DNA from: Gemmatimonadaceae bacterium
GTDB lineage: Bacteria > Gemmatimonadota > Gemmatimonadetes > Gemmatimonadales > Gemmatimonadaceae
NCBI GenBank assembly: GCA_019637355.1
Contig: JAHBVT010000001.1
Coordinates: 2,945,192 to 3,009,191 of the forward strand
Length of the DNA: 64,000 nt
Direction: 5' to 3'
Under the pieces are notes generated by a model. The model worked only from the letters and a program-made list of their open reading frames with translations, did not search any database and was not told the origin of the DNA. A program made the position numbers and the translations under genes. Position 1 is the stretch's first letter, and each line of letters opens with the position of its first letter. Below, piece by piece: positions 1-64,000 of the stretch.

Positions 1-684
1 GGCGAAGTAGCCGCGAATCCGCACCAGCTGCTTGCGTGTGGCATCGAGGTCCAGCTCGCCGACGAAGACGACGCTGCGATTCGGCACGTCGTCGCGCAAG
101 CCGACTTCAACCCGTACGATGGGAATCTCCCGACCATCCACGCGCATCGTGACGAGGGTGTCGCCGCCCGAGAAGCGATAGTAGGTATCGCGGTCGTCGG
201 CGAGCGGATGGACGGCGTAGAGTGGATCGCCGCCACGGCGATCTCGCCGCCGGCGACTCGCCTCCGACGTATCGCGCCCGAACAGCAGCGCCAGGCGGTT
301 ACCGTACAACGAGGGAATTGCCCATCCGACGCGGAAGAAGCCCAGCGTGGCCGGGCTCGTCCCCAGCGACTGCGAGCGATACCCGACGACGCGCTGTTCG
401 TAGCGGCCGGTACGGTCCCATCGGAGCGTGCTCGCGATCTGCTCCAGCTGGACCGACATCTCCATCCGCTCGGAACGGCGGTTGCCGATCGATATTTCCG
501 ACTCCAGCCGGGCGTGATAGCCGCCAAGCGCGTCGGGGACGCGGCGATTGATGTCGGCTGCTTGAGCCACGAGGACTCGCAGCGCTTCAGACGCATAGCA
601 CGCGGTATCACACGACAGCGCCTGGGCCGGCGCCTGGGCAACCACGACGAACAGCGCGAGAAGGGAGAGCAGGTATCGATGCAC
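1..684 (-). CDS. secreted protein of unknown function (3' end outside window)
   Basis: An open minus-strand frame of 228 codons runs from a GTG at 684 to the window edge without a stop. The first 22 residues form a clear export signal (MHRYLL, then a Leu/Val-rich core ending APAQA). The mature part starts with a Cys pair (SCDTAC) and then has alternating polar and hydrophobic segments typical of an extracellular or outer-membrane-associated domain. Codon third positions are GC-rich in this frame, which marks it as real over the overlapping plus-strand frames. No family is recognised. The start lies 2 bases from the most upstream possible start of the divergent permease. Confidence 0.7.
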   Translation of the reverse strand, partial: MHRYLLSLLALFVVVAQAPAQALSCDTACYASEALRVLVAQAADINRRVPDALGGYHARLESEISIGNRRSERMEMSVQLEQIASTLRWDRTGRYEQRVVGYRSQSLGTSPATLGFFRVGWAIPSLYGNRLALLFGRDTSEASRRRRDRRGGDPLYAVHPLADDRDTYYRFSGGDTLVTMRVDGREIPIVRVEVGLRDDVPNRSVVFVGELDLDATRKQLVRIRGYFA

Positions 685-773
685 GGGTGACTGCAAGTGT
701 AACGCGGGAGCCCAGCGCGCGGATTCACGCGGGCCGCTTGTTTCTACCCCGTCAGGGCCGCATTCTTGCCGCC

Positions 774-2237
774 GTGCCTCCCACTCCGTCGCCAACGCCA
801 GCCAAGTTGCGCCCGATTCCGCTGGCGCTCGGCCCGCTTGTCTTCCTGCTCCTCCGCCTCTGGGCTCCCGGCGGCCTCGACGGTCCCCAGGCGACCGTGC
901 TCGGGGCGGCGGCCTGGATGGCCACCTGGTGGATCAGCGAATGCCTGCCGTTGGCCGTGACCGCGCTGCTGCCCATCGCGCTGTTCCCGATGCTCGGGGC
1001 GACGACATCGCGGGAAGCGACCGCACCATTCGCGAACGAGGTCGTCTTCTTGTATTTGGGCGGATTCCTGCTGGCTGAGGCGCTGCAGCACTGGCGCGCC
1101 CACGAGCGCATCGCTTTTGGCGTCATCCTGCGGGTGGGTACCGATTCTCGGCGGCTTGTCTTCGGCGTGATGCTGGCCACTGCGTTCATCTCGATGTGGA
1201 TCTCCAATACCGCGACGGCGGCGATGATGTATCCCATCGCGCTGGCCATCGGCGCGCGTTTCGGAGACGGACCGTCGGCACGCAGCCAGCAGGTGGCGCT
1301 GTTGCTCGGCGTCGCGTTTGCCGCGAGCATCGGGGGAATGGCGACGCTCATCGGCACGCCGCCAAACCTGATTCTCGCGGGAGCGGCACGTGAGCTCATC
1401 GGGGTGTCGCTGGACTTCTTCACGTTCCTGAAGTTCGGCCTGCCGATTGCCATCATCCTGTTGCCGGTATGCTGGGCGCTGCTGGTCTTCGTGTTTCACC
1501 GCGATCGGCTCGTGCTCGGCGCGGAGGGCGTCGAGTCCCTGAAGGCGCAGCGCGACGCGCTTGGATCGATGACCCTGGGAGAGCGCCGGGTCGTCACGAT
1601 TTTCGTCTGTATGGCGTTGGCCTGGTTCTTCCGCGAACCGAAGGTCATCGGCCCGGTGACCGTGTTCGGACTCACGACGCTGCTGCCGGGACTCACGGAC
1701 GCTGGCATCGCGATTATTGGCGGTATCTCGCTGTTTCTCACCCCAGGGCGTGATGGCGCCGGGGGGGCGGCGCGACCGCTTCTTACGTGGCGCGAAGCGC
1801 GTGGCCTGCCGTGGGACGTGCTCCTGTTGTTCGGCGGCGGCCTCTCGCTCGCCGGGGCGATGGACTCGACGGGGCTCGCCACTCGCATCGGGCTTTGGAT
1901 GAGCGGCCTTGAAGGCTATCCGCTCCCGGTCGTGCTGATCGGTGTGGCGGTTGTCACGGTGATCATTTCCGAGTTGGCGTCCAACGCCGCCACGGCCTCG
2001 ATGGGAATGCCCGTGGCGGTGGCGCTCGCCGCGGCGCTTGGCCAACCACCGCTGCTGCTGATGCTCACGATTGGCCTCTCGGCCAGCGCCGGGTACTCGT
2101 TGCCGATGGCGACACCCCCGAACGCCATCGTGTTCGGCAGTGGCGCACTCACCGTTCGCGATATGGCGCGGGCAGGCCTCGCATTGGACTTCGTGGCGAT
2201 CCTCACCGTGGTCGGCACGCTCCTGATATTGTTCTAG
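774..2237 (+). CDS. SLC13/DASS family anion:Na+ symporter
   Basis: Predicted inner-membrane permease of the divalent-anion:sodium symporter family (substrates such as dicarboxylates, sulfate or phosphate; the substrate cannot be read from the sequence). About 11-12 hydrophobic segments are visible. Both halves carry the family's SNT-type sodium-site motif: SNTATAAMM in the first and SNAATASMG in the second, each followed by a long helix. GTG at 774 is chosen because it starts just before the Pro-rich leader and first helix; GTG at 687 would add 29 residues and leave only 2 bases to the divergent gene. The next gene follows after one base, suggesting cotranscription. Confidence 0.85.
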   Translation: MPPTPSPTPAKLRPIPLALGPLVFLLLRLWAPGGLDGPQATVLGAAAWMATWWISECLPLAVTALLPIALFPMLGATTSREATAPFANEVVFLYLGGFLLAEALQHWRAHERIAFGVILRVGTDSRRLVFGVMLATAFISMWISNTATAAMMYPIALAIGARFGDGPSARSQQVALLLGVAFAASIGGMATLIGTPPNLILAGAARELIGVSLDFFTFLKFGLPIAIILLPVCWALLVFVFHRDRLVLGAEGVESLKAQRDALGSMTLGERRVVTIFVCMALAWFFREPKVIGPVTVFGLTTLLPGLTDAGIAIIGGISLFLTPGRDGAGGAARPLLTWREARGLPWDVLLLFGGGLSLAGAMDSTGLATRIGLWMSGLEGYPLPVVLIGVAVVTVIISELASNAATASMGMPVAVALAAALGQPPLLLMLTIGLSASAGYSLPMATPPNAIVFGSGALTVRDMARAGLALDFVAILTVVGTLLILF

Positions 2238-2238
2238 C

Positions 2239-2754
2239 GTGCTCCGCAGCTACTCCTTCATCGCCGACACCGACTCGCTCGAAGCATTGCGCCGCCTGCG
2301 CCGTGGGTGGGCGGGCTGGGAAATTGCTGAGGGTGAGTTTCGCGTTCGGTTGCGCGACGGCGGTACGGTACGCGCTCACGTGGACCGAGCTGAGATTGAG
2401 CCAGGCTTTGAGGTGTCCTGTCTCGTCGCCGACTTCCTTCCGGAGCAGGGAGAACTCCCGGCGCGCGACTCCGCATTTTCGTCGCACGGCAACGACGTCG
2501 TGCTCTTTCGCGGTGTGACCTGGCTCGAGCGCCGCCCCGATATGGGACCGGATCACACGATTCAGTTCAGCGGAATTCCTGGTATCGAGATTCCGGCGAC
2601 CGCGGAGGCGCGCTGCGACTTCACCGACGCGTTCGCGGTGGCGACAGACGGAGGAGCCGTCGTCGTGCGCCTAGCGCTGCGACCGGGCTGGCTCGAGCTC
2701 GTGGAGGACCCTGAGGAAGTATCGAAGTTTTTCGCGCTGCGAGGCTACACTTGA
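2239..2754 (+). CDS. conserved hypothetical protein
   Basis: A 171-residue soluble protein starting at a GTG one base after the permease stop, so probably translationally coupled to it. It has no signal peptide, membrane segment or cysteine-rich motif; it is acidic, with several short beta-type segments. No domain is recognised. Its position between a permease and a DNA glycosylase does not suggest a function. Confidence 0.7.
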   Translation: MLRSYSFIADTDSLEALRRLRRGWAGWEIAEGEFRVRLRDGGTVRAHVDRAEIEPGFEVSCLVADFLPEQGELPARDSAFSSHGNDVVLFRGVTWLERRPDMGPDHTIQFSGIPGIEIPATAEARCDFTDAFAVATDGGAVVVRLALRPGWLELVEDPEEVSKFFALRGYT

Positions 2755-2776
2755 GTGTGATCTTGGTTATGGCGCT

Positions 2777-3367
2777 ATGAAGCGTTGTTGGTGGTGCGGT
2801 GATGATGCCTTGTACGTGCGCTATCACGACGTTGAGTGGGGCGTACCGGTCACCGAGGACATCGTTCTGTTTGAAAAGCTCGCGCTTGAGGGTTTTCAAG
2901 CAGGGCTCTCGTGGATCACGATTCTCCGCAAGAGAGAGCGTTTTCGTGAGGTCTTTCAGGGATTCTCGCCCGATCGAGTGGCCGCCTTCCGCGAGCGCGA
3001 CCTCCAGCGCCTGCTGCGCGATCCGGGAATCATTCGGCACCGCGGGAAGATCGAGGCAGTGATTGGCAACGCGCGCGCGTATCGCGAGCTCGTCGCGCGC
3101 GAGGGGTCACTCGCGCGTTTCGCCTGGTCCTTCGCTCCGGCGTTGCCGCGTGTTCCGCGTGCTCGCGGCGACATCCCAGCGCAGACGGTGGAGTCCGAGG
3201 CGTTTTCCAAAGAGCTGAAGCGCCGGGGATGGCGATTTGTCGGCCCCACAACGGCGTACGCGTTCTTTCAGGCGATGGGACTCGTGAACGACCATCTCGC
3301 GGACTGTCACCGCCAATCTGCGGTCGCTACGTTGCGCGCGAGGGTCCTGGCGTCTGGCGTGCGCTAG
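2777..3367 (+). CDS. tag: DNA-3-methyladenine glycosylase I
   Basis: Base-excision repair enzyme that removes 3-methyladenine from alkylated DNA. The 196-residue length is normal for the family. Diagnostic residues are present: Cys4 and His17 (RCWWCG and YHDVEWG) with His173 and Cys177 (NDHLADCH) for the structural zinc snap, and Glu38 in LEGFQAGLSW in the base-recognition pocket. It is followed tail-to-tail after nine bases by the winged-helix gene on the other strand. Confidence 0.95.
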   Translation: MKRCWWCGDDALYVRYHDVEWGVPVTEDIVLFEKLALEGFQAGLSWITILRKRERFREVFQGFSPDRVAAFRERDLQRLLRDPGIIRHRGKIEAVIGNARAYRELVAREGSLARFAWSFAPALPRVPRARGDIPAQTVESEAFSKELKRRGWRFVGPTTAYAFFQAMGLVNDHLADCHRQSAVATLRARVLASGVR

Positions 3368-3376
3368 TGGGTAATC

Positions 3377-3910
3377 CTAGCTGGTGCCGCCCAGCTGGCG
3401 TTCTCCGGTAATCGCCTCGAGAGCGCTGCGCGCGTGGGCGCGCAGTCGCACCTCGCCGAGTCGTAGGGCATCGAGGACCGTCAGAACGCGGTACGTCTCT
3501 GGCGCGTGATCTCGTAACTGTGCGGCGCGCGGATGCAGCGGCGTCAGGCTGAAACCGCGCACGGCGCCGTGGGTGTTCGCGGCCGGCCACACCACCACAT
3601 CCGGCGCATCGACCAGTTCGCTTAGCGGCCCGGCGGAATAGGCGGTCGGCACGCCATTCGCGAGTGGCCCGCGGAGCACGGGAAACGAATATCGAAGACC
3701 CCCGAGCGCGAAATCCACGAAGGCCCGCGCGTTGGTCCGGCGCTGCTCCGGTCGCAACAGGCCCGCGATCTCGAGGCGCCCCAGTGCGACGTGCACCTGA
3801 CTGGCCGAAGCGGCCAGTTCGTCGGCGATTTCGGCCAGCGTGCCGGCCGGCGATAGCAGACGCGCAGCGACAACGACATCAAACGGCCTGGTTTGGATTG
3901 GCTTTCGCAC
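3377..3910 (-). CDS. winged-helix (MarR-like) transcription regulator, hypothetical
   Basis: A 177-residue protein. Residues about 10-60 look like a winged helix-turn-helix (LAEIADELAASASQVHVALGRLEIAGLL), and the remainder is a mixed alpha/beta region of unknown role. GTG 3910 is the only possible start: the frame is closed by an upstream TGA and has no other start codon. A strong promoter ends five bases before this GTG, so the mRNA is probably leaderless. A 6-7-6 inverted repeat covering the promoter suggests autoregulation. Family level is uncertain. Confidence 0.75.
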   Translation of the reverse strand: MRKPIQTRPFDVVVAARLLSPAGTLAEIADELAASASQVHVALGRLEIAGLLRPEQRRTNARAFVDFALGGLRYSFPVLRGPLANGVPTAYSAGPLSELVDAPDVVVWPAANTHGAVRGFSLTPLHPRAAQLRDHAPETYRVLTVLDALRLGEVRLRAHARSALEAITGERQLGGTS

Positions 3911-3915
3911 GCAGT

Positions 3916-3944
3916 ATTCTATTTTCCAGAATAACGAAAGTCAA
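3916..3944 (-). promoter_or_regulatory. promoter with embedded palindrome for the winged-helix gene
   Basis: On the minus strand TTGACT (3944-3939), a 17-base spacer and TAGAAT (3921-3916) form a near-consensus sigma-70 promoter. The inverted repeat TATTCT...AGAATA (3915-3920 and 3928-3933 on the plus strand) covers the -10 and half of the spacer, where a repressor would block RNA polymerase. The predicted transcript starts at or within one base of the GTG start codon. Confidence 0.75.
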
Positions 3945-3957
3945 TGAATGAGAAGCG

Positions 3958-4956
3958 CTAAGCAGCGCGCCTCTGATCACCTCGATCCGCAGCCCAACTG
4001 GCAATCCCGCCCCCAATAAGGACAGCGAAGATGATGCCCAGGAGCCAGAAGTTCGTGTCGTCACCAAGCCACTCCTTAATCCACTTCATCCCGAGCATCT
4101 TTACTCCGACAATCCCGAGAACCAAAGCCAGCGAGACCTTCAGGTAGCGGAACTTCTCAATCAGCCCAGCGAGGCCAAAGTACAGGCTGCGCAGGCAAAG
4201 AATCGCAAAAACGTTCGACGTGAACACCAGGAACGGGTCGGCCGTGATTGCGAAGATGGCCGGAATCGAGTCCACCGCGAAGATCAGGTCCGTCGTCTCC
4301 ACCAGAACGAGCGCCACCGCCAACGGCGTCAGGAACTTGCGGCCGTTCATCTCCACCACGAAGTGCTGCTCGTGGTAGCGCTCGGTCACCGGAAAATGGC
4401 GTCGCAACCAGCGCACCACGATGCTCTCGACCTCGGCCTCGTGCTCCTCCTCCTTGCGCCAGAGCATTCGCACGGCGGTGATGACAAGGAAGGCGCCGAA
4501 GAAGTAGAGGATCCAGTGGTAGCGCGCGACGAGCTGCGCGCCGATGCCGATCATCGCGCCGCGCATCGCCAGCGCGCCGAGGATGCCCCAGAACAGCACC
4601 CGATGCTGGTACATCGCCGGGACCTTCAAGTGCTGAAAGATCAGCGCGATGACGAACACGTTGTCCATGCTGAGCGACAACTCGACCACGTACCCGGTCA
4701 AGAACTTCACCGCGGCGAGGCGGCCGTCGTTCACTTGCTGGCCCACGGGGTCCACGGCGTTGCCGAGCCCAAGCCAGTGTCCGTCGTACGCGAAGTACAC
4801 GAACACGGTGAAGCCCAGCGCCATCACGATGGTGCCGGCCGTAAAGAGGAGCGCCTCCCGCAGCGACGGGGCGTGCGGCGTGCGATTGAAGACGCCGAGG
4901 TCGAGGGCGAGGACGATGCCGACGAAGAGCAGGAAACCGACCCAGATCCAGATCAC
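3958..4956 (-). CDS. TerC/Alx family integral membrane protein
   Basis: A 332-residue polytopic protein of the TerC family, whose members export manganese or protect exported metalloproteins; older annotations link it to tellurium resistance. About nine hydrophobic segments are visible. The family signatures are LSLSMDNVFVIALIF in the first half and ETTDLIFAVDSIPAIFA in the second, both carrying acidic residues in membrane helices. Its ATG overlaps the stop of the upstream ArsC-fold gene by four bases, so the two form an operon. Confidence 0.9.
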   Translation of the reverse strand: MIWIWVGFLLFVGIVLALDLGVFNRTPHAPSLREALLFTAGTIVMALGFTVFVYFAYDGHWLGLGNAVDPVGQQVNDGRLAAVKFLTGYVVELSLSMDNVFVIALIFQHLKVPAMYQHRVLFWGILGALAMRGAMIGIGAQLVARYHWILYFFGAFLVITAVRMLWRKEEEHEAEVESIVVRWLRRHFPVTERYHEQHFVVEMNGRKFLTPLAVALVLVETTDLIFAVDSIPAIFAITADPFLVFTSNVFAILCLRSLYFGLAGLIEKFRYLKVSLALVLGIVGVKMLGMKWIKEWLGDDTNFWLLGIIFAVLIGGGIASWAADRGDQRRAA

Positions 4957-5312
4957 GCGCTGCGCTCCGAGGCCACCCAGGCCTTCCAGTCGTCTTCCGC
5001 CACGCCGATGCTGAGCTTCCCGCCCCAGCGCGTCAGTGGCTGGGCCAGCACCAAGGGTTCATCGACCAGCAGTTGCAGCCAGCGGTCATCGGAATATCGC
5101 GACGCGCCGAGGCCAAGGGCGGCATAGCGCTTGGAGGCTTTGTCGATCAGCGCCGTGACGCCGAACTTCTGCGCGAAGCGCTGCAGCTCACCGCGGCTTG
5201 CCGCGCGTTCCGACAGGTCCACGAAGTGCACCTTCACGCGGCGTTCGCTCCAGAAACGGAGCGCGCGGCGCGTGTCTTGGCTCTTGTTGGTCCCGAAGAC
5301 CTGCACTTCCAC
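4953..5312 (-). CDS. ArsC/Spx-fold protein lacking cysteine
   Basis: About 119 residues with the thioredoxin-like fold of the ArsC/Spx/YffB family: beta-strand plus FGTNKSQDTRRALRF, then KVHFVDLSER, then the helical insertion and a C-terminal TRWGGKLSIG segment. The position that holds the redox Cys in family members is Ser (NKSQ), and the protein has no cysteine at all, so it cannot be a standard arsenate reductase. GTG 5312 is chosen because GGGGGAA lies six bases upstream; GTG 5318 is the alternative. It overlaps terC by four bases. Confidence 0.8.
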   Translation of the reverse strand: MEVQVFGTNKSQDTRRALRFWSERRVKVHFVDLSERAASRGELQRFAQKFGVTALIDKASKRYAALGLGASRYSDDRWLQLLVDEPLVLAQPLTRWGGKLSIGVAEDDWKAWVASERSA

Positions 5313-5335
5313 AGACACTTCCCCCGATATTCCAA

Positions 5336-5358
5336 GCGCGGACCACCCGGGTCCGCGC
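5336..5358. repeat. perfect 9-bp inverted repeat between divergent genes
   Basis: GCGCGGACC (5336-5344), a five-base loop, then GGTCCGCGC (5350-5358). It sits between the start of the ArsC-fold gene (minus) and the start of the YheT-type hydrolase (plus). It could be an operator or an mRNA hairpin; no T-run follows, so it does not look like a terminator. Confidence 0.5.
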
Positions 5359-5390
5359 ACGCTTGTCGGTGGTAATCTATCCGTTCCCGA

Positions 5391-6371
5391 GTGCCCGACC
5401 AATCGTCGTTTCAACCCGCGTGGTGGCTCCCCGGGCCGCACTTGCCGACGATCTTCGGCAAGCTGGTGCGCCACATCCCACCCGCGCACGACCGCATAGA
5501 ACGCTGGGCCACCCCCGACGGCGATGACGTGTCGGTCGCCGTGATGGACGCGGCCCGTCCCGGTGCGCCTGTCCTCGCGATCCTCCACGGCCTCGAAGGC
5601 GGCGTGCACTCCACCTATGCGCAGGGCCTGATGCACCAGGCGCGCGCGCGTGGCTGGGGGGCCGCGCTGCTCGTCTGGCGATCCTGCGACGGACGCATCC
5701 CGCGCGCCCCGCGGATGTACCACTCCGGCGAGACCTCCGATGCGGACGTCTTCCTGCGCCGACTGGCGGCCGAGCGGCCCGGATCCCCTTTGGTGGCCAC
5801 GGGCGTCTCGCTGGGCGGAAACGTCCTCCTCAAGTGGCTGGGTGAGCAGGGTGACCGCGTCCCGTCCGCGCTCCGCGCGGCGGCGGCCGTTTCGACGCCC
5901 TTCGACCTCGGCGCGGGCGCGCGGCACCTAGAGCGGGGATTCTCGCGTGCGTACACGCGGCACTTCGTGCGCAGCCTCAAGCGCAAGGCCGTCGCGGCAC
6001 TCGACGTGCATCCCCAACTCCCCGTGGACCGCGGCCGACTCGTCGAGGCGAGCACGTTCTTCGAATTCGATGACGCGTTCACGGCACCGGTGCACGGCTT
6101 TGCCGGCGCCGACGACTACTACACCAAGGCCAGCTCCCTGCGGTTCCTCAATCGCGTGACCACGCCCTCCCTGCTGCTCTCGGCGATCAACGACCCGTTC
6201 TTGCCGGCGCGGGTCCTGGACGAGGTCCGCACGGAGGCGGCGGCGAACCGGGCGCTGACTCCGGAGTTCACGCCCGCAGGCGGTCACGTCGGCTGGGTCA
6301 GCGGCAGCCCCTTCGAGCCCGTATACCATATGGAAGCGCGCGTCACGGAGTGGCTTGCTCGCTTTACCTGA
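5391..6371 (+). CDS. YheT-type alpha/beta-fold hydrolase
   Basis: A 326-residue alpha/beta hydrolase of the YheT/ABHD1-3 group (esterase or lipase-like; physiological substrate unknown). It has the group's N-terminal FQPAWWLPGPHLPTIF segment, the oxyanion region LAILHGLEGG, the nucleophile elbow GVSLGGN (Ser), a late acidic residue in INDPFLP and the catalytic His in GGHVGW. GTG 5391 is the only reasonable start; no Shine-Dalgarno is visible. Confidence 0.9.
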   Translation: MPDQSSFQPAWWLPGPHLPTIFGKLVRHIPPAHDRIERWATPDGDDVSVAVMDAARPGAPVLAILHGLEGGVHSTYAQGLMHQARARGWGAALLVWRSCDGRIPRAPRMYHSGETSDADVFLRRLAAERPGSPLVATGVSLGGNVLLKWLGEQGDRVPSALRAAAAVSTPFDLGAGARHLERGFSRAYTRHFVRSLKRKAVAALDVHPQLPVDRGRLVEASTFFEFDDAFTAPVHGFAGADDYYTKASSLRFLNRVTTPSLLLSAINDPFLPARVLDEVRTEAAANRALTPEFTPAGGHVGWVSGSPFEPVYHMEARVTEWLARFT

Positions 6372-6434
6372 CCCCGGTCGCCTCGCGCGGCGACTAGCTT
6401 TCGCAACACCCGTTCACCCTGCACGAGACGCCGC

Positions 6435-7625
6435 TTGAGCCACGCCGCCGAGTATCACGACGACATCATCTATCCGAACACGATCGCCTTCATCCTGGTG
6501 CACCTGGCACCGTTGGCGGCGTTCTGGAGCGGCGTCACGACGACCTCCGTGATTCTGGCCATCACGCTGTACGTCGTGCGGATGTTCGGCATCACGGCGG
6601 GCTACCACCGCTACTTCTCGCACCGGTCCTTCAAGACGTCGCGGCTCGGGCAGTTCCTGTTCGCCCTGCTCGCGATGAGCTCAACGCAGAAGTCGGTGCT
6701 GTGGTGGGCCGCACTGCATCGGCACCACCACCGGCATTCTGACGAAGAAGATGACGTGCACTCGCCGCTGCACCGCGGCTTCTTCTACTCGCACGTCGGC
6801 TGGATCTTCGACAAGAAGCACGATGCCACGCGCGTCGAGGAGGTCCCCGACCTCGCCAAGTATCCGGAGCTGCGCTTCCTGGACCGGCACCAGCTGCTGC
6901 CGGCCATTGGGCTGGCCATCCTGTGCTTCGCCATCGATGGATGGTCGGGCCTGTTCATCGGGTTCTTCGCCAGCACGGCCGTGCTCTATCACGGCACGTT
7001 CTTCATCAACTCGCTGGCGCACGTGCACGGCTCGCAGCGCTACGTCACCGGCGACACCTCGCGCAACAACTGGTGGCTCGCGGTCATCACGCTGGGCGAG
7101 GGTTGGCACAACAACCACCACGCCTACCAGCGTTCGACGCGACAGGGCTTCCGCTGGTACGAGTTCGATCCCACCTACTACGCCCTCAAGGTGATGTCCT
7201 GGCTGGGGCTGGTGTGGGATCTCGGCGAACCGCCGGCAGAGGTGGTGCGCAACGAACGGCGCCTCGGCGCCGCCGTGCTCGAGCGCGTCTCACGCCAGTT
7301 GGCGGAGCAGTACGCGCAGACGCGAGCCGAGGCAGTCACGGCCCTGCAGCACGCACGCGACCACTTCCACGCGCATCCCAAGGTGATCGAGCTGCGCGCT
7401 CGGCTCGCGGCGGGGCAGGCACGGGCCGAGGAGAGCTGGCACGAGCTCCAGTCGCACTTGCCGCACCTGCCCGCGCTGCCGTCGCTGGCCGAAGTCCGGG
7501 CGCGTGTCCTGCAGGCCTACGCCGACTCGCCGTCCACTGACGAGATTGCGGCGCGCGTACGCCAGTTGCTGGCCGAGCGCTGGAGCGCTGAGGTGTTTCC
7601 GGAGCTCGGGGTCGCTCCGGCCTGA
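6435..7625 (+). CDS. membrane fatty-acid (acyl-CoA delta-9 type) desaturase with C-terminal extension
   Basis: Di-iron membrane desaturase introducing a cis double bond into acyl chains. The three histidine boxes are present in order: HRYFSHRSF, HRHHHRHSD and EGWHNNHHA, separated by two pairs of membrane helices. The catalytic part is complete by about residue 275. A further 120 residues rich in Ala, Arg and Glu follow and are probably helical or coiled coil; ordinary bacterial delta-9 desaturases lack this. The start is TTG 6435. A TAGCTT hexamer at 6395-6400 may be the -10 element. Confidence 0.9.
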   Translation: MSHAAEYHDDIIYPNTIAFILVHLAPLAAFWSGVTTTSVILAITLYVVRMFGITAGYHRYFSHRSFKTSRLGQFLFALLAMSSTQKSVLWWAALHRHHHRHSDEEDDVHSPLHRGFFYSHVGWIFDKKHDATRVEEVPDLAKYPELRFLDRHQLLPAIGLAILCFAIDGWSGLFIGFFASTAVLYHGTFFINSLAHVHGSQRYVTGDTSRNNWWLAVITLGEGWHNNHHAYQRSTRQGFRWYEFDPTYYALKVMSWLGLVWDLGEPPAEVVRNERRLGAAVLERVSRQLAEQYAQTRAEAVTALQHARDHFHAHPKVIELRARLAAGQARAEESWHELQSHLPHLPALPSLAEVRARVLQAYADSPSTDEIAARVRQLLAERWSAEVFPELGVAPA

Positions 7626-7659
7626 GCGGGCGCGAACGCTCTGGCGCGGTGGTACGTTG

Positions 7660-7689
7660 AGCGGGGGGCGGCCTGAGCCGCCCCCCGCT
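7660..7689 (+). terminator. strong intrinsic-type hairpin
   Basis: A perfect 13-bp G/C-rich stem (7660-7672 with 7677-7689) and a four-base loop, followed by TTTCGTT. It separates the desaturase from the downstream lipoprotein gene and would be an efficient terminator despite the short U tract. Confidence 0.75.
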
Positions 7690-7715
7690 TTCGTTCCGAC
7701 TTCCCGGAGAACCCA

Positions 7716-8567
7716 ATGCGATTCCGTCCGCTCACGCTCGCCCTCCTCCCGCTCGCGGCTAGCCTCGCCGCGTGCTCCGTCCAGTCCGGCTCGGCTGCCG
7801 AACAGCAGGGCGCTGCGATTCCCGCAGGCGCGGCGAATGTGGCCGAGCGCCTGCAGAACAGCCCGCGCCACGCTGAATGGGCGATGATTCCCTCAGCGCC
7901 GGGCGCGCGCGATTCCATCGCCGCGTGGATTGTCTACCCCGAGCGGCGCGACAACGCGCCCGTGGTCGTCGTCATCCACGAGATCTTCGGCCTCTCCTCG
8001 TGGGTAAAGGGCGTGGCCGACCAGCTGGCGGCGGACGGCTTCATCGCCATCGCGCCGGACCTTCTGTCCCTCGAGCGCGGTGGCGGTACCAGCGACTCGA
8101 TGCCCTACGATGCCGCGCGGGCGATGATCCAGCGCGTGACGCCGGACAAGATGAACGCGATGGTGGCGGCGGTCGGGCAGTATGGGATGAACCTGCCGGC
8201 GGCACGAAAGGTCTACGGGGTGGTGGGCTACTGCTGGGGCGGGTCGGCCTCGTTCAACCACGCCGTGTTCAACGCCCCGGGACTGAAGGCGGCCGTGGTG
8301 TACTATGGCTCGTCGCCGAGCGCCGAGGACATCGCCAAGGTGCGGATCCCGGTGCTCGGCCTCTACGGCGAGAACGACCAGCGCGTGAACGCGACCATTG
8401 CGCGCGCCGACTCCACGATGAAGGCGACAGGTGCCACCTTCGAGCAGCGCACGTACGAAGGGGCGGGTCACGGATTCCTGCGGGCGCAGGATCAGGCGGC
8501 GAACCTCGCGGCGACGCGCCGGGCCTGGCCTGAGACGCTGGCCTGGTTCCGCCGGCACCTCAACTGA
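7716..8567 (+). CDS. dienelactone hydrolase family lipoprotein
   Basis: A 283-residue protein with a lipoprotein signal (lipobox LAAC, Cys near residue 21), so it is anchored on the outer side of the inner membrane or on the outer membrane. The alpha/beta hydrolase domain has the dienelactone-hydrolase nucleophile Cys in GYCWGGS, Asp in YGENDQRV and His in GAGHGF. GGAG lies seven bases before the ATG. Natural substrate unknown. It converges with the next gene after ten bases. Confidence 0.9.
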   Translation: MRFRPLTLALLPLAASLAACSVQSGSAAEQQGAAIPAGAANVAERLQNSPRHAEWAMIPSAPGARDSIAAWIVYPERRDNAPVVVVIHEIFGLSSWVKGVADQLAADGFIAIAPDLLSLERGGGTSDSMPYDAARAMIQRVTPDKMNAMVAAVGQYGMNLPAARKVYGVVGYCWGGSASFNHAVFNAPGLKAAVVYYGSSPSAEDIAKVRIPVLGLYGENDQRVNATIARADSTMKATGATFEQRTYEGAGHGFLRAQDQAANLAATRRAWPETLAWFRRHLN

Positions 8568-8577
8568 GCGGGCGCGG

Positions 8578-8868
8578 CTAGCTGCGCGGCGCCATCACCA
8601 ACAGCCCGACCCACTCCGGCCAGTTGCCGCTGAGCTCAAAGACGTCGTCGTAATACGCCAGGCCCTTGTCTTCCAGCGCGGAGACGAGGGCCTGGAGTGC
8701 TTCGACGTCGTACACCGGCCCAATCACGACCAAGCCTCCCTCCACGCGAAACTCCTCCGGGGTGAGGTTCAGCCACTGGTCGATGGCGCTGCGGGTGAGC
8801 TGCGCTCCCTCGAAGGCCTGCTGCCGGATGAGGAGGGTCGAGGCGTTGTGCGCGAGTGGGATGGGCAT
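8578..8868 (-). CDS. small conserved hypothetical protein
   Basis: A 96-residue acidic soluble protein starting at ATG 8868, divergent from mnmG with 46 bases between. It contains LNLTPEEF and a GLVVIGPVYDVEALQALV segment followed by a Trp-containing tail (GNWPEWVGLL). No family is recognised. The frame ends tail-to-tail with the dienelactone hydrolase gene. Confidence 0.65.
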   Translation of the reverse strand: MPIPLAHNASTLLIRQQAFEGAQLTRSAIDQWLNLTPEEFRVEGGLVVIGPVYDVEALQALVSALEDKGLAYYDDVFELSGNWPEWVGLLVMAPRS

Positions 8869-8880
8869 AGGCGTGCGTGG

Positions 8881-8908
8881 GTGACGGGACTGGGGCCTCC
8901 TGTAGATT
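8881..8908 (+). promoter_or_regulatory. probable leaderless promoter of mnmG
   Basis: GTGACG (8881-8886), a 16-base spacer and TAGATT (8903-8908) precede the mnmG ATG by six bases. The intervening AGAGGG could also pair weakly with 16S rRNA, but it abuts the ATG too closely for a normal Shine-Dalgarno. Confidence 0.55.
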
Positions 8909-8914
8909 AGAGGG

Positions 8915-10813
8915 ATGGCCACAGCGGTGCACGACGTCGACGTGTGTGTGATTGGTGGCGGGCACGCCGGGGCGGAGGCCGCCACGGCCGCGGCGCGCCG
9001 CGGCGCACGCACCGTCCTGCTCACGACGTCGCTCGACACCATCGGCCAGCTCTCCTGCAATCCCGCGATGGGCGGCATCGCCAAGGGGACGGTCATCCGT
9101 GAGATCGACGCCCTCGGCGGCGTGATGGGCCGTGCGACTGACCTCGCGACGATCCAGTTCCGGATGCTGAACCGCAGCAAGGGGCCCGCCGTGTGGGCAC
9201 CGCGCGCGCAGGCAGACCGCGGATTGTACCGGCGCGCGGTCCGGCAGCTGCTCGAGGCGCAGTCAGACCTGCTCTTGGTGCAGGGCAACGCTGAGCGGCT
9301 GGTCCTGGGGGCGGATGGTACCGTCGCCGGCGTGCTGACGACCGATGGGCGGCTCATCGCGGCGCGCGCCGTGGTCATCACGACCGGAACGTTCCTGCGC
9401 GGGCGGATCCACATCGGGACGGGCGCTGCGGTCTCCGGCGGCCGAGCCGGCGAGGCAGCGACGGTGGCACTCGCCGAACAGTTCGCCGAGCTCGGCGTCC
9501 AGACAGAGCGATTCAAGACCGGCACGCCACCGCGCATTGACGGCCGCTCCGTGGACCTGCACCGGATGGAACCGCAGGAGAGCGAGATCGAGGCCTTCGA
9601 CTACTCGTGGTCGGCGTACTGGGACCGCCCGCGGCGTGAGGGTAGCCTTACGCGGCATCCGGACCAGGTGCGCTGCTTCATCACGTACGTGGAGGACGCG
9701 GCCAAGACGGTGGTGCAGGAACGACTGCACGAATCCGCGATGTACGGCGGCGCTATCGGCACGCGCGGGCCCCGGTACTGCCCAAGCATCGAAGACAAGA
9801 TCGTGCGCTTCCCCGACGCCGAACGGCACCAGCTCTTTCTGGAACCGGAGGGGCTCGACACGCACGAGATGTACGTCAACGGGCTGTCGACCTCGTTGCC
9901 GGTGGATGCCCAGCTCGCGTTGCTGCACGCGGTACCCGGAATGGAGCGCGCGGTGATGACGCGTCCGGGCTATGCGATCGAGTACGACTACGTACCGCCG
10001 ACGCAGCTGCGGCCGACGCTGGAGCTGCGAGCGCTGCCGGGGCTCTTCCTCGCCGGGCAGATCAACGGCACCACCGGGTACGAGGAAGCCGGCGGGCAGG
10101 GCGTCGTCGCGGGCTTGAACGCAGCCGCGCACGCGCGTTCCCTCGAGCCGGTGACGATCGGGCGCGACCGCGCCTACATCGGGGTGCTCGTGGACGATCT
10201 CGTCACTCGCGGCGTCGACGAACCCTACCGGCTGTTCACCTCGCGATCTGAGTTCCGCCTCACCGTACGCCAGGACAACGCCATTCCGCGGCTGTATCCG
10301 CTGGCGGAGCGGCTCGGCCTGCTCGACGCGCGCGAACGCCGTTGCGCAGAGCGTCGGCTGGCGGACGAGACGACGGCCGCGCAGCTGGCAGAGTCGACTC
10401 GGGTGACACCCGAGGCCGCGGAGTCCGTGCTGCTGGCCGTGGGCGAGCGTGCACTCAGCCACGCGGTACCGATCGTCGAGGTCGCGAGGCGTCAAAAAGT
10501 AGCGCTCCTCGACTTATTCGCTGCGGCCGGCGTCGGTCGGGACCTCGCGCCGGATGCCGTCACCACCGCTGACCTCGAGATCAAGTACGCTGGCTACCTG
10601 GCACGCGAGCACGCTGCGGCTGCACGGCTGCAGCGAATGGCGGAGTTGCCGCTCGCCGAGGATCTGTCGTACGAGGCGTTCATCACGGTGAGCGTCGAGG
10701 CGCGGCAGAAGCTCTCGCGGCGGCGGCCGGCCACGGTGGCGGAGGCCGCGAGCATTCCGGGGGTGAGCCCGGCGGATCTGCAGAACCTGCTATTCGAGCT
10801 CGGGAAGTGGTGA
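8915..10813 (+). CDS. mnmG: tRNA uridine-5-carboxymethylaminomethyl modification enzyme MnmG
   Basis: FAD enzyme that with MnmE makes the cmnm5 modification on wobble U34 of certain tRNAs. 632 residues, normal length. The N-terminus carries the dinucleotide fold VCVIGGGHAGAEAA, then SCNPAMGGIAKG, the second nucleotide-binding segment, the LAGQINGTTGYEEAGGQG signature and the C-terminal helical MnmE- and tRNA-binding domain. Like its partner mnmE (37980) it lies near the origin. Its last codons overlap the start of the next gene. Confidence 0.97.
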   Translation: MATAVHDVDVCVIGGGHAGAEAATAAARRGARTVLLTTSLDTIGQLSCNPAMGGIAKGTVIREIDALGGVMGRATDLATIQFRMLNRSKGPAVWAPRAQADRGLYRRAVRQLLEAQSDLLLVQGNAERLVLGADGTVAGVLTTDGRLIAARAVVITTGTFLRGRIHIGTGAAVSGGRAGEAATVALAEQFAELGVQTERFKTGTPPRIDGRSVDLHRMEPQESEIEAFDYSWSAYWDRPRREGSLTRHPDQVRCFITYVEDAAKTVVQERLHESAMYGGAIGTRGPRYCPSIEDKIVRFPDAERHQLFLEPEGLDTHEMYVNGLSTSLPVDAQLALLHAVPGMERAVMTRPGYAIEYDYVPPTQLRPTLELRALPGLFLAGQINGTTGYEEAGGQGVVAGLNAAAHARSLEPVTIGRDRAYIGVLVDDLVTRGVDEPYRLFTSRSEFRLTVRQDNAIPRLYPLAERLGLLDARERRCAERRLADETTAAQLAESTRVTPEAAESVLLAVGERALSHAVPIVEVARRQKVALLDLFAAAGVGRDLAPDAVTTADLEIKYAGYLAREHAAAARLQRMAELPLAEDLSYEAFITVSVEARQKLSRRRPATVAEAASIPGVSPADLQNLLFELGKW

Positions 10814-12801
10814 CGCGCCTCGCCGCGGCGCTGCTGCTGGCCGGATCGCTGTTGCCGCTCGCCAATTGGATTCCGAGCGGGGAGCGCGATGCGGACTACC
10901 TGCCGCGGCTGGGTGACTGGGCACTGGGTTCCGCGCTGTGTGCGATGGTCGGCGTGCTCGTGTGGTTCCTGGTGCGGCGGCGGGGCGCGGACGTCGTGGC
11001 GCCGAGTGTGCCGAGGGAGATCGCGAACGAGCAACTGGCGCTGCTGTGGCTGTGCGCAGGGGCGGCGGCGCTGTATGGGGCGGTCGCGCTGCTGGTGTTC
11101 TCGGGGCGGCCGCTGCTGATCGACGAGGTGATCTACGTCCTGCAGGCACAGGACCTCGCGGCCGGGCGGCTCACACACGAGATCCCGGGACCGAAGCCGT
11201 TCTTCTCGGTGATGCACGAGGTGGACCTCGGCGACCGGGCCTACGGGCAGTATCCGTTCGGTGGCCCTGCGATGCTGGTGCCGGGCGTGCTGCTCGGCGC
11301 GACGTGGGTCGTGGGTCCGGTCTTTGGCGCGGTTGCCGCGTGGGCGTTCGGGACCCTGCTGCGCGTGCTCGAGCCCACGGCGACAGCGCGGTGGCGCCTT
11401 GCCACGACCGCCCTGTTCGTGGTGGCGCCGTTCGGGGCGTTTATGTTCGGCTCGCATATGAACCACGCGACGACACTGGCGTGGTTGCTGCTCGCGGCCG
11501 TGGCCTTGTCGCGCGCGGTGCGCGACGGCGCGAATCCGTGGTGGGGCTTGGCGACCGGCCTCGGGCTCGGCATTGCCGCAACGATCCGTCCGCTGGACGC
11601 GGCCGCCTATGCGCTTCCCGCGGCGGCCTGGCTGGCGTGGCGGGCGCGGCGTGGTGGGCGCCCCCTCGCGCTTTTGTTGCTCTCTGGCGTTGGCGTCGCG
11701 GCGCCGATGGCGCTGGCGTTCTGGGCCAACGCGGAGACGACGGGGCATCCGTTGCGGTTTGGCTATGACGTGCTGTGGGGCGCCAACCAGAGTCTCGGGT
11801 TCCACGACACTCCTTGGGGCGACGCGCACACACCGCAGCGAGGTCTCGAGCTGCTTGGGCTCTACCTGACGCGGCTGAATACATACCTCTTTGAGCTGCC
11901 GTTCCCGTCGTTGCTGCTGCCAGCCATCGGACTGTGGCTGCTGCCGCAGCTCCGGGCGATGGATCGGTACCTCGCGGCGGCGGCGGCGCTGGTCGGGGCG
12001 GGGTACTGGGCGTACTGGCACGACGGCTTCTATCCCGGCCCGCGCTTCTTGTTCGCGTGGCTCCCGGTGCTGGTGCTCTGGAGCGCGCGCGGCTGTTCGG
12101 AGTTGTCCCGCCGCTGCGCGGCGCGTCCGGCGGTGTGGACCGGCGTTCGTGCAAGTCTGTGGACGGCCCTTGCGCTCGCCGTCGTCTCGGTGGCCGTGAT
12201 TCGGTGGCCGACGTATCGCAACGGAATGGCTTCTATGCGCGTGTCACCACGTGCTGCGTCCGAGGCTGGTGTGGACAGCGCGCTGGTGTTGGTGCAAGAG
12301 AGCTGGGGCTCGCAGTTGATGGTGCGCCTGTGGGACCGCGGCATCACCCGGCCAGAGACGGAGTATCTCTACCGCTCGGTGGACTCGTGTGTGCTGGAGG
12401 AATCGTTGTCGGCGCTCGAGCAATCCGGGACGCGCGGCGACGAGGCGCGCGCGCTGCTGCTACCACTCGCGGCAGACTCGGCGCGCCTGATCAAGAGTAC
12501 ATTGACGCCGGATCCGAGTGAACGGCAGCTCCCCGGCCTGCCCTACACGGAGGCCTGTGTGCGTCGCATCGCCGAGGCACGGCGCGGCTATTTGCTGTAC
12601 GCGCCCTGGCGCATCGTGCGGGACGGCAACGTGTATGCCCGATGGCTGCCGGGGCGAGAAGCGGAGATTGCAGCGCACTTCCCGGGCCGGCCGGTGTATT
12701 TGCTCCGGCGTGGCGGCATCTCCGTGGAGGCACCGCTCGTCTGGGAGCGCCTTGACGTGCTCGGGCCCGCCGTGACCGCGACGGATCCGCTGACGCCGTA
12801 G
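10807..12801 (+). CDS. GT-C type membrane glycosyltransferase-like protein
   Basis: A 664-residue multipass membrane protein with roughly 11 hydrophobic segments and a C-terminal soluble domain of about 190 residues. The first large loop has LLIDEVIYVLQAQDLAAGRL, the acidic DE motif typical of GT-C enzymes (protein O-mannosyltransferase or ArnT-like), which transfer a sugar from a lipid-phosphate donor on the periplasmic side. Acceptor unknown. The start is GTG 10807 or 10810, inside the last codons of mnmG, so it is translationally coupled to it. Confidence 0.75.
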   Translation: MVTRLAAALLLAGSLLPLANWIPSGERDADYLPRLGDWALGSALCAMVGVLVWFLVRRRGADVVAPSVPREIANEQLALLWLCAGAAALYGAVALLVFSGRPLLIDEVIYVLQAQDLAAGRLTHEIPGPKPFFSVMHEVDLGDRAYGQYPFGGPAMLVPGVLLGATWVVGPVFGAVAAWAFGTLLRVLEPTATARWRLATTALFVVAPFGAFMFGSHMNHATTLAWLLLAAVALSRAVRDGANPWWGLATGLGLGIAATIRPLDAAAYALPAAAWLAWRARRGGRPLALLLLSGVGVAAPMALAFWANAETTGHPLRFGYDVLWGANQSLGFHDTPWGDAHTPQRGLELLGLYLTRLNTYLFELPFPSLLLPAIGLWLLPQLRAMDRYLAAAAALVGAGYWAYWHDGFYPGPRFLFAWLPVLVLWSARGCSELSRRCAARPAVWTGVRASLWTALALAVVSVAVIRWPTYRNGMASMRVSPRAASEAGVDSALVLVQESWGSQLMVRLWDRGITRPETEYLYRSVDSCVLEESLSALEQSGTRGDEARALLLPLAADSARLIKSTLTPDPSERQLPGLPYTEACVRRIAEARRGYLLYAPWRIVRDGNVYARWLPGREAEIAAHFPGRPVYLLRRGGISVEAPLVWERLDVLGPAVTATDPLTP

Positions 12802-12877
12802 GCCGTGCGGCGCGTTAAGTGCCGCCGGTGTGGGTGCGCATTAGTATCACTATGTTACTTATTTCATCGGAGGGATG

Positions 12878-13627
12878 ATGTCACGGGTATTCGGGTTGGT
12901 TCGCGCGACGGCGCTGCTGGCGGTCGCGGGCGCGGGCGGCGCGCTGCCACTCTCGGCGCAGGTGGTCGGCGCAGGCGCCCCTGCAACGGGACCGGCGTTG
13001 ATGGTGAGTGCAGAGGCGGAGGTGATGGTCGCACCGGATCGGGCACACGTGGGGATTTCCGTCGAGACGCGTGGGCGGACACCTCAGCTCGCCGGAAGCG
13101 AGAACGCCCGGATCCAGGCGGCTGTGATCGATGCAATTCGGCGCCACGGCGTGGCGAGTGCACAGATCCAGACACGCGCGCTGCAGGTGAACCCAGAGCA
13201 ACAGTATCCGAGGGAAGGCGGACGGCCGACCGTGATTGGGTACATTGCCCGCAATTACGTGAGCGTGGAGATTCGCGACCTGGCAAAGATTGGCGCGATT
13301 GTGGACGCGGCGCTCTCGCAGGGTGCCACCAACGTCTCGGGACCGAACTTCGCCCTTGCCAACCCAGATTCGGCGCGGCGCGAGGCCCTCGACGCGGCCG
13401 TGCGCAAGGCGCTGGCCGATGCGCAGGTTATGGCTCGGGCGGCAGGGGTGCGCCTCGGGCCGATTCTCGAACTCTCCACCGCGGGTGCGGACGTCCAACC
13501 GATTGCCGGAATGCGGATGGAGCGAATGCTGGCGAGTCCGAACGCAGTTTCCAGCGAGACCCAGGTGGAGTCCGGGCTTATCCCCGTCAGCGCGAGCGTC
13601 CGGATCAAAGTGGCAATATTGCCGTAG
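12878..13627 (+). CDS. SIMPL (DUF541) domain periplasmic protein
   Basis: About 250 residues: a signal peptide ending LSAQ, then the SIMPL domain (VSAEAEVMVAPDRAHVGISV, GVASAQIQTRAL, YIARNYVSVEI). Proteins of this family are periplasmic and some protect against oxidative stress; the biochemical role is unclear. Two ATGs are adjacent (12875 and 12878). The second gives workable spacing from GGAGGG at 12869-12874. Two parS sites lie directly downstream. Confidence 0.85.
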   Translation: MSRVFGLVRATALLAVAGAGGALPLSAQVVGAGAPATGPALMVSAEAEVMVAPDRAHVGISVETRGRTPQLAGSENARIQAAVIDAIRRHGVASAQIQTRALQVNPEQQYPREGGRPTVIGYIARNYVSVEIRDLAKIGAIVDAALSQGATNVSGPNFALANPDSARREALDAAVRKALADAQVMARAAGVRLGPILELSTAGADVQPIAGMRMERMLASPNAVSSETQVESGLIPVSASVRIKVAILP

Positions 13628-13647
13628 AGGTCGCGGCAGTCCGGCCG

Positions 13648-13663
13648 TGTTTCACGTGAAACA
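13648..13663. promoter_or_regulatory. parS: parS centromere site 1
   Basis: TGTTTCACGTGAAACA is a perfect 16-bp palindrome matching the conserved bacterial parS sequence bound by ParB. It is embedded in a larger perfect palindrome spanning 13643-13668. It lies 110 bases before the parA start and 1.0 kb before parB. Confidence 0.97.
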
Positions 13664-13685
13664 CGGCCCTGACGCTTGCCGTTGG

Positions 13686-13701
13686 TGTTCCACGTGAAAC
13701 A
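13686..13701. promoter_or_regulatory. parS: parS centromere site 2
   Basis: TGTTCCACGTGAAACA is identical to the classical B. subtilis-type parS. It is 38 bases from site 1, about 3.6 helical turns. ParB loaded here would spread over the parA promoter and over the replication-origin region about 20 kb away. Confidence 0.97.
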
Positions 13702-13758
13702 TCGTGACTAGTATGGACAGGGGTGCGTCGGTATATTCGCCGACTCACCCCGTTTCAC

Positions 13759-13764
13759 TATTTA
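13759..13764 (+). promoter_or_regulatory. possible -10 element of a leaderless parA transcript
   Basis: TATTTA ends eight bases before the GTG at 13773. The -35 region (TTCGCC at 13736-13741) is poor. The promoter lies just downstream of the two parS sites, so ParB spreading could repress it. Confidence 0.4.
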
Positions 13765-13772
13765 GACCACAC

Positions 13773-14540
13773 GTGGCAAGAATCATCGCAATCGCGAACC
13801 AGAAGGGTGGCGTCGGAAAGACGACGACCGCCGTGAATCTCGCCGCCTCCCTGGCAGCCGCCGAGCAGCGCACGCTCTTGGTTGACGGAGACCCACAGGG
13901 CAACGCCTCGAGCGGCATCGGCCTCCCTCGCGACGAGATTCGCGAGACGGTCTATGACGCGCTACTCGACCCGAGTCGAGTCGGCGAAGCGACGCATCGC
14001 GCGGTGCAGTTCAAGCATCTCGATGTGCTGCCGGCGACTCCAGACTTAGCGGGAGCGGAGATCGAGCTCGTCGGCGAGGATGAGCGCGAGCTCGCAATGC
14101 GCCGAGCGCTCGAGCCCATACGCGATCAGTACGACTACATCCTCATCGACTGTCCGCCGTCCCTTGGGCTCATCACGATCAATATGCTGGCGGCTGCGGA
14201 CTCGCTGCTGATTCCGCTACAGTGCGAGTACTACGCGCTCGAAGGGCTCTCGCAGTTGCTCAACACGGTGCACCTCGTACAGCAGGGAGTGAATCCGTCC
14301 CTGGGAATCGATGGTGTGCTGCTGACGATGTACGACGCGCGACTCAACTTGTCGCGCCAAGTGGCCGCGGACGCCCGAGAGTACTTCGGGTCGAAGGTGT
14401 TTCAGTCGGTCATTCCGCGAAACGTTCGCTTGGCCGAGGCGCCGTCGTTCGGCAAGCCAATCATCCTTTACGACGTGGCGTCCGTCGGCGCGCAAGCGTA
14501 TATGGGAGTCGCACGCGAACTGATTGACAGAAATTCGTAA
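13773..14540 (+). CDS. parA: chromosome-partitioning ATPase ParA (Soj)
   Basis: A 255-residue Walker-type ATPase that drives origin segregation with ParB-parS. The deviant Walker A motif KGGVGKTT starts at residue 11, followed by LLVDGDPQGNAS and LIDCPPSLG. GTG 13773 is preferred because the product then starts ARIIAIANQKGG, as in ordinary ParA proteins. A start at GTG 13704 would add 23 atypical residues. It is followed by parB after 113 bases. Confidence 0.96.
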   Translation: MARIIAIANQKGGVGKTTTAVNLAASLAAAEQRTLLVDGDPQGNASSGIGLPRDEIRETVYDALLDPSRVGEATHRAVQFKHLDVLPATPDLAGAEIELVGEDERELAMRRALEPIRDQYDYILIDCPPSLGLITINMLAAADSLLIPLQCEYYALEGLSQLLNTVHLVQQGVNPSLGIDGVLLTMYDARLNLSRQVAADAREYFGSKVFQSVIPRNVRLAEAPSFGKPIILYDVASVGAQAYMGVARELIDRNS

Positions 14541-14554
14541 CATCTTGATACACA

Positions 14555-14609
14555 ATGAGTTAGCGCTGTATGTGGCAGGCGTCGCAGAATCAATTGGCCG
14601 CTAACTCAT
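14555..14609. repeat. 11-bp inverted repeat between parA and parB
   Basis: ATGAGTTAGCG (14555-14565) and CGCTAACTCAT (14599-14609) are perfect inverted arms separated by 33 bases in an A/T-rich intergenic stretch. It may fold in the parAB mRNA and tune parB expression, or be a protein site. No T-run is present. Confidence 0.55.
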
Positions 14610-14653
14610 CATACACCAAGTACTTAGATAATAATTCACTCTCGCAGGAATTA

Positions 14654-15601
14654 ATGACCACAGACAAGGGACGCCGTTTAGGGCGAGGACTTGAGGCGCT
14701 GATTGCTCGAGCGCCCACGCGGGCGCCGGGTGAGAGCGACGCGACGCGCGCGCCAAGCTCGGCGACAGCAGCAACGGCCAGCGCAGTCGGCTCGCCGTAT
14801 CAGCTGCTTCCGATGACGAAGATTCGTCCCAACCCGCTCCAGCCGCGCAAGGAGTTTCGCGAGCAGGATCTCGCCGACCTCGAGGCATCGCTACGTGTGA
14901 GCGGATTGCTGCAACCGATTACCGTACGACCCGCGCCGACGGGGTCTGGCTACGAGCTCATCGCAGGCGAGCGACGTTTCCGCGCCGCGCAACGCCTCAA
15001 CTGGAAAGAGATTCCCGCTGTGGTGCGCGACGTCGACGATCGCCTGCTGCTTTCGCTGGCGATGGTCGAGAACCTACAGCGCGCCGACCTCAACCCGATC
15101 GAAGAGGCCGAAGGCTACGAGCAGTTGATTCGCGACTTCTCGCTGACGCAGCAGGAAGTCGCCGACATCGTCGGTAAGGATCGCTCCACCGTGGCGAACA
15201 CCTTACGCCTGCTAGCGCTCCCGGCATCAGTGCGCCGCCTCGTCTGGGATGGCGCCTTGAGCGTTGGTCACGCGAGGGCGCTCCTTGGTCTCGGCGATGC
15301 GACGCGGATGGCCGATCTCGCGCGCACTGCCGTTGCCGATGGCTTGTCGGTGCGTGATGTCGAGCAACTGGTGCGCGCGGCGGTCCCGGGGAAGCCAGGC
15401 AAGAAGTCGGCCGCACCGGCGGATTCGCGCAGTGCAGAGGTACGGCATATCGAGGACCGCCTGCGTCGGCGTCTCGGGACGGACGTTCGTATCGTGCAGG
15501 CGGGCAAGAAGTCGAAGGGGGAGTTGCGCATCGCCTTCTACAATGACGAGGATTTTGAACGCCTAATGGAACTGATCCTCGGTCCGGAGTCGAACGAATG
15601 A
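14654..15601 (+). CDS. parB: chromosome-partitioning protein ParB (Spo0J)
   Basis: A 315-residue parS-binding CTPase clamp. The start ATG 14654 gives MTTDKGRRLGRGLEALI, the normal ParB N-terminus and ParA-stimulating segment, with AGGA five bases upstream. Then follow the CTP-binding GERRFRA motif, ENLQRADLNPIEEAEGY, the helix-turn-helix LTQQEVADIVGKDRSTVANTLRLL in the parS-binding domain, and a C-terminal dimerisation domain. Its stop overlaps the next gene by four bases. Confidence 0.97.
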   Translation: MTTDKGRRLGRGLEALIARAPTRAPGESDATRAPSSATAATASAVGSPYQLLPMTKIRPNPLQPRKEFREQDLADLEASLRVSGLLQPITVRPAPTGSGYELIAGERRFRAAQRLNWKEIPAVVRDVDDRLLLSLAMVENLQRADLNPIEEAEGYEQLIRDFSLTQQEVADIVGKDRSTVANTLRLLALPASVRRLVWDGALSVGHARALLGLGDATRMADLARTAVADGLSVRDVEQLVRAAVPGKPGKKSAAPADSRSAEVRHIEDRLRRRLGTDVRIVQAGKKSKGELRIAFYNDEDFERLMELILGPESNE

Positions 15602-16056
15602 GCCGCACCCTCACGCCCCGGCAGGTCAAGGCGACCGGCGCGCGTGACGCGCACGGCCGCATCTTGGACGCCGACGGCGGGTCATTGTATGTGCATTTGC
15701 ATCGCGAGTCCGGGCTGGCGCACCGGCACTACGTACTCCGGCCCTGGCAGGTCCGTGCGCTCGCATTCTTCACGTCACGCGTGATGCTGCTGCTCTACGT
15801 CGCGGCGATCGTGAGCTGGAGTTGGATGGCCGGCCAGGCTGCGCGTGTGCCTCTGCTCACGAGCGAGATCGCACAGCTGCACGCGGACGCCACGCGACTC
15901 GACACGCTCACCGCCACGCTGGCCGAGCTGCAGGCGCGCTACGAGCGCGTGCAGCGAATGCTGAGCGCCGCGACAGCCCAACAGGCGCTGGCGGCAGGTC
16001 GCGACACGACGACCGGCCCGCGCCCGACGACCCCGCCTGGACTGGGCGGGCGCTGA
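15598..16056 (+). CDS. single-pass membrane protein with coiled coil, parB-bactofilin operon
   Basis: A 152-residue protein whose ATG overlaps the parB stop (ATGA). Residues 1-50 are basic and cytoplasmic. A transmembrane segment lies at about 55-80 (LLLYVAAIVSWSWMAG), followed by a coiled-coil stretch (LTSEIAQLHADATRLDTLTA) and a Pro/Gly-rich tail. The layout resembles the membrane anchor and coiled coil of M23 peptidases, which often sit beside bactofilins, but no peptidase domain is present. It could tether ParB or bactofilin to the membrane; that is inference. Confidence 0.75.
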   Translation: MSRTLTPRQVKATGARDAHGRILDADGGSLYVHLHRESGLAHRHYVLRPWQVRALAFFTSRVMLLLYVAAIVSWSWMAGQAARVPLLTSEIAQLHADATRLDTLTATLAELQARYERVQRMLSAATAQQALAAGRDTTTGPRPTTPPGLGGR

Positions 16057-16093
16057 GCACGCGCCCCGACCCGACCCCTCTTTGGAGACCGCA

Positions 16094-16528
16094 GTGGCCA
16101 TCTTTGCAAAGGACGACAGCACCGCGCGCAGCTCGAGTCGCGCGGGCAACGAAACGACCCTCTCGATCATCTCAGCAGGCACGACGATCAGCGGCGACAT
16201 CGAATGCGGTGGCGTCCTCAAGGTCGAGGGCCGCATCGACGGGAGCGTGCGCCAGGCGAAGCAGGTGATGCTCGCCAAAGATGGCGCCATCAACGGCGAC
16301 GTCACCGCGCACGAGATCGTCGTGGGCGGCGTGATTGACGGGAACGTGTCGTCGGGCGACCGTCTTGAGCTGCAGCCGACGGCGGTGGTCAACGGCGACA
16401 TCACGACGAAGTCGATCATCGTGATGGAAGGCGCGCGCATCAACGGCTCGGTGCGGATGACCGAGCTCGCCCTCGTCAGTCGCGGGGCGGAGGGTCGCGA
16501 GCCGCGCGACGCACGGGCAGGCCGTTAG
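16094..16528 (+). CDS. bactofilin, polymer-forming cytoskeletal protein
   Basis: A 144-residue bactofilin: a short disordered N-terminus, a right-handed beta-helix core of repeating units (TLSIISAGTTISGDIECGG, VEGRIDGSV, INGDVTAHEIVVGGVIDGNV, VVNGDITTKSIIVMEGARINGSV) and a charged tail. These proteins polymerise without nucleotide into membrane-associated filaments that scaffold cell-shape or chromosome-positioning factors. GTG 16094 is chosen because GGAGA lies six bases upstream; an in-frame TTG at 16082 is less likely. Last gene of the parAB operon. Confidence 0.95.
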   Translation: MAIFAKDDSTARSSSRAGNETTLSIISAGTTISGDIECGGVLKVEGRIDGSVRQAKQVMLAKDGAINGDVTAHEIVVGGVIDGNVSSGDRLELQPTAVVNGDITTKSIIVMEGARINGSVRMTELALVSRGAEGREPRDARAGR

Positions 16529-16579
16529 GTACACAGCAACGGCGCAGTATACGGCCAGTTCGCAGCACTGCCTCGCTTG

Positions 16580-16701
16580 TTCTCCACATAAATTGTGGGT
16601 TGTGAACGTCTGAGTGCAGTGCTTATATAAGCCTATAATTCACAGCGAGTTACGTGTGCAGTTAATACGCCACATCGCTTGGACTGTCGTCTTTATCCAC
16701 A
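16580..16701. promoter_or_regulatory. A/T-rich promoter region with DnaA-box-like sites
   Basis: This is much richer in A/T than its surroundings. It contains TTCTCCACA (16580-16588, one mismatch to the DnaA box), a perfect TTATCCACA (16693-16701, inside the following gene), a TTGTGA/TATATA pair with an 18-base spacer (16600-16605, 16624-16629) and a perfect TATAAT (16634-16639). It is most simply the promoter of the nucleoside importer operon; DnaA binding is possible. Confidence 0.5.
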
Positions 16702-17657
16702 GCCTCGCTCTCCCCATTCTTGGCTGCGGGGGCGCTGCCTCGGATGTCCAAGAAAATCAAGGCTTTCGGGTCGCTTTGCTGACGCCGGGACCGGTCTCCG
16801 ATCAATCCTGGAACGCCGCGGCCTACGACGGCCTGATGCGCATCCGCGACTCCCTCGGAGCGACCGTCCGTCAGGTGCAGACGCGCACTCCAGCCGAGTT
16901 CGAGGAGAACTACCGGCAGTACGGCGCCAGCGGCTATTCGCTCGTGATTGGCCACGGTTTCGAGTTCCAGGAAGCCGCCCAGCGCGTCGCGCCGGCATAT
17001 CCGCAGTCGATCTTCGCCACGACCGGCGGCACGGGCGTTGGCCCGAATATCGCCGCGATGAGCTTCGCCTTCGACGAACCGTCCTATCTCGCCGGGATGG
17101 CGGCCGCGGGCGTCTCGAAGTCCAAGATTCTTGCGGTCATCGGAGGCACGGAGCTCCCGCCGGTGCGGGCGAGCTTCGATGCCTTCGTGGCGGGCGCAAA
17201 GGCGATCGATCCGAGCATCCGCGTTCGCACGGCCTTCCTCGGCAACTGGGACGACGCCGGTGCGGGCAAGGAGCAGGCCTTGGCGCTCATCGCGCGCGGG
17301 GCCGACGTGATCTTCCAGAACGCCGACGCCGCAGGCCAGGGCATCTTCCAAGCCGTGCGCGAGTCGCGCGGCGTCTGGATCATCGGATCGAACGCAGACC
17401 AGAACGCACTGGCGCCGGACGTGACGCTGGGCTCCGTCGTCATCGATATCCCGCACGCGTTCCTGTTGCTCGCCGATGAGGTGAAATCCGGTCGCTTCGC
17501 ACCGCGGGTCGTGCGCTTCGCGACCGCCTCGGACGTCGTGCGTTGGGTTCCCAACCCGGCGGTCTCCGCGATTCCCCCGTCGCTCGCGTCGCGCATCGAC
17601 AGCACTCGCGCAGCGTTTGCCGCCGACCGAGGCCCCACGCTGGCAGCACCGCAATGA
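16656..17657 (+). CDS. BMP family nucleoside-binding lipoprotein
   Basis: A periplasmic substrate-binding lipoprotein of the basic-membrane-protein (PnrA/Med) family, which binds purine and other nucleosides for ABC import. GTG 16656 gives a compact signal peptide ending in lipobox ILGC; a GTG at 16614 would lie upstream of the TATAAT element. Family landmarks are VALLTPGPVSDQSWNAAAYDG, IGHGFEFQEAA, the FDEPSYLAGMAA segment and IGSNADQNA. It overlaps the Nif3-like gene by four bases, first in a five-gene overlapping operon. Confidence 0.92.
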   Translation: MQLIRHIAWTVVFIHSLALPILGCGGAASDVQENQGFRVALLTPGPVSDQSWNAAAYDGLMRIRDSLGATVRQVQTRTPAEFEENYRQYGASGYSLVIGHGFEFQEAAQRVAPAYPQSIFATTGGTGVGPNIAAMSFAFDEPSYLAGMAAAGVSKSKILAVIGGTELPPVRASFDAFVAGAKAIDPSIRVRTAFLGNWDDAGAGKEQALALIARGADVIFQNADAAGQGIFQAVRESRGVWIIGSNADQNALAPDVTLGSVVIDIPHAFLLLADEVKSGRFAPRVVRFATASDVVRWVPNPAVSAIPPSLASRIDSTRAAFAADRGPTLAAPQ

Positions 17658-18430
17658 CAGTCTCGCTCAGCGATCTCGCGGCCTACCTCGAGCCGCTACT
17701 CCAGATCTCCACGACGCCGGACTATCCGCCGGCGCTCAACGGCGTGCAGGTCGGGCATCGCGGGCCTGTGCGGAAACTGGCGGCGGCGGTTGACGCGTCA
17801 CAGCGCACGATTGCGATGGCAGCCGCCGCCAATGCCAACGTGCTCCTCGTGCACCACGGCCTGTTCTGGGGTGGCAACCGTCCCCTGACCGGCGCGCACG
17901 AAGCGCGCGTGCGCGCCCTCTTCGAGCACGACATCGCGCTGTACTCGGCGCACTTGCCGCTCGATGCGCACACCACGTTCGGCAACTCGCGCCTGTTAGC
18001 GTCAACGCTCGGCCTTACGCCGACCGGCGGCTTCGCGGCATACCAGCACATTCACTGCGGCGTTCGTGGCGAGGCAGACCTCGACACTGCGGCGCTGGCC
18101 GCGCGCATTCGCGGGTGGGCCGCGCCCCTGGGCCATCACGCCGTCGTGTCCCCCATTCCGGCCGGCCATCGCACCCGGCGCTGGGCCATTTGCTCGGGCT
18201 CCGGCGCGCAGCAGGAGACTCTGCGCGAAGCGTATGCCACAGGAGTGGACACGCTCATCGTTGGCGAAGGTCCGCACTGGAGCGCGGTGGAGGCGGAGGA
18301 GTCCGGGCTCGTGATCGTCTACGCTGGTCACTATGCGACCGAGACGCTGGGGGTCCGCGCGCTCACCGAACACCTGGGCGCGCACTTCGACCTGCCGTGG
18401 GAGTTCGTGCACGCGCCGACCGGGCTGTGA
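17654..18430 (+). CDS. Nif3-like dinuclear metal-centre protein
   Basis: 258 residues of the Nif3/YqfO/YbgI family, which forms hexameric rings with a two-metal site; the biochemical function is unsettled (older annotations call it GTP cyclohydrolase I type 2). Metal ligands are visible in VLLVHHGLFW (adjacent His), YSAHLPLDAH (His, Asp) and near the C-terminus in VYAGHYATET (His, Glu). It lacks the middle PII-like domain of longer members. It is embedded in the nucleoside importer operon with four-base overlaps at both ends. Confidence 0.93.
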   Translation: MTVSLSDLAAYLEPLLQISTTPDYPPALNGVQVGHRGPVRKLAAAVDASQRTIAMAAAANANVLLVHHGLFWGGNRPLTGAHEARVRALFEHDIALYSAHLPLDAHTTFGNSRLLASTLGLTPTGGFAAYQHIHCGVRGEADLDTAALAARIRGWAAPLGHHAVVSPIPAGHRTRRWAICSGSGAQQETLREAYATGVDTLIVGEGPHWSAVEAEESGLVIVYAGHYATETLGVRALTEHLGAHFDLPWEFVHAPTGL

Positions 18431-19881
18431 GCGCAGCGGCGCTCGCCCTCCACGACATCCACAAGCGCTTCGGCGAGACGCAGGCGCTGGCCGGTGCGTC
18501 GTGCGTGGTGCGCGCCGGCACGGTGCACGCCCTGCTCGGCGAGAACGGCGCAGGCAAGACCACGCTGATGCGCATCGCGTTCGGAATGCTCGCGCCTGAT
18601 GCCGGACAAGTCGCGTGCGCCGACCGGCGCGGGCCCTTTGTGTCGGAGCGCGAGGCGATTGCGGCGGGCATCGGGATGGTGCACCAGCACTTTATGCTCG
18701 TGCCCGCGCTGAGCGTCGCGGAAAACGTTGCGCTCGGCGGCCGCGGCCCCCTCCGCCCTGATTCCGTGGCGGAGCGCGTGCGCACGGTGAGCGAACGAAT
18801 GGGCCTGCACATCGACCCCGCGGCGACCGTGCGCGACCTTCCGGTAGGTGCGCAGCAGCGCGCTGAGTTGGTACGCGCGCTGGCGCGCGATGCGCGCGTG
18901 GTCATCCTCGACGAACCCACCGCCGTGTTGACGCCGAGCGAGAGCGATGAGCTCTATCGGTGGATGCGTCGCTTCGCCGCGGACGGGGGGAGCGTGGTGC
19001 TGGTCACGCACAAGGTGCGCGAAGCCTTGGCCGTGGCCGATGACGTCACGGTGCTGCGGCGCGGGCGCACCGTGCTGACCGGTACCGCTGCTGCGCTTGG
19101 CGAGGCTGACGTGCTCGAGGCGATCGTCGGTACGGCGATCGCGACGACGGACGAGACGCCCCTGCCGAGTTCAAGTGGCGAGGTCGTGTTCGCGCTGGAA
19201 GCGGCGACGGTGGCGGACGACACCGGCGTCGTGCGGTTGCACCCGACCACGCTGACTGTCCGACGCGGTGAAATCCTCGGAGTGCTCGGCGTCGAGGGTG
19301 CGGGGCAGCGCGAGCTCCTGCGGCTGCTCGCCGGACGGCTCGCGCCGAGCAGCGGTCGGGTGCACGCGCCGGCGCGCGTGGGCTTCGTGCCTGAAGACCG
19401 GCTGCACGACGCCGTCATCCCGGAGTTCACGCTCACCGAGAACCGCGCGCTCGCTGGCGCGGGTGCGCGCCGCGGCTGGTTGGATTGGCACGCGGAGCGC
19501 GAGGCAGCGCGGGCCATCATCGATGACTTCGGTGTCCGCACGGCTGGAGAGGGTGCCGCGATGCGCACGCTGTCCGGCGGTAACCAGCAGCGGTTCGTCG
19601 TCGGGCGCGAGCGGCAGATTGCTCCCGACGCGCTGGTCGCCGAGAACCCGACGCGCGGGCTCGACGTCCGCGCAACGGCGCAGGTGCTGGCAACGATCCG
19701 CGCCGTGGCCCGCGAACAGAACGGCGCCGCCGTCGTGCACTCCAGCGATCTCGACGAGATCGTGTCGTTGACGCAGCGCGTCGTGGTCTGCTTCGGCGGC
19801 ACGGTGCGCGAGGTCGCGCCTCCCGCGCAACCCGGTGACCGCGAGCCGTACGCGCGCGCGTTGGTGGGAGCGCTGGCGTGA
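18427..19881 (+). CDS. nucleoside ABC importer, double ATP-binding subunit
   Basis: 484 residues with two fused ABC domains, as in NupO/YufO and sugar-type MglA proteins. The N-terminal half has Walker A GENGAGKTT, a Q-loop in GMVHQHFML, a degenerate signature (PVGAQQRAE) and Walker B VVILDEPT. The C-terminal half has a degenerate Walker A (GVEGAGQRE) but a good signature (LSGGNQQRF) and AENPTRGLD. Thus each composite site mixes intact and altered motifs, usual for this subfamily. GTG 18427 overlaps the nif3 stop. Confidence 0.93.
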   Translation: MSAAALALHDIHKRFGETQALAGASCVVRAGTVHALLGENGAGKTTLMRIAFGMLAPDAGQVACADRRGPFVSEREAIAAGIGMVHQHFMLVPALSVAENVALGGRGPLRPDSVAERVRTVSERMGLHIDPAATVRDLPVGAQQRAELVRALARDARVVILDEPTAVLTPSESDELYRWMRRFAADGGSVVLVTHKVREALAVADDVTVLRRGRTVLTGTAAALGEADVLEAIVGTAIATTDETPLPSSSGEVVFALEAATVADDTGVVRLHPTTLTVRRGEILGVLGVEGAGQRELLRLLAGRLAPSSGRVHAPARVGFVPEDRLHDAVIPEFTLTENRALAGAGARRGWLDWHAEREAARAIIDDFGVRTAGEGAAMRTLSGGNQQRFVVGRERQIAPDALVAENPTRGLDVRATAQVLATIRAVAREQNGAAVVHSSDLDEIVSLTQRVVVCFGGTVREVAPPAQPGDREPYARALVGALA

Positions 19882-20819
19882 CCGAGGCGCTGCTGGCCTT
19901 CTGGGACGGCGCCTTCGGCTCGGCTTTCGCCTTCTGGTCGGCGACGCTCGTGCGCGCCACGCCGTTGCTCCTCGTGGGCGTGGCACTGGCGCTGGCCTTT
20001 CGCGCGGGCGTGCTCAACATCGGCGCCGAGGGACAGCTGGTCGTCGGTGCGGTCGCGGCGGCCGTGGTCGCGCTCGCGGGCGCGTCGCTGCCAAGCGTGC
20101 TGCTTATCCCGGCAATGGTGCTGGCCGGCGCGCTCGGCGGGGCGGTGTGGGCGGGCATCGCCGCGTGGCTGCGGCAGCGCTATGGCGTGCTCGAAGTGAT
20201 CAGCACGATCATGCTGAATTTCGTCGCGGCGGCGCTCATCAGTTGGGTGGTGCGCGGCCCGTTGCAGGAGCCGACCAAGGTGTACCCGATGTCGCTGACG
20301 TTCGCGGAGGCGGCACGCTGGCCGTTCCTGCTGAGCGGACAGCGCCTGCACCTTGGATTCTTGCTCGGCGTGCTCGTTGCGATGCTCGCCTGGTACGTGC
20401 TGACGCACGCAGCGGCTGGGTTTCGGGTGCGGGCGGCGGGGGCGGGTCCACGCGCCGCCGAGAGCGCCGGGGGCATCGGCGTGCGGGGCCTCACCTCGCG
20501 CGTGTTCGTCCTCAGCGGCGCGATCGCTGGTGTGGCGGGTGCCAGCGAGGTCGGTGGCGTGACGTGGGCGCTGTACGAAGGCATCTCGCCGGGATACGGC
20601 TATACCGGCATCGCCGTCGCCTTGCTCGCGCGCCTCGATCCGCGGTGGGTGGTGGTGACGGCGGTGTTTTTCGGCGCGCTCGAGGCTGGCGGCGCGTCGA
20701 TGCAACGCATCGCCGGAGTGCCGGCCGTCTCCGTCCAGATCGTCACGGCCTGTACGCTGCTGGGCGTGCTGGCCCTCGGCCGCTGGCAGCGCACGCGTCG
20801 GTCCGCGGCGAGCGCGTGA
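19878..20819 (+). CDS. nucleoside ABC importer permease 1
   Basis: A 313-residue inner-membrane permease of the BPD_transp_2 type (NupP/YufP-like), with about nine hydrophobic segments and the family stretch LAFRAGVLNIGAEGQL near residue 35-50. It pairs with the following permease to form the heterodimeric channel. GTG 19878 overlaps the ATPase stop (GTGA); its stop overlaps the ATG of permease 2 by one base. Confidence 0.93.
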   Translation: MTEALLAFWDGAFGSAFAFWSATLVRATPLLLVGVALALAFRAGVLNIGAEGQLVVGAVAAAVVALAGASLPSVLLIPAMVLAGALGGAVWAGIAAWLRQRYGVLEVISTIMLNFVAAALISWVVRGPLQEPTKVYPMSLTFAEAARWPFLLSGQRLHLGFLLGVLVAMLAWYVLTHAAAGFRVRAAGAGPRAAESAGGIGVRGLTSRVFVLSGAIAGVAGASEVGGVTWALYEGISPGYGYTGIAVALLARLDPRWVVVTAVFFGALEAGGASMQRIAGVPAVSVQIVTACTLLGVLALGRWQRTRRSAASA

Positions 20820-21736
20820 TGCTCGAACTCGCGCTCGTGCCCTTTCTCGAAGCGGCGGTGCGCACCGCCACGCCGCTGGCCTTCGCCGCGCTCGGCGAGC
20901 TCGTCGTGGAGCGTTCCGGCACCATCAATTTGGGGTTGGAGGGAATGATCATCGCCGGTTGCGTCGGCGGAGCGGCGGCGGCGACGTGGGGTGGGGCAGG
21001 CGCCGGCTATCTCGGCGCCGCGGCCGCCGGGTTGGCGATGGCGCTGCTCTTCGCGCTGTTCGTGGTGCGCCTCGGCACCGACCAGATCATCACCGGCACG
21101 GCGCTGACGGTGCTCGGGCTTGGCGTTTCGGGGACCTGGTTCCACCTCGCACCTGCGTCGCTCGGAGCAGGCACGGCATTTCCGACGACCGGTGCCGTTG
21201 CGCTCCCGCTGCTGTCGGAGCTTCCGCTCGTCGGGCGCGTGCTCTTCACGCAGGCCGTGCCGACCTACGCACTGCTCGTCGCCGTGCCCGTGCTCGCGTG
21301 GTGGATGGCGCGTACACACGCGGGCTTGGCGTTGCGGGCAGTGGGCGAGTCGCCTGAGGCCACCGCAGCGGCGGGGCTCGCGCCGTCGCGGATTCGCACC
21401 GTGGCTATCTGCTTTGGCGGCGTGATGGGCGGACTGTGCGGCGGCACGCTTGTGCTTGCGCAGGTGGGCGCGTTCAACGAGGGAATGAGCGCCGGCCGTG
21501 GCTTCATCGCGATCGCGATCGTCGTGCTGGGGCGTTGGACGCCGTGGGGAACGGCCGGCGCCGCGCTGGTGTTCGGTGCGGCCTTCGCGCTGCAGTATCT
21601 CGTGCAGTCCCTCGGGCTCGACCTCCCGTATCAGCTGTTTCTCGCGACGCCCTACGTGCTCACGCTGCTCTTGCTGGCGTCGCTGCGCGGGCGGGCGCGG
21701 GCCCCCGCGCATCTCGGACGCGCCGACGCAGCCTAG
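20819..21736 (+). CDS. nucleoside ABC importer permease 2
   Basis: 305 residues, NupQ/YufQ-like permease with the diagnostic ERSGTINLGLEGMI segment near residue 30-45, LGTDQIITGTAL and a C-terminal helix bundle. Its TAG stop lies within CTAG, which it shares with the stop of the gene on the opposite strand. This completes the importer operon. Confidence 0.93.
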   Translation: MLELALVPFLEAAVRTATPLAFAALGELVVERSGTINLGLEGMIIAGCVGGAAAATWGGAGAGYLGAAAAGLAMALLFALFVVRLGTDQIITGTALTVLGLGVSGTWFHLAPASLGAGTAFPTTGAVALPLLSELPLVGRVLFTQAVPTYALLVAVPVLAWWMARTHAGLALRAVGESPEATAAAGLAPSRIRTVAICFGGVMGGLCGGTLVLAQVGAFNEGMSAGRGFIAIAIVVLGRWTPWGTAGAALVFGAAFALQYLVQSLGLDLPYQLFLATPYVLTLLLLASLRGRARAPAHLGRADAA

Positions 21737-21963
21737 CGCGACGGCGGAAGGTAGGGGCCGCCGAGGTCCCAGTGCCACGCCTCGCGGCGCTCTCCGCTCC
21801 GCGGGTCCTTGAGCGGGTGGTACTGCAGGCGTTCCGCGGGAATTCCGACGCGCGCGCCCCACGCGAGGAGTCGCTCGCGATCCGTCGACACCAAGTGCGC
21901 CATCGGACGGCCTTTCCAGACGTGCCGGTGCAGCCACAGGCCGCCGTCCATCGCGTGGATCAT
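21733..21963 (-). CDS. small DUF4031-like protein
   Basis: At least 76 residues, with segments (WKGRPMAHLVSTD, LLAWGARVGIPAERLQYHPL, HWDLGGPYLPP) that recall DUF4031 proteins of unknown function. The start is unresolved: ATG 21963 is the first good start, but third-position GC bias continues upstream to about 22040 with no ATG, GTG or TTG until 22179, which would overlap the pilin gene by 118 bases. The last four bases overlap the importer permease stop on the other strand. Confidence 0.6.
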   Translation of the reverse strand: MIHAMDGGLWLHRHVWKGRPMAHLVSTDRERLLAWGARVGIPAERLQYHPLKDPRSGERREAWHWDLGGPYLPPSR

Positions 21964-22061
21964 CCCGTCGCGGCGCTTGGCGAACTCGGTCCACTCCGTG
22001 AGCAGGGCGCGGGGGTCCTTGGGCGGCGGAATCTGCGGGGCACGAAACGGCCCGGCGCCGC

Positions 22062-22481
22062 TCAGCGACAGCTGACGACTCCCTCGGGATCTCCGGGATA
22101 CGGCGGGGACGGCACGGTGCCCGAGTAGACCGCGCAGGTCAGCGGAAACGACTGCGGGTGGGTCACCTTGGCCGACCATCCCATGTTGTTGGCCGAAATG
22201 ATCGTGAGCACCACGCCTTTGCTCGTGCTGTACTTCAGCAGGGAGGCGTCGTTCGTGTACGCGGAGTGCTCGTGGAAATAGGCTTCCTGGGCGCTCGCCA
22301 GATTGCGGAGGTCGGCGCGCAGCGCGGCGGCGTTTGCCTTCCCCTTCGTGTTCTGGAACTTCGGGACGGCGATGGCCGCGATGATCCCGATGATCACCAC
22401 GACAATCAGTAGCTCGATGAGCGTGAAGCCGCGTCGAAGTCGTGCTGCGGTCAAGTGAATCTCGAGAGAGGGGAATGGCAC
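22062..22481 (-). CDS. type IV pilin or type II pseudopilin
   Basis: A prepilin with the type III signal: basic leader (ARLRRG) cut before FTLIELLIVVVIIGII, with Glu at +5, then a globular head with two Cys (LTCAVY and VVSC). 139 residues if GTG 22481 is used; TTG 22454 would give a more typical nine-residue leader. It could be a major PilA-like pilin or a minor pilin of a fibre or secretion system. No other pilus genes are nearby. Confidence 0.88.
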   Translation of the reverse strand: MPFPSLEIHLTAARLRRGFTLIELLIVVVIIGIIAAIAVPKFQNTKGKANAAALRADLRNLASAQEAYFHEHSAYTNDASLLKYSTSKGVVLTIISANNMGWSAKVTHPQSFPLTCAVYSGTVPSPPYPGDPEGVVSCR

Positions 22482-22506
22482 ATTCGAGCGAACGTCTTAG
22501 TGACGC

Positions 22507-22528
22507 CCGTCACGCTCGAACGTGACGG
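22507..22528. repeat. 8-bp inverted repeat upstream of the pilin gene
   Basis: CCGTCACG (22507-22514) and CGTGACGG (22521-22528) flank CTCGAA, about 25 bases before the pilin start. It is positioned like an operator. The 22529-22718 interval otherwise shows no gene, only a possible weak promoter for the pilin. Confidence 0.4.
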
Positions 22529-22718
22529 CCACACCATAATCGATAGGTATCGGCGAATATTGGCAAGGCCCGCGCCGCTACGGGGGGTGTTTGCGCAACC
22601 TGTTCAGCTTCAACGCTTTGGGGGTCACCGGGCGGCATCGAGCCGGTAGCGCCTCGCACCGGAGATGTCGACGATTGCCGCATCCTGCAACGGCGTCGCG
22701 GTACGCGACACCGCTCTC

Positions 22719-25694
22719 TCACGCCTTGGCGACCAACCAATTCTCGCCGGCGCCGATGTCCACGACCAGCGGCACCCGGAGCTTGACCGCTGCCGTCATC
22801 TCGCGATTGACCAACGCGCGCAGGCGGGGCTCTTCCTCCGGCGGGCACTCGAACACCAGCTCGTCGTGCACCTGCAGCAGCATCCGCGATGCAAGTCGCT
22901 CCGCCTCGAGAGCCGCCTGGATGCGAATCATCGCCACCTTGATGAGATCGGCCGCGGATCCTTGGATCGGGGAGTTCTGCGCGAGCCGCTCGCCGAAGGC
23001 GCGGGTGTTGAAGTTGCGGTCCTTGATCTCCGGGATGTAGCGCCGCCGTTTGAACAGCGTCTCGACGTACCCGCGCTCCCGGGCATCGGCCACCGAGCCA
23101 TCGAGCCACTGGCGCACGCCGGCGAAGCGCTCGAAGTACGTCTCGATGAAGGCCTTGGCCTCGGCGTGTTCGATCTTGAGCTGCCGCGAGAGCGCGTGGG
23201 CGCCCTGGCCGTAGATCGTGGCGAAGTTGATGGTCTTGGCGCGCGAGCGCATCTCGGAGGTCACGGCCTCGAGGGGCACGCCGAAGATGACACTCGCCGT
23301 CTGGCGGTGGATGTCGCCGCCGGCCTCAAACGCCGCGACGAACGCCGGGTCGCCGCTCAGGTGCGCGAGCAGGCGCAGTTCAATCTGGGAGTAGTCAGCC
23401 GCCAGCAGCATCCACCCCGCGCGCGGAATGAAGCCGCGCCGGATGTCCTTTCCAAGCTCGCGGCGAATCGGGATGTTCTGGAGATTCGGGTCGTGGGAGG
23501 CGAGGCGGCCGGTGCTCGCGACCGTCTGTGCATACGACGTGTGCAGGCGCCCGGTGCGCGGGTTCACCAAGCCCGGCAGCGTGTCGAGGTACGTGCTCTC
23601 GAGCTTGGCCAGCTCGCGGTGCTCCATCAGGAGCTGCGGCAGCACGTGCCCTTCGTCGGCGAGCTCTTGTAGCACACTCGCGTCGGTACTCGGCCCCGTC
23701 GCCGTCTTCTTCTTGATGGGCAGACCGAGCTTCTCGAAGAGAATCGTCCGCAGCTGCGGGTTGCTGTTGACGTTGAACGTCTCGCCCGCCTCGGCGTGGA
23801 TCTGCTTCTCGAGCTCAAGGCGCGCCGTCTCAAAGCGCGTCTTGAGCGAGCGGAACCACGGAACATCGATGGTGATGCCGGTCCACTCCATCTCGGCCAG
23901 CACGTCAACGAGCGGGAGCTCCACCTCCCGGAGCAACGCCATCGCGTCCTGCTCGGCGAGCCGCGGCAGGAACAGCTCGCGCAAGCGCAGGGCGACGTCG
24001 CTGTCGGCGCAGGAGTAGTCGCGCGCCGCGACGATCGGTACCTCGTCGTACGGCATCTGCTGCTTGCCCTTGCCGCAGAGCTCGTCGTAGCCGGTCATCG
24101 CGACGCCGAGAAACTCCACGGCGAGCGCATCGATGGCGTGCGAACGACGGCTCGGGTCGAGTACGTAGCTGGCGAGCATCGAGTCGAAGTCCACGCCGCG
24201 CAGCGTGATGCCAGCGCGTCGCAGCACCAGCAGGTCGTACTTCACGTTGTGCGCGGTCTTCTTGACCGACGCGTCCTCGAGCAGCGCGCGCAACGGCGCC
24301 ATCGCGTCGCTGTCCAGGGACGGGAGGTTCACGACCGGCTGCGGCCCCTCGGCAAGCAGGCGCGCGGCGATGCTGGCCGGGGCCGCGCCGGCCTTCGCCT
24401 TCACCGGTGCCGGCGCGTCACCGAGCGCGAGGCCGCCCTGCGCAGAGCCCGGCGCACGGTGCGCGAAGGGCAGGTACCAGGCCTTGCCGGGCGCCGTGCC
24501 GACGGAGATCGCCACGAGGTTCGCGCGCATCGGGGTGATGATCGGCGGCGCGCCATCGTCGAGCACCGTCTCGGTGTCCACCGCGATGACACCTGCGGCG
24601 CGTGCTTCTGCGATTACCGCGGCGACGAGCTCCGGCGTGTCCGCGACGCGGTAATCCAGCGCTACCGGATCCGGCGTTCCCGGCACGGCGGCACGGGCGT
24701 TGCGCGCGCTCACCATATGGCCTTCGACGTCCGCCGCCGACTCGGCGGAGCGCTCGAGCGCGGCGCTCGGCGCGGCGCCCGCAGCCTCGGCGTTGACCGC
24801 CGCCGCGCGGGCCGCGCTATTGAACTCCAGTTCCACGAAGAGGTCGCGCAGCGCGGCCCAGTCCGGAGTGTCGAGCGTGAGGCTCGTGAGATCCAGCGTG
24901 ACGGCGAGGTCGCGCTGCAGCGTCACGAGCTGCTTGGAGAGCCGCGCCTCGGCTTCGTGGTTCTTGAGGGCGTTGCGTGCGCGCGTCGGTTCGATCTCCT
25001 CCACGTGCGCGAGCATATTCTCGACCGTGCCCCACTTCTCGATCAGGGCGAGCGCGCCTTTGTCGCCGATGCCCTTCACGCCGGGAACGTTGTCGGCAGT
25101 GTCGCCGACGAGCGCCAGGTAGTCGATCACGCGCTCTGCGGGGACGCCGAGTCGCTCGTGCGCGTTCTCGACGCCATACCACTTCTCGGTGGTACGTCCT
25201 GGCGGACCGTGCCAGGGGTTCAGCACCCACACGCCTGGCTCGACGAGCTGTAGCAAGTCCTTGTCGCCGGAGACGACACAGACCTCGAGGCCCGCCGCCA
25301 CGCCCTGCGGCGCGAGCGTGGCGATGACGTCGTCCGCCTCGAAGCCGTCGAGTTCGAGCGTCGGGATCCGATAGGCTTCGAGCAGTTGCTGCACGCGCTC
25401 GACGCCGGTGTCGAAGTCCTGCTGCTCTTCATCCGGCAGCGCGACGCGGTTGGCCTTGTAGGCCTCAAGCAGTTCCTCGCGCCCGGAGGAACCGGCGTCG
25501 CTGACCCAGCCGAGGTAGTCGGGTTTGTGCTTCTCGATCAATCGACGCAGGAACTCGCTGACGCCCTTGGCCATCCCGGTGTTTTCGCCGCGGGCGTTGC
25601 GCAGCGGCGCGCCGCCGCCCAGCGCGTGGAACGAGCGGTAGATCAGCGCGTAGCCGTCGATGAGATAGAGTCGCGGGCGTCCGGGAGTACTCAT
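22719..25694 (-). CDS. polA: DNA polymerase I
   Basis: 991-residue repair and Okazaki-fragment-maturation polymerase. Residues 1 to about 290 form the 5' nuclease (LYLIDGYALIYRSFHAL, VVSGDKDLLQL, helix-hairpin GVKGIGDKGA). About 375-600 is a 3'-5' exonuclease with intact metal ligands (AVDTET, NVKYDLL, YSCADSD), so proofreading is probably active. The C-terminal polymerase has motif A AADYSQIELRLLAHLS, motif B RSRAKTINFATIYGQG and motif C QVHDELVFE. An insert rich in Ala separates the nuclease from the exonuclease. Confidence 0.97.
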   Translation of the reverse strand: MSTPGRPRLYLIDGYALIYRSFHALGGGAPLRNARGENTGMAKGVSEFLRRLIEKHKPDYLGWVSDAGSSGREELLEAYKANRVALPDEEQQDFDTGVERVQQLLEAYRIPTLELDGFEADDVIATLAPQGVAAGLEVCVVSGDKDLLQLVEPGVWVLNPWHGPPGRTTEKWYGVENAHERLGVPAERVIDYLALVGDTADNVPGVKGIGDKGALALIEKWGTVENMLAHVEEIEPTRARNALKNHEAEARLSKQLVTLQRDLAVTLDLTSLTLDTPDWAALRDLFVELEFNSAARAAAVNAEAAGAAPSAALERSAESAADVEGHMVSARNARAAVPGTPDPVALDYRVADTPELVAAVIAEARAAGVIAVDTETVLDDGAPPIITPMRANLVAISVGTAPGKAWYLPFAHRAPGSAQGGLALGDAPAPVKAKAGAAPASIAARLLAEGPQPVVNLPSLDSDAMAPLRALLEDASVKKTAHNVKYDLLVLRRAGITLRGVDFDSMLASYVLDPSRRSHAIDALAVEFLGVAMTGYDELCGKGKQQMPYDEVPIVAARDYSCADSDVALRLRELFLPRLAEQDAMALLREVELPLVDVLAEMEWTGITIDVPWFRSLKTRFETARLELEKQIHAEAGETFNVNSNPQLRTILFEKLGLPIKKKTATGPSTDASVLQELADEGHVLPQLLMEHRELAKLESTYLDTLPGLVNPRTGRLHTSYAQTVASTGRLASHDPNLQNIPIRRELGKDIRRGFIPRAGWMLLAADYSQIELRLLAHLSGDPAFVAAFEAGGDIHRQTASVIFGVPLEAVTSEMRSRAKTINFATIYGQGAHALSRQLKIEHAEAKAFIETYFERFAGVRQWLDGSVADARERGYVETLFKRRRYIPEIKDRNFNTRAFGERLAQNSPIQGSAADLIKVAMIRIQAALEAERLASRMLLQVHDELVFECPPEEEPRLRALVNREMTAAVKLRVPLVVDIGAGENWLVAKA

Positions 25695-25704
25695 ACGCCC
25701 AAAA

Positions 25705-26310
25705 CTAGCGCAGGCCGGGCAGGGTCGCGGCGACGGCGACGGCGAGTGTGATGCGCAGGTTGTCGTCGCCAGGGCGGGCGGGCCACTCCGCCGCTGCCGC
25801 GACGACGCCAAGTGCCGCCGCGACCCCCGGCGTGACCGCGAGGAGCCAGCGCGCGCCGAGTGCGGTGGCCAGCGCGCAGGCCACCGCACCGGCGATCGTC
25901 TTGCCGGTCGCCGGTCGGCGTCGCAGCGCGCGGACCGCGCGTCCCGCGAGCGCGGCCGCGGCATCCCCGACGGCGGCGGCCCAGAGTGCCGCGATCGCTG
26001 CGCGTTCCGGGGCCAGCCACGCGACTGACGCCATTCCGAGTGCAAGCCAGGTGGCACCGGTGAGCGCGTGCTCCTCGCGCGCGCGGAGCAGTGGTCCGAC
26101 CGCCGCGAGAAAGCGGGATTGCACGGATGGGGCGTTTCGCCGCAGGAGCTCAACAATCACGGCGATGGCGACGGCGGCGGACAGTGCGGCTCGTACCTGC
26201 TCCGCGGTCAGCGCTCCGTAGGCCCACGCGATCGGCAACGCCGCCGTGGCCGCGTGCAGTGCCTTGCGCGCCACTTCCGCGCGGAGCGTGAGCGCGGCCG
26301 GCGCGCTCAC
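25705..26310 (-). CDS. diacylglycerol/polyprenol kinase-like membrane protein
   Basis: 201 residues, very hydrophobic (about six membrane segments), resembling the CTP-dependent dolichol/phytol kinase family (SEC59/VTE5). Visible landmarks are EVARKALHAATAALPI near the N-terminus (RK-x-x-H pattern) and AAAVGDAAAALAGR with the conserved Asp in a membrane loop. A lipid or polyprenol phosphorylation role is inferred. It overlaps the GWxTD gene by four bases and precedes polA after ten. Confidence 0.65.
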   Translation of the reverse strand: MSAPAALTLRAEVARKALHAATAALPIAWAYGALTAEQVRAALSAAVAIAVIVELLRRNAPSVQSRFLAAVGPLLRAREEHALTGATWLALGMASVAWLAPERAAIAALWAAAVGDAAAALAGRAVRALRRRPATGKTIAGAVACALATALGARWLLAVTPGVAAALGVVAAAAEWPARPGDDNLRITLAVAVAATLPGLR

Positions 26311-27680
26311 CGGAGCTGGCGGCGGAGCTCCACCTCGAAGCGCGCGTCGCTCGTCTGCGTCAGCCGCCAGCGCCCTGCGCCCGTCTGGTCAAAGAACTGC
26401 AGCTGCAGGGCGCGATCGCGATACTCCCACAGCTGCTGCCGCGCGCGGCCGAAGTCCGTGACCGTGGGTTCGAAGATCTGGTCCGGTTCGCCGAGCACGA
26501 TGAAGACCTTCCCGCGGTCGGACATCCATCCGGCGACGCCGTCCTCGCGGAACCGGGCGTTGGCGCGCAGCAGCCGCCCGAAGTACGCGCGGAGGTCTTC
26601 GTGCACGGGCGTCGTGGGGATGGAATCCGTCTCGCGCATAAACGCCAGCCACGCCGCGGGGCGCTGCTCCTCTGGCGCTTCGCGCAGGGCCTGCAGGCGT
26701 GCGGGGCGCGCGAAGTACCGCAGGAACTGCAGCATATCCTCGAAGCGCGCAATCGGCAGGTCGTCACCGAAGCCCACGTACACGAAGGTGCTCGCGGTGT
26801 CGCGACCGCCGCTGCCGATGAACGACAGCTGCGAGACGCCGATGCCGAGGCGCGTCACCGGCACCTGGATCACGCCCGTGGCGATGCCCTCGTGCGGACG
26901 GAGCCCGGCGAGCTCGGTCCACATCACCCGCCCACCCTCGGTCCGGGCCACGAGTTCGAGCAGCGTGTCGCCGGGAGACAGGCTTTCGAGATACAGAGGT
27001 AGCACGGAATCCTGGCCCAGAGACGCCATGGCCCGCGGGCGCGCAAGGATGAACGGCAGGGAATCGCGCGTCTCGCGCGCGATCACCTTGTTGACCGGCA
27101 CCGGCGTCGAGAGCGCGCGCTGCTGGAAGTCGGGCACCTGCAACGTCAGCTGCTCGGTCACGCCGCGCTGGCTGCTGACGTCGCGCAGGACCAGCGTCAG
27201 GCGATACTCCCCGGGCCGCAGGTCAAAGATTTCCTGGAAGACCACGCTCTCGTCGCCTCGTTCCGTCTCGCGGAAGGAGCCGACGACGACCGTCTCCGTG
27301 GTCTCGGTCGTGAAGGCCAGTTGCCCGTCGCGCTCGACCGTGATGCCCACGCTGTAGTTGGCGCGGAAGCGGTTGTCCGTCTCCCGGTTGAAGCGCAGCG
27401 CGTTGGGCGAGAAGCCCACGACGAGCGCGACGTGCGTCGTGTCCGGGCTCGCGGCCGGCACGTAGGCTACGCGGCCCACGACCGGAAACGGCACGCCGCG
27501 CGCGATGAGTCCCATCTGCCGGTAGATCGGCGTAGGGTCGAAGGAAATGACGCGCTGGTCGCGCTGGACGCCCGGGGCCGAGCTTCCCGCGGCACCGGAC
27601 GCGCCGCCGCAGGCTGCAATCACGAGGCAGAGGCCGAGCGCCGAGAGGCGTCGCACGGAGGCGGGGTAGTGAGAGGTCAT
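26307..27680 (-). CDS. GWxTD domain-containing lipoprotein
   Basis: 457 residues with a lipoprotein signal (lipobox IAAC near residue 24), a central beta-rich region with Asp/Arg-rich strands, and a C-terminal GWxTD domain whose motif here reads GWMSDRGKVFIVLGEPD. The domain is frequent in Acidobacteria, Gemmatimonadota and relatives and has no established function. A TAGATT hexamer on the minus strand at 27707-27702 could be its -10 element with a leader of about 15 bases. Confidence 0.88.
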   Translation of the reverse strand: MTSHYPASVRRLSALGLCLVIAACGGASGAAGSSAPGVQRDQRVISFDPTPIYRQMGLIARGVPFPVVGRVAYVPAASPDTTHVALVVGFSPNALRFNRETDNRFRANYSVGITVERDGQLAFTTETTETVVVGSFRETERGDESVVFQEIFDLRPGEYRLTLVLRDVSSQRGVTEQLTLQVPDFQQRALSTPVPVNKVIARETRDSLPFILARPRAMASLGQDSVLPLYLESLSPGDTLLELVARTEGGRVMWTELAGLRPHEGIATGVIQVPVTRLGIGVSQLSFIGSGGRDTASTFVYVGFGDDLPIARFEDMLQFLRYFARPARLQALREAPEEQRPAAWLAFMRETDSIPTTPVHEDLRAYFGRLLRANARFREDGVAGWMSDRGKVFIVLGEPDQIFEPTVTDFGRARQQLWEYRDRALQLQFFDQTGAGRWRLTQTSDARFEVELRRQLR

Positions 27681-27756
27681 CGCAGGGCGTGGTGTTCCGA
27701 TAATCTACACCGCGCCCCCGCGCCAAGATCGTGGCATCGGTGCCCGCGGGGCCGTC

Positions 27757-27785
27757 TTGCACGGACCTGCGCGGATACGTAGCTT
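27757..27785 (+). promoter_or_regulatory. leaderless promoter of the Ser/Thr kinase gene
   Basis: TTGCAC (27757-27762), exactly 17 bases, then TAGCTT (27780-27785), which ends seven bases before GTG 27793. The predicted transcription start coincides with the start codon. No Shine-Dalgarno is present. Confidence 0.75.
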
Positions 27786-27792
27786 CGGCGCC

Positions 27793-28701
27793 GTGACACG
27801 CGATGCCCTCGTCGGATCGACATTGGCCGGGTACACCCTCCTCGACCGAGTCGGCGAAGGGGGGACTGCGACCGTCTACCGCGCCACGCACCCGGAACAC
27901 GGAACGGTGGCCTTCAAAGTGCTGCGCGAGAAGCTCCGCCAGGACCGCACCGCCGTGGCGCGCTTCACGCGCGAGGCGGGCTTCGGCACGCGGGTGCAGC
28001 ACCCGAACGTGATCCGCACGATTCAGACGGGCGAGGACGGCGGCATCCCGTTCCTCGTGATCGAGTGGGCGGCGGGCGAGTTGCTGGAGTCGTACGCCAA
28101 GCGGCACGCGCCGTTCCCGCCGGACGAGGTCGCGTCGGTCATCAGCCAGATCGCCGGGGCCGTCTATGCCGCGCACGTGGCCGGCATCGTGCATCGCGAC
28201 CTCAAGCCGGATAACGTGATGTACGATCACGACAGCCGGACGGTCAAATTGCTCGATTTCGGCATCGCGACGGCGACCGACGCGACACCTGACCAGCGCC
28301 TGACGCGCGCCGGCTTCTTCGTCGGCACGCTGATGTACGTGGCACCCGAAGCGCTCTCCGGCGAGATCGTCTCGCCCGCTGCGGACCAATACTCGCTGGC
28401 CACGATGGCGTACCTGTTCCTCACGGGCACGCTGCCGTACACGGCGCGCAGCCCTCGGGATATGTTCACTCAGCTGCTCTCGCAGCCACCGGTCCCGCTG
28501 AACAAGGCCAAGCCCGACATCGTCTTCCGGCCCGAGGTCGAGGCCGTCGTGATGAAGGGGCTCGCCAAGCTGCCGAGCGACCGCTATGCGGATGTCGTCG
28601 CCTTTGCCGACGCGCTGGCCGAGGTGCTCACGGATCCGTTCCCCGCGGCGAACGCCGGCGGCAGCCTGCTGTCGAAGATGAAGGGTCTCTTCGGGCGCTG
28701 A
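27793..28701 (+). CDS. eukaryotic-type Ser/Thr protein kinase
   Basis: A 302-residue soluble kinase consisting almost only of the catalytic domain: Gly-rich loop GEGGTATVY, Lys in VAFKVLREK, HRDLKPDN, DFGIAT (metal-binding Asp), an APE-type motif (VAPEAL) and the helical C-lobe. Unlike PknB types it has no membrane segment or PASTA repeats. The short tail ends MKGLFGR. The start follows from the promoter seven bases upstream. It converges with the histidine-kinase gene after five bases. Confidence 0.93.
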   Translation: MTRDALVGSTLAGYTLLDRVGEGGTATVYRATHPEHGTVAFKVLREKLRQDRTAVARFTREAGFGTRVQHPNVIRTIQTGEDGGIPFLVIEWAAGELLESYAKRHAPFPPDEVASVISQIAGAVYAAHVAGIVHRDLKPDNVMYDHDSRTVKLLDFGIATATDATPDQRLTRAGFFVGTLMYVAPEALSGEIVSPAADQYSLATMAYLFLTGTLPYTARSPRDMFTQLLSQPPVPLNKAKPDIVFRPEVEAVVMKGLAKLPSDRYADVVAFADALAEVLTDPFPAANAGGSLLSKMKGLFGR

Positions 28702-28706
28702 GTCGG

Positions 28707-29621
28707 TCAGCCCTGCGCCCGCGGCGCGGGGTCCACCGGCAGCCAACACGTGAACGTGCTGCCGCGGCCCATCACGCTCTCGACCGTGATGTCGCCCTCG
28801 AGCAACCGCGCCAAGCGTCGCGTGATGGTGAGGCCGAGCCCGGTGCCGCGGCGCACGGAATCCGAGCGCGACCCCGGATCCACCTGTTCGAACTCGTCGA
28901 AGATGCGCTGCTGGTCCTTCTCGGCGATGCCGATTCCGCTGTCCGTCACCTGGAGCGCGACCCACGACCCGCCGGCGGCGAGCAGCGGGCGCTGACGCAC
29001 GGCGCGCTCTTCGAGGAGGCGCGCCGGATCGGCTACCAGCGTCGCGCGGACGGTGATGCTGCCGGCGGGCGTGTACTTCACCGCGTTGCCCAGCAGGTTG
29101 ATGAGGACCTGCCGCAGGTGCATCGGGTCCGTGCTGAGCCGCGGCAATGTCGCCGGCACGTGGATGGAGAGCGTGAGACCTTTCTCCGTGATGAGCGGCT
29201 CGACCTCGCTGGCGACGTCAATCACGAACGCGCGCAGGGAGAGCGGTTCGCGCTGCACCTCGAGGCGGCCGGCCGAAAGCTTGGCGAGGTCGAGAATCTG
29301 GTCCACCAGCGCCTGCAGGTGCTCAGCAGAGGCCTGGATGCGCTCGACTGGGCCGACCATCCGCGGCGCGAGCTCGCCGTATGAGCCGTCGCGGAGCAGG
29401 TCGACGTAGCCGACGATGGCGGCCAGCGGGGTGCGCAGCTCGTGCGAGACGTTGGCCAGGAACTCGCTCTTGGCGCGGTTGGCGCGGGCCAACTCGAAGG
29501 ACAGATGCTCGAGCTCGGCGCTGCGCTCGCGCAGCCGCCGCCGCCGCGCGCGCTCGCTGACGAGCACGACGCCGAGGAGGACGGCGGCAGCCGCCACTGC
29601 AAGCCACATCAGCATCGCCAC
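28707..29621 (-). CDS. sensor-less membrane histidine kinase
   Basis: About 304 residues: one N-terminal membrane helix (MLMWLAVAAAAVLLGVVLV), a short coiled coil, the HisKA dimerisation domain with phospho-acceptor His in NVSHELRTPLAAIVGY, then HATPase with N-box LINLLGNAVKYTP, DSGIGI, a GTGLGL G-box and ESVMGRGSTF. There is no periplasmic or PAS sensor domain and no adjacent response regulator, so the partner and signal are unknown. The start may be GTG 29621 or ATG 29615. It is divergent from pyrE. Confidence 0.9.
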   Translation of the reverse strand: MAMLMWLAVAAAAVLLGVVLVSERARRRRLRERSAELEHLSFELARANRAKSEFLANVSHELRTPLAAIVGYVDLLRDGSYGELAPRMVGPVERIQASAEHLQALVDQILDLAKLSAGRLEVQREPLSLRAFVIDVASEVEPLITEKGLTLSIHVPATLPRLSTDPMHLRQVLINLLGNAVKYTPAGSITVRATLVADPARLLEERAVRQRPLLAAGGSWVALQVTDSGIGIAEKDQQRIFDEFEQVDPGSRSDSVRRGTGLGLTITRRLARLLEGDITVESVMGRGSTFTCWLPVDPAPRAQG

Positions 29622-29622
29622 A

Positions 29623-29651
29623 TTGACCGCTACGCCCTCCGAGGGTAGCCT
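29623..29651 (+). promoter_or_regulatory. leaderless promoter of pyrE
   Basis: TTGACC (29623-29628), a 17-base spacer and TAGCCT (29646-29651), then six bases to the pyrE ATG. This is the best-matching promoter in the window. Its -35 abuts the start codon of the divergent histidine-kinase gene. Confidence 0.8.
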
Positions 29652-29657
29652 CCCCGA

Positions 29658-30209
29658 ATGGATCCCCGTACCCGACTCCTCGACCTCCTCGCGACGCGCA
29701 GCGCGCGCCGCGGCTCCTTCACCCTCGCCTCCGGCCGGCAGTCCGACTTGTACGTCGATTGCCGCCCGACAACGATGCACCCGGAGGGCCTCGCCGCCAT
29801 CGGTCCGCTCGGCCTGCACGCCATCGGCGAGCGCGGATGGAAGCCCGACTCCGTCGGCGGGCTGACGCTCGGCGCCGACCCCGTGAGCTACGCCATCGCG
29901 TACGCCAGCCAACTCGCGGGCATTCCCGTCCGCGCGTTCACGGTGCGGAAGGAAGCCAAAACGCACGGCACGGGCAAGGTGATCGAGGGCGCCTTTGAGT
30001 CGGGTGACCGCGTCGTCGTCGTCGAGGACGTGATCACCACCGGCGGCTCCGCGCTGCGCGCAGTCGAGGCCATTCGTGCCGCCGGCGGCCACGTCGTCGG
30101 CGTGCTCGCGGTCGTCGACCGCAGCGAAGGCGGGCGCGAAGCGATCGAGGCCGCCGGGCTCGAGGTCGCGTCCCTGGTGACGGCGGCCGAGATCGTCGCG
30201 CGGATGTAG
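29658..30209 (+). CDS. pyrE: orotate phosphoribosyltransferase
   Basis: 183 residues; converts orotate and PRPP to OMP in pyrimidine synthesis. The PRPP-binding loop VVVVEDVITTGGSA and the N-terminal GSFTLASGRQSDLYVD region (orotate contact) are intact, as is the flexible loop KEAKTHGTG. It stands alone, away from other pyr genes; upp at 40.6 kb provides uracil salvage. It converges with the AraC-type gene after nine bases. Confidence 0.96.
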   Translation: MDPRTRLLDLLATRSARRGSFTLASGRQSDLYVDCRPTTMHPEGLAAIGPLGLHAIGERGWKPDSVGGLTLGADPVSYAIAYASQLAGIPVRAFTVRKEAKTHGTGKVIEGAFESGDRVVVVEDVITTGGSALRAVEAIRAAGGHVVGVLAVVDRSEGGREAIEAAGLEVASLVTAAEIVARM

Positions 30210-30218
30210 CGCCGCCCG

Positions 30219-31127
30219 CTACACGACGCGCCGATGCAGCGCCGGCCGGCGATCGGCGACGCTCGGCGGCACCGGACGCATTCCGGGGCGCAGCGTCAGC
30301 GGCCGTAGCTCGCGCAGCGCGGCCACGTGCGGCCGCACCAGCTCGTCGAGGAAGCGCTCGAGCATCCGCTCTGCGGTGTAGGTCCGCCGGAACTCGCCGG
30401 CCGAGATGCCGAGGAAGGTCTGCACGTGGCGCCCGAAGCTCTGTGGCGAGGAGAACTCCAGCGCGTTGGCGACGTCGGCGATGGAGTGTCCGTGGTCCTC
30501 GAAGAGCCGGGCGGCGCGCACCAACCGGGCATAGGCCAGGTAGCGCTTCGGCGCGGGGAGCTTGGCCCGGAAGAACCGGCTCATCAGCGTGCTTGGCAGC
30601 ACCTGCATCCGCAGCGCCAGCGCCTGGACGGTGTCGTTGCGCGCGCTCGCGGCGAACAACGCCTCGAAGAAGAGCCAAGTCTCGTCCGCGACGGGCGCGA
30701 GGATCTCGCGTAGCTTTGCCAACGCCAAGCGGTCCGTGGCGCGCATCGCCTCCGCGGAGAGGATGCGCCGCAGCTGGCTCCAGCCCGCCGGCACGCGCAC
30801 GTCCACCAAGCGCGTGATGCCCGCGTTGCCGATGCGCAGCAGGATTTCCGCGGAGGGCGGCTCGGCGCCGAGCAGCGCGACCGTCGGCACCGTCGGGAAC
30901 TCGCGTACCACGGCTGCCACGCGGCGGTCGAGCTGCCCGCCGCAGCGCACGACGCCCAGCAGTACGGCCCCGACACGACCGCGCTTGAGGTCCTCGAGTG
31001 CGTCCGCCACGCTCTCGCGGTGGATCGTGCGGTAGAGGCCTTCGCCCGCCGCGTCCACGCGGGCGCGCTCGGCGGGATCGAGGACGGTGACGACGGGAGC
31101 CTGCAGGGTGGGCAGCGGGGCGCTCAT
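30219..31127 (-). CDS. AraC-type regulator with N-terminal receiver-like region
   Basis: 302 residues. Residues 1-105 resemble a degenerate response-regulator receiver (VVTVLDPAE, AVLLGVVRC, VPTVALLG) without a clear phospho-Asp pocket. The middle is helical, and a two-HTH AraC domain spans about 165-260 (VQALALRMQVLPSTLMSRFF and HSIADVANALEFSSPQSFGRH), with a basic C-terminal extension. GGAGG lies four bases before the ATG, one of the few strong Shine-Dalgarno sequences here. Target genes unknown. Confidence 0.8.
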   Translation of the reverse strand: MSAPLPTLQAPVVTVLDPAERARVDAAGEGLYRTIHRESVADALEDLKRGRVGAVLLGVVRCGGQLDRRVAAVVREFPTVPTVALLGAEPPSAEILLRIGNAGITRLVDVRVPAGWSQLRRILSAEAMRATDRLALAKLREILAPVADETWLFFEALFAASARNDTVQALALRMQVLPSTLMSRFFRAKLPAPKRYLAYARLVRAARLFEDHGHSIADVANALEFSSPQSFGRHVQTFLGISAGEFRRTYTAERMLERFLDELVRPHVAALRELRPLTLRPGMRPVPPSVADRRPALHRRVV

Positions 31128-31245
31128 TGAACCTCCGGCGAGGACGGGTGTCGGCCAGCGAACGCGGCCATCCTACCAGGCGCCGGTCACCCTCTCGTCA
31201 CCGATGCCGCTCCGCGCCGGCGTGCCGCGTCATTGGCGCTTCCGC

Positions 31246-31251
31246 TAGATT
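31246..31251 (+). promoter_or_regulatory. -10 element of rnpB
   Basis: TAGATT, seven bases before the first base of the predicted P1 helix of RNase P RNA. No clear -35 is visible at 16-18 bases upstream. Confidence 0.5.
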
Positions 31252-31257
31252 GTCGAG

Positions 31258-31637
31258 GTGGTCCTGTCGGACGATCGCGTCGCGGTTTCGGCTGCGCCGA
31301 GGAAAGTCCGGGCTCCCGGGACACGCTGCCAGGTAACGCCTGGGCACGCGCGCGCTTCGGCGTACCGCGTGACGGACAGTGCAACAGAAAGCAAACCGCC
31401 TTCGGGACACCGGAGGTAAGGGTGAAATGGTGGGGTAAGAGCCCACCGCGTCGTCGGTAACGGCGACGGCACGGCAAACCCCAGCGGGAGCAAGGCCAAA
31501 TAGGCGGCGAGCAGCAGTCCTCTGCGATCAAGACGCCGCGGGTTGGCCGCTAGAGCATCCGTGCGAACGGACGCCGAGAGGAATGATCGTCCGGGGCGGC
31601 AACGTCCCGACAGAACCCGGCTTACAGACAGGACCCA
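31258..31637 (+). ncRNA. rnpB: RNase P RNA, bacterial type A
   Basis: The catalytic RNA that trims tRNA 5' ends. Universal core blocks are present in order: GAGGAAAGTCCGGGCTCC near 31300, ACAGAAAGCAAACCGCC near 31383, GGTAAGGGTGAAATGGTGGG near 31415, AGAGCCCACCGCG and, near the 3' end, GACAGAACCCGGCTTACAGA. The ends pair as P1: GGTCCTGTC (31260-31268) with GACAGGACC (31627-31635). Boundaries are estimated from that helix and the upstream -10. The interval 31128-31257 has no gene. Confidence 0.96.
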
Positions 31638-31706
31638 CGCTGGACCGGCGGGGGCGGTGCCATCGGGCACTCGCCCCCGTCGTGCGTCTTGGGGTATCGT
31701 ACGCGA

Positions 31707-32564
31707 ATGCGCGTCCTCGTCCTTGCCGCCGTGTGTGTCGTGCTCGCGGGCTGCGCCCCGCGCTCGGGCGGGGCGCCGTCGCGCGGGCCCGCGCCGCCCG
31801 CGCGCGCCGGTGTCGCCGCCGACTCGCTCGCCGCGCCCTGGGAGTTCCGCGATCTCGGCCGCCCGCGCACGCAGCAGATCACGACCGCCGCCGTGGTGTA
31901 CGCCACGGTCGACTCGGTGACGCGCGTCGACAGCGTGGCCACCGACGTCCGCCTCGAGTGGTCCGTCCTGCCGGATCGCGAGCCGCTTCGCGTGGCGGGC
32001 TTGGTGCGCGCCTTCGGAATCCGCGGTGCCGGCGACAGCGCCTGGCGCGCGCTGCCCGCCCCCACGCTTCCGACGTCGTTCGTCGCGGCCATCACCGCGT
32101 CCGGTGGAGCGCCGGTGCTCGTGAACCCTGATGCCGCAAGCTGCCTTGCCACGGCCGCCGTCGCCGGTGGCTGGCGCGAGACCTGGGTCGGGGCGCCGTC
32201 CGCGCTGCGGCCCGGAATGACCTGGTCAGACTCGACGGATTACCCGTTGTGCCGCGATGGCGTCGTCCTCGAGGTGACGTCGGTGCGCCGCTTCACCGCG
32301 ACGGAGGCCGTGGTGCATCAGGGGCGCGTCGCGGTCTCGGTGACGCGCGAGTCGCGCGTGCGAATGTCCGGCCACGGCGTGCAGTTCGGCGATTCGGTGC
32401 GCGTGCGTGCGGAGGGTGAAGGCACGGCGACACTCTTGCTTTCGCGCGATGGCGGCGTCATCGTCGCCGGCAATGGCGAGTCCGAGCTCCGCCTGACGCT
32501 CGAAGGGCGCCGGCGCACGCAGCAGCTCGTGCAACACAGCGCCCTCTCGATTTCCGCGCCCTGA
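31707..32564 (+). CDS. lipoprotein of unknown function
   Basis: 285 residues with a lipobox (LAGC, Cys at about residue 16), a Gly/Pro/Arg linker and a beta-rich domain. ATG 31707 is preferred over an upstream GTG at 31689. TATCGT ends six bases before this ATG, matching the spacing of the other leaderless genes. No family recognised. It converges with dnaN after 17 bases. Confidence 0.75.
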   Translation: MRVLVLAAVCVVLAGCAPRSGGAPSRGPAPPARAGVAADSLAAPWEFRDLGRPRTQQITTAAVVYATVDSVTRVDSVATDVRLEWSVLPDREPLRVAGLVRAFGIRGAGDSAWRALPAPTLPTSFVAAITASGGAPVLVNPDAASCLATAAVAGGWRETWVGAPSALRPGMTWSDSTDYPLCRDGVVLEVTSVRRFTATEAVVHQGRVAVSVTRESRVRMSGHGVQFGDSVRVRAEGEGTATLLLSRDGGVIVAGNGESELRLTLEGRRRTQQLVQHSALSISAP

Positions 32565-32581
32565 CGGGTGCGCCGCTCCTG

Positions 32582-33688
32582 TCAGTCGACGAGGCGCAGC
32601 GGCATCAGCAGGCAGAGGTACTTCGCCGAGTCCGACCAGCCCTCGGGCTCGATCGTCGACGCGCGCTCCGGCGCGCGGAAGGTCATCCGCACCTCGTCGG
32701 TCGGCATATAGCGCAGGATCTCGAGTAGGTACGCCGCGTTGAAGCCGATGTCGAGCGGATCGCCCTCAAAGCGGATCGGCAGCTCGTCCTGGGCCTCGCC
32801 GAGGTCGGGGGTGCTCACGGAGAACTTGAGCATCCCGGCATTGAACGAGAGGCGAATGCGGTGGGTCTGGTCGGACGCGACGACGCTCATTCGCCGCAGG
32901 GCGCTGGTGAGCGCCGCACGGTCGACGATGGCGTACTTGTCGTTGTCCTTGGGAATGACCTGTTCGTAGCCGGGATACGGGCCCTCGATGAGGCGCGTGT
33001 ACACCGACGTGAACGGCGAGCGGAAGCCAAGGTGGTTCTCGCCCTGCGCGACCTCGAGCTCTTCCTCTGCCGGGAAGAGGCGGCGGATCTGCTCAAGCGC
33101 CTTTGGCGGAATGATGAGATCCGCCTTCTGCCCCGCCTTCACCGGCACTTCCATCTTCGCCAAGCGATGCCCGTTGGTGGCTACCATCCGCATCGCGTCG
33201 CTACGCAGCTCCCAGAGAACGCCATTGAGGATCGGGCGGCTTTCCTCGGTGCTGGCGGCAAAGGCGGTGTGCCCGATGAGCTTCTGCAACTCGCCCGACG
33301 GTACGCGCACCGCCTTCTCGAACTGCACGGCGGGGAAGCTCGGGAACTCCGACTTCGGCAGGCCCAGCAGCTTGAACTTCGAACGGCCGCATTCGAGCGT
33401 GATGCGCTGGTCGCCGGTGGCCGAGATGCGCACGGGCGAGGGCGGCAGCTCGCGCGCGATCTCGCTGAGCTTGCGTGCGGGAATCGTGATCGCGCCCATC
33501 GCCTCGACGTCGGCGGTCACCTCCGTCGAGACCGCGATGTCGAGGTCGGTGCCGGAAATCCGGATGCCCTTGTCCGTGGTCTGCACCAGGAGATTGGCAA
33601 GCACCGGCAGCGTCGTCTTGTTGGGCACCGCCGGCGTGACGGCGGCGAGCCCTTCCTGGAGCTTCTCGCGTGTGATCGTGAAGCGCAT
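32582..33688 (-). CDS. dnaN: DNA polymerase III beta subunit (sliding clamp)
   Basis: A 368-residue processivity clamp, three repeated domains, normal length. Landmarks are MRFTITREKLQEGLAAV at the N-terminus, FPAVQFEKAV, the HRLAKMEVPV segment, and the C-terminal CLLMPLRLVD, the usual clamp ending. It lies downstream of dnaA in the same orientation, with the candidate oriC in the 227 bases between. recF does not follow, unlike in many bacteria. Confidence 0.97.
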   Translation of the reverse strand: MRFTITREKLQEGLAAVTPAVPNKTTLPVLANLLVQTTDKGIRISGTDLDIAVSTEVTADVEAMGAITIPARKLSEIARELPPSPVRISATGDQRITLECGRSKFKLLGLPKSEFPSFPAVQFEKAVRVPSGELQKLIGHTAFAASTEESRPILNGVLWELRSDAMRMVATNGHRLAKMEVPVKAGQKADLIIPPKALEQIRRLFPAEEELEVAQGENHLGFRSPFTSVYTRLIEGPYPGYEQVIPKDNDKYAIVDRAALTSALRRMSVVASDQTHRIRLSFNAGMLKFSVSTPDLGEAQDELPIRFEGDPLDIGFNAAYLLEILRYMPTDEVRMTFRAPERASTIEPEGWSDSAKYLCLLMPLRLVD

Positions 33689-33735
33689 CTGCGGCAGGCG
33701 GAGGAATGTGGAACGGCGCGAAAGCCTTCTGTTGC

Positions 33736-33915
33736 TATCTACTGAATTATCAAGCAGTAGAAGTAGTAGAAAGCTGTGGATTGTAGACGAACGGCGAAAG
33801 TGCTTGTCGTACCGAATCTTCGCCGCGGGCCTTCACGTGCATTGTGCGTGGACGGGGTGTGGACGCCGGGGGGAAACTCGAGCGACCCCAGCCCGCCGTG
33901 TTGATGGTGTGGACT
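33736..33915. other. oriC: candidate chromosomal replication origin (oriC) with DnaA-trios
   Basis: On the minus strand the region reads, after the dnaA stop: several GTCCACAC-type DnaA-box-like sites (near 33908, 33858 and 33850), a box CAATCCACA (33783-33775), a GC dinucleotide, then trinucleotides that on the plus strand read CAG TAG AAG TAG TAG AAA (33755-33772), followed by A/T-rich DNA (33736-33754). This matches the basal origin unwinding element (DnaA box, GC, DnaA-trios 3'-(G/A)AT-5') described in B. subtilis, in the same dnaA-dnaN interval. Confidence 0.75.
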
Positions 33916-35316
33916 CTATGCGGAATGCCGGACGGTTTCCCGCACGCGGTCCACACGCCCCCTGAACTCGGCGCTCTCCTTCATCGTCTCGGCGACGCGC
34001 TCCAAGGAGTGGATGACCGTCGAGTGGTCGCGGCCCCCGAAGGCCTGGCCGATCTCGACGAGCTGCAGTCCGAGGATCTCGCGGGCGAGATACATCGCGA
34101 CCTGACGGGGAATCGTGAGGGTCTTGGTGCGTGTCTTCGACTGGAGACCTTCGACCGTGACCCCCCATTCGGCGGCCACGCGCTGCTGGATGACGCCCAT
34201 CCGATCCTGGCGTTCCGGGCGGGCGGAGGAGCCGGACTCCTGGCTGCGCAGCTTGTCGCGCAGGGCTTCGCGGGCGAGGTCCACGGTGACGACGCGGTGC
34301 TTGAGCGACGCGTACGCCAGCAGCTTGATGATCGAGCCCTCGAGCTCGCGGACGTTGGACTGCACGTGGTCCGCGATGAAGTGCAGGACGTCGTCGGGAA
34401 TCGTGTGTTCGAGATGGTCCATCTGGGCCTTGCGGCGCAGGATGGCGATGCGGTGCTCGAGGTCCGGCTGCCCGATGTCGGCGACCATTCCCCAGGCGAA
34501 ACGCGACGCGAGGCGCGCCTCGAGCTTCGAAATCTCGGACGGCGGCCGGTCGGAGGTGAGGACGATCTGCCGGCCCGCTTCGTAGAGGGCGTTGAACGTG
34601 TGGAAGAACTCTTCCTGCGTGGAGTTCTTGCCGCCGATGAAATGCACGTCGTCCACCAAGAAGAGGTCCGTCTCGCGATAGCGGCGGCGGAAGTCGTGCA
34701 TCGCACCCTTGCCGATGGACGTGATGACGTCGTTGGTGAACTGCTCGGTGGTGATGTAGGTGACGCGGGTCAGCGGGTTCTTCCGGACGATCTCCTGGGC
34801 GATGGCCTGCATCAGGTGGGTCTTGCCGAGTCCCGTGGGCCCGTAGAAGAAGAGCGGGTTGTAGGTCTTCCCGGGGGCCTGGGCGACGGCCATCGCGGCG
34901 GCAGCGGCGAGGTCGTTGGACTTACCGATGACGAAGGTATCGAAGGTATAGCGGTCGTTGAGCGAGGACAGCGTAACGTTGTTTGGCTGTCTTTCTGGCT
35001 CGATGGTGCGCTGTTCCTGTCCCTTTTGTGGGACGAACAAGTCCATCTGGCTTCGTTGAAGGCGCTCCTGCTGAACGCGCAGGGCAATCTTGACGGGCTG
35101 CCCGACGGCAACCGGTCCGAAGGACTCGAGCAGCGCCGCGTGGCGCTTCTCGTTCCACTCAACCGAGAACTGGTCTGGGGCGTTGAGCGTCAGCTGCTCG
35201 CCGGAGAACTCAGCGGCCTGGAGGGGCGCGAGCCAGGTCTCAACTATGTGATCCGAGAGCTCGGTCCGGGCACGATCAAGCAGGCGGGACCAAACGTCAG
35301 CGGCCGAGAGGGACAT
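33916..35316 (-). CDS. dnaA: chromosomal replication initiator DnaA
   Basis: 466 residues. Domain I at 1-85 (VWSRLLDRARTELSDHIVETW), a short linker, then the AAA+ domain with Walker A GPTGLGKTH at 159-167, Walker B LFLVDDVHFI at about 218-227 and sensor TSDRPP. The C-terminal DNA-binding domain has the DnaA signature in QAFGGRDHSTVIHSLERV. Its promoter contains a perfect DnaA box, suggesting autoregulation. The 3' end abuts the oriC candidate. Confidence 0.98.
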   Translation of the reverse strand: MSLSAADVWSRLLDRARTELSDHIVETWLAPLQAAEFSGEQLTLNAPDQFSVEWNEKRHAALLESFGPVAVGQPVKIALRVQQERLQRSQMDLFVPQKGQEQRTIEPERQPNNVTLSSLNDRYTFDTFVIGKSNDLAAAAAMAVAQAPGKTYNPLFFYGPTGLGKTHLMQAIAQEIVRKNPLTRVTYITTEQFTNDVITSIGKGAMHDFRRRYRETDLFLVDDVHFIGGKNSTQEEFFHTFNALYEAGRQIVLTSDRPPSEISKLEARLASRFAWGMVADIGQPDLEHRIAILRRKAQMDHLEHTIPDDVLHFIADHVQSNVRELEGSIIKLLAYASLKHRVVTVDLAREALRDKLRSQESGSSARPERQDRMGVIQQRVAAEWGVTVEGLQSKTRTKTLTIPRQVAMYLAREILGLQLVEIGQAFGGRDHSTVIHSLERVAETMKESAEFRGRVDRVRETVRHSA

Positions 35317-35360
35317 CCGGGATGGGCGCGTGCGAAATGTGGAAATCGGCGGGGAGCGCG

Positions 35361-35389
35361 AACCTACCCCCCGCCTGTGGATAAGTCAA
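35361..35389 (-). promoter_or_regulatory. dnaA promoter with DnaA box in its spacer
   Basis: On the minus strand TTGACT (35389-35384), a 17-base spacer and TAGGTT (35366-35361). The perfect DnaA box TTATCCACA (35384-35376) starts at the last base of the -35 and fills half of the spacer, so DnaA binding would exclude RNA polymerase. The leader to ATG 35316 is about 38 bases. Confidence 0.8.
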
Positions 35390-35430
35390 CGCTCGTGTGT
35401 CCAAACCAGCGGAACGCTGAGCGCGAACCG

Positions 35431-35459
35431 TTGACGTAACCCTCAGAGGCAACTACGTT
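35431..35459 (+). promoter_or_regulatory. rpmH-rnpA operon promoter
   Basis: TTGACG (35431-35436), a 17-base spacer and TACGTT (35454-35459); leader about 38 bases to rpmH ATG 35504, with GGAG before the start. Divergent from the dnaA promoter, with 41 bases between the two -35 elements. Confidence 0.8.
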
Positions 35460-35503
35460 TAGCGGTCTGTCCGCGAAGTGATTTCAGTCATTCTGGAGCA
35501 ACG

Positions 35504-35668
35504 ATGGGAAAGCCGACGTATCGCCCGCGCAATAAGCGTCGTATCAAGACGCACGGATTCCGCGCGCGCATGGAGACCAAGTGGGGGCGTGAAGTGCTCA
35601 GCCGGCGTCGCAAGAAGGGGCGCAAGCGGCTGACGGTGAAGCTCCCGTCGAAGTACGCAGGCGTCTAA
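35504..35668 (+). CDS. rpmH: 50S ribosomal protein L34
   Basis: 54 residues, highly basic: [19 protein letters not shown], then [20 protein letters not shown] and the LTV-type end. GGAG lies six bases before the ATG. It is the first gene of the conserved rpmH-rnpA-yidD-yidC-mnmE cluster, divergent from dnaA, the ancestral arrangement around bacterial origins. L34 is slightly long at the C-terminus (KLPSKYAGV). Confidence 0.97.
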
Positions 35669-35680
35669 GGGATCTGCCGC

Positions 35681-36058
35681 GTGGCGTCGCCTCAGCGGCT
35701 GACGCGCACGGCCGACCTCTTGTTGGTCCGCCGCGAAGGGAAGCGAGTCCGAACCGGATTGCTCGAGGTTCGGGTACTCGCTTCCCTTCTCTCTGTGCAG
35801 GAGGGCTCGCCGCGCGCCGCGCACCGCATTGGCATCGTGGTGCCGCGCCACCGCCACAGCGCGGTGGACCGCAACCGCCTCAAGCGTCGCCTGCGCGAGC
35901 TCACGCGCGCGCAGTGGCCTGCGTTGCTGGCCGGCCGCGCCCCGCTGGATGTCGCACTCTACGCATTACCAGCGGCGTATGCGGCTGACTTCACACAGCT
36001 TCGCGACGACGTCCTGCGCCTGGGACAACGCGCCGCGCAGCACGCGGCAGCGGCCTGA
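35681..36058 (+). CDS. rnpA: ribonuclease P protein component
   Basis: A 125-residue basic protein that binds the leader of pre-tRNA and the RNase P RNA. The RNR motif is present ([12 protein letters not shown] near residue 63), with an RRxGKR-type N-terminal strand and IGIVVPRH. The start is GTG 35681, 12 bases after rpmH. Its RNA partner rnpB lies only about 4 kb away. Confidence 0.95.
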
Positions 36059-36063
36059 CTCCG

Positions 36064-36312
36064 ATGCGCACACTGCTGATCTTGTTCGTGCGTGGTTACC
36101 AGGTGGTGCTCTCGCCGCTGCTGCCGGCGGCGTGTCGATACCATCCCACCTGCTCGCACTATGCGATCGAAGCACTCGAGAAGCACGGCGCGCTGCGCGG
36201 ATCCTGGCTTGCGATAAGGCGCATCGCGCGCTGCCATCCCTTCCGGCCCGGGGGCTTCGATCCCGTGCCAGAACCCACTCCCCCGGACACCCCTTCTCGC
36301 CGTGATGGATAA
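36064..36312 (+). CDS. yidD: membrane protein insertion efficiency factor YidD
   Basis: 82 residues with the characteristic [27 protein letters not shown] and a second Cys in [16 protein letters not shown]. It assists YidC-dependent membrane insertion. Starts six bases after rnpA and overlaps the yidC start by eight bases. Confidence 0.96.
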
Positions 36313-38005
36313 GCGTTTCTTCCTCGCGCTCCTGCTCACCGGTGGCGTCGTCATCGCGACGCCGGTGCTCTTTCCGCGCCCTGCGGTCGCGCCGGCCCCC
36401 GTGGCCGAGCCCAGCGCCGGTGAAGTCGCCGCGCCCACCGCCCCCGCGCTGCCGTCGGCCGCGACGCCGGCGGCGAGCCCGGCCGCGGGCGCCGCCGCCG
36501 TGACGCCGCAAGCACCGATTGCGACCGTCGCACCGGAGACGCTCGCGGTCACCAACGCGCTGACCACGTTCCGCTTCTCGACCGAAGGTGCGCGACTGCT
36601 CACCGCCGACCTGCCGCGCTTCCAGCAGTTGGGCGGGCGCGAGGGCACGGTGCAGCTCTCGCACGGCCGCGAACCGATGTTGCGGTTCCGGCTGATTGCC
36701 GGCGGCGACACGGTCGACCTCTCGCGTGTGATGTTTACGGCGTGGCGCGAGGTCGGCGAAGCGGGCGAACGCATCGCCTTTGACGCCGGCGTCGGCTCGG
36801 GCGCGCTGCGCATCGAATACACGCTGGTGCCGGACAACTACCTCGCGCAGGTGCGCGTGCGCGCGACCGGACTCCCGCAGCCGGCGTTCCTGCTCACGGA
36901 TCTGCCGACGGGCTTCGACTCGCAGGAAGCGGACCCCAAGGAAGACGCGCGGCACCTCTCCTATGCGTTCAAGCCGGGCACGAGCGGCTCGGAGCGCGTG
37001 GACTTCCGCAAGCCCGATCCCGGCGAGCGCCTGCTGTATCCCGGTCCGCACACTTGGGCGGTAGCCAAGAGCAAGTATTTCATCGTCGGCGTGCTGGCGC
37101 TGGACGGCCAGCCGAGCCCGTTCGCTGAGCTGCAGGTCACCGGCGCGCCGCGCGAGAACAAGGTCGCGATGCGGGCGCAGGGGACGCTGGTGTCGCCGAT
37201 CGCCGATGCCCCGCTGGCCTTTGAGCTCTACGCTGGGCCGCAGGAATGGGAACGGATGGTCGGAATGGGCCGCGAGTTCGAGAAGTCCAATCCCTATGGC
37301 GGGTGGATTAGCGGCGTGGTGCAGCCCTTCGCCACGATTGTGATGCGCCTGCTGCTGTGGCTCAAGCGCACCACCGCGCTCGAGTACGGTTGGATCCTCG
37401 TGGGCTTCGGCATCGCCATCCGCCTGATGATGTGGCCGCTCAACAGCCGGATGATGCGCACGCAGATGGCGATGCAGCGCGTGGCGCCGCTGGTGCAGGA
37501 GGCACAGAACAAGCACAAGGGCGACCCGGAGAAGCAGCGCATCGCTGTAATGAAGGTGTACACGGACAACAACGTGAGTCCGTTCGCGGCGCTCTCGGGC
37601 TGCTTGCCGATGCTGATCCCGATGCCGATCCTCATCGCGCTGTTCTTCGTGTTCCAGAACACGATCGAGTTCCGCGGCGTGAGCTTCCTCTGGCTCGCGG
37701 ACATCTCGCTGAAGGACCCGTACTACCTGCTGCCGCTGGCGATGGGCGCCTCGATGTACGCGCTGTCGTGGCTCGGGATGCGCAACGTGCCGCCGAATCC
37801 GCAGGCGAAGATGATGGCGGTGCTGATGCCGGTGATGATGACGGTGCTGCTGCTGAACTTCGCCTCGGGCCTGAACCTGTACTACACGGTGCAGAACCTG
37901 GCGGCGCTGCCGCAGCAGTGGCTGATCTCCAATGAGCGCGGCAAGGCCGCGGCGGCGGCACCGGCCGTCAAGCCGACGGGTGGGGGCGGCAAGCTCAAGG
38001 CTTGA
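36305..38005 (+). CDS. yidC: membrane protein insertase YidC
   Basis: 566 residues, the Gram-negative long form: an N-terminal membrane anchor ([14 protein letters not shown]), an Ala/Pro-rich linker, a large periplasmic beta-sandwich domain (about 75-340) and the conserved five-helix insertase core. The core has the hydrophilic-groove Arg in [16 protein letters not shown], then [18 protein letters not shown] and [10 protein letters not shown]. The start ATG 36305 follows a GTG in the same frame at 36302. The long form supports a diderm cell. Confidence 0.96.
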
Positions 38006-39347
38006 TCGGCGCGGCGCGACAATCGTCGCGCCGGCCACGCCGCCCGGGCGGAGCGCACTGGCGCTGTTGCGCCTGAGCGGTCCGGAGGCGACGGGCATTG
38101 CCCATCGCCTCGGCGTTCCGGCGGCCCCGGCGCCGCGCACGGCGACGCGCGTGCGCCTGCACGCCTGCGACGCGCCGTCGGAGCCGCTCGACGACGCGCT
38201 CGTCACCTACTTTCCCGCGGCACAGTCGCCGACCGGCGAAGCGCTCGTCGAATTTTCAGTGCACGGCGGTGCGTACGTCATACGCGCGGTGCAAGCGGCG
38301 CTCATCGCGGCGGGCGCCACGCCGGCGCGACCAGGCGAGTTCACGGAGCGGGCGCTGCGCCACGGCAAGATCGACCTGCTCCAAGCCGAGGCGATCGCCG
38401 ATGTGATTGACGCACGCTCGCGCGCGACGCACCACGCGGCGCTGCGGCAGCTTTCTGGTACGCTGACGCGCGCGCTCGCGGACCTCCGCGAGTCGCTGGT
38501 GCAGGTCGAGGCGCTGCTGGCCTATGAGATCGACTTCCCCGAGGAAGATGACGGTCCGCAGCCGCGCGCGCGCGTCACTGCCGCCGCGCGCGCCGTGCAC
38601 GAAGCGCTGGCTCGCCTGGGTGCGACGTTGCCGGCCGCCGAGCTCGGTCGCGAGGGCGTCCCGGTGGTGCTGGCCGGCGCAGCGAACGCCGGGAAGTCAT
38701 CGCTGTTCAACGCGCTGCTCGGCGACGCGCGCGCCATCGTCAGCGAGATTCCCGGCACCACGCGCGACGCGCTCGAGGCGCTGGTGGACGACGATCCCTA
38801 CCCGTGGCGGCTCGTGGATACCGCCGGCCTGCGCGACAGCGACGATGCGCTCGAGCGGCTGGGCGTCGAGGTCAGCGCGCGCTGGCTGGCGCGGGCCGGC
38901 GTGGTGCTGGTGTGCGCCGAGAGCGACGAGGCCTTGATGCGCACCGAGACCGCGGTCGCGGCACGCACATCCAGCGCGCGCGTGCTCGTGCGCACGAAGG
39001 CAGATCGCGACGAGACGCAACGCAGGGATGTTGTATCGGTGAGCGCACTCGACGGCCGTGGGCTCGATGCGCTACGTGCGGCGGTGCGCACGACGATCGC
39101 GACGGCACATCCGCCGCCGAGCGAGGACCAGCCCGTGGTGACGCGCGCGCGCCACGCGGTGGCGGTGACCCGCGCGCGCGAGGAAGTCGCGGCGTTCATT
39201 GCGGCGTGGGAAGCGGACGCCCTGCCGGCGCCGGTGGCGGGCACCCACCTGCGCGCGGCGATCCTGGCGCTGGACGAACTCACCGGTGCGATCGATGTAG
39301 AGGATGTGCTAGAGCGGGTGTTCCGGAGCTTCTGTATAGGGAAGTAA
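37980..39347 (+). CDS. mnmE: tRNA modification GTPase MnmE
   Basis: 455 residues; acts with MnmG at U34 of tRNA. The N-terminal folate-binding domain begins ATIVAPATPPGRSALALLRLSG. The GTPase domain shows G1 GAANAGKSSLFN, G2 IPGTTRD, G3 DTAGLRD and G4 TKAD, and the protein ends in the invariant FCIGK. GTG 37980 lies inside yidC (26-base overlap) because no start codon exists in this frame downstream of the yidC stop before the conserved region. Confidence 0.95.
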   Translation: MGAASSRLDRRGATIVAPATPPGRSALALLRLSGPEATGIAHRLGVPAAPAPRTATRVRLHACDAPSEPLDDALVTYFPAAQSPTGEALVEFSVHGGAYVIRAVQAALIAAGATPARPGEFTERALRHGKIDLLQAEAIADVIDARSRATHHAALRQLSGTLTRALADLRESLVQVEALLAYEIDFPEEDDGPQPRARVTAAARAVHEALARLGATLPAAELGREGVPVVLAGAANAGKSSLFNALLGDARAIVSEIPGTTRDALEALVDDDPYPWRLVDTAGLRDSDDALERLGVEVSARWLARAGVVLVCAESDEALMRTETAVAARTSSARVLVRTKADRDETQRRDVVSVSALDGRGLDALRAAVRTTIATAHPPPSEDQPVVTRARHAVAVTRAREEVAAFIAAWEADALPAPVAGTHLRAAILALDELTGAIDVEDVLERVFRSFCIGK

Positions 39348-39451
39348 GACGGAAGACGGAAGGGGCGCCGCGCCTCCCTTCTGTCTTGTCGCTTCCGTCT
39401 TCGCGCTCCGAGAAAGAACGACGCGCGGCCGGCCCCGGAGCCGGTCGCGCG
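39348..39451. terminator. two hairpins between convergent genes, with GACGGAA repeats
   Basis: Two tandem GACGGAA units begin at 39348. GAAGACGGAAG (39352-39362) pairs with CTTCCGTCTTC (39392-39402). A second hairpin has 12-base arms (39422-39433 with 39440-39451, one G-U pair) and a six-base loop. They lie between mnmE and the convergent protease gene and could terminate transcription in both directions, although T-runs are short. Confidence 0.5.
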
Positions 39452-39479
39452 CGTTCACCTCAGCGGTTCGCCCGTGTGT

Positions 39480-40418
39480 CTATGCTGTGCGAGCGGCCGC
39501 GTCGGCGACAGAAGTGAGTTCGCGGGCCTCGGCCCGCAGCGCCCAGGCGATGCCGTGTTCGGCAATCGCCGCTTCGACCATCTGGGCACCGAGGTAATAG
39601 CCGGCGCGCTCCGGCAGGACGTGACGCTGCACGGTGCGTGCCTCGTCGCTCATCCCGCCGGAGAGCCAGCGCAAGCGGAGGCCGAGACCCGCCCGGTCGA
39701 GGTCGTCGGCCACCGCGCGCGCCAGCACCGCCTCGAGCTCGCGCACCCGCGCGAACTGGCGTCGCTGGAATCCGAAGTACTCCCAGGGCGCGTGCCCCGG
39801 GCTGACCATCTTGGAGGCCTGCACGGCGAGGCCTTCGTTGACGAGGTGCTCGCGGAGCGTCGCGACGCGACCGGTCTCCCAATAGCTATAGAAGCCGCCG
39901 GCGGCGCTGACGGCGCGGCGCATCTCGGCGCGGCTCTGCGGCGAGGTGTAGCGCACGCAGTGCGCGAGCTCGTGGGCCAGCCACATCGGGATGAGCTCGG
40001 GATCGAGTCCGAGCCCGCGCGTCTGCGGATTGGCGACCGAGGTGAAGTGCTCGAGGCAGACAAACGCGACGCCACGGCCGTTGACGACCAGCTCGCCGGC
40101 ATTGGCGGCGCCGACGCCGGCCATCAGGACGACGTCGACGGTGGAGTCGATGCGGAGGAGTTCGGTGCAGGTGGCCTCGGCCTGCTTCGCCAGCGCGACG
40201 ACATCGGTGCGCTCGAGCATCGCGCGCAGGTCGCTGCGATCGGCGCGGACGGTTTCACGCACGACGTCTTGGAAGTGCGGCCCGACCGGTTCGATGACGT
40301 AGTTGTGCCAATAGGCCGCGAGCAGGGGGCGGTTGGCCTCGAAGTACCGATGATAGGCTGCGACGGGATCGACGCTCTGGAGCGCGGCGAAGAAATCCGG
40401 TAGCAGGTTGATGAGCAT
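39480..40418 (-). CDS. predicted Zn-dependent protease, DUF2268-like
   Basis: 312 residues without a signal peptide. The zinc-binding helix MWLAHELAHCVRY (HExxH) lies near residue 145 and a downstream Glu occurs in REHLVNEGLAVQASK. The C-terminal AGYYLGAQMVEAAI segment is typical of DUF2268 predicted proteases. Activity is unproven for the family. A long imperfect inverted repeat lies upstream between this gene and upp. Confidence 0.7.
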   Translation of the reverse strand: MLINLLPDFFAALQSVDPVAAYHRYFEANRPLLAAYWHNYVIEPVGPHFQDVVRETVRADRSDLRAMLERTDVVALAKQAEATCTELLRIDSTVDVVLMAGVGAANAGELVVNGRGVAFVCLEHFTSVANPQTRGLGLDPELIPMWLAHELAHCVRYTSPQSRAEMRRAVSAAGGFYSYWETGRVATLREHLVNEGLAVQASKMVSPGHAPWEYFGFQRRQFARVRELEAVLARAVADDLDRAGLGLRLRWLSGGMSDEARTVQRHVLPERAGYYLGAQMVEAAIAEHGIAWALRAEARELTSVADAAARTA

Positions 40419-40525
40419 TCGGTGGGAGCGAGGCGTGGCGCGGGGCGGCGGTGGGATTCCGAACCCGGGCGAACGATACGTCCGTTCGTGAATCCAGACA
40501 AGAGGACGTGTGTGGAAGCAAACAC

Positions 40526-40613
40526 GACGGATGACGAATGACGGATGCTGGCTGTGCGTTGCGTCACGGAATCGGTGCGCCGGGATCAGCGCATCCGTCT
40601 TCCGTCATCCGTC
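40526..40613. repeat. 23-bp inverted repeat made of GACGGA units
   Basis: The arms 40526-40548 and 40591-40613 are inverted copies with two mismatches, separated by 42 bases. Both are built from GACGGATGAC / GAAGACGGATGC units like those at 39348 and 61802. It is placed just after the upp stop (minus strand) and could act as its terminator or be a remnant of a small mobile repeat. Confidence 0.6.
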
Positions 40614-40614
40614 A

Positions 40615-41262
40615 TCACCGCGTGCCGAAGAGCCGATCGCCCGCGTCGCCGAGTCCGGGCAGGATGTAGCCGTTGGCGTTGAGCTCGCGGTCGAGCGCCG
40701 CGGCGAAGATTGGTACATCCGGATGCGCGCGGCGCAGGCGTTCCACGCCTTCCGGCGCCGCGACGAGGCAGAGGAACTTGATGCGCGTGGCGCCGGCGCG
40801 CTTCAGTGACGCGACCGCGCTGGCGGCGCTGCCGCCGGTGGCGAGCATCGGGTCGAGCAGGAAGAAGTCGCGCTCGGCGGCATCGCCGGGGACCTTGAAG
40901 TAGTAGTCCACCGGCTCGAGCGTGTCGTGGTCGCGGTAGAGCCCGATGTGTCCGACGCGCGCGGCGGGGACGAGCTTGAGGATGCCCTCGACCATCCCGA
41001 GTCCGGCGCGGAGAATGGGGACGAGCGTGAGCTTCTTGCCCGCCACGCGCTGGCAGGTGGTGGTCTCGAGCGGCGTGTCCACTTCGACCGGCGCGAGGGG
41101 AAGGTCGATGGTGGCCTCGTAGGCCATCAGCATCGCGATCTCGTCGACGAGTTCCTTGAAGATCTTGGTCGGCGTGGCCTGGTCGCGCAGCAGCGCGAGC
41201 TTGTGCTGCACCAGCGGGTGCGAGACGACGGTGAGGCCGGGAAGCGCGGGGGTGGTCGGCAT
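40615..41262 (-). CDS. upp: uracil phosphoribosyltransferase
   Basis: 215 residues; salvages uracil to UMP using PRPP. The PRPP loop [10 protein letters not shown] is intact and the C-terminal [13 protein letters not shown] uracil-binding end is exact. N-terminal [13 protein letters not shown] and the [10 protein letters not shown] segment are typical. ATG 41262 is preceded by TACCTT seven bases upstream on the minus strand with no Shine-Dalgarno, so the mRNA is probably leaderless. Confidence 0.97.
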
Positions 41263-41269
41263 ATGCGAG

Positions 41270-41282
41270 AAGGTAGTAGCTT
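41270..41282. promoter_or_regulatory. back-to-back -10 elements of divergent leaderless genes
   Basis: TACCTT on the minus strand (41275-41270) ends seven bases before the upp ATG, and TAGCTT on the plus strand (41277-41282) ends seven bases before ATG 41290. The -10 hexamers are one base apart, and only 27 bases separate the two start codons. The -35 elements would lie inside the opposite genes and are weak. Confidence 0.5.
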
Positions 41283-41289
41283 CGAACGT

Positions 41290-41463
41290 ATGAAAGAATA
41301 TCAGGCCGTCATCCATCGCCTGACGCGCCACCAGCGCGAGGACGAAGACGCACTCACCGACCTGCTCAACGAGCGGAGCCGCGGCGGCTGGACGCCCGTG
41401 ATGATGACGCAGGACGGCCAGCGGGTGACGCTGGTGTTCGCGCGCGAATCGACGGAGGGGTAG
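41290..41463 (+). CDS. 57-residue protein, DUF4177-like
   Basis: [20 protein letters not shown], then [23 protein letters not shown] and a strand [10 protein letters not shown]. The pattern (short strand, helix, GW, strand) is that of small DUF4177-type proteins of unknown function. GTG of the nuclease gene follows with no gap, so it is the first gene of that operon. Confidence 0.65.
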
Positions 41464-42858
41464 GTGCGCATCCGCTTCACGGGTGCGGCCCGCGAAGTCA
41501 CGGGCTCGGCGCATCTGGTGCAGGTCAACGGCCGCAGCATTCTCCTGGACTGCGGTCTCTTCCAGGGCCGCCGCTTCGAGTCGCAGCGGAAGAACCGTGC
41601 GCTGCCCTACGCCCCGGACCGGATTGACGCGGTGGTGCTTTCGCACGCGCACATCGACCACGCCGGGCGCCTGCCCTATCTCGTCAAGGAAGGCTATCGC
41701 GGGCCGATTCACTGCACGGCGGCGACGCGCGACCTCTGCGAAGTGATGTTGGCCGACTCCGCGCACATCCAGGAAAAGGATGCGGAATTCCTGGCGAAGC
41801 GGCAGCGGGAGTACGTCGAACCGCTGTACGCGCTGGCCGATGTGTCGGCGGCGCTGACGCAGTTCCGGCCGCACCGCTATCACGACCGCTTCGAGGTCGT
41901 CCCGGGCGTGACCGGCCGCTTCGTGGACGCGGGCCACATCCTCGGCTCGGCATCGGTCGAACTGGAGTGGGAGGAAGACGGTGTGCCGCGTCGCCTCGGC
42001 TTCAGCGGAGACGTCGGGCGGGCGGGCCTGCCGATCATCCGGGACCCGGAGCCGCTCGAGCGGCTGGACTGGGTGATACTGGAGTCCACCTACGGCGACC
42101 GCGATCACGAGAGCATCGCCAGCGCGCGCGACGAGCTGGCGCGCATCGTGACCGAGACGGCGGCGCGCGGCGGGCGCATCATCATTCCCGCGTTCGCGGT
42201 GGGGCGCACGCAGGAACTGCTGTACGACTTCCACGCACTCGCGCGCGCCGGCCGCATTCCGCGCATCCCGATCGTCATCGACAGCCCGCTGGCCAACGAG
42301 GCCACGCAGGTCTTCCGGGAGAACCGCGACAGCTTCGACACGTCGGAGCCGCTGGTCCGGAAGCTCAACGGCGACGGCGACTCGCTCTTCGACTTCGACC
42401 TCGTGCAGTTCACGCCCGACGTGCGGGACTCGAAGGCGATGATGCACCGCAGCGGCCCGATGGTGGTCATCGCGGCGTCGGGGATGGCGGAGTCGGGCCG
42501 CGTCCTGCACCACTTGGCCTACAGCGCGTCGGATCCACGGACGACCATCCTGGTCGTCGGCTTCATGGCCGAACACACGCTGGGGCGCCGGATCGTGGAG
42601 CGTCGCCCGATGCTGAAGATCTTCGGTGACGAGGTGGAGCTCCGGGCGCGGGTGGAGACCTTGAACGGCTACAGTGCCCACGCCGACCGGATGGAGCTGC
42701 AGCGGTGGCTCGACTCCGCGCGCGAGACCTCGGCGCAGCTTGCCGATGTGTTCTTGGTGCACGGGGAGCCGGCGGCACAGGACGCATTCGCGGCCCAGCT
42801 CACGCAACGCGGGTATCGCGTGCAGGCCCCGGAGCCGGGCGCCGATGTCACGCGCTGA
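41464..42858 (+). CDS. MBL-fold/beta-CASP RNA-processing exonuclease
   Basis: 464 residues with a metallo-beta-lactamase core ([14 protein letters not shown] for HxHxDH, then [13 protein letters not shown] and FSGDVGR) and a beta-CASP insertion ([42 protein letters not shown]). The C-terminal part has NGYSAHADR and VFLVHGEP. This is the CPSF73/YSH1-like bacterial group, expected to degrade or process RNA with two zinc ions. It overlaps the TetR gene by 14 bases. Confidence 0.92.
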
Positions 42859-43393
42859 CGCGCCGCTGCGCATCCTCGACGCGGCCGCCGCACTCGGAGC
42901 GGGGCAGGGCGTCGGCGCCCTGTCCATCCAGGCGGTCGCGAAGGCGGCCGGCGTGAGCAAAGCGCTGGTGCTCTATCACTTCCACGACAAAGACACGTTG
43001 CTTGCGGCGTTGGTCGCGCGGTTGATCGAACGCGAGGCCGGTGCGTTGACGGCCGCCGCCGCTGCGGCGGACGCGCTTGAGGCGTGGCGGGCGACTGCGG
43101 CCGACGACGAGCGCCGCCGCGAGCGCGCGGCGTTGGCGGCACTGCTGCAGGAGGCCGCGTTGCAGGCCCAGGCCCCCGCGTTGGTGGCGCCGCGCGTGGC
43201 AGCGGCGGCGGCGCTGGGGCAGGCGATGCTCGCGGCGGCGGGACTGCGCTCGCGCGTTCCCTCGGCATTGCTGGGCAGAGTGCTGCTGCAGCATCTCGAC
43301 GGCGTGGCGCTATCCGCCCGTGACCGGACGGCGGCGGCGCTGGAGCCGGACCTCGACGCGTTCGCACTGGCGTTGCTGGCCCTGGGCCGCTGA
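42845..43393 (+). CDS. TetR family transcription regulator
   Basis: 182 residues. The N-terminal HTH is [22 protein letters not shown] followed by [11 protein letters not shown], the TetR consensus. The ligand domain is Ala-rich and helical. The gene overlaps the nuclease gene, so it is probably read from the same transcript. The ligand and targets are unknown. Confidence 0.88.
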
Positions 43394-43439
43394 TCACCGC
43401 GCAGTGCCTCGGCCGCGCGCGGCGGGGTAATTTGTTTCG

Positions 43440-44042
43440 ATGACTGCCCCACGTTGGTCGCTGCGCCGCCGCTGGGCGCTGGCCGTGCTCGCCCTCGGGG
43501 CGTTGGCGTGGGTGGCGTCGGCGCTGGCGGTGCTCCACGCGGCCGGCCGCGATGAAGCGCGCGCGGCGCAGGCCATCGTCGTGCTCGGCGCGGCGCAGTA
43601 TCGCGGCCGCCCCTCGCCGGTGCTGCGCGCGCGGCTCGACCACGCCGTCGGGTTGTACGCACAGGGCATCGCGCCGCGCATCGTGCTCACCGGAGGCGTG
43701 GCGGAGGGCGACACGGCGTCGGAGGCGGCGGTGAGCCGCCTCTACGCGCTCCAAGCCGGCGTGCCGGACTCCGCGATCTTGCTCGAGAACGAAGGGCGGA
43801 CGACAGCGCAGTCGCTGGCGCGCGTGGCGCGCCTGCTGCACGCACGGCGCCTCGATACCGTCGTCGTGGTTTCCGACCCCTTCCACGTGCGTCGCGCCGG
43901 ATTGGTGGCGCAGCGCGAAGGCTTAGTGGTCTATGCCTCGCCGACACGCACGGACGGCGTGTGGCGGCGGGTCGTGCGCCAGCCGGGCTACTTCTTCGGC
44001 GAGACGGTGAAGGCGCCATTGTCCCGCGTCGTAGATTGGTAG
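43440..44042 (+). CDS. YdcF/DUF218 family membrane protein
   Basis: 200 residues: one N-terminal membrane anchor, then a Rossmann-like DUF218 domain (AIVVLGAAQYRGRPSPVLRA, RIVLTGGVAEGD, ENEGRTTAQSLARVA, VVVVSDPFHVRRA). Members act in envelope glycan or vancomycin-related processes in some species; the function here is unknown. TAATTT at 43428-43433 ends six bases before the ATG, with no Shine-Dalgarno, so it is another leaderless candidate. Confidence 0.88.
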   Translation: MTAPRWSLRRRWALAVLALGALAWVASALAVLHAAGRDEARAAQAIVVLGAAQYRGRPSPVLRARLDHAVGLYAQGIAPRIVLTGGVAEGDTASEAAVSRLYALQAGVPDSAILLENEGRTTAQSLARVARLLHARRLDTVVVVSDPFHVRRAGLVAQREGLVVYASPTRTDGVWRRVVRQPGYFFGETVKAPLSRVVDW

Positions 44043-44077
44043 GTCGCGTGTCGTCCCACCGTTCACCCGGCCTCCCA

Positions 44078-44800
44078 ATGGACCAGGACCGTCCCAACGC
44101 GCTCGCCGCCACGGAAGACTTCGAGTTTGCCGCGCTCGGCGAAGCGCGCAACTATCGTCGCGCGCTGATCCGGGAGTTCGCACCGTATCTCAAGGGCAGT
44201 GTCGCCGAGGTGGGCGCGGGTATCGGCCAACTGACGGCGGAACTGGCGACCGTGCCGACGATTACGCGCTTGGTGGCGGTAGAGCCCGACGACCGCTTCG
44301 CCGCGCGATTCCGCGCCGACCACCCGGCGCAGGCCTTGGTGCACGGGACGGCCGAGGCGCTGCCGCTCGGTGACGGATGGGACGCGATCGTGAGCGTGAA
44401 TGTGCTCGAGCACATCGGCGAGGACGTGGCGGAACTCGGCCGCTGGCGCGGCTTGCTGGCGCCGCGACGCGGACACCTCTGTCTGTTCGTGCCGGCGCGA
44501 CCCGAGCTCTATGCGCCCATCGACAAGGACTTCGGCCACTTCCGGCGCTACACGAAGCCGACGCTGCGCGCGGCGCTGGCGACGGCGGGCTTCGACATCG
44601 TGCGCCTCCATTACTTCAACGCCATCGGGTACTTCGCGTGGTGGGCGTCGTTCGTGCTGCTGAAGCAACGGACGTTCAAGCCGGCCTCGGTGCGGCTCTT
44701 TGACCGGGCGATTTTCCCGTGGGCGCACGCGCTGGAACGGACGCTGCTGCGCCCGCCGTTCGGGCAGAGCCTGATGGCCATCGCGCGCGCGCGCGCCTAA
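44078..44800 (+). CDS. class I SAM-dependent methyltransferase
   Basis: 240 residues. Motif I is VAEVGAGIGQLTAEL, the acidic end of beta-2 is AVEPDD, and post-motif IVSVNVLEHIGED follows, as in UbiE-like methyltransferases. The C-terminal region has a hydrophobic stretch (YFNAIGYFAWWASFVLL) that may bind a membrane or lipid substrate. Substrate unknown. TAGATT at 44032-44037, inside the end of the previous gene, may be the -10. Confidence 0.85.
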   Translation: MDQDRPNALAATEDFEFAALGEARNYRRALIREFAPYLKGSVAEVGAGIGQLTAELATVPTITRLVAVEPDDRFAARFRADHPAQALVHGTAEALPLGDGWDAIVSVNVLEHIGEDVAELGRWRGLLAPRRGHLCLFVPARPELYAPIDKDFGHFRRYTKPTLRAALATAGFDIVRLHYFNAIGYFAWWASFVLLKQRTFKPASVRLFDRAIFPWAHALERTLLRPPFGQSLMAIARARA

Positions 44801-44809
44801 AGGAGTTCC

Positions 44810-46096
44810 GTGCTGCAACTGCCGATCGCGACGCACGCGCTGGCCAACGGCCTGCGCGTCGTCCTCTCCGAAGACCACGCGACGCCGATCGTCGCCGTGA
44901 ACCTCTGGTACCACGTGGGCTCGGCGAACGAACGCGAGGGACGCACGGGCTTCGCGCACCTGTTCGAGCATATGCTCTTCCAGGGCAGCGAGCACGTCGC
45001 GGCCAACGAGCACTTCGAGCTGGTGCAGCGCGCCGGCGGCACGCTGAACGGCTCCACGTGGCTGGACCGCACCAACTATTACGAGACGTTGCCCTCGCAC
45101 CAGCTCGAGCTGGCGCTGTGGCTCGAAGCCGATCGGATGGGTCGGTTGCTGCCGGCGATGACGCAGGAGAAGCTCGACACGCAGCGCGACGTGGTGAAGA
45201 ACGAACGGCGCTGGTCGGTAGACAACCAACCCTACGGCACGTGGTGGGAGCGCCTTCCGGCGATCTGCTTTCCGCCCTCGCATCCGTACCACCATTCCTT
45301 GATCGGTTCGATGGACGACCTCTCGGCGGCCAGCCTCGAGGACGTCGCCGAGTTCTTCCGCACCTACTACACGCCAGACAACGCCGTGCTGAGCATCGCG
45401 GGTGACTTCGAGCCGGCGGCGGCGCTGGCGATGGTCGAGCGGCACTTCGGCCCGATCCCGCGTGGCAACGGACATCCGGCACTGCGTCCGATGGACCTGC
45501 CGCCGCGCTTTGGCGAGTGGCGGCGCGAGGTGGTCGAGGACGATGTGGTGGCCGCCCGGAGCTTCCTGGCATTCCGCGTGCCGCCCTGCGGCAGCGAGCC
45601 CTGGTACGCGCTGAGCTTGCTCGGTGCCGTGCTCGGCAGCGGCGAAGGCGCGCGGTTGCCGCGCGCCTTGGTGCGCGAGGCGCGTCTGGCCAGTGACGCC
45701 GGGGCGTTCACGTTTGATCTGACCAAGGGCGCCGACCTGCTCATCTGCGACGTCACGGGCCGCCAAGGCGTTCCGCTCGCGACGCTGCTGGAGGCACTGG
45801 TGGCACAGGTGGAGCAGGTGCGGGCGGACGGCGTGTCAGAGGAGGAACGTGCGCGCGCACTGGCGTTGCTGGAATCGGGCTGGCTGCTGCAGCTGCAGTC
45901 GGCCGGACACCGGGCCGACAAATTGTCGCAGTTCGCTACTTATTTTGGAGATCCGCAGCGCATCAACACCGAGCTGGCCCGCTACCAAGCGGTGACGACG
46001 GCGCAGCTGCACGCCGCGGCGCGGCAGTACCTCGGCGCCGACAACCGCGTCTCGCTGTCGTATGTGCCGCGCGTGAGCGCCGAGGTGGCGGCGTGA
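44810..46096 (+). CDS. M16 zinc metallopeptidase, catalytic subunit (no signal peptide)
   Basis: 428 residues of the pitrilysin-type M16B family. The inverted zinc motif HxxEH is present (FAHLFEHMLFQGS near residue 48) with the downstream Glu in the VVKNERRW region. No signal peptide is seen, so it is probably cytoplasmic. AGGAG lies five bases before GTG 44810. It forms a four-base-overlap operon with an M16 partner lacking the zinc motif. Confidence 0.93.
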   Translation: MLQLPIATHALANGLRVVLSEDHATPIVAVNLWYHVGSANEREGRTGFAHLFEHMLFQGSEHVAANEHFELVQRAGGTLNGSTWLDRTNYYETLPSHQLELALWLEADRMGRLLPAMTQEKLDTQRDVVKNERRWSVDNQPYGTWWERLPAICFPPSHPYHHSLIGSMDDLSAASLEDVAEFFRTYYTPDNAVLSIAGDFEPAAALAMVERHFGPIPRGNGHPALRPMDLPPRFGEWRREVVEDDVVAARSFLAFRVPPCGSEPWYALSLLGAVLGSGEGARLPRALVREARLASDAGAFTFDLTKGADLLICDVTGRQGVPLATLLEALVAQVEQVRADGVSEEERARALALLESGWLLQLQSAGHRADKLSQFATYFGDPQRINTELARYQAVTTAQLHAAARQYLGADNRVSLSYVPRVSAEVAA

Positions 46097-47463
46097 GCGC
46101 GGGAACGCGTCCGGTACCGGCGGCGGTGCGCCCGTACCAGTTCCCTGAGGTCCATCACGCGACGTTGCCGAACGGCTTGCGACTCGTGGTGGCGCCGATG
46201 CACCGCCTGCCGATCGTGACGGCGTTGGCGCTGGTGGACGTCGGCGCGGCGAGTGACCCGGCGGACCGGGACGGCCTCGTGGCGCTCACTGCGCGCACGC
46301 TGGACGAGGGCACGGGCGCCCTCGACGGCGCGGAGCTCACGGCGCGCTTTGAAGGAATGGGCACCGCCTTCGAGGCCGGTGCCGACTGGGACTCCACGCT
46401 CGCGCGCGTGACGGTGACACCGGCGCGCCTGGACGCGGCGTTCGCGCTCTTTGCCGACGTGCTGCGGGCGCCGAGCTTTCCGGACGAGGACGTCGACCGC
46501 AAGCGCGAGGAGCGGCTCGAGGACCTCGCGCAGCAGGTGGCGGAGCCGCGCGGACTGGCCGATATGCGGTTCACGAGTGCGCTCTACGGTGGGGCGCGGT
46601 ACGGCAGTCCGGCGGGCGGGAGCCCGCGGAGCGTCGGCGGGCTGGGCGCAACGGACGTGCGTGCGTGCCACGCGCGGCACTACGGCCCGGCCACGACGAC
46701 GCTCATCCTCGTGGGCGACATCAGCGTCGACGTGGCGCTGCGGCTGGCCGAGGCACGTTTCGGCGACTGGCGCACGGAGGCGACCGAGGGGGTGACGCGC
46801 GCCGCGACGCCGAGCGTGGAGCGGCAGCGCACCGTCGTCGTGGCCAAGGCGGACGCGCCGCAGTCTGAACTGCGCATCGGTCACGTCGGACTGCCGCGCC
46901 GCCACCCCGACCACCTCGCCGTGGTCGTGATGAACGCGATCCTCGGCGGCTTGTTCTCCTCGCGCATCAACCTGAACCTGCGGGAGCGGCACGCCTTCAC
47001 CTACGGCGCGTCGTCTGGCTTCGACTGGCGTCGCGGTGCCGGCCCGTTCGTGGTAAGCACGGCGGTGAAGACCGACGTCACCGACCGCGCGGTGCAGGAG
47101 ATCCTGCGCGAGATCGACGCGATGCGCGCCGCGCCGCCGACCGGCGACGAGCTCTCGCTGGCCGTGGATTACCTGGCCGGCGTGTTTCCGCTGCGCTTCG
47201 AAAGCACGTCGGCCGTGGCGGGCGCAATCGCCGGCGCGGTGGTGCACGCGCTGCCGGAGGATTGGTTCCGGAGCTATCGCGATCGCGTGCGCGCCGTCTC
47301 GGCGGCGGACGTGCACCGCGTCGCACAGGCACACCTCGATCCGGCGCGGCTGTTGGTGCTGGCCGTCGGCGATGCGGCGGCGATCGAAGCGCCCTTGGCC
47401 GCACTGGCGCACGGCACGATGCAGGTGGTGCCGGCCACTCACGACTTTGCGGAGCCGCAATGA
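46093..47463 (+). CDS. M16 peptidase-like non-catalytic subunit (no signal peptide)
   Basis: 456 residues. At the place of HxxEH the sequence reads LTARTLDEGTG, so zinc is not bound. It keeps the Arg/Tyr pair that completes the active site of the partner (LRERHAFTYGASSGF near residue 295). M16B enzymes work as heterodimers of one catalytic and one such subunit. Its stop overlaps the NUDIX start (ATGA). Confidence 0.92.
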   Translation: MSAGTRPVPAAVRPYQFPEVHHATLPNGLRLVVAPMHRLPIVTALALVDVGAASDPADRDGLVALTARTLDEGTGALDGAELTARFEGMGTAFEAGADWDSTLARVTVTPARLDAAFALFADVLRAPSFPDEDVDRKREERLEDLAQQVAEPRGLADMRFTSALYGGARYGSPAGGSPRSVGGLGATDVRACHARHYGPATTTLILVGDISVDVALRLAEARFGDWRTEATEGVTRAATPSVERQRTVVVAKADAPQSELRIGHVGLPRRHPDHLAVVVMNAILGGLFSSRINLNLRERHAFTYGASSGFDWRRGAGPFVVSTAVKTDVTDRAVQEILREIDAMRAAPPTGDELSLAVDYLAGVFPLRFESTSAVAGAIAGAVVHALPEDWFRSYRDRVRAVSAADVHRVAQAHLDPARLLVLAVGDAAAIEAPLAALAHGTMQVVPATHDFAEPQ

Positions 47464-48020
47464 CAACGGAACCCGGCCGACTCGACGGCGCGCGGCAGTG
47501 GCAGTATCGGTTTCTCGATGCCCACGTGGACCGCGTGCGATTTCCCGACGGCAGCGAGGGCGAGCAGGTCCTGATCCACCATCCGGGCGCCGCGGCGGTG
47601 GTGCCCGTGCTCAGCGACCCCGAGGGGCCGGACCCGCAGCTGCTGCTCATCAAGCAGTACCGCTACGCCATCGGCGGCGCGCTCTGGGAGATCCCGGCCG
47701 GCCGGCTGGAGCCCGGGGAGGAGCCGATTCGTTGCGCCGAGCGCGAGCTACTGGAGGAGACGGGCTGCCGCTGTGAACGCTTGGTGCCACTGACCGGCCT
47801 GTGGACTACGCCGGGCTTCACGAACGAGAAGATCCACCTGTTTCTGGCCACCGGCCTGACGCAGGGCGAGAGCGCCCGCGAGGCGGATGAGTTTATGGAG
47901 GTGGTGCCGCTGCGGATGTCCCGGGTGCTCGAGATGATTCGTGACGGCGAGATCCAGGATGCCAAGACGATGGTGTCCATCCTATACGTCGCGGGCTTCA
48001 GCGGCGTCCTCGGAAGGTGA
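47460..48020 (+). CDS. NUDIX hydrolase, ADP-ribose pyrophosphatase-like
   Basis: 186 residues. The Nudix box GRLEPGEEPIRCAERELLEE continues into TG and has all catalytic Glu residues. The upstream strand LLLIKQYRYAIGGALWEIPA and TPGFTNEKIHLFLATGL resemble ADP-ribose pyrophosphatases (NudF-like). It is translationally coupled to the M16 pair. Confidence 0.9.
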   Translation: MTTEPGRLDGARQWQYRFLDAHVDRVRFPDGSEGEQVLIHHPGAAAVVPVLSDPEGPDPQLLLIKQYRYAIGGALWEIPAGRLEPGEEPIRCAERELLEETGCRCERLVPLTGLWTTPGFTNEKIHLFLATGLTQGESAREADEFMEVVPLRMSRVLEMIRDGEIQDAKTMVSILYVAGFSGVLGR

Positions 48021-48069
48021 CACCGACGTAGTCCAGAGAGGACGTTCCATCACATTAAGGTCAGATTAA

Positions 48070-48086
48070 TCGTTGTAATACAACGA
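48070..48086. promoter_or_regulatory. perfect 17-bp palindrome upstream of the sigma-factor gene
   Basis: TCGTTGTAATACAACGA: two 8-base arms around a central A, in an A/T-rich stretch. It lies about 47-63 bases upstream of the transcription start predicted from the -24/-12 element. It resembles a dimeric-regulator site. Confidence 0.6.
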
Positions 48087-48105
48087 CTTAGCGCGTCACA
48101 GCAGT

Positions 48106-48122
48106 TTGGCACGGCCCCTGCA
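48106..48122 (+). promoter_or_regulatory. candidate sigma-54 promoter of the ECF sigma gene
   Basis: TTGGCACGGCCCCTGCA matches the sigma-54 consensus TTGGCACG-N4-TTGCA except for one C. GG at 48108-48109 and GC at 48120-48121 have the required 10-base spacing. The start would be near 48133, leaving a leader of about 40 bases with GAGGAG before ATG 48172. No good sigma-70 match is seen. Confidence 0.55.
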
Positions 48123-48171
48123 CTCCTTATCGGCGGGAAACCACCCACCGAACTCTCGATGAGAGGAGAAT

Positions 48172-48810
48172 ATGGGAAGCGTCGCGCTGAACCTTCAGGC
48201 TGGCCAGGTCGCCTACACGTCGCTTGTGGAGCTGAAGAAGCTCGATGATGGCGCATTGGTGTCCGCATATATCAAGGGCCAAAGCCGCGCGTTCGATGTT
48301 CTCGTCGACCGATATCAGAACCGGCTCCTGAACTTCATCTACCGGACCGTCGGCGACCGTGAGCGCGCCGAGGATCTGGTCCAGGAGGCCTTCATCCGCG
48401 TGCACCGCCACATCGCGCGGTTCGACGGCGCCAAGAAGTTCTCGACCTGGATCTACACGATCGCCTCGAACCTGGCGAAGAACGAGCTCCGCAACCGCTC
48501 GCGGAACCCGCTCGTGCTCTTCCAGACCATCACGCAGGGCTGGGAGGACGAAGAGCGTCCGCTGGAGTTCGAGGATACCTCGCTGCAGCCGGACGAGCTG
48601 TACCGGAAGCGCCATATGCGCGACCTGGTCGAGCAGGCCGTGGCCCAGCTGCCGGAGCACCACCGCGAGGTCTTCGTCCTGCGCGAGCTGGAGGGGCGCT
48701 CGTACGAGGAAATCGCCGAAATCACCAACTGCAACCTCGGCACCGTGAAGTCGCGCCTGAACCGGGCACGGAGCAGCTTCGCCGAGCTGATTGGACCGGC
48801 ACTGCAATAG
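48172..48810 (+). CDS. ECF-type RNA polymerase sigma factor
   Basis: 212 residues. Region 2 is DRYQNRLLNFIYRTVGDRER followed by AEDLVQEAFIRVHRHI; region 4 is LPEHHREVFVLRELEGRSYE with an HTH ending TVKSRLNRARSS. There is no region 3 and no C-terminal extension, as in RpoE/SigW types. AGGAG lies close to the ATG. A zinc-finger anti-sigma candidate follows after 119 bases. Confidence 0.94.
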   Translation: MGSVALNLQAGQVAYTSLVELKKLDDGALVSAYIKGQSRAFDVLVDRYQNRLLNFIYRTVGDRERAEDLVQEAFIRVHRHIARFDGAKKFSTWIYTIASNLAKNELRNRSRNPLVLFQTITQGWEDEERPLEFEDTSLQPDELYRKRHMRDLVEQAVAQLPEHHREVFVLRELEGRSYEEIAEITNCNLGTVKSRLNRARSSFAELIGPALQ

Positions 48811-48929
48811 GCACGGAAGGGGGGTGGGACCTCCGAAGGCCAACCAGTGTCGGAACCACGGGGCGTCCTCCAGGGTATCGGAGGGCGCTTCGTCATTCCC
48901 GTCGGTCACCCCCTCCGCTCCAGCTGCCG

Positions 48930-49268
48930 ATGCGCTGCCCGCAGTTTCGATCCACCCATCTGGCTTGGCTCAGCCGGGAGCTCCCCGGCAGCCAGGCCAT
49001 GGCGATGCGCCGGCACGCAGATTCCTGCGCCGCGTGCCGCCGCTATGACGCACAGTTGCGCCTCGCGCTGCTCTTGGCGCGCCACCAGCCTCCGCTGCGC
49101 GTGTCGGCGGGGTTCCGGGAGACGCTGACGCAGCGGATTCGCGAGGGGTCGGGACCCGATGGGACCGCTATATTGCCCGCCTATGGCCGCCGTCAGCTTC
49201 AAACCGCTCAAGACGGCCCTCGAGACCGGGGGCTTCGCCCCGGTCTACGTCTTCCACGGTGCGGATGA
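48930..49268 (+). CDS. putative zinc-finger anti-sigma factor
   Basis: Up to 112 residues. RRHADSCAACRRYDAQLRLA carries the H-x3-C-x2-C motif of zinc-binding anti-sigma (ZAS) domains, followed by the common PPLRVSAGFRETLTQRI segment. There is no membrane helix, so it would be a soluble anti-sigma factor for the upstream sigma factor. The frame runs 86 bases into holA in another frame. The start ATG 48930 has no Shine-Dalgarno. The 48811-48929 gap holds nothing recognisable. Confidence 0.65.
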   Translation: MRCPQFRSTHLAWLSRELPGSQAMAMRRHADSCAACRRYDAQLRLALLLARHQPPLRVSAGFRETLTQRIREGSGPDGTAILPAYGRRQLQTAQDGPRDRGLRPGLRLPRCG

Positions 49269-50241
49269 CCACCTGAAGGAAGAGTGGGTGCGCCAGGTGG
49301 TGGGGCGCGCCACGGAACCGAGTACGCGGGACTTCAATCTCGACACGCTCCGCGGCGCGGAGGTGGACGTCTCGGGCCTCTCGGCGGCACTCGAGGCCCT
49401 GCCGATGCTGGCCGAACGTCGGGTGGTGATCCTCCGGGACCCCGCCGCGCTCAAGAAGGCGCAGAAGGAGCGCCTGGAGCAGTACCTCGCCAAGCCCGCT
49501 GCCGACACGATCCTGCTCCTCGTGGTTCCGAGCGGAGCCAAGGCCGACGCCGCGTTACTCAAGAAGGGCGAGGCCTTTGAGTTCAAGCCGCTGGAGGGCG
49601 ACGATCTCCTCAAGTGGATCCAGAAGGAAGCGAGCGGCAATTGTGGCACGAGCATCACGGACGGCGCGGCGCAGCGCTTGGCGTCGTACACGGGCAGCGA
49701 CCTGCCGATGCTCGCCGGTGAACTGCGCAAGCTCGCCGCGTACGCGAACGGCGGTCCGATTGACGACGCGGCGGTGGAAGCGGTGACTGGTGTCCGCCCG
49801 GGCGTGACGTTGGCGGATCTCCTCGACCGCGCCGCGCAGCGCGACACGGCGGGCGCGATCGCGATTGTGCGCGAGGTGTTGGCCCAACCCAAGCAATCGG
49901 GCGTGACCACCGTGATGGCGCTGACGGCGCAGGTGCTCGCGATCGGCTGGGGCGTCGCGGCGCGCGCGCGCGGGCTCGCGCAGAGTCGGCTTGAGAGCGA
50001 GTTCTTCGGCTTGCTCAAGGAGGCCGGCAGCGTGTACACGGGCCGCGCGTGGGGCGATGCGGTGAAGTGCTGGGCGCGCGCGGTACCGAAGTGGTCGCTC
50101 GACGACGTCGCGCGCGCGCTGCCGCACCTGCACGCGGCCGACGCCGCGCTCAAGGACACGAAGGTCTCGAGCGAGGCGCAGATCGTGACGTCGCTGCTGC
50201 TGGCGATCACACCTTCCGCCAGCGCTCGCCGGGCCGCGTGA
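49183..50241 (+). CDS. holA: DNA polymerase III delta subunit
   Basis: A 352-residue clamp-loader subunit that opens the beta ring. The N-terminus FKPLKTALETGGFAPVYVFHG and the following ADDHLKEEWVRQVV are typical, then LPMLAERRVVILRD and the helical lid and C-terminal collar. ATG 49183 is chosen because TATATT lies eight bases upstream and the product then starts as family members do. It overlaps the zinc-finger gene by 86 bases. Confidence 0.93.
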   Translation: MAAVSFKPLKTALETGGFAPVYVFHGADDHLKEEWVRQVVGRATEPSTRDFNLDTLRGAEVDVSGLSAALEALPMLAERRVVILRDPAALKKAQKERLEQYLAKPAADTILLLVVPSGAKADAALLKKGEAFEFKPLEGDDLLKWIQKEASGNCGTSITDGAAQRLASYTGSDLPMLAGELRKLAAYANGGPIDDAAVEAVTGVRPGVTLADLLDRAAQRDTAGAIAIVREVLAQPKQSGVTTVMALTAQVLAIGWGVAARARGLAQSRLESEFFGLLKEAGSVYTGRAWGDAVKCWARAVPKWSLDDVARALPHLHAADAALKDTKVSSEAQIVTSLLLAITPSASARRAA

Positions 50242-51047
50242 TGCGCACACCGCTGGCGTTGCTGCTGCTCGGCTTGGCGCTGCCTGTCGTGGCGGCGCCG
50301 GCCGTGGCGCAGGATGCCCCGTCGCGTGCGGCGGTGTTCCAGCGCGCGCAGCGCCTGGTGAACGACGGCCACGGCGCTGAGGGCCGCGCCCTGGTGGACT
50401 CGTTGCTCAACGCCACCGCACCGCGGTCGCCCGAGGAAGCCGAGGTGCTGCACTGGCGCGCGACGCTGGCCGAGTCTTGGGACCAGGCGCAACGTGACTA
50501 CCTGCGCGTGATGCTCGAGCACGAGCGGTCGCCGTTCGCGGCGACGGCAATGCTGCGCCTCGCGCAGGGCGAGCTGATGCGCGGCGACCGCGACGCCGCG
50601 ATGCGCTACGCGGAACGCCTGCTCCGCGAAGCGCCCGACGCTCCTGAACGGCCCGAGGCGCTGGCGTTGCGTGAGCGATTGTTGGCGACGGGCGTGCCGT
50701 CCAGCACTCCGGTGCCGGTCGTCCCCGCGCCGGCGCCGGCGGAGAGCACGAGCGCAGCGCCGCGGCCCATAGCTCCCGCTACGCCCGCGCCGACGCCACC
50801 AGCGACACCGTCCGGAGCGTTGCGCTGGTCCGTGCAGATTGCCGCGTTCGGCACCGCAGACGAGGCCGCGACCTTCGCTGCCACAATGCTGGAACGCGGC
50901 TATGCCACGCGCGTGGACGGCATCGTCGCACCGTTCCGCGTGCGCTTCGGCTACTACGCCACGCGCGCGCAGGCCGCCGCGGCGATGGACGCCTACAAAG
51001 CGAAGGAGCGCGCTGACGCCTTCCTCGCGCAGGTGCCGGCGCCGTGA
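50241..51047 (+). CDS. exported SPOR-domain protein
   Basis: 268 residues: a signal peptide (LALLLLGLALPVVAAPAVAQ), a TPR-like helical region (GHGAEGRALVDSLLNAT, DYLRVMLEHERSPFAAT, LRLAQGELMRGDRDAAM), a Pro/Ala linker and a C-terminal SPOR domain (LRWSVQIAAFGTADEAATFA, PFRVRFGYYAT). SPOR domains bind septal peptidoglycan stripped of stem peptides, so a division-site role is likely. It overlaps holA by one base and mutS by four. Confidence 0.88.
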   Translation: MRTPLALLLLGLALPVVAAPAVAQDAPSRAAVFQRAQRLVNDGHGAEGRALVDSLLNATAPRSPEEAEVLHWRATLAESWDQAQRDYLRVMLEHERSPFAATAMLRLAQGELMRGDRDAAMRYAERLLREAPDAPERPEALALRERLLATGVPSSTPVPVVPAPAPAESTSAAPRPIAPATPAPTPPATPSGALRWSVQIAAFGTADEAATFAATMLERGYATRVDGIVAPFRVRFGYYATRAQAAAAMDAYKAKERADAFLAQVPAP

Positions 51048-53731
51048 AGGGTGGTGGCGAGACGCCCTTGATGGCGCAGTACCGCGAGATCAAGGCGCGG
51101 CATCCGGAGGCCATCCTGTTTTTCCGGATGGGTGACTTCTATGAGATGTTCTATGAGGACGCCGAGATTGCCGCGCGCGTGCTCGGCCTCACGCTGACCT
51201 CGCGCAACAACGGTGGCGCGGCCGAGGTGCCGCTGGCCGGCATTCCGGTGAAAGCCGCGAATGAATACCTGCGACGCTTCGTCGCACAGGGCTTCCGCGT
51301 CGCCATCTGCGAGCAGGTGGAGGACCCGAAGCTCGCCAAGGGCATCGTGAAGCGCGAAGTGATCGAGACGATCACGCCCGGCGCGGCGTTCAGCGACGAC
51401 CTGCTCGACAGCGCGCGCAACAACTTCCTCTGCGCGGTGCACCTGCGGGTGCCGGCGCAGCCGGGTGCGCGCGAGTCGGACGCGCAGGTGGGCATTGCCG
51501 CAGTCGACCTGTCCACCGGCGAGTTCCGCCTCGTGACGGCGACGCGCGGTGACGCCGACGCCGTGCTCGCGCGCCTCGCGCCGCGCGAGGTGCTGTTGCC
51601 CCAGTCTGACGCGGCGTCGCCGTCGGCCGTCCTCGACGGATTGGTCGCGCCCCTTGGCGCGCTGGTGACGGCGCGTGCGGCGTGGGAGTTCGACCACGAG
51701 CGCGCAGCGGACGCGATCGCCGAGCAGTATGCGGTGGCCTCGCTGGAAGGCTTCGGTGTGCAGGCGGCCGACGCGCCGGCCATCGGTGCCGCGGGTGCGC
51801 TGCTGCGTTATTTGCGCGACGTACAGCCGAGTGGCTTGCCGCATCTGGCGCGGCCGGTGATCGAGCGTCCGGGCGGCGTGATGCCGCTGGACGAGATGAC
51901 GCGACGCAATCTCGAGCTGGTGGAATCGCTGCGCGGCGGGGAAGACAGTGCTGGCACGCTCCTCTCCGTGCTCGACCGCACGCAGACGCCAATGGGCGCA
52001 CGGTTGTTGCGCCAATGGATTCTCGCGCCGCTCACTGACGTGGCCGCCATCACGGCTCGGCTCGACGCCGTGGCTGCGGTGGTAGACGACGGCAGCGCGC
52101 GCGCCGCGCTGCGCGAGGCACTCGACGGCGTGCGCGACGTGGAGCGCCTGGCCGGCAAGGCGGCCGCCCAGCGCGCGACGCCGCGCGAGCTCCGGGCACT
52201 GGGCGATTCGCTCGCCAAGCTGCCGGCGGTGCTCGCGGCGCTGCGGCGCACGAGCTGCGCAGGAGTGCTGGCGGGCGTCGTGGCCGAGTGGGACGACGGC
52301 GCCGCGGTGTCGTCGCGCATCCGCGAGACGCTCGTCGAGCGTCCGCCACTGGCCTTCGGGGACGGCGAGACGATCGCTGCCGGCGTGGACGCCGAGCTGG
52401 ATGACCTGCGCGCGGTGGCCACGGGTGGCAAGGACGCCATCGCCGCGTTGCAGGCCGAGGAGCGCGCGCGCACGGGCATCAGCTCGCTGAAGGTCGGCTA
52501 CAATCGCGTCTTCGGGTACTTCATCGAAGTCACCAACGCGCACCGCGATCACGTGCCGGCCGACTACCAACGGCGGCAGACGCTGACGGGCGCCGAGCGC
52601 TACATCACGCCGGCGCTGAAGGAGTTCGAGGAGAAGGTGCTCGGTGCCACCGAGCGCATCGAGGCCATCGAGCGGCGGGTGTTCGAGTCCCTGCGCGGGG
52701 AAGTCGGGCAGGCCATCGCGTTGCTCCAAGGCATCGCGGCGCGCGTAGCGACGTTGGACGTGCTCGCCTCGCTCGCCGAAGTGGCCGCGCGCGAAGGTTA
52801 CGTGCGCCCGGTGGTGGATAACGAGGCGGTGCTGGAGATCGTGCGCGGGCGGCATCCAGTGGTGGAGCGGATGATGCCGCGCGACCAGTTCATTCCGAAC
52901 GACGTGACGCTCGCGCCCGACGCGCGGATGATCATCCTCACCGGACCGAATATGGCCGGCAAGAGCACGGTGCTGCGGCAAGTGGGCCTGCTCGTGCTGA
53001 TGGCGCAGATGGGCAGCTTCGTGGCGGCCGCGCAGGCGCGCGTGGGAGTCGCCGACCGCGTGTTCACACGCGTGGGCGCCAGCGACAACCTCGTGCGCGG
53101 CCAGTCGACGTTCATGGTGGAGATGGCGGAGACCAGCGCCATCCTCCACAGCGCGACGGCGCGCAGCCTCGTGCTGCTCGATGAGATCGGCCGCGGCACC
53201 GCGACCTGGGACGGGCTGTCGATCGCCTGGGCCGTGAGCGAGCACCTGCACGAGCGCGTGGGTTGCAAGACGATCTTCGCGACGCATTACCACGAACTGA
53301 CGCAGTTGGCGGAGGAGTTCGCGTCGGTGCGCAACTTCAACGTGGCGGTGCAGGAGGCGGGCGAGCAGATCCTCTTCCTGCATACGCTGAGGCCCGGCGG
53401 TGCGGACCGCTCGTACGGCATCGAGGTCGGTCGTCTCGCCGGACTGCCGGGGCCCGTGATCGCACGGGCGCGCGCGCTCCTGAAGGTCCTGGAGGGCGAG
53501 CACCTCGTGCCAGCGCTCGCCGGCGGGCCGCTGCGCTCGCCCGCGACGCCGGAACCCGCCGCGGCGCAGCTGGCGCTGTTCGCGCCGCCGGACCCGCTGG
53601 TGGAACGCCTGCGCGAGCTGCGTGTGGACGAACTGACGCCGCTGCAGGCGCTTACGCTGCTCGCCGAGCTCTCGGCGACGGCCCGCGGCGAGCGCACGCC
53701 GCCCGTCGCTCCGCCTTCGGGGCGGGCGTAG
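51044..53731 (+). CDS. mutS: DNA mismatch repair protein MutS
   Basis: 895 residues, MutS1 type. The mismatch-recognition Phe-x-Glu is present in FRMGDFYEMFYEDAE (residues 32-34). Connector, lever and clamp domains follow, then the ATPase with Walker A GPNMAGKST near residue 634, LLDEIGRGTATWDG and the THYHEL motif. The C-terminal dimerisation tail is short. GTG 51044 overlaps the SPOR gene stop. Confidence 0.97.
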   Translation: MKGGGETPLMAQYREIKARHPEAILFFRMGDFYEMFYEDAEIAARVLGLTLTSRNNGGAAEVPLAGIPVKAANEYLRRFVAQGFRVAICEQVEDPKLAKGIVKREVIETITPGAAFSDDLLDSARNNFLCAVHLRVPAQPGARESDAQVGIAAVDLSTGEFRLVTATRGDADAVLARLAPREVLLPQSDAASPSAVLDGLVAPLGALVTARAAWEFDHERAADAIAEQYAVASLEGFGVQAADAPAIGAAGALLRYLRDVQPSGLPHLARPVIERPGGVMPLDEMTRRNLELVESLRGGEDSAGTLLSVLDRTQTPMGARLLRQWILAPLTDVAAITARLDAVAAVVDDGSARAALREALDGVRDVERLAGKAAAQRATPRELRALGDSLAKLPAVLAALRRTSCAGVLAGVVAEWDDGAAVSSRIRETLVERPPLAFGDGETIAAGVDAELDDLRAVATGGKDAIAALQAEERARTGISSLKVGYNRVFGYFIEVTNAHRDHVPADYQRRQTLTGAERYITPALKEFEEKVLGATERIEAIERRVFESLRGEVGQAIALLQGIAARVATLDVLASLAEVAAREGYVRPVVDNEAVLEIVRGRHPVVERMMPRDQFIPNDVTLAPDARMIILTGPNMAGKSTVLRQVGLLVLMAQMGSFVAAAQARVGVADRVFTRVGASDNLVRGQSTFMVEMAETSAILHSATARSLVLLDEIGRGTATWDGLSIAWAVSEHLHERVGCKTIFATHYHELTQLAEEFASVRNFNVAVQEAGEQILFLHTLRPGGADRSYGIEVGRLAGLPGPVIARARALLKVLEGEHLVPALAGGPLRSPATPEPAAAQLALFAPPDPLVERLRELRVDELTPLQALTLLAELSATARGERTPPVAPPSGRA

Positions 53732-53765
53732 ATTCGAAGCAGTTCCCCCAAATCCCGACCCTGCA

Positions 53766-56094
<2,329 letters not shown>

Positions 56095-56106
56095 GGGAGG
56101 CAGGAG

Positions 56107-56766
56107 ATGACCGCAGCAATGCCATTGGCTGCCGCGCTGGCTGGCGTCCCGGCCGGCGTGCAGGCGTTCGGCCCCTGGGCCGGCCGCCGCCAGCTCTTCG
56201 TGCGCTTCGCGGGCGAAGCCGAGACGGCCACGATGTATCTCGCACCGGCGCTCATCCGAGAGATCCAGCGGCAGCTGAAGCGTTCGGCCTTCCACTCCAT
56301 CGTCATCAGCGGCCGCGATCCGCTCGGCAGCGTGGCGTTCCTCGTGGCGGCGCTCGACGGCGTACGGCCGTCGATCCCGGTGATGTTGGATACGGACGGC
56401 CTGCGGCCCGAGGAACTCTCCGGCTTGCTGCCGCACCTGGCGCTGGTGCAGGTCACGGTGGAGTTCACCGGCAGCGAGGCGGCCCTCGACGAAGCCATCG
56501 CGTCGGTCAAGGCCGCGGCGGCGGGGCAGGTGCCGCACGCGCTCGTGCTCGTGCCGCGCGAGGACACCACCGACTCGATGATCCTGCGCTTGGTCGAGGG
56601 AGCGCACGCGGCCAGCGCGGCGGTGCAGGTGGTGATCCATCCGCCGGCGGGCGAGAATCCCTCGGTGCTTGACCGCCGCTGGGCCACGCTGCTCGAGCAA
56701 GTGATGGCGGTGCACCCCGATGCCCGGCTCGCAATGCGCGTGCCGCCGCCGACGGGGCTGCGCTGA
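56107..56766 (+). CDS. unrecognised protein resembling a radical-SAM barrel without cysteines
   Basis: 219 residues. The order of strands FHSIVISGRDPLGSVAFLV, SIPVMLDTDGLRPEEL and LALVQVTVEF resembles the GGEP-strand and TNG-strand of radical-SAM activases, but the protein has no cysteine, so no iron-sulfur cluster can form. This similarity is from reading only and may be coincidental. GGAG lies close before the ATG. It sits between ddl and rhomboid in a run of plus-strand genes. Confidence 0.7.
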   Translation: MTAAMPLAAALAGVPAGVQAFGPWAGRRQLFVRFAGEAETATMYLAPALIREIQRQLKRSAFHSIVISGRDPLGSVAFLVAALDGVRPSIPVMLDTDGLRPEELSGLLPHLALVQVTVEFTGSEAALDEAIASVKAAAAGQVPHALVLVPREDTTDSMILRLVEGAHAASAAVQVVIHPPAGENPSVLDRRWATLLEQVMAVHPDARLAMRVPPPTGLR

Positions 56767-56770
56767 CGCC

Positions 56771-57694
56771 GTGACGACCGTCCCGCCGCGTCCTGCCGCG
56801 CCAGCGCCGCTGATTCCCTCGGCGGTGCTGGGGTTGGTGTGCGCGTTGGTGGGCGTGCACTTCCTGCGCTGGACGGTGCTGCAGCCGGAAGTGCTGATCG
56901 AGAGCTTCGCGTTCCACCGCGGCGATCTCGACGCGGGGCGCTGGTGGTCGGTGGCGACCTACCCGCTGGTGCAGCCGAGCGCGACGATGCTCTTCGTGGC
57001 CTGCTACGCGCTGCTGGTCTTCGGCCCGCGGCTCGAACGGCTCTGGGGTCCGCGGCGCTTCGTGGGCTTCGCCGTCCTTGCGGCGCTGGGCGGCTGGATG
57101 GTGCACCTGTTCGTCGGGGGCGGCGCGCCGCTGCTGGGTGCCGCGAGCATTGCGCTCGGCGTGCTTGGGGCGCACGCGCTGCGCTGGGGCACGGAGGAGC
57201 AAGTGCTGGCCGGTGGCTTCACGATGCGCGTGCGCTGGGCGGCGGCGTTCGTGGCGGCGGTCGTGCTGCTGGCCGGATTGCAGGAGCCCATCGGGGGCGG
57301 CGCGGCCTTCCTCGCGCACCTCGGTGGCCTCGGCGCGGCCTGGGTGTTCACGCGCGCGACGAGCGTGCTGATGGTGGAACGCTTTCGCGACGGCGTCTCG
57401 GCGATGCCGGACGAACCGCCCGAAGACCAACCGCCGCGCGCCGTGCCCAAGACCCTGCCGCGTTCGCGTGCGCAACGCGAGGGCATCGACGACGTAGTGG
57501 CGCGCAGCAACGCGCAGTCCACGCGGCGCCCGGCGCCGCAGCCGCGGCCCGCGTCGCGCCCGGCCGGTGAGCCGGCCGCGGCGCCCACGCTCGACGCCAT
57601 TCTCGACAAGATCTCCACGCACGGCCTCGACGGACTCAGCGCCGAGGAACGCCGCGTACTCGACGACCACTCGCGCCGCCTGCGCGACTCCTAA
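56771..57694 (+). CDS. rhomboid family intramembrane serine protease
   Basis: 307 residues with about six membrane helices. The nucleophile Ser is probably in [17 protein letters not shown] (GxS) and the catalytic His in [14 protein letters not shown]. After the membrane core comes a basic Pro/Arg/Ala linker and a C-terminal helical segment ([20 protein letters not shown]) shared by many bacterial rhomboids. The residue after the Ser is Ile instead of the usual Gly, so activity should be regarded as probable. The start is GTG 56771. Confidence 0.85.
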
Positions 57695-57699
57695 CTGCG

Positions 57700-58095
57700 A
57701 TGCCACAGCCCGAACTGCTCGAGACCTTCCCGAATCCGTACGCCGATCGGGACTACGAGATCTTTATGACGACGCCGGAGTTCACGTCGCTGTGCCCGTT
57801 GGGTGGCGTGGAATCCGACGCGGCGGAGCTGGCCCTGCTCAAGGGAGGCGCGCCGGACTTCGCGACGATCAACATCACCTACGTGCCGGATGTCGTCTGC
57901 CTCGAGCTCAAGAGCCTGAAGCTGTATCTCTGGAGCTTCCGCAACGATGGCATCTTCTATGAGCGCGTGGTGAATCGTATCCTCGACGACCTCGTGGCGG
58001 CGGCACAGCCGCGGTCGATGAAGGTCGTGGGCGACTTCAACGTGCGCGGCGGCCTCAAGAGCATCATCAGCGCCGAGTACCGCAAGGCGCGCTGA
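57700..58095 (+). CDS. queF: preQ1 synthase QueF (NADPH-dependent 7-cyano-7-deazaguanine reductase)
   Basis: 131 residues, the short single-domain form, making preQ1 for queuosine in tRNA. Thioimide Cys in EFTSLCP, Asp in PDFATI, the NADPH motif [12 protein letters not shown], and [12 protein letters not shown] are all present. Two departures: about 14 extra residues between Cys and PDFATI, and Tyr (FYE) where B. subtilis QueF has His96 (FHE). It converges with pheA after nine bases. Confidence 0.93.
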
Positions 58096-58104
58096 GCGCG
58101 CCGG

Positions 58105-58995
58105 TCAGATCGGCGAGACGGCGCCGGAGCTCCAGCCGATGCTGCCGCGGCGCCCGGCGCCCCAGCGCGGGAAGGTTCCGAGATGCCGGGCGGTGGCGCT
58201 GTGCTCCGAGATCTCCGCCAGCACCGATTCCGCGGGCGCGTCGCCGACCAAGTGGTCGAACTCGATGAAGAAGCGGTAGCTCCAGGGTTCGCCCGTGGGG
58301 CGAGACTCCAGGCGGCGGATGCTCACGCCGTGGCGTGCGAGCGGCGTCAGCACGGCCAGCAGGGATCCCGGTGCGTCACCGGTGGTCACGAGGACCATCG
58401 AGCGTGCGGGCGTGCCGTCGGGCAACGCCATCGGTGAGCGCGAGACGGCGAGGAAGCGCGTCTGATTGTCCGGGCGGTCCTCGATGTCGGCGGCGAGCAC
58501 CTTCAAGTCGTAGTGCAACGCAGCCCGCCGGCTGGCGACGGCCGCGAATGCGGGATCCGCGACCTTGGCGACGTCCATCGCCGCGCCGGCGGTGTCGTAC
58601 GACGGATGCACCTCGAGCTGCGGATGTTCGGCGAAGAAGATCTGGCACTGGGCCAGCGCCACCGGATGGCAGAGGACGCTGGTGATGTTCTCGAAGCGCG
58701 TGTCCTTGGGGCCGAGCAGGCAGTGGTGCACGGCGACGACGGTCTCGCCCACGACGTGCAGGCCGGGCATCGCCGAGATCGCATCGTGCGCCCCGGCGAT
58801 GGAGCCGGCCATCGTGTTCTCGATGGGCAACACGGCGCGATCGGCGACCCCCGATGCCACCGACGCAGTGACGTCGGCGAAGTCGCGATACGGCAGGCGC
58901 TGCACATCGCCGCCATAGAGCTGCTGGATCGCCTCGTCGGAGAACGATCCAAGCTCGCCCTGGAAGGCGATGCGCAGCCGAGCGCGGTCACTCAC
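58105..58995 (-). CDS. pheA: prephenate dehydratase
   Basis: 296 residues; converts prephenate to phenylpyruvate. The N-terminal catalytic part begins RIAFQGELGSFSDEA and contains VLPIENTMAGSI and the DRPDNQTRFLAV (TRF) motif. The C-terminal ACT domain (GSLLAVLTPLARHGVSIRRL followed by ESRP) gives feedback control by phenylalanine. No chorismate mutase domain is fused. It overlaps the M16 gene upstream by four bases. Confidence 0.95.
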   Translation of the reverse strand: MSDRARLRIAFQGELGSFSDEAIQQLYGGDVQRLPYRDFADVTASVASGVADRAVLPIENTMAGSIAGAHDAISAMPGLHVVGETVVAVHHCLLGPKDTRFENITSVLCHPVALAQCQIFFAEHPQLEVHPSYDTAGAAMDVAKVADPAFAAVASRRAALHYDLKVLAADIEDRPDNQTRFLAVSRSPMALPDGTPARSMVLVTTGDAPGSLLAVLTPLARHGVSIRRLESRPTGEPWSYRFFIEFDHLVGDAPAESVLAEISEHSATARHLGTFPRWGAGRRGSIGWSSGAVSPI

Positions 58996-60452
58996 GGGCG
59001 CGTGAGCTCCTCGACCGTGACGACGCTGACCGGTCCGAGGTTCAGCGCCTCGATGCCGGCCCGCACGAGGGAAAGGTCGCCGACCACGACGATCGTCGCG
59101 GCGTCCTGCGGCACGACGCGGCGGGCGACGCGCTGCACGTCGGCCGCGGTCACGGCGCGCACGGCGCGGTCATACTCCTCGAGCCAGGTCAGCGGCAGGT
59201 TGAACAGCGAAAGCGCGGTGATCTGCCCCGCGATCTGCGCCGTGGACTCGAGGTCGCCCGGCAAGCCAAGGGCGATGTAGGCCTTGGCGCGGTCGAGCTC
59301 GTCGGCGTCGACCGGCGTGTCGCGGATGGCGGCGATCTCCTTGAAGAACTCCACCAGCGAGCTGTCGGTGACGTTCGTGCGCACGTCGGAGCTTGCGCGG
59401 AAGGCCCCGGGCAACGGGCGCCACTCGAAGCCCGAGCTGGCGCCGTAGGTGTAGCCCTTGGTCTCGCGCAGGTTGCTCATCAGGCGCGAGGAGAAAGAGC
59501 CGCCGAGAATGGTGTTCATCACCTGGATGGCGGCGTAGTCGGGCGTGGTGCGCTCGAGTCCGGGCGCGCCGATGATGATGACCGACTGCGCGGCACCCGG
59601 TTTGTCCACGAGGATGACGCGCCGCTCGGCGCTGCGTACCGGCGTGGCCAGCACCGGCGCGGGACGCCGCTCGGCGCCGCGCGCCGCCCAAGTGCCGAAG
59701 CGGCGCGAGAGCAGTGTGCGGACTTCGGCTTCGCCGACGTCACCGACCACGGTGAACGTCGCGCGGGCGGCACGGTAGGCGCCGTCGTGGAAGGCGCGCA
59801 CGGTGGCGGAGTCGAGCTTGGTCGTCGCGAGCGAATCGCCGCCGAGGCTGCGGCGATACGGATGCCCGGCGGGGAAGAGCGCCTGGTTGAAGGCCATCGT
59901 CGCGAGCGTGCGCGGCTGGTCCTGCTGCTGCAGCAGGCTGGCCAGGCGCAGGTCGCGCTGGCGGCGCACGTCCGCCTCTCGGAAGGTCGGCCGCAGGACG
60001 ACATCGGCCATCAGGTCGAGCGCGGCTTCGAGGTTGCGGCGCGCGACGCGCAGCGTGACGGTGGTGTTGTCCCAGTCGGCGCCGGAGTTGAGCGTGGCGC
60101 CGAGAAAGGCGAGCTCGGCCTGCAGGGCATTGGCGTCGCGGGTGCCGGCGCCCTCGCGGATCATCAGCGCGGCGAAGGAGGCAAGGCCGGGCGTGTCGTT
60201 GTCGAGTCGGCCGCCGCCGGCGAACTGCAGCGTGATGTGCACGAGCGGCAGCTCACGCTGCTCGACGACGCGCAGCGCGGCGCCGTTGTCGAGCCGGCTG
60301 CTGCGCACGGCCGGAACCGTGAGTGCGGGCGCCGCGCCGAGGCTGGGCGCACGCGTACGATCGAAGGCCGGTTGCTGTGCGGCCAGCGGCGCCGCGACGA
60401 GCGCGACGAGCGCGACCGCCGTCGCGAGGGGAAGGATGCGGGCGCGGCTCAC
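58992..60452 (-). CDS. exported M16 peptidase-like non-catalytic subunit
   Basis: 486 residues with a signal peptide ending PLAAQ. The HxxEH site is replaced (FAALMIREGAG), while the partner's Arg/Tyr element is kept (LRETKGYTYGASSGF near residue 335). It is the second subunit of an exported M16 pair, overlapping its partner's stop by four bases. This pair parallels the cytoplasmic pair at 44.8-47.5 kb. Confidence 0.92.
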   Translation of the reverse strand: MSRARILPLATAVALVALVAAPLAAQQPAFDRTRAPSLGAAPALTVPAVRSSRLDNGAALRVVEQRELPLVHITLQFAGGGRLDNDTPGLASFAALMIREGAGTRDANALQAELAFLGATLNSGADWDNTTVTLRVARRNLEAALDLMADVVLRPTFREADVRRQRDLRLASLLQQQDQPRTLATMAFNQALFPAGHPYRRSLGGDSLATTKLDSATVRAFHDGAYRAARATFTVVGDVGEAEVRTLLSRRFGTWAARGAERRPAPVLATPVRSAERRVILVDKPGAAQSVIIIGAPGLERTTPDYAAIQVMNTILGGSFSSRLMSNLRETKGYTYGASSGFEWRPLPGAFRASSDVRTNVTDSSLVEFFKEIAAIRDTPVDADELDRAKAYIALGLPGDLESTAQIAGQITALSLFNLPLTWLEEYDRAVRAVTAADVQRVARRVVPQDAATIVVVGDLSLVRAGIEALNLGPVSVVTVEELTRP

Positions 60453-61798
60453 TGGGTGACCCTCGGGGTGGCGGCAAGTGCGGTCCGGCCCTGCGGCACG
60501 ACAGACAGCGTGACCCGGCCGGTGAGGAGATACTGGCGCACGACGCGTTGCACGTCGGCGGCGGTGACGGCGCGGTAGCGATCGAGATCGCGCTGGAAGT
60601 AATCCGGCGTGCCGGTCGCGTAGTAGTACGAGTTGAGGCGATCGGCCTTGGCGCTCACGAACTCGAGGCTGTTGAGGAACTGGGCCTCGATCGCGTTCTT
60701 GGCCTGCTCGAGCTCGCGCGCCGTCGGCGGCTGCGAGGCGAGGCGGCGCAGCTCGGCGTCGATGACGCGCACCAGCGTGTCGAGGCCGTGGCCCGGACGC
60801 GCCGTCGCGACGACCTGGAAGTCGCCGTCGAGGCGCTTCGACGAATTGAACGCACTGACGCCCGTGGCCAGCTCGCGCTCAAAGACCAGCGCCTGCGTGA
60901 GCCGTGAGTTGCGCGCGCCGGACAGGATGTACGAGGCGATATCGAGCGCGGCGTCGTCGGTCGAGTACTCAGCCACACCGTGCCACGCGAGGTAGACGCG
61001 CGGCAACTGTACGCGGTCTTCGAGGACGATGGTGGTGTCGCGGATCGTGAATGGCGCCGGCTTGGGGCGCTCGATGGCCGGGCCGCGCGGAATCTCGCCG
61101 AACATCTGGCGCACCAGCGCGCGCACCGAGTCCGTCTTCACCGCACCGGCGACGACGATGGTCGCGTTGTTGGGCGTGTAGTAGGTGCGGAAGAAGTCCT
61201 TCACGTCCTCGAGCGAGGCGGCCGAGAGGTCGGCCATCGACCCGATGGTGCTCCAGGAGTACGGGTGGCCTTGGGGATAGATGGCGGCGACGAGGTTCTC
61301 GTAGGCCATTCCGTAGGGCTGGTTCTCATAGCTCTGCCGGCGTTCGTTCTTCACGACGTCGCGCTGCAGGTCCACCTTGGGCTCGTCCATCGTCTCGAGC
61401 ATCCAGCCGAGGCGGTCGGCCTCGAGCCAGAGCATCAGCGGCAGCGAGGAGACGGGGCCCGACTCGTAGTAGTTGGTGCGGTCAGGGTTGGTGGAACCGT
61501 TGTTGTTGGCACCCGCCGCCTCGAGCAGGCGGTCGAACTGCGGATACGGCGCGTTCTTGGAGCCCATAAACATCAGGTGCTCAAAGAGGTGCGCGAAGCC
61601 GGTGCGTCCGACTTTCTCGTCGCCCGAGCCGACGTGGTACCACACGTTGGTGGTGACGACGGGGACGCTGTGGTCCTCGTGGACGATGAGGGTGAGCCCG
61701 TTGGGGAGCGTGTCCACGCTGACGGGGACGCGCAGGGGGCCCTGGGCCTGGAGGGGCGCGCTCAGGGCAAGTGCCACCACGAGGGTGCGGAATCGCAT
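60449..61798 (-). CDS. exported M16 zinc metallopeptidase, catalytic subunit
   Basis: 449 residues: a signal peptide (VVALALSAPLQAQ) and the M16B fold with HxxEH in FAHLFEHLMFMGS. It shares long segments with the 44.8-kb enzyme (IGSMADLSAASLEDVKDFF), so the two are paralogues. ATG 61798 is the start that yields a normal signal peptide; a GTG at 61834 would add a basic extension built from the GACGGAA repeat and is unlikely. Confidence 0.93.
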   Translation of the reverse strand: MRFRTLVVALALSAPLQAQGPLRVPVSVDTLPNGLTLIVHEDHSVPVVTTNVWYHVGSGDEKVGRTGFAHLFEHLMFMGSKNAPYPQFDRLLEAAGANNNGSTNPDRTNYYESGPVSSLPLMLWLEADRLGWMLETMDEPKVDLQRDVVKNERRQSYENQPYGMAYENLVAAIYPQGHPYSWSTIGSMADLSAASLEDVKDFFRTYYTPNNATIVVAGAVKTDSVRALVRQMFGEIPRGPAIERPKPAPFTIRDTTIVLEDRVQLPRVYLAWHGVAEYSTDDAALDIASYILSGARNSRLTQALVFERELATGVSAFNSSKRLDGDFQVVATARPGHGLDTLVRVIDAELRRLASQPPTARELEQAKNAIEAQFLNSLEFVSAKADRLNSYYYATGTPDYFQRDLDRYRAVTAADVQRVVRQYLLTGRVTLSVVPQGRTALAATPRVTQ

Positions 61799-61830
61799 AG
61801 GGACGGAGGACGGAAGACGGAAGGTGGCGA

Positions 61831-63477
61831 TCACTGGACGCAGTTGCCGCGAGGATCGGGGCGGGGCTTGTCGACGACGAGGCGTTCGCTGCGGTCGGCG
61901 ACGGCGCGCACGACATCGTGTGCGAAGCGCGTCACCTTCGACAGCTTGTCGAAATCAATGTACTGCACTTCGTCGGTGACCTGATGGTAGTCGGCGTGGC
62001 CGCCGGTGGTCATAAACACGACCGGAATGCCGTAACGGGCGTACATATAGTGGTCGGAGCGGCAGTAGAACTGCTCGGGGTGTCCGGTGGCGTCGTACTG
62101 GTAGTCGAAGGCCCAGCGATAGCCGCGTTCCGTGCTGACCTGCTCGACGAGATCGCCGAGCTGCGTCGAGAGCCGCCGGGAACCGATCAGCTGGATGTAG
62201 TTCGGTCCGCCATCGGTCTCCTCGCCCGCGCCGCCGCGACCGACCATATCCAGGTTGACCTGCGCGACGATGGCCTCGCGGGGAACCGTGGGGAAATCGG
62301 TGAAGTGTTCGGCGCCAAAGAGGCCGAGCTCCTCGCCGGTGTGCCACACGAAGAGCACCGAACGCCGCGGTCGGTTGCGGTCGGCGGCCATCGCGCGCGC
62401 GACCTCCAGCACGCCCATCGCGCCGGAGCCGTCGTCGTCGGCGCCGTTGAAGATCGAATCCATCCGCGCCACCGGATGCACGCGGCGGATCGAATCCATA
62501 TTCACGCGCACGGAGGTGTAGACGTCAGGCGTCACGCGCCCGCCGTTGGCCAGCTGCTTGCGCCGGAGCTCGAGGTGGAAGGCACGCAGCGAATCGTGAT
62601 CCACGCGCGCGCCGGTGCCGACGTGATCGCTGTGCGCGCCGATGGCGACGTACTCGTTGCGCAGCGCCGCGTCGCGGCCAGGCAGGATGGCGACGACGTT
62701 GTACGACTCAACGGCCTGCTGGCGGAAGCGGATGCTCCCGCGGAGCGGCGTGCCTTCCTGTCCGGGCCGCGCTGCGGCGAGGTCGCTCAGGCCGAGGACC
62801 GCGGCGGCAGTCGCGCGCGAGATGTGGAGGTAGGCGGGCAACTCGGGCGTCGGCGGTGGCGGCCCGTCCGGCTGCACCTGCCCTGCGGCCAGCGCCTCGC
62901 GCAGGGCCGGTTCCATCAGCTCGAAGTTGGCGATGACGATGGCGGCCGCAGACGCAAAGCGATTCTGGATTTGGACCTTCACGACCGACGGATTGTCGAG
63001 CGGCGTCGCGACGAGGACGACCTTGCCCTGCACGTCGGCGCCACGGAGCAGTGTCTCGCTGCCCCAGATGCCGGCGAAGACCACCGGGACGCCATCAAAG
63101 GTGCGCGCACGCGACCCCTGGTTGCGCGGCAGGTAGTCGCGGTACGGCCGCAGTGCGGTGCCTGCGGCGGTCACGGTGGCGCTGGAAGTGTCGAGGACCG
63201 TCGTCACGAGCGGCACCCGCTGCAGGAAGCTGCCGCTGTCGCCGGCAGGCTGCAGTCCGAGCCGCCGCAGTTCTTCGGCGATGTAGCGGGTGGCCCGGCG
63301 GTGATCTTCGGTGCCGGTGAGACGGCCGCGCATCGAGTCGGCGGCGTAGGCTTCGAGGCGGCCGCGCAGGGCGGCCGGAGACATCGGCTCGGGGGATCGC
63401 TGCTGGCCCGTGGCCGGTAGCGGGAGCGCGGGCAGGAGGAGCAGGGCGACCGCAGCGACGGCAGCGAATCGAGACAT
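61831..63477 (-). CDS. exported M28 family metallopeptidase with PA domain
   Basis: 548 residues from ATG 63477. A signal peptide (AAVALLLLPALPLPATG) is followed by a PA-like insert (about 110-260) and the M28 core. Zinc ligands are visible in YVAIGAHSDHVG (His), NGADDDGSGAMG (Asp), HTGEELGLFG (catalytic Glu pair), VNLDMVGR (Asp) and TTGGHADYHQ (His). It is an aminopeptidase-like enzyme acting outside the cytoplasm and follows the usual two-zinc pattern. It is divergent from tRNA-Phe. Confidence 0.93.
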   Translation of the reverse strand: MSRFAAVAAVALLLLPALPLPATGQQRSPEPMSPAALRGRLEAYAADSMRGRLTGTEDHRRATRYIAEELRRLGLQPAGDSGSFLQRVPLVTTVLDTSSATVTAAGTALRPYRDYLPRNQGSRARTFDGVPVVFAGIWGSETLLRGADVQGKVVLVATPLDNPSVVKVQIQNRFASAAAIVIANFELMEPALREALAAGQVQPDGPPPPTPELPAYLHISRATAAAVLGLSDLAAARPGQEGTPLRGSIRFRQQAVESYNVVAILPGRDAALRNEYVAIGAHSDHVGTGARVDHDSLRAFHLELRRKQLANGGRVTPDVYTSVRVNMDSIRRVHPVARMDSIFNGADDDGSGAMGVLEVARAMAADRNRPRRSVLFVWHTGEELGLFGAEHFTDFPTVPREAIVAQVNLDMVGRGGAGEETDGGPNYIQLIGSRRLSTQLGDLVEQVSTERGYRWAFDYQYDATGHPEQFYCRSDHYMYARYGIPVVFMTTGGHADYHQVTDEVQYIDFDKLSKVTRFAHDVVRAVADRSERLVVDKPRPDPRGNCVQ

Positions 63478-63562
63478 TCGGCGACGAGACAAGGGGAAGG
63501 TGGGGCGGGAGCCGCCCCGGTAGGGGGTAAGACGCAGGCGGGCCGACGAGGGTTGCATCGGC

Positions 63563-63591
63563 TTGAGTCGAGCGGGGGGAGTGGCTAGCTT
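63563..63591 (+). promoter_or_regulatory. tRNA-Phe promoter
   Basis: TTGAGT (63563-63568), 17 bases and TAGCTT (63586-63591), ending 11 bases before the mature tRNA. The TAGCTT hexamer is the same as the -10 proposed for the Ser/Thr kinase and the 41290 gene, which supports those calls. Confidence 0.75.
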
Positions 63592-63602
63592 TCGTTGCTT
63601 GC

Positions 63603-63675
<73 letters not shown>

Positions 63676-63689
63676 CTCTGGAAGATACG

Positions 63690-63725
63690 ACAGCGGGGAG
63701 CCGGTAGGTGCCGGCTCCCCGCTGT
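63690..63725 (+). terminator. terminator hairpin between tRNA-Phe and the VKOR gene
   Basis: A perfect 15-bp stem (63690-63704 with 63711-63725), six-base loop, followed by TTGCGTT. It is placed to end the tRNA transcript and could also act on the convergent VKOR gene. Confidence 0.8.
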
Positions 63726-63744
63726 TTGCGTTCCGCCCTCGCCG

Positions 63745-64000
63745 TCAGCGGGGCGGGATATCCCTGACGCGCCGCCATTCCATCCAGACAATGACGGCCA
63801 GCAAGGTGATGGAGACAGCCGAGATCGCGCACCAGGGGCAGAAGGTGCGGAGCTTGTAGAACTCCGCCCACTTCAGGCGCAGGGTGAACAGCACCGCGGG
63901 GTAGACCAGCGCCATCTGCGCGAAGGCCACGCCGCGCAGATCACGGAAGCGCTCGAGGCTGCCGACGAGCGCCACGAGGAATAGCACGACGTACCCGACC
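63745..64000 (-). CDS. vitamin K epoxide reductase family protein (5' part outside window)
   Basis: The C-terminal 80-odd residues of a membrane disulfide-forming protein. The active-site CxxC is in RTFCPWCAISAVS, preceded and followed by hydrophobic helices (MALVYPAVLFTL; SITLLAVIVWM). The frame stays open to the window edge and the residues upstream of an internal GTG (63987) are still hydrophobic, so the gene begins outside. VKOR proteins reoxidise DsbA-type partners in the periplasm. Confidence 0.85.
   Translation of the reverse strand, partial: VGYVVLFLVALVGSLERFRDLRGVAFAQMALVYPAVLFTLRLKWAEFYKLRTFCPWCAISAVSITLLAVIVWMEWRRVRDIPPR

Follow-up and report, generated by a model that had tools for sequence, protein, structure and literature searches.

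The interval between dnaA and dnaN in this Gemmatimonadaceae genome holds, with a probability of about 0.9 as judged from its sequence, the site at which the chromosome origin is unwound. This reading is supported by the conservation of the element across the phylum, by the retention of the trio-binding residues in DnaA, and by a terminus located about half a chromosome away. These lines of evidence agree with the original prediction that the element follows the order and orientation of the Bacillus subtilis basal unwinding system (BUS). We infer that it is a genuine element of this kind and that DnaA binding, unwinding, and initiation take place in the interval.

The window, i.e., the whole 64,000-nucleotide stretch that was analyzed, covers positions 2,945,192–3,009,191 of a 3,136,119-base contig from a 3.15 Mb genome. 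The closest relatives of its DnaA mostly carry the label Gemmatimonadetes. The gene order dnaN-dnaA / rpmH-rnpA-yidC-mnmE forms a neighborhood that is usual for origins. The dnaA-dnaN interval spans 191–240 bp in the 33 nearest aligned relatives and is longer in the three most distant ones. A class A RNase P RNA is encoded near the proposed origin, approximately 0.9 kb past the dnaN stop (window 31259–31640, plus strand). A full-text search of the open-access literature returned no description of an oriC from Gemmatimonadota.

Read on the minus strand from the dnaA stop, the interval contains scattered GTCCACA cores, a pair of DnaA-boxes, GC, DnaA-trios, and A/T-rich DNA, in this order, before dnaN begins (Table 1). 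The succession of box, GC, trios, and A/T-rich DNA predicted around 33755–33772 is exact in letters and coordinates. The plus strand at 33755–33772 reads CAG TAG AAG TAG TAG AAA, and the array as a whole comprises seven NAN trios, 3'-AAA-GAT-GAT-GAA-GAT-GAC-GAA-5', with CTACTACTTCTACT as its unique core and GATAATTCAGTAGATAG directly beyond it on the minus-strand reading. The GC spacer (33773–33774) separates CAATCCACA from the first trio by 2 bp. This proximal box indeed differs from TTATCCACA at two bases, as predicted; the prediction had, however, overlooked the conserved upstream box TCGTCTACA as well as the perfect box upstream of dnaA. TCGTCTACA and CAATCCACA have the same orientation and overlap by two bases, so that the pair spans 33775–33790. 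With two and three mismatches, the trio-adjacent boxes of the present species are weak; in relatives, the upstream box reads TCGTCCACA or TTTTCCACT and is better conserved than the proximal one. The A+T content reaches 68% in the 25-base bin 33740–33764, compared with 31% across the window. Of the outlying box-like sites, GAGTCCACA shares one base with the dnaA stop.

Table 1. Features of the proposed origin region and of other sites discussed in the text (window coordinates unless the contig is named).
Feature	Position	Strand	Remarks
dnaN, DNA polymerase III beta clamp	32582–33688	-	passes curated NCBIfam cut-off
dnaA-dnaN interval, proposed oriC unwinding region	33689–33915	-	227 bp; sequence and alignment
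A/T-rich stretch beyond trios	33727–33751	.	base composition
DnaA-trio array TTT-CTA-CTA-CTT-CTA-CTG-CTT	33752–33772	-	trios proper on plus strand
Trio-proximal DnaA-box CAATCCACA	33775–33783	-	2 mismatches to TTATCCACA
Upstream DnaA-box TCGTCTACA of tandem pair	33782–33790	-	3 mismatches to TTATCCACA
Box-like GCGTCCACA, GTCCACA core	33858–33866	-	3 mismatches; position not conserved
Box-like GAGTCCACA, GTCCACA core	33908–33916	-	3 mismatches; position not conserved
dnaA, initiator, 466 aa	33916–35316	-	passes curated NCBIfam cut-off
ATTTCCACA, between dnaA and rpmH	35338–35346	-	accompanies perfect box
Perfect DnaA-box TTATCCACA, between dnaA and rpmH	35376–35384	-	upstream of dnaA
Box pair TTCTCCACA and TTATCCACA, 113 bp apart	16580–16701		A/T-rich DNA beside parA-parB-bactofilin
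Palindromic dif-like site (L301)	contig C1 1,479,038–1,479,059		after dapF-like gene; at skew maximum and gene-strand switch

The motif stands alone in the genome. CTACTACTNCTACT has a single exact copy genome-wide, with one further copy carrying a mismatch elsewhere. When 984 kb were scanned on both strands for a box with no more than two mismatches and, within the following 16 bp, three or more NTN triplets, the dnaA-dnaN site scored 16 and the next best site 6. The single exact copy and this difference in score indicate that the motif is not a product of chance.

The genomes that supplied intervals for comparison range from members of the same genus to a second class within the phylum. When 36 intervals were aligned, strong conservation was confined to one block, the box pair with the CTA repeats (CTACTACT), and the remainder drifted. 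A rule-based score was applied to 102 distinct dnaA-dnaN intervals, their reverse complements, and 2040 dinucleotide shuffles; values of at least 8 were reached by 57 of the 102 forward sequences and by none of the reverse complements or the 2040 shuffles. A leave-one-out profile, which tolerates interrupted trio arrays, placed 94 of the 102 intervals above the 99.9% shuffle level (reverse complement, 4/102); since the profile was trained on relatives, this figure measures shared descent under constraint and not independent discovery. Thus, the conservation in related genomes on which the prediction depended is borne out across the phylum. The profile consensus, TTnTCCACA-n-TTCCACA-nCCT-CTA-CTA-CTA-CTA-CT, places the upstream box 12 bp from the first trio, which falls inside the published peak of 10–13 bp for box-to-trio distances (PMC8287927). 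Four loci from the second class (L233, L234, L235, and L238) have perfect TTATCCACA boxes and a different trio array, mostly CTA-ATA-ATA-ATA (3'-GAT-TAT-TAT-TAT-5').

Natural variation within the arrays was examined at the middle base of the trios. Each array was anchored by two proximal trios, both intact, and by a box-like core upstream of them, and the replacements of the middle base in trios 3–5 were counted. Parsimony on a dnaA and dnaN tree reconstructs 31 losses of the middle A on the trio strand; C is the replacement in 20 of them, G in 7, and T in 4. C is more frequent than base composition would predict (p = 0.0002) and, less strongly, more frequent than in a control for sequence context built from the genome (p = 0.005, or p = 0.036 in a strict subset). 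At the outer positions of the trio (first and third), 29 of 45 changes are transitions, compared with 7 of 31 at the middle position (Fisher p = 0.0004). C is the best-tolerated substitute both in vitro and in B. subtilis, as it retains the amine read by N187 (PMC10721633). Since the middle A is mostly replaced by C, which keeps the amine, natural variation follows the amine-recognition rule. The test was devised after the alignment had been viewed, and its result is therefore suggestive rather than confirmatory. On these sequences, the balance tips slightly toward a phylum-wide reading of the exocyclic amine by DnaA, in which the trio code would be 3'-N(A/C)N-5' and current origin finders would undercount trios. 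An exception to the amine rule is the clade of L002 and L108–L111, in all of which trio 3 is disrupted (CAA/CAG, with T as its middle base on the trio strand) and the trios beside it are intact. L002 (JACMLT010000251.1) is on a contig labeled Nitrospiraceae; its dnaA-dnaN locus groups inside Gemmatimonadota, with a DnaA of 63% identity, which points to a mislabeled or mixed bin.

The initiator itself is consistent with trio recognition. Among its residues, I190 and I193 are important in DnaA. Aligned to Bacillus DnaA (B. subtilis numbering), the window DnaA keeps both of these along with E183, N187, R202, and E228, and has G in place of N196. In the cryo-EM structure of the BUS complex, the bases that are captured are contacted by E183, N187, R202, and E228, and the third base, which is left uncaptured, by N196 (PMC10721633). 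Among the phylum members that could be scored, N187 is retained in 47 of 52 and E228 in 81 of 81, although the pattern may have misread some of the exceptions. In the proposed mechanism, DnaA would bind the tandem boxes at 33775–33790 on double-stranded DNA, and an ATP-DnaA oligomer would extend from them along the plus strand, with each trio (3'-GAT-5' and variants) entering a pocket between adjacent DnaA subunits. The oligomer on the trios would then open the A/T-rich DNA beyond. Loading of the replicative helicase would follow and is probably of the DciA kind, since a DciA gene is present in the genome.

Skew was sampled in 40 stretches of 20 kb and in 184 kb of near-contiguous sequence with one 191-base gap. 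Both the sampled skew and the coding strand climb from dnaA via the contig end to approximately 1.45 Mb and reverse at 1.50 Mb, and strand bias is very high on either side of this 1.45–1.50 Mb switch. Gemmatimonadota termini have been described with such a very high strand bias flanking the switch (PMC11237797). A palindromic dif-like site lies here (Table 1); its pattern has a sole match, at 1,479,038 with three mismatches, and the control has none. The gene before it was named from a reading of the sequence and is presumably dapF-like. The same pattern did not find the site in three other genomes (G128, G004, and G125), and the dif assignment therefore depends on its coincidence with the skew maximum and the strand switch. 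The distances from the dif-like site to dnaA along the two arms are 1.50 and 1.64 Mb; the terminus is thus roughly opposite the dnaA-dnaN interval, about half a chromosome away.

At a finer scale, the skew is less simple. The cumulative GC-skew minimum of the source genome lies near 2.925 Mb, on the dnaN side of dnaA and approximately 54 kb away from it. The minimum is displaced likewise, to the syntenic place, in G128, a collinear genome of the same genus with about 80% DNA identity; in two further genomes of the genus, it lies at −26 to −51 kb on a flat floor (G004) and at −31 kb (G027). The displaced-skew zone covers 2,925,000–2,975,000 of the contig (window about −20,000 to 30,000). From the minimum to dnaA, third-position skew is close to neutral on both strands. 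In G073, from another genus of the family, the minimum is approximately 7 kb from the dnaA start, and synteny is lost beyond about 30–40 kb on the dnaN side. Three distant genomes (G198, G165, and G124) show a noisy skew around dnaA without a clear minimum. At the scale of the chromosome, skew climbs from around dnaA to 1.45 Mb and falls beyond that point, but at fine scale its minimum is displaced by approximately 54 kb. The original prediction, which had named a skew minimum elsewhere as grounds for rejection, does not come out of this comparison cleanly, although the minimum of G073 is near dnaA. Consequently, the sequence predicts the origin and does not fix it for the lineage, as had been claimed.

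The displaced minimum could mean that the chromosome starts near 2.925 Mb and that the motif between dnaA and dnaN survives as a relic or serves DnaA as a secondary or regulatory site. Apart from the minimum itself, found in the source genome and at the syntenic place in G128, the change in the third-position skews of both strands at that point would fit such a start. However, the box-plus-trio motif is absent from the 184 kb except at dnaA, no TTNTCCACA site occurs between 2.86 and 2.96 Mb, and the skew from the minimum to dnaA is intermediate, below the strength of the right arm. Moreover, the trio block is retained in the same genomes, and the minimum of G073 is close to dnaA. A start near 2.925 Mb is accordingly improbable. 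The displaced minimum is taken here to mark a skew boundary that may stem from an old inversion, from gene gain, or from a real but weak second starting zone, and it is insufficient evidence for moving the origin.

Two further explanations were weighed against an unwinding site in the dnaA-dnaN interval. It is highly improbable that an origin or second origin lies in the A/T-rich DNA adjoining parAB. Its box pair comprises two of the genome's rare near-perfect boxes, with the exact 113 bp spacing retained in G128, G004, and G027, but the homologous place in G073 has no such pair, and the second box falls at the start of a BMP-type lipoprotein gene, inside the signal peptide predicted for it. 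This pair, which matches no Rfam family, was not accepted as an origin because it lacks a trio array and the skew does not change there. That the trio block is instead a promoter or leader element of dnaN, resembling trios by accident, is barely credible. Although it lies roughly 60–120 bp upstream of dnaN in most genomes, its conserved letters are just the boxes and CTA repeats in a fixed order and strand, the stretch from the block to dnaN is not conserved, and the variation of the middle base obeys the DnaA amine rule.

The preferred reading, an unwinding site between dnaA and dnaN, has a close counterpart in the BUS of B. subtilis oriC (incC). The two share the dnaA-dnaN location, tandem co-oriented boxes, a short GC spacer, trios, A/T-rich DNA, the strand, and a DnaA with trio-contact residues. 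Yet, the boxes described here are weaker than TTATCCACA and overlap by 2 bp in the present genus, few strong boxes occur elsewhere in the interval, and the likely loader, based on the DciA gene, is DciA rather than DnaB/DnaD/DnaI. The published BUS search rule looks for a box with at most two mismatches within 16 bp of at least three NAN trios (Pelliciari et al. 2021, PMC8287927). CAATCCACA and its seven NAN trios fall under this rule, which would nevertheless cut short the arrays of many relatives, where one of trios 3–5 has C as its middle base in place of A. In 2021, DnaA-trios had been predicted in 1755 of 2070 bacterial origins (85%) and tested in Helicobacter pylori, Synechococcus, and Deinococcus (PMC8287927), and trios are annotated routinely by Ori-Finder 2022 (PMC10225481); the main text of the former study contains no occurrence of the word Gemmatimonadota. 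The presence of the module far from Firmicutes is therefore not new, contrary to the original prediction, and the origin proposed here is well supported but mostly expected, given how widespread the box-plus-trio signal is in bacteria.

For a large and mostly uncultured phylum, these results provide an origin predicted from sequence, together with its conserved unwinding module. In the present genus, an origin called from skew would lie approximately 50 kb from the motif. Finally, evolution offers a hundred natural variants of the trio array against which the base-capture model derived from the B. subtilis structure can be tested.
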